This document shows positions 1 through 12,135 of a stretch of DNA of 12,135 bases, one piece after another. The DNA comes from Deltaproteobacteria bacterium RIFOXYA12_FULL_61_11. Its GTDB lineage: Bacteria; Bdellovibrionota_F; JAHFAK01; YA12-FULL-61-11. Below the pieces are notes generated by a model. The model made no database searches, was not told the DNA's origin, and saw only the letters and a program-made list of their open reading frames with translations. The stretch's first letter is position 1. Each line of letters starts with the position of its first letter. Position numbers and translations under genes: made by a program. The stretch is taken from the NCBI GenBank assembly GCA_001799195.1, contig MGSU01000086.1, positions 1,412 to 13,546 on the forward strand, read 5' to 3'.

Positions 1-627
1 CTGGATGTCCGTGGCAATGTTGGCCCTGACCCAGGGCATCCCACCCAGCCTGACCAGCTCCGGTCCCGGGTTGGCGTCGATGACCGCTTCGATCGCCGCG
101 ATCAGCCGGTAGTCATCGGTCTTGTCGCCGACTTGGGCCAGGATCGCGGTAGCGGTGAAATCCTTGGCGACGACATTGCCGTAGAGCAGGTCGTTGGCCG
201 AGAGATCGGCCATTAACTTGGTTTGCTCCTCAGGGGTAGTCGGCAAGGCTGGAACTGCCGGATCGACGACCATGGCCCCATCCTCTCCTCGTATGTCCTT
301 GAGGGTGAAGAGGCTGAGGACCCGTTCGACCTGATCGAGCCTCTCGATCGCGCGCGACAGGTCGCGGACTCGTCGCAAGGTGGCCGGCGCGGTGACGTCG
401 TCGGCCAGGACCATGACCATGACGAATTCGGTCCCACCGAACAAATGCTCGATGCGGTCGATGTTCAGGCGGGAAGGCATGTCTTCGGGGAACTGGCTCT
501 TCATCGACGGATCGATGGTCACCCGGGGCAACTGCGTGGCCGCGGCGAGGATGAAGAGAAAAAAGAAGCCGAGGACTATTGCGCGGTGTTTGATGACGAA
601 GTCGGTGAGTGCGCGGGTCGGCATCAT
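1..627 (-). CDS. RND/MMPL-superfamily exporter, N-terminal part (cut by window edge)
   Basis: Only the first 209 residues are present and the frame is open to base 1. The protein begins MMPTRALTDFVIKHR, followed by one hydrophobic helix at about residues 16-33 (rich in F, L, I, A) and then a long hydrophilic segment containing IDPSMKSQFPEDMPS at about residues 38-52. One N-terminal helix followed by a large periplasmic loop is the expected start of an RND-superfamily permease. The loop resembles the HAE3-like/'predicted exporter' branch more than AcrB-type pumps. Such proteins move hydrophobic compounds out of the inner membrane or periplasm by proton motive force. The start ATG overlaps the TetR stop as ATGA (ATG 627-625, TGA 626-624), and a second in-frame ATG follows directly, so translational coupling to the repressor is likely. 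Substrate unknown; the family call is from motif and context, since the transmembrane core lies outside the window. Confidence 0.85.
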   Translation of the reverse strand, partial: MMPTRALTDFVIKHRAIVLGFFFLFILAAATQLPRVTIDPSMKSQFPEDMPSRLNIDRIEHLFGGTEFVMVMVLADDVTAPATLRRVRDLSRAIERLDQVERVLSLFTLKDIRGEDGAMVVDPAVPALPTTPEEQTKLMADLSANDLLYGNVVAKDFTATAILAQVGDKTDDYRLIAAIEAVIDANPGPELVRLGGMPWVRANIATDIQ

Positions 628-1283
628 GGCTCCTGCTCCGATTGGTGGGCTCTCTCGAGAAAGCCGTGAGCCCCGTGGAGAAAGAGGTCGGTCAGACTCT
701 CGGGGAGTTCGGCGTAGTAACGCTCGTCGAGTTCGAGGCCGAAGATGGCGGCGAGGAGGTCGCGATTCAGGATGTGGAAGGTGATCATACCGAGTAAGGA
801 CGGTCCGAGGACATGGAGGGGAACCGCCTGGACCTGGTCGACCGGGAGTTGGGACAACATCTTGGAACGGAAGAGGTCGACCAGCGCGCGCACCCGCTCG
901 ATCTTGACCGAGGTGATCTCGGGCTGGTCATACGGCAGTTCGAGCAGGGCCACGCGCATGCGTTCGGGATTTTCCTGGAACAGCTTTACCACGGAGCGCA
1001 CGAACTGGCGGAGGCGCTGTTCGATCGGGTCCCCGGTGTCGACTGCAAAATGCACGAGCCGCGAGTAATCTTCGAAGAAGCCGGTGATGATCTCCTCGAG
1101 CAAGGCCGGTTTGGATCCGAAGTGATAGGAAATGGCCGCGACATTGGCCCCGGCCTCGGCGGCGATCTCGCGCACGCCGGTCGAACCGTATCCGCGGCGG
1201 GCGAAGAGCTTGGTGGCGGCTTCGAGAATGCGTTTCCGGGCTTGTCCCGCTGTACCAGGATACGAGGTCTTGGGAGGGTTCAC
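624..1283 (-). CDS. TetR/AcrR-family transcriptional repressor
   Basis: A 219-residue DNA-binding regulator. The N-terminal domain is typical TetR: ARKRILEAATKLFARRGY (about residues 15-32), then the helix-turn-helix VREIAAEAGANVAAISYHFG (37-56) with the YHFGSK recognition-helix signature. The C-terminal ligand-binding half is helical and not diagnostic. I place the start at GTG 1283 because AGGAGG (1294-1289) lies 5 bases upstream. The next GTG (1286) is only 2 bases from it, and an upstream ATG at 1319 would overlap the preceding gene by 26 bases and add 12 residues with no good ribosome binding site. The gene sits between the outer-membrane protein and the exporter in one operon and probably represses that operon in response to the exporter's substrate or a related hydrophobic compound; the ligand is unknown. 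Family call is secure; function is by context. Confidence 0.93.
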   Translation of the reverse strand: MNPPKTSYPGTAGQARKRILEAATKLFARRGYGSTGVREIAAEAGANVAAISYHFGSKPALLEEIITGFFEDYSRLVHFAVDTGDPIEQRLRQFVRSVVKLFQENPERMRVALLELPYDQPEITSVKIERVRALVDLFRSKMLSQLPVDQVQAVPLHVLGPSLLGMITFHILNRDLLAAIFGLELDERYYAELPESLTDLFLHGAHGFLERAHQSEQEP

Positions 1284-1288
1284 CACGG

Positions 1289-1294
1289 CCTCCT
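1289..1294 (-). promoter_or_regulatory. Ribosome binding site that decides the TetR start
   Basis: Minus-strand AGGAGG whose first base is also the last base of the upstream gene's TGA stop (1296-1294). It lies 5 bases from GTG 1283 and 2 bases from GTG 1286, which supports a GTG start and argues for termination-reinitiation coupling between the two genes. Confidence 0.7.
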
Positions 1295-2685
1295 CAAAAC
1301 CATGCTCGCAGCTCGGCAAAGACCTCGCTCTGCCGCTCGTCGATCAAGCCGAACAGGGTGCCTTCAGGCCCGCGATACACGGTCGCGCCCCACCGCACTT
1401 CCAAGGCATCGGCAAGATCGTGGACCAGGGACGGCCGGAGCATGAGCTCCTCGGTCGTCAGGGTGTAGAGTCCGGCGAGTTCGAGGTTCAAGGTCTCCTG
1501 CAAGAGGGCCCACTGCAACCGTCCGACCACGCCATGGCTGAGCCGGTCGAGCTGCCCGTTGAGCATTCGGTTCTTCGAGCGGATCTGTTCGAGCAGGGCA
1601 CTCTCCGGGAGCAGAGCGAGGAGCGCGGGATCGGGTGATCCGGCCCCACCCGGCAGGGAGGGAAGGGCTTCCCAAGCGAAGACATAACGGCCGGAATACT
1701 GCACGACGAGGTTCAGGTCGGTCACCAGTTCACGATCCAACCCGAAGACATAGCGAAGGTCGGTCAAGGGGGTATAGGTTTTCTCCCCTCCCCCGTCCGC
1801 CCTGCGCCAAGCAGCCTCTCCGCGCAGGCCGAGGTAGTCGCCGAGCGTGGTGGAGAAATCCAGGCCCAAGACCTGATGCCGGTAGGCTCGGAACCCTACG
1901 TGCAACCCGTTGGTATCTATCCCCCGGTACTCGATACCGGGAAAGGTCGAGAAGCCGTAGAGGTACGAGAGCGATGCCTCCAGGATGCTTCCTTCGTAAT
2001 GGAGACGCACGGCCTGGATACCGTTCTCGAACGCGGTATCCGGCCACAGGGGAGAGTCGAGCACCAACGGACTGGGCAGCTCGAAGGCCGGGAAGGCCGA
2101 GGGTTTGAACAGCGGGACATAGACCCCCTCGAGCCGTAGCGTTCCGAGGTGCAAGTCGGTGCGGAGGGCCAGGTTGGCGAGGCGGCGGTCATCTTCATCG
2201 GCCGACCTGCGGCCCATGTCGTACGGGGTGAGGTTGTTGGTCGGGTTGATCCCGTCGGCCCTGCCCCAGACTATGATCTGGTTGCCCAGCTTGAGGTCCA
2301 GAGGACCGAGCCAGGTGGCGACATAGGCATCGCGCAGTTCCAACTCTTGCTCGGGACCGTCGCTGCCCGCGGTCTCGCGCAACCGGAGCTCCGCGAAACC
2401 TTCTCCCAGGTTCCCCTGGCGGCCTCGAAACGTCAGCGCCAGTTCGCCTCCACCCTGCTTCCATTCGCCCTTGTCCTCCCCCGGGGCTTTGCCCAGGAAG
2501 AGCTCGCCGCGCACGAACCCTCCGATTTCCACGGCAGGGTTCCCGCCTTCGTCCTCCTCGCCTTGGTCGGCCGAGGTCATGTCTTGTCCCCTCAGTGGCA
2601 GCCCAACCACCAGAGTCGAGACCCAAAACGCCAGGACCCAGCAACGAATCCGGGCTTCATAGTCGAAGGTTCGTACGTCGCTCAT
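1294..2685 (-). CDS. DUF1302-like outer-membrane β-barrel protein
   Basis: A 463-residue protein with a Sec-type N-terminus: basic ARIR at 11-14, a hydrophobic core CWVLAFWVSTLVVGLPL (15-31), and probable cleavage near residues 33-35. A low-complexity acidic linker (about 40-50) follows. The rest alternates polar and hydrophobic residues as in outer-membrane strands and ends in Trp-Phe, the C-terminal aromatic expected of a BAM-inserted barrel. LRDAYVATWLG (117-127) followed by LGNQIIVWGRADGINPTNN (133-151) closely resembles the conserved 'GrQ-vWG-aD' region of DUF1302 proteins. GAGGAG lies about 6 bases before the ATG, supporting this start. DUF1302 proteins often accompany DUF1329 proteins and RND exporters of hydrophobic molecules, and the same pairing is seen here, although no DUF1329 gene is visible. 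Likely role: an outer-membrane channel or partner for the downstream exporter (inference). First gene of the operon. Confidence 0.8.
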   Translation of the reverse strand: MSDVRTFDYEARIRCWVLAFWVSTLVVGLPLRGQDMTSADQGEEDEGGNPAVEIGGFVRGELFLGKAPGEDKGEWKQGGGELALTFRGRQGNLGEGFAELRLRETAGSDGPEQELELRDAYVATWLGPLDLKLGNQIIVWGRADGINPTNNLTPYDMGRRSADEDDRRLANLALRTDLHLGTLRLEGVYVPLFKPSAFPAFELPSPLVLDSPLWPDTAFENGIQAVRLHYEGSILEASLSYLYGFSTFPGIEYRGIDTNGLHVGFRAYRHQVLGLDFSTTLGDYLGLRGEAAWRRADGGGEKTYTPLTDLRYVFGLDRELVTDLNLVVQYSGRYVFAWEALPSLPGGAGSPDPALLALLPESALLEQIRSKNRMLNGQLDRLSHGVVGRLQWALLQETLNLELAGLYTLTTEELMLRPSLVHDLADALEVRWGATVYRGPEGTLFGLIDERQSEVFAELRAWF

Positions 2686-2750
2686 CGTCCTCTCCTCGCA
2701 AGCGAACGGGGGGTACTTCGCACCTTGGCTCGGCCTTCGTCAAGCCAAAA

Positions 2751-2780
2751 TTCATACAGATAGTGTTATTTTTCAAACAA
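2751..2780 (-). promoter_or_regulatory. Candidate promoter of the porin-TetR-RND operon
   Basis: On the minus strand, TTGTTT (2780-2775) and TATGAA (2756-2751) are separated by 18 bases in the most AT-rich part of the gap between the divergent genes. Transcription would start near 2744, leaving a leader of about 60 bases before the ATG. Match to the -35 consensus is moderate. Confidence 0.4.
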
Positions 2781-2789
2781 TCGATTGAA
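2772..2789. promoter_or_regulatory. Inverted repeat, candidate TetR operator
   Basis: An 18-base near-palindrome with arms TTCAA and TTGAA; 7 of 9 paired positions match. It overlaps a perfect 10-base palindrome CAATCGATTG (2778-2787) on a slightly shifted centre. It covers the proposed -35 region of the minus-strand operon, where a TetR dimer would block transcription. Assignment to this repressor is inference from position and symmetry. Confidence 0.4.
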
Positions 2790-2830
2790 TACTGTGCTGG
2801 ACGACGGGTCCCTGGTTTTCGGTGCTGATC

Positions 2831-2850
2831 TGCGGTATCTTTGCGGTATC
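2831..2850. repeat. Tandem 9-base direct repeat with 11-base period
   Basis: TGCGGTATC occurs at 2831-2839 and again at 2842-2850, offset by 11 bases, about one helical turn. It lies 29 bases before the lipoprotein start, in its probable leader or promoter. Could be a binding site for an activator using tandem half-sites, or chance. Confidence 0.5.
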
Positions 2851-2878
2851 GAACCTTCCTGACCCGAGGATCGCCGCT

Positions 2879-4180
2879 ATGCAAGCCTTCCTACTACCAG
2901 GACGGACCCCTGCTCTCCTCAGTGGTGTATACCTCCTCCTCTTCCTTTACTCCTCCTGTCAGGATCCGGCCTTCGTCTCCGATCCCTCTCAGGTCCACGA
3001 TCAAACCTCGACCGAGCCCACACCGCACGACCCCGCCGCTCCAACCCTGGAGCAAACGGAAAACGACCGGCTCGACGGACTTGATCCCGCCCTTTCCCAA
3101 GAAAATCCAATGGAGGTTCCTGCGACCGGATCCGGTCAGGTTCCCGGTGGGGCCTCTGCCCTCACGATCTCTTGTACGGATCAGAGCGGTGATGCCCTCT
3201 GTCAGGTCTTTCTCGAGGGAGAACGGTTCGATCCCGCGTCGGGTTGGATCCTCTCCCTCGAGGAACTCGCTCCAAAATCTCTACCTATGGAATGGGACGA
3301 GGACCTCGGTCTGCTCACGATATCTCCCGGTGATATCGATCTGGACACCGCGCGGGTCATCCTTACAGCGCGGCGAGGAGAGGATGTCCTGGACCTGACC
3401 GCAAGGCTTCCCCTGCATGCGTCGACCAACGGAGAAATGGTTGTGGTAGTCGAAGATCCGGTCGTCGATCCTACCCTGCCCCCGTTGACAATAGGTGACG
3501 ATATACAGCCTAGTGAGGATCCACCCCCTATCGAAATGGTGCAAGGACCCTGTACCGAGGGGAAACGCCTCTCCATCTGGTTGGACAGCAACGACGATGG
3601 CGAGCGCGAGGGAGAACCCCTGCTTGGCTACATCACGACCTACCAAGGACCCACCACCGCGGCGGCAAATTACAATTATTCCAGCGCTTCGGCTCACCCG
3701 TTGATCGGACCGCCCACGACCAACTTCGAGAGCAAGGTCTTTTTCTTCGACGGTACCGATGGCCTTGCATTGACCATGTTCCACAACACCGAGAACGACA
3801 ATGACAAACAGAACGCCGTGCTCTGGAACGTTACGGTCAGGGGTAACAACTTGCGCGATGCCGTGCTGCAGTCCGACGACGCAAATGTCCGCGCGATAGG
3901 TCGCTATCAGGGGCCGGAATTCCGACTGCTATCGACTGACCAAGCACATGCGACTAAGTTGTATATCGGCGACTGGAAATACCAATCCAATACGGATGGC
4001 GGCGTACTCGGTCCCTTCGAAGGTGAGGACTTCACCATCGCTGTGCGCATCGATCAAACCGGCAACCTGACCAACGCCACCTTCTTCTCGGCCAACGGTC
4101 AGACCTTTCAACTCAAGGACGCGACCCGAAACATCAGTTCTTTCATCATCGCTTACGCCGGTGAGCAGACCTGTCCCTGA
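2879..4180 (+). CDS. Probable secreted lipoprotein of unknown function
   Basis: Not a family I recognise. I start it at ATG 2879, where GAGGA (2866-2870) stands 8 bases upstream, giving 433 residues; a GTG at 2822 in the same frame would add 19 residues ahead of the signal and has no ribosome binding site. Residues 1-27 form a signal peptide with a hydrophobic stretch (ALLSGVYLLLFLYSSC) ending in a lipobox-like cysteine at 27. The -3 residue is Tyr, with Leu at -4, so lipidation is likely but atypical. Residues 28-95 are rich in Pro, Asp, Glu, Thr and Ser, a flexible linker. Cys99 and Cys108 may pair, as may Cys225 and Cys432. DSNDDGEREGE (236-246) resembles an EF-hand or dockerin calcium loop. 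The C-terminal half is acidic, β-rich and Asn/Thr-rich. Likely surface- or periplasm-exposed. It precedes another exported unknown protein in the same direction; no enzymatic motif is visible. Confidence 0.8.
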   Translation: MQAFLLPGRTPALLSGVYLLLFLYSSCQDPAFVSDPSQVHDQTSTEPTPHDPAAPTLEQTENDRLDGLDPALSQENPMEVPATGSGQVPGGASALTISCTDQSGDALCQVFLEGERFDPASGWILSLEELAPKSLPMEWDEDLGLLTISPGDIDLDTARVILTARRGEDVLDLTARLPLHASTNGEMVVVVEDPVVDPTLPPLTIGDDIQPSEDPPPIEMVQGPCTEGKRLSIWLDSNDDGEREGEPLLGYITTYQGPTTAAANYNYSSASAHPLIGPPTTNFESKVFFFDGTDGLALTMFHNTENDNDKQNAVLWNVTVRGNNLRDAVLQSDDANVRAIGRYQGPEFRLLSTDQAHATKLYIGDWKYQSNTDGGVLGPFEGEDFTIAVRIDQTGNLTNATFFSANGQTFQLKDATRNISSFIIAYAGEQTCP

Positions 4181-4261
4181 ACCCGCCGATGACAGGCTCC
4201 AGTAACCTTTCTGGCCACAGGAACACCGTCAACTTGCAGCCCCAATCGAATGCCGTGAGGC

Positions 4262-4317
4262 AAAAGAAAGAAAATCAAATGATTATGAATTTTCCTGACG
4301 CATTGTACTTGGAATTT
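4262..4317. other. AT-rich leader segment before the cysteine-containing secreted protein
   Basis: A short stretch visibly richer in A and T than its surroundings, starting with a purine run (aaaagaaagaaaa). It contains in-frame ATGs at 4279 and 4285. Its composition looks like a leader or promoter rather than coding sequence, which favours a later start for the following gene. I could not define convincing -35 and -10 boxes. Confidence 0.3.
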
Positions 4318-4362
4318 CATGGCATCGACCTTGCAATGCCGCTCCCCTCGCGTTCCCGTGCA

Positions 4363-5694
4363 ATGGAGACCGCAGTGCGATTCGCCTTCCCTCACACTCC
4401 GAGACGCAGCCCGATCGCACCTCTGCTCGTGCTCATTTTCCTCGCGTTCGGATGGTACTCCTTCGTCGCCGCGAGCGACCAACCTGCCTACCTCGATCTC
4501 AATACCATCGCGCCGACCCAAGATGCCCTTTCCTTCCCCTATGCTCAATTCATGGGCCGAAACTTCGCCTGTGATGCCATGGGAGCGTGTACCTTCAAGC
4601 CGCTCTTCAACGAAACAAAGCCGCTCAGAGTGTATTCCGGTCCGAGGTTCGATCAACACGGGGCCGTGATGCCCGGCACGACACAGGTATACCAATCGGA
4701 CGGCCATCACCGCAGCTTCGGTTACCTCGCCCAACAGGCCTTTGTCGTCTCGATGCAGCAACGCGGCATCCCGCTGACTCAGGGGAACCTCTCGAGGATC
4801 ACCCGGGAGTGGGATGCCTTCGATGTGCAGACCTTCCTCACTACCCCTGGCAATCGCGAAGCGCTCGAACAGCACATGGCCCAGCCGGGCCAACGCGTGC
4901 CGGTGCAGTTCGTGGACTCGACCTCGCCCCAGGTCATGGCCGATCGCATCTCGGCCTACCGCAACAACCCGGTCAATCGCATCCCCGAGGGCATGTCCGA
5001 CCAACAGGTCTTCCTGCGCATGATGCGCAAGAAGAACCAAGCTTACCTGTATTCCCACCCGCTCGAAGACGATGGTGTCGGTGAGCGGTTACCCCCCAGA
5101 CGGTATGTCGAGCTGCGCAATGTGCCCATGCGAGGAGTGGTCGGCTCGGTCGGGTACCATTATCCCAACCGCTACTGGAGTCAGACTGGCAAGGATTTCG
5201 AGGAGTTCTTCGTCGCCGAGGCCGCGGAACAGCGCATCGCCGACTATCTGAAGACCAAGGGAAAGTTCTGTTTCAACTATACCTCTATGTTCGCGTACGA
5301 GTCGGTACCGGACAAGAGCCAGGACAGGGCCTGCATCATCGCGGGTCGCGAACGCAGGTCCTCGAAATGTGCCCGCTACCTACGCGACGTCAAAGCCCTG
5401 CAAACTATGGAACGGCAGGGAGGGACGAGCTTCCCCCATACGCAAGCCTGCAAGAACGAGAGCACGGGAGGCGACGGTCCTTCGTGCCGCCGTTGCGTCA
5501 CGGCCGAGGAATACCGCCAACTGAACCAGACCGACCTGCTGCACATCCTCATCCACCTGCTCAGGGACGATCCCGACACGTTCAGGCATATCTCGGGCGT
5601 CAGATACCCGAGTGAGGCGACGATCTCCACCTGCGCCTTGCGCCAGATCGACCACGAGTCCGCAGCACTCCGCGCCATCGCCAATACCCTCTGA
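4363..5694 (+). CDS. Exported protein of unknown function with nine cysteines
   Basis: Not recognised. The frame is open from 4189, but the start at ATG 4363 gives a sensible signal peptide: basic PRRS at about 13-16, hydrophobic PLLVLIFLAFGWYSF (20-34), and a likely cleavage after VAA (35-37). In-frame ATGs at 4279, 4285 and 4336 are alternatives; none has a clear ribosome binding site, so the start is uncertain. From 4363 the protein is 443 residues. Cysteines sit at 70, 76, 303, 324, 336, 363, 375, 378 and 424: a C-x5-C pair near the N-terminus and a C-terminal cluster including a CxxC (SCRRC, 374-378). A central hydrophilic region is rich in Arg and Gln. The C-terminal cluster suggests a disulfide-stabilised or metal-binding domain. 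CxxCH is absent, so it is not a c-type cytochrome. Next to a probable lipoprotein gene; the 182-base gap means cotranscription is possible but not shown. Confidence 0.75.
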   Translation: METAVRFAFPHTPRRSPIAPLLVLIFLAFGWYSFVAASDQPAYLDLNTIAPTQDALSFPYAQFMGRNFACDAMGACTFKPLFNETKPLRVYSGPRFDQHGAVMPGTTQVYQSDGHHRSFGYLAQQAFVVSMQQRGIPLTQGNLSRITREWDAFDVQTFLTTPGNREALEQHMAQPGQRVPVQFVDSTSPQVMADRISAYRNNPVNRIPEGMSDQQVFLRMMRKKNQAYLYSHPLEDDGVGERLPPRRYVELRNVPMRGVVGSVGYHYPNRYWSQTGKDFEEFFVAEAAEQRIADYLKTKGKFCFNYTSMFAYESVPDKSQDRACIIAGRERRSSKCARYLRDVKALQTMERQGGTSFPHTQACKNESTGGDGPSCRRCVTAEEYRQLNQTDLLHILIHLLRDDPDTFRHISGVRYPSEATISTCALRQIDHESAALRAIANTL

Positions 5695-5814
5695 ACGAGG
5701 TGCGCAGCACCTGTCTGGGTCGATCCGTCGAGCTCTTCATCACCCTCGGCCACACCGGCTTCCGCGCTATCGAGGAAACCAAAAAATACCGTGCAAATGC
5801 AGCAAGTTCAAGTA
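5695..5814. other. Intergenic segment, nothing further identified
   Basis: Contains a short hairpin GGTGC-gca-GCACC (5699-5711) directly after the stop of the secreted protein. It has no following T-run, so it is not a convincing intrinsic terminator. The remainder up to the hyf promoter shows no gene or RNA structure I can support. Confidence 0.4.
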
Positions 5815-5837
5815 TTCGGCATTGACGGATCGCCGAA
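5815..5837. promoter_or_regulatory. Inverted repeat over the hyf -35 box, candidate operator
   Basis: TTCGGC (5815-5820) and GCCGAA (5832-5837) are perfect 6-base arms around an 11-base spacer that contains the TTGACG -35 element. Outer bases AGTA (5811-5814) and TACT (5841-5844) extend the symmetry with a 3-base asymmetry. A dimeric regulator bound here would control access of RNA polymerase. No regulator gene is adjacent in the visible part of this operon. Confidence 0.4.
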
Positions 5838-5849
5838 CAGTACTCTAAT
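5822..5849 (+). promoter_or_regulatory. Sigma-70-type promoter of the hyf-like operon
   Basis: TTGACG (5822-5827, 5 of 6 to consensus) and TCTAAT (5844-5849, 5 of 6) with a 16-base spacer. Predicted transcription start is near 5856, about 50 bases before hyfB. I saw no TGGCA-N-TTGC sigma-54 element, unlike the E. coli hyc/hyf promoters. Confidence 0.55.
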
Positions 5850-5868
5850 GCCCCCTGCGAATCCTGTT

Positions 5869-5886
5869 GCCGAGCCGACTCTCGGC
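5869..5886 (+). promoter_or_regulatory. Leader hairpin just before the hyfB ribosome binding site
   Basis: GCCGAG (5869-5874) and CTCGGC (5881-5886) form a perfect 6-base stem with a 6-base loop, immediately followed by the ribosome binding site. It could protect the 5' end of the messenger or modulate initiation; too small to call a riboswitch. Confidence 0.35.
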
Positions 5887-5896
5887 AGGAGGTGAT
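5887..5896 (+). promoter_or_regulatory. Extended ribosome binding site of hyfB
   Basis: AGGAGGTGAT is a full match to the 3' end of 16S rRNA. It ends 10 bases before ATG 5907. An in-frame GTG at 5892 falls inside this element, so it cannot be the start it would otherwise suggest. Confidence 0.75.
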
Positions 5897-5906
5897 ACTT
5901 CATCCC

Positions 5907-7892
5907 ATGATATTCCTCTTGTTCGGATGTGGTTGGATCGTTCTCTGCGGTTTTGCCGCCCTGCTGCCTCTCCTTCCCTCCCGTTGGTCCGGAACCATTG
6001 CAGTGGTGGGAATCGTAGGTGGCTCGATGCTCGGTCTCCCGTCGGCCGTCAGCAAGGTATTAGGAGGGACTCCGGAACTGGCTTCGATGGTCTGGAGTAT
6101 ACCCGGAGGAACCTTGTCGGTCGCGCTCGATGCGCTCTCGGGGTTCTTCTTGGTCCCCATCTACCTCGTGTGCACCCTCGCCGCGTTCTATGGACTTGAA
6201 TACCTGCGTTCCTCGCCGAGGGGAAACTCCCTTGGAGTGTTCTGGTGTTCTTACAACCTCCTTATGGTGTCCATGATTGTGGTCATCCTGGCCAAGAACG
6301 GCATCCTGTTCCTGCTCGCTTGGGAAACGATGGCCTTGACCTCATTTTTCCTGGTGACTTTCGAGAATGAACGGCCCGAAGTGCAAGCGGCGGGTTGGAT
6401 CTACCTCGTCGCCACGCATCTCGGTACCGCTTTCCTCCTCGTTCTGTTTTTGTTCCTCGGAGAAGCCGCAGGCTCCTATGACTTCGACAGGTTTCCACCG
6501 GTGGTTCAATTCCTACCAAGTGGGGGGCTGTTCCTCCTGGCGTTGGTGGGCTTCGGTACCAAAGCCGGGTTTGTTCCATTCCATGTCTGGTTGCCCGAAG
6601 CCCATCCCGCTGCCCCGAGCCACGTTTCCGCGGTCATGTCCGGATTGATGATAAAAACCGGCATCTATGGCTTGGTGCGCATCGTGACCTTGCTCGGTCC
6701 GCCCTCGACCTGGTGGGGTGTACTGCTGGTAGGCCTCGGCGTGAGTTCCGGCATCTTAGGGGTTCTCTTCGCGCTCGCCCAACACGACCTCAAGCGCCTG
6801 CTCGCCTACCACAGCGTCGAGAACATCGGCATTATCCTCACAGGGTTGGGGCTCGGGCTTCTCGGCCTCAGCCTGCACCTTCCCGCACTCGCCGCGCTCG
6901 GTTTCGCGGGTGGACTTCTCCACGTCCTCAATCATGCCCTCTTCAAGTCACTCCTCTTTCTGAGTGCAGGTGCGGTTGCCCATGCTACCGGAACCAGGGA
7001 GCTCGATCAGCTTGGCGGGTTGGCGAAACGCATGCCGGTGACCTGCTTCTTCTTCTTGATCGGTGCCGCGGCGATCTCCGGGCTGCCCCCCTTGAACGGT
7101 TTCATCAGCGAATTCCTGATCTACCTCGGGGCATTCTCGACGGTTACTGCCCATAGTGCGCTGGTTGCCCTCGGTCCGGCGCTCGTAGCAGTGGCTGGCT
7201 TGGCTCTCATCGGAGGCTTCGCCGCGGCCTGCTTCACGAAGGCCTTTGGTATTGTGTTCTTGGGCGAACCCCGTGATCCCCATACCCCCGAGGGACACGA
7301 ACCCGGAGCACTGATGCTCGTTCCCATGGGGATCCTAGCCCTCTCCTGTGTTGTGATCGGCATCTTCCCCGCCGGCCTGTTACCGGCGATGGAGACGGTG
7401 GTCGCCTCTTTCACCCTCCAGACAAAGGATGACCTATCGGTGATCTTGCAGGAAACGGTCGAGCCTCTCTTGATCCTCTCACTTGCTGCTCTGTTGTTCT
7501 TGAGCCTTGCAGGGGGCTTCGTGGTACTCCGCCGGCGACTGTTGAGGAGACGTCCAGTGGAAGAAACCGTGACCTGGGATTGCGGGTACGCCCAACCCAC
7601 GCCACGCATGCAATATACCGCCTCCTCCTTTGCTCAGCCTTTTGTGGCACGCTTTGCTATCTTCCTGCGAACTCGGCATCTTGGTGGATTGCCGAAGGGT
7701 TTTTTCCCGCGAATGGCCTCGCTCTCCACCAAGACTCCCGATGTGTTCCGCCAGAGCTTGTATGCGCCGCTGTTCCTCGGGATCGAGAAAGGTTTGCACT
7801 ACTTGCAGGTGCTGCAACGAGGCCGAGTGCAAGTGTATGTGCTCTACATCGTGTTGGCACTCGTTGCTCTCCTGACCTGGACGAGGAAATAG
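5907..7892 (+). CDS. hyfB: HyfB-like antiporter-type membrane subunit (NuoL/M family, hydrogenase-4 type)
   Basis: A 661-residue polytopic inner-membrane protein, close to the usual length of HyfB (about 670). It belongs to the Mrp antiporter-like proton-translocating subunits. Visible hallmarks are the TM5 glutamate in LLAWETM (Glu140), the TM7 lysine in GFGTKAGFVPFHVWLPEAHP (Lys219), the TM8 lysine in SGLMIKTGIYG (Lys250), AQHDLKRLLAYHSVENIGI (291-309), and a charged TM12 site NGFISEFLIY (Glu402). After the antiporter core, an extension carries WDCGYAQPTPRMQYTASSFA (from residue 557), diagnostic for HyfB/HycC-type subunits rather than NuoL. All charged residues expected for proton transfer are present, so pumping is likely intact. 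First gene of the operon, with its own promoter and strong ribosome binding site; 3 bases separate it from hyfC. Confidence 0.93.
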   Translation: MIFLLFGCGWIVLCGFAALLPLLPSRWSGTIAVVGIVGGSMLGLPSAVSKVLGGTPELASMVWSIPGGTLSVALDALSGFFLVPIYLVCTLAAFYGLEYLRSSPRGNSLGVFWCSYNLLMVSMIVVILAKNGILFLLAWETMALTSFFLVTFENERPEVQAAGWIYLVATHLGTAFLLVLFLFLGEAAGSYDFDRFPPVVQFLPSGGLFLLALVGFGTKAGFVPFHVWLPEAHPAAPSHVSAVMSGLMIKTGIYGLVRIVTLLGPPSTWWGVLLVGLGVSSGILGVLFALAQHDLKRLLAYHSVENIGIILTGLGLGLLGLSLHLPALAALGFAGGLLHVLNHALFKSLLFLSAGAVAHATGTRELDQLGGLAKRMPVTCFFFLIGAAAISGLPPLNGFISEFLIYLGAFSTVTAHSALVALGPALVAVAGLALIGGFAAACFTKAFGIVFLGEPRDPHTPEGHEPGALMLVPMGILALSCVVIGIFPAGLLPAMETVVASFTLQTKDDLSVILQETVEPLLILSLAALLFLSLAGGFVVLRRRLLRRRPVEETVTWDCGYAQPTPRMQYTASSFAQPFVARFAIFLRTRHLGGLPKGFFPRMASLSTKTPDVFRQSLYAPLFLGIEKGLHYLQVLQRGRVQVYVLYIVLALVALLTWTRK

Positions 7893-7895
7893 GGC

Positions 7896-8807
7896 ATGGA
7901 TGCAACTGCCTTACTGGCACCTCTGGCTGCCTTGGTATTGGCCCCACTGTTCCTCGGGATCATCAACAGGACGAAGGCCTTTTTCGCCGGCCGTCACGGC
8001 CAACCCCTGTTCCAACTCTATTTTGATCTCCAGAAGCTCCTCGGCAAGGGGGCTACCTACAGCAGGACCAGCACCTGGATCGTACGCGGGGGACCGATCA
8101 TCGGGCTTGCCGCATTGATGGTTGTCGTGTTGCTGGTCCCCTTGGGAGGACTTTCCGGACTGGTCCGATTCCCCGGAGACCTCCTGCTCTTTGCCTATCT
8201 CCTCTCCATGGCGCGCTTTTTCACGGTCCTGGCCGCCCTGGATGTCGGTTCGAGTTTCGAGGGCATGGGGGCCAGCCGGGAAGTATTCTTCTCCACCCTC
8301 ACGGAACCAACCCTCATGCTGAGTCTGGCGGTATTGGCCCACCAGAGTCACAGTCTCTCGCTCTCATCCGCCCTTGGCGCAGTCACGGTGACGAGTTGGT
8401 TACAACACGGGACGTCTCTCGTTCTGGTCTTTGTGGCTCTGCTCGTGGTTTGCTTGGCCGAGAATGCGCGCATTCCGATCGACGATCCCAATACCCATCT
8501 CGAACTCACCATGATTCACGAGGTGATGGTTCTCGATCATGGAGGTCCCGACCTGGCTTTCATCCTCTATGGTTCAGCCCTGAAGTTGTGGATCTTCGCT
8601 TCTCTGGTGGTAGGCTTGGTGCTTCCCGTGCGCACCGGTGTTGCGTTCCTCGATCTGGGGAGCATGCTCCTGGGCATGGGCTTGCTGGCGATCGTGCTCG
8701 GTTGCATCGAATCGACCATGGCAAGGCTGCGGCTCCTGCGGGTACCCAACCTGCTCGTGGGCGCAACCACCCTCGCAACCCTGGCTCTCGTGTTGGCGGT
8801 GAGGTGA
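7896..8807 (+). CDS. hyfC: HyfC/HycD-like membrane subunit (NuoH family)
   Basis: A 303-residue membrane protein that in complex-I-like enzymes anchors the peripheral redox arm and couples it to the proton pumps. The N-terminal helix is followed by RTKAFFAGRHGQPLFQLYFD (25-44), the first cytoplasmic loop conserved in the HyfC/HycD/NuoH family. The diagnostic block AENARIPIDDPNTHLELTMI (188-207), then HEVMVLDHGGPDL (208-220), matches the family signature including its acidic residues. Length matches HycD/HyfC (307-315). GAGGA (7883-7887) precedes the ATG by 8 bases, inside the end of hyfB. The next gene starts 3 bases after its stop, so this is a single transcription unit. Confidence 0.93.
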   Translation: MDATALLAPLAALVLAPLFLGIINRTKAFFAGRHGQPLFQLYFDLQKLLGKGATYSRTSTWIVRGGPIIGLAALMVVVLLVPLGGLSGLVRFPGDLLLFAYLLSMARFFTVLAALDVGSSFEGMGASREVFFSTLTEPTLMLSLAVLAHQSHSLSLSSALGAVTVTSWLQHGTSLVLVFVALLVVCLAENARIPIDDPNTHLELTMIHEVMVLDHGGPDLAFILYGSALKLWIFASLVVGLVLPVRTGVAFLDLGSMLLGMGLLAIVLGCIESTMARLRLLRVPNLLVGATTLATLALVLAVR

Positions 8808-8810
8808 GCG

Positions 8811-9464
8811 ATGAACCATCCATCCCTCATTGAAGCCGTCCTGGTCACCGTCGTGCTCACCAATTTACAACTCCTCGGGTCCAGCCGCTTGAAAATCTGT
8901 ATCCATATGGTCGGGTTGCAGGGGATCGTCGCCGGCTTGTTACCGGTGCTGCTGGATCATGAAGCCAATCCCCTGCGGGCATGGCTGTTGGTAGTCGGCA
9001 GCGTCGCCATAAAAGGCATTGTATTCCCGAAGCTCTTACTGCGAGTTCTTCGCGATGCTGGAGTGTGCCGCGAGGTCGAACCGTTCGTCGGCTATATTCT
9101 CTCGCTCCTGGCCGCGGTATCGGCGCTGATGTTCTCGCTCTGGATGGGTTCCACCCTGGTCCTCCCCCAAGCGCCCGTCGGTACAACCCTCATGGCTCCG
9201 GTGGGCTTTACCACGATCCTGGTCGGTCTCTTGGTGATCATTACTCGGCGCAAGGCGATCAGTCAGGTGATCGGTTACGTCGTGGTCGAGAACGGCATCT
9301 ATATTTTCGGCGTCGCCCTGGTAGGCGGGGTACCCATGCTCGTCGAACTCGGAGTGCTCATGGATGCCTTCGTCGCCGTCTTCCTCATGGGCATTGCAGT
9401 ATACAAGATCAGCCGGGAATTCGACCACATCGACGTCGATCGTCTCAACCGGATGCAGGGTTGA
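8811..9464 (+). CDS. hyfE: HyfE-like membrane subunit (NuoK-related)
   Basis: A 217-residue hydrophobic protein, the same size as E. coli HyfE (216). The second half carries the NuoK-like segment ISQVIGYVVVENGIYIFG (150-167) with membrane glutamate Glu160, and MLVELGVLMDAF (176-187) with Glu179 and Asp185. It ends in a cytoplasmic tail FDHIDVDRLNRMQG, typical of HyfE. NuoK-like subunits form part of the proton path between the NuoH-like anchor and the antiporter subunits. GAGG in gaggtgagcgATG supports the start; hyfF begins 5 bases after its stop. Present in Hyf-type and absent from Hyc-type (FHL-1) operons, so it marks this operon as Hyf-like. Confidence 0.9.
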   Translation: MNHPSLIEAVLVTVVLTNLQLLGSSRLKICIHMVGLQGIVAGLLPVLLDHEANPLRAWLLVVGSVAIKGIVFPKLLLRVLRDAGVCREVEPFVGYILSLLAAVSALMFSLWMGSTLVLPQAPVGTTLMAPVGFTTILVGLLVIITRRKAISQVIGYVVVENGIYIFGVALVGGVPMLVELGVLMDAFVAVFLMGIAVYKISREFDHIDVDRLNRMQG

Positions 9465-9469
9465 AGGGT

Positions 9470-10951
9470 ATGGCTGCTGACTGGATCCTTTGGCCGATAC
9501 TGACCTTCCCAGTGCTTTCGGCGGGATTGTGCCTGACGCTCCATTCTCCACAGCGGATCCTCGGCGCAGTCGCGTTCCTGGGGTTTCTCTGGGCGCTCTT
9601 GCTGGGAGCAGTAGCTGTGACCGTGATGTACCTGGGGACGCTAAGCGCCGCTCGTCACTGGCTCACCTTGGACATGCTCTCGAGTTACCATCTCCTGATC
9701 TTCGGCATGGTGTTCGGGGCGAGTTCTCTTTACGCACGACACTATTTCAGCTTCGAAATCGCTCACGATGAGTTCAACCTCGAAGACGGACGCAAGTTCG
9801 GAGCCCTGTGGTTTGGCTCCGGAACCGCGATGGTCTCGGTACTCCTATGCAACAACCTCGGTTTGATGTGGGTGGGCATCGAGGCCACGACCCTCCTGAC
9901 CGCCTTTCTTGTATGCGCCCATGTCACCCCTCTGTCCTTGGAGGCGATGTGGAAGTACCTGGTGGTATGTTCCGTCGGGGTCGCCTTCGCTTTCATAGGC
10001 ACCCTCCTCGTAGCCGCTTCGGCCCTGGAACTGGGGTTGGCCGCCGAGGACACCCTGCTCTGGACCGTTCTCGACGGCTCAGCCGAACGGCTTTCGCCGG
10101 GACCGATGAAGCTGGCCTTCGTCTTCCTCCTCGTGGGGTATGGCACCAAGGCAGGTTTGGCCCCCATGCACAGTTGGCTCCCGGACGCCCACAGTCAGGC
10201 TCCGACCCCGGTCTCCGCGATCCTGTCCGGGTTCATGCTCAACGCGGCGTTGTATTGCATCATGCGCTACCTGCCCCTCGTCGAGGGGGCTACGGGTCAC
10301 CTGGGATGGGGACGGGCGTTGGTGACGCTGCTCGGGATGATTTCCATGGTCCTGGCGGCGGCCTTCATCCTCTTCCAGCATGACGGCAAGAGGCTTCTCG
10401 CCTACAGCAGCGTAGAGCACATGGGTATCATTGCGCTCGGTTTGGGACTCGGTGGTATCGGTACCTTCGCCGGTCTTTGGCACGCGATGAACCACTCGAT
10501 TTGCAAGATCCTCGCGTTCTTCTCCATCGGTTCCTTGGGGCAGCTCTACGGTACCCATGATCTCGGCAAGATGGCTGGTGCAATGCGCCGCTCGCCGCTC
10601 TGGGGGCTCGGGTTCTTCGTCAGTGTGCTGATTCTCATCGGTTCTGCTCCATTCGCCATCTTCATGAGCGAGTTGCAGATACTCCGGGCCGCGATTCACC
10701 AAGAGGCTTGGGTCGTTCTGGCGATCTTCCTGGCGGCAGCAGCCCTGGTTTTCATCGGCGCACTCAAACTGGCCATCGCCGCTGCCTGGGGTGAGGAAGT
10801 GGTGGTTCCGAGGACGCAATCCTCTAGCATCATTGACGTTCTGCTGGTCATCGGCGCGCTGGGACTCCTCCTCCTCCTCGGACTGTGGCTACCCACCCCC
10901 TTGCACGGAATGATGGAGTCCGCCGCTCAGATCATCGGAGGCCGGCCATGA
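9470..10951 (+). CDS. hyfF: HyfF-like antiporter-type membrane subunit (NuoM/N family)
   Basis: A 493-residue second antiporter-like subunit, slightly shorter than E. coli HyfF (526). Key residues include the TM5 glutamate in LMWVGIEATTLL (Glu138), the TM7 lysine in VGYGTKAGLAPMHSWLPDAH (Lys227), FQHDGKRLLAYSSVEHMGI (302-320), a lysine in NHSICKILAFFSIG (Lys346), and IFMSELQIL with Glu401. The TM8 lysine seen in HyfB is replaced by Asn258. The frame is open much further upstream (from 8981), but that part overlaps hyfE and does not look like membrane protein; ATG 9470, 5 bases after the hyfE stop, gives the proper N-terminus. CAGGG or GAAGG just upstream serves as the ribosome binding site. 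The stop overlaps the hyfG start as ATGA, so translation is probably coupled. Confidence 0.92.
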   Translation: MAADWILWPILTFPVLSAGLCLTLHSPQRILGAVAFLGFLWALLLGAVAVTVMYLGTLSAARHWLTLDMLSSYHLLIFGMVFGASSLYARHYFSFEIAHDEFNLEDGRKFGALWFGSGTAMVSVLLCNNLGLMWVGIEATTLLTAFLVCAHVTPLSLEAMWKYLVVCSVGVAFAFIGTLLVAASALELGLAAEDTLLWTVLDGSAERLSPGPMKLAFVFLLVGYGTKAGLAPMHSWLPDAHSQAPTPVSAILSGFMLNAALYCIMRYLPLVEGATGHLGWGRALVTLLGMISMVLAAAFILFQHDGKRLLAYSSVEHMGIIALGLGLGGIGTFAGLWHAMNHSICKILAFFSIGSLGQLYGTHDLGKMAGAMRRSPLWGLGFFVSVLILIGSAPFAIFMSELQILRAAIHQEAWVVLAIFLAAAALVFIGALKLAIAAAWGEEVVVPRTQSSSIIDVLLVIGALGLLLLLGLWLPTPLHGMMESAAQIIGGRP

Positions 10952-12135
10952 ACTCCGTTCCACCTCTCCGCCTAACCAATGGCCAACCAGCAGAACGTGC
11001 AGCATTACCAATTGTTCCCTTTAGAAAATTTCGGGAACAGGTCCTCTACTCGCTCCAGCAGGATGCACGGCTCGCCGCATTCTATGCCGTCCCCCGACAG
11101 GGAACCACGTTCCAACTCGTTGCGGTCATGGCCCACGGCGGGAGCGGCGACTTCTCTCTGATCTCGACCGACATCGAGGACCACTACCAAGCCCTGACGC
11201 CCGGATGTGTTCAGGCTCATTGGTTCGAACGAGAAATCGCCGAGCAGTGGGCTATCACGCCTGAGGGACATCCATGGTTGAAGCCCCTCCGCTTCCACCG
11301 GTCCTACCGCAAGGATAACGACGCCTGGAACCGTGATCCTGCTACCGAGATTCTCCCAGGGGTCACGACCTATTTCCGGGTCGAGGGCGAAGAAGTCCAC
11401 GAGGTCGCAGTCGGCCCGGTACACGCCGGGGTCATCGAACCCGGACATTTTCGCTTCCAGTGTTACGGTGAGCGGGTGCTGCATCTCGAGATCTCCCTCG
11501 GTTACCAACATCGGGGTATCGAACGCGCCCTTCTCGGGGGGCCAACCCTCAAGACAATCTCCCACATGGAGACTCTTGCCGGCGACACGACCATTGGTCA
11601 TGCCACTGCCTATTGTCAGGCTGTCGAAGCCCTGGCAGGATGCGTGGTACCGGAGCGAGCCGAGGCAATACGGGGGATTGCCCTGGAACTCGAACGCTTG
11701 GCCAACCACGTCGGCGACCTCGGGGCCCTGGCCGGCGATGTCGGTTATCTCCCCACCTCTTCGTATTGCGGTCGTTTGCGTGGAGAACTGCTCAACCTGA
11801 CCGCGCTCCTCTGCGGCAATCGCTTCGGCCGGAACCTCCTCCGGCCAGGCGGATCGGCCTTCGACCTCGAGGAACCGCGCGCCGCCGAACTGCTCAACCG
11901 TCTCGACCGGACCATGCGCGATATCACCGGTGCCGTTACCCTGCTGTGGAACGTACCCTCGGTCCTTGCACGCTTCGAGGATACCGGTATGATTTCTCGA
12001 CAGACCGCCCTGGATCTGGGCTTGGTCGGTCCCTCCGTGAGGGCGTGTGGAGTGGACCGGGATGCGCGGCGTGACTTTCCGAGCGGTATCTTCAAACGAG
12101 CCCCGGTGAAGGTCGCGGTTGGGAAGAGCGGGGAT
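10948..12135 (+). CDS. hyfG: HyfG/HycE-like fused NuoC-NuoD large subunit lacking the N-terminal Ni-binding CxxC (cut by window edge)
   Basis: 396 residues are visible and the frame is open to the end. Residues 1-130 are a shortened NuoC-like domain, with FSLISTDIEDHYQALT and the conserved WFEREIAEQWAITPEGHPW (92-110). The NuoD/large-subunit domain starts near 152: VAVGPVHAGVIEPGHFRF, then LEISLGYQHRGIERALL (180-196). In HycE this is followed by VCGICGFAH, whose two cysteines ligate nickel. Here the aligned residues (210-218) are LAGDTTIGH, with Ala211 and Thr214 in place of the cysteines, resembling the GDT/GDS of complex I 49-kDa subunits. So this is a HycE homologue that should not bind NiFe, as in Ehr-type complexes. 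The C-terminal CxxC region lies beyond the window. It would form the peripheral arm with a NuoB-like small subunit, expected downstream. The start is ATG 10948 in an ATGA overlap with hyfF. Confidence 0.9.
   Translation, partial: MNSVPPLRLTNGQPAERAALPIVPFRKFREQVLYSLQQDARLAAFYAVPRQGTTFQLVAVMAHGGSGDFSLISTDIEDHYQALTPGCVQAHWFEREIAEQWAITPEGHPWLKPLRFHRSYRKDNDAWNRDPATEILPGVTTYFRVEGEEVHEVAVGPVHAGVIEPGHFRFQCYGERVLHLEISLGYQHRGIERALLGGPTLKTISHMETLAGDTTIGHATAYCQAVEALAGCVVPERAEAIRGIALELERLANHVGDLGALAGDVGYLPTSSYCGRLRGELLNLTALLCGNRFGRNLLRPGGSAFDLEEPRAAELLNRLDRTMRDITGAVTLLWNVPSVLARFEDTGMISRQTALDLGLVGPSVRACGVDRDARRDFPSGIFKRAPVKVAVGKSGD

Follow-up and report, generated by a model that had tools for sequence, protein, structure and literature searches.

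The window analysed here, a stretch of 12,135 bp, forms the end of a contig (C86) in a genome that comprises 342 contigs and is 87% complete. On the forward strand, it carries five genes of a six-gene HyfBCEFGI-like operon in order, while the sixth, ehrS, is found on an overlapping contig (C234). The five genes encode an antiporter-type, HyfB-like membrane subunit (ehrA, 5907..7892; PF00361, 5e-55), a NuoH-type, HyfC-like membrane anchor (ehrB, 7896..8807; PF00146, 1.5e-29), a HyfE-like membrane subunit with a NuoK-like C-terminal half (ehrC, 8811..9464; PF00420, 5e-10), an antiporter-type membrane subunit resembling HyfF (ehrD, 9470..10951; PF00361, 1e-44) and a HycE- or HyfG-like large subunit (ehrL, 10948..12135; PF00346, 4e-22), which is cut by the contig end after 396 of its 507 residues. 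The order B-C-E-F-G-I is common to most of the 80 related loci compared in this study. In naming these energy-converting hydrogenase-related (Ehr) genes, we follow the literature, which uses EhrA, C, L and S only; the letters EhrB and EhrD were assigned to the HyfC- and HyfF-like subunits in this analysis. For ehrA, we use the ATG at 5907, which stands behind AGGAGGTGA; the listed GTG start is at 5892. The best NCBIfam match of EhrA is hydrogenase 4 subunit B, and EhrC matches the hydrogenase 4 membrane subunit (7e-24), in both cases under the cut-off.

In the membrane subunits, the Glu, Lys and His residues typical of antiporters and the acids of the NuoH/HycD-like channel are retained across 58 to 67 sequences. 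In EhrA, residues E145, K224, K301, E310, H344, H348, K352 and E407 (numbered from the GTG) are identical in all 62 sequences, and the same is true of E138, K227, K307 and K346 in EhrD (58 of 58); the charged channel residues of EhrB are near-invariant in 67 sequences. This bears out the proposal of the first-pass annotation, made from the window by itself, that the membrane arm has kept its proton-path residues.

Upstream of the operon lie two long open reading frames (2822-4180 and 4189-5694, both on the forward strand) without a Pfam or NCBIfam match, preceded on the reverse strand (1-2685) by a cluster unrelated to Ehr. This cluster encodes a TetR-family regulator, a DUF1302 protein and the N-terminal fragment of a membrane protein, which resembles an RND/MMPL exporter and has no Pfam match. 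Beside ehrS on C234 (L005, 3-5840), there are genes for a xanthine/uracil permease, a PAS-HisKA_2 histidine kinase, a beta-carbonic anhydrase and a DUF6206 protein, and no redox partner gene was found in this stretch.

The large subunit and its former nickel site

Because the contig and the window end at the same point, inside ehrL, the C-terminal site of the large subunit was invisible to the first-pass annotation. The reverse complement of C234 opens with the last 43 bases of C86, an overlap of exactly 43 bp of the kind left by an assembler, and carries the ehrL frame on for 111 more codons (L005:6650-7027, reverse strand) without a gap or an intervening stop. From this overlap and from the full-length alignment of the joined, 507-residue protein to a complete relative (L008; 69% identity over residues 1-507), we infer that the two contigs join here.

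Within the window, the L1 site of EhrL reads ETLAGDTTIGHATAY (residues 208-222, 11569..11613), where A211 (11578-11580), D213 (11584-11586) and T214 (11587-11589) replace CGxC. In alignments to E. coli HycE (7z0s_E, E = 4e-32), its best solved relative, and to MbhL (6cfw_L, 1e-30), A211 and T214 fall on the two CxxC cysteines, so that both the translation and the alignments confirm the earlier reading of these residues as replacements of the L1 nickel cysteines. The joined protein ends in DFPLCNKSFNLSYCGHDL, with S501 and G504 at the other two ligand positions. Its terminus, ISDFPLCNKSFNLSYCGHDL, aligns to VSDAPLIIGSLDPCYSCTDR of HycE, after which HycE has its cleavable tail, whereas EhrL has neither a C-terminal DPCxxC motif nor a tail. 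Based on these alignments, all four nickel ligands are therefore gone (C241, C244, C531 and C534 of HycE correspond to A211, T214, S501 and G504), with the loss at L2 being dependent on the join of the two contigs. EhrL thus ends just where [NiFe] hydrogenases are cleaved during maturation. Judging from these residues, a standard [NiFe] site cannot be built in the complex. A sequencing error at 11578-11590 can be rejected as the cause, because the nickel cysteines are likewise absent from all 80 relatives, which stem from Thermodesulfobacteriota, Spirochaetota, Planctomycetota, Myxococcota, Acidobacteriota, Elusimicrobiota and other phyla: residue 211 is A, S or G and residue 214 is T or S, but never Cys.

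The C-terminal sequence DFPLCNKSFNLSYCGxDL is almost invariant among these relatives, and six more distant, plasmid-borne homologues (from Variovorax, Allomeiothermus, Paraburkholderia, Rhodococcus, Rhizobium and Cupriavidus) share NKSFxxxYxGxDL. Across up to 86 Ehr large subunits, conservation reaches at least 97% at 27 residues that are unlike both HycE and the genome's own NuoD, among them I163, D213, N495, K496, S501 and G504. Since a decayed site would drift, this conservation indicates that the old nickel site is held and not decaying; the rebuilt site is, by this measure, under selection. Of 86 sequences, 85 have D at position 213, with an E aligned in Allomeiothermus, and K496 is invariant; it is reasonable to infer that this acid and this lysine pair up close to where the metal used to be. 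C494 and C503, which lie within the rebuilt C-terminus, are each found in 76 of 81 sequences. E164 (11437..11439) is the equivalent of HycE Glu193 and MbhL Glu21, which shuttles protons to the Ni-Fe centre of those enzymes (PMC9474812, PMC11228991), and is kept in 81 of 81 Ehr proteins as well as in five of five outlying ones. The canopy residue R448 (HycE Arg478) and the proton-path residues H254 (His284) and E407 (Glu437) are also invariant (81/81), and the canopy Asp529 of HycE has mostly become Asn in Ehr (N499).

In a phylogenetic tree, 39 Ehr large subunits form a single clade (100/99) apart from HycE/HyfG, MbhL and NuoD, with outgroups that are few and partly fragments; the nearest row to the window's EhrL is L008, from RIFOXYA12_FULL_58_15. 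By its predicted fold (mean pLDDT 86, pTM 0.90), the L008 protein comes closest to HycE, with Z 39.4 at 2.9 Å over 485 residues, compared with 34.3 for complex I. In this model of the subunit alone, confidence is low for residues 157-166 (the b1-b2 loop) and 492-507 (the C-terminus), and for the pocket.

The iron-sulfur subunit

In EhrS, encoded on C234, a ferredoxin domain for two [4Fe-4S] clusters is fused to a NuoB/HycG-like domain. The two ferredoxin-type clusters have C46, C50, C53, C57, C76, C79, C82 and C86 as ligands, and the proximal cluster has C142, C145, C209 and C239, in a motif (GGCNACE ... C209 ... C239) with HycG/MbhJ spacing and the hydrogenase-type GCxxC. Among about 79 EhrS sequences from the window's own clade, 73-79 retain these 12 cysteines, and the iron-sulfur chain of the window complex is, by its ligands, complete.

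Some distant homologues depart from this pattern. In Allomeiothermus silvanus, where EhrS is present in two copies on plasmid pMESIL01 (L093:10287-11159), all four proximal-cluster cysteines and most of the ferredoxin-domain cysteines are replaced, with the rest of the Ehr operon intact; this is possibly a complex without redox centres. The EhrS proteins of Paraburkholderia (L094:10581-11108), Rhodococcus (L095:2987-3529) and Rhizobium (L096:10357-10890) consist of the proximal-cluster domain only, and the route of electron input must therefore differ in them. Given the ferredoxin domain missing from the latter and the cluster ligands missing from Allomeiothermus, redox drive may not be a family-wide property.

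Genomic context and relation to known systems

In the window's own genome (87% complete), we found no match for HypC, HypD, HycI or the NiFe-hydrogenase large subunit (PF00374), and HypD is without a match in 16 of 50 relative genomes carrying Ehr. As far as sequence can tell, the lost nickel ligands, the missing tail, the missing HypC, HypD and HycI and the position in the Ehr clade identify the complex as Ehr, and not as a group 4 [NiFe] hydrogenase or complex I. The first-pass annotation had proposed a probable Ehr complex from the L1 site and had named the second CxxC site, a maturation tail, the maturation genes and the phylogeny as points to examine; its proposal is upheld on each of them. 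The same genome carries a separate complex I gene cluster on contig C169 and three ferredoxin-oxidoreductase (POR/PFOR) loci, and COX1 was not found in it, again at 87% completeness. The presence of UbiA was considered as a sign of quinone dependence and set aside as uninformative, as PF01040 matches 50 of 51 genomes, the match in the window's own genome being only marginal.

The Ehr family and its absent CxxC ligands have been published before (PMC4378227, PMC6349859, PMC10284858), with the function being called unknown (PMC10284858, PMC4378227). The Ehr (Ech-hydrogenase-related) complex of Geobacter sulfurreducens (GSU0739-0745), which we liken to ours by description, has EhrA, C, L and S subunits (HyfB/E/G/I-like), as here, and the Geobacter relative among our loci (L044) matches the window in gene set and motifs. 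The mention of an EhrA-1 in the G. sulfurreducens literature implies that this species has EhrA in a second copy. Also by published description, the operon resembles Rv0081-Rv0087 of Mycobacterium tuberculosis, an Ehr without maturation genes (PMC6728331).

With FHL and hydrogenase-4, the group 4 [NiFe] enzymes of HycE and HyfG, the window complex shares the large-subunit fold, its N-terminal NuoC-like domain and its proton-relay Glu and Arg, along with the HyfB/C/E/F membrane arm and the four-Cys proximal cluster. Beyond the lost ligands and tail, it differs from them by the fusion of a HyfH-like to a HyfI-like domain in EhrS and by an operon without HyfA, HyfD, HyfJ and Fdh genes. Like complex I (NuoD/NuoB), it has homologous large and small subunits, E-channel residues and no nickel. 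However, the quinone-binding His38 and Tyr87 of complex I are I163 and G212 in EhrL, the proximal cluster has GCxxC instead of adjacent CC, and the operon is free of NuoEFG genes. By sequence, the standard complex I quinone site is excluded in EhrL.

Directly upstream of ehrA, 30 of the 55 relatives with room at this position, from several phyla, carry a gene for a protein of 230-260 residues with an HTH_17 and a PTS EIIA_2 domain (L009, L011, L013, L015, L016, L019, L021, L036, L038, L042, L053, L074, L085, L087 and others), in 27 of the 30 cases on the same strand as the Ehr operon. An IAIPH-type EIIA histidine is visible in most of those inspected. This association suggests that the Ehr operon is under the control of the PTS phosphorylation state; the regulator gene was not found in the window's genome. 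When the neighbours in the 80 loci were clustered with the core masked, no enzyme gene proved to be conserved next to the operon.

Proposed mechanism and its alternatives

We consider it most likely that the complex acts as a ferredoxin-driven ion pump with a non-H2 acceptor. Specifically, it seems probable that ehrABCDLS, split here by an assembly break, encodes one Ehr complex in which ferredoxin drives pumping via the rebuilt pocket; ferredoxin is proposed as the electron source because of the three ferredoxin-oxidoreductase genes in the genome. Electrons from reduced ferredoxin would enter EhrS at the two [4Fe-4S] clusters of its N-terminal half and pass through the proximal cluster to a small acceptor. 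This acceptor would sit where the NiFe centre used to be, in a pocket rebuilt around D213, T214, N495, K496 and S501, with E164 supplying a proton. The b1-b2 loop would couple turnover to ion pumping via EhrB, antiporter-like EhrD and EhrA. The acceptor would be neither H+ nor a molecule held by the His/Tyr pair of complex I; our best guess is either a soluble oxidant or a quinone that binds in a different pose. The complex may also run in reverse, spending the ion gradient to reduce ferredoxin.

Electrons could instead come from formate, with the operon's products serving as the ion-pumping arm in a complex of formate dehydrogenase and Ehr such as the one proposed for Riflemargulisbacteria and Saganbacteria (PMC6349859), and the Ehr subunits of G. 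sulfurreducens are indeed commoner in formate-grown cells than under hydrogen-containing conditions (PMC7894505). This idea does not fit every host, since FdhA (TIGR01591, E<=1e-100) was not found in 24 of 51 Ehr genomes, including the 87% complete genome of the window, although gaps in metagenome-assembled genomes weaken such absences; apart from the regulator, moreover, conserved non-core neighbour families each reach about ten of the 80 loci at most. We regard it as quite unlikely. The non-redox alternative, in which the complex transports ions for pH or cation homeostasis and its hydrogenase-like arm is a structural relic, draws on the pH homeostasis role suggested for Methylacidiphilum Ehr (PMC6688271), on the EhrS of Allomeiothermus silvanus without cluster cysteines and on those of Rhizobium, Rhodococcus and Paraburkholderia without a ferredoxin domain. 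It is improbable for the window's clade, which keeps the 12 cluster cysteines.

The MBS sulfane-sulfur reductase of Pyrococcus furiosus is another group-4-derived pump without a NiFe site, and the same architecture, the many Ehr hosts among sulfur-metabolising Desulfobacterota and the presence of C494 and C503 in the rebuilt C-terminus would agree with a reductase that acts on sulfane sulfur or polysulfide at its proximal cluster. But MBS, set apart here by published description, has a three-Cys proximal cluster, whose motif is shorter by three residues, and still has two of the four nickel cysteines (PMC7684303), whereas EhrS has a four-Cys cluster with hydrogenase spacing and no nickel cysteine is left; likewise, the operon lacks the Mrp-type MbsA-G module, its membrane genes being limited to those like HyfB, C, E and F. 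An MBS-like activity is thus very unlikely. Finally, FHL and MBH are the closest characterised relatives by sequence and fold, and with E164 in place, the complex might be imagined as a [NiFe] hydrogenase with unusual ligands, such as C494 and C503; given that the four ligands are replaced in every relative, that there is no processing tail and that HypC, HypD and HycI were not found in the window's own genome, we attach next to no weight to this reading.

Returning to the ferredoxin-driven pump, a broader and rather doubtful generalization would be that Ehr represents a distinct, selected catalytic site of the complex I superfamily, beside the NiFe, quinone and sulfane-sulfur sites. It would consist of a D/T...NKSFxLSYxG pocket, free of metal, in which the hydrogenase proton relay is preserved and a cytoplasmic acceptor new to the superfamily is reduced, within a ferredoxin-driven ion pump under HTH-EIIA (PTS) control in many lineages. 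In the open-access literature searched, we found nothing on the NKSF motif, the C-terminal Ehr signature and its residue table, a link of EIIA to Ehr and the upstream HTH-EIIA gene, or the ligand-less EhrS of Allomeiothermus. The window operon also adds an Ehr member from a poorly sampled phylum, which is represented by two genomes in our distribution comparison. Bacteria of many phyla have Ehr complexes, among them gut Desulfovibrio, Geobacter, comammox Nitrospira and M. tuberculosis. In annotation, the genes are routinely given the names 'hydrogenase 4' or 'NADH-quinone oxidoreductase subunit C'. By sequence, Ehr can be told from hydrogenases and complex I with the C-terminal signature and the site table, and the Ehr-specific conserved residues are targets for mutation in finding the Ehr substrate.
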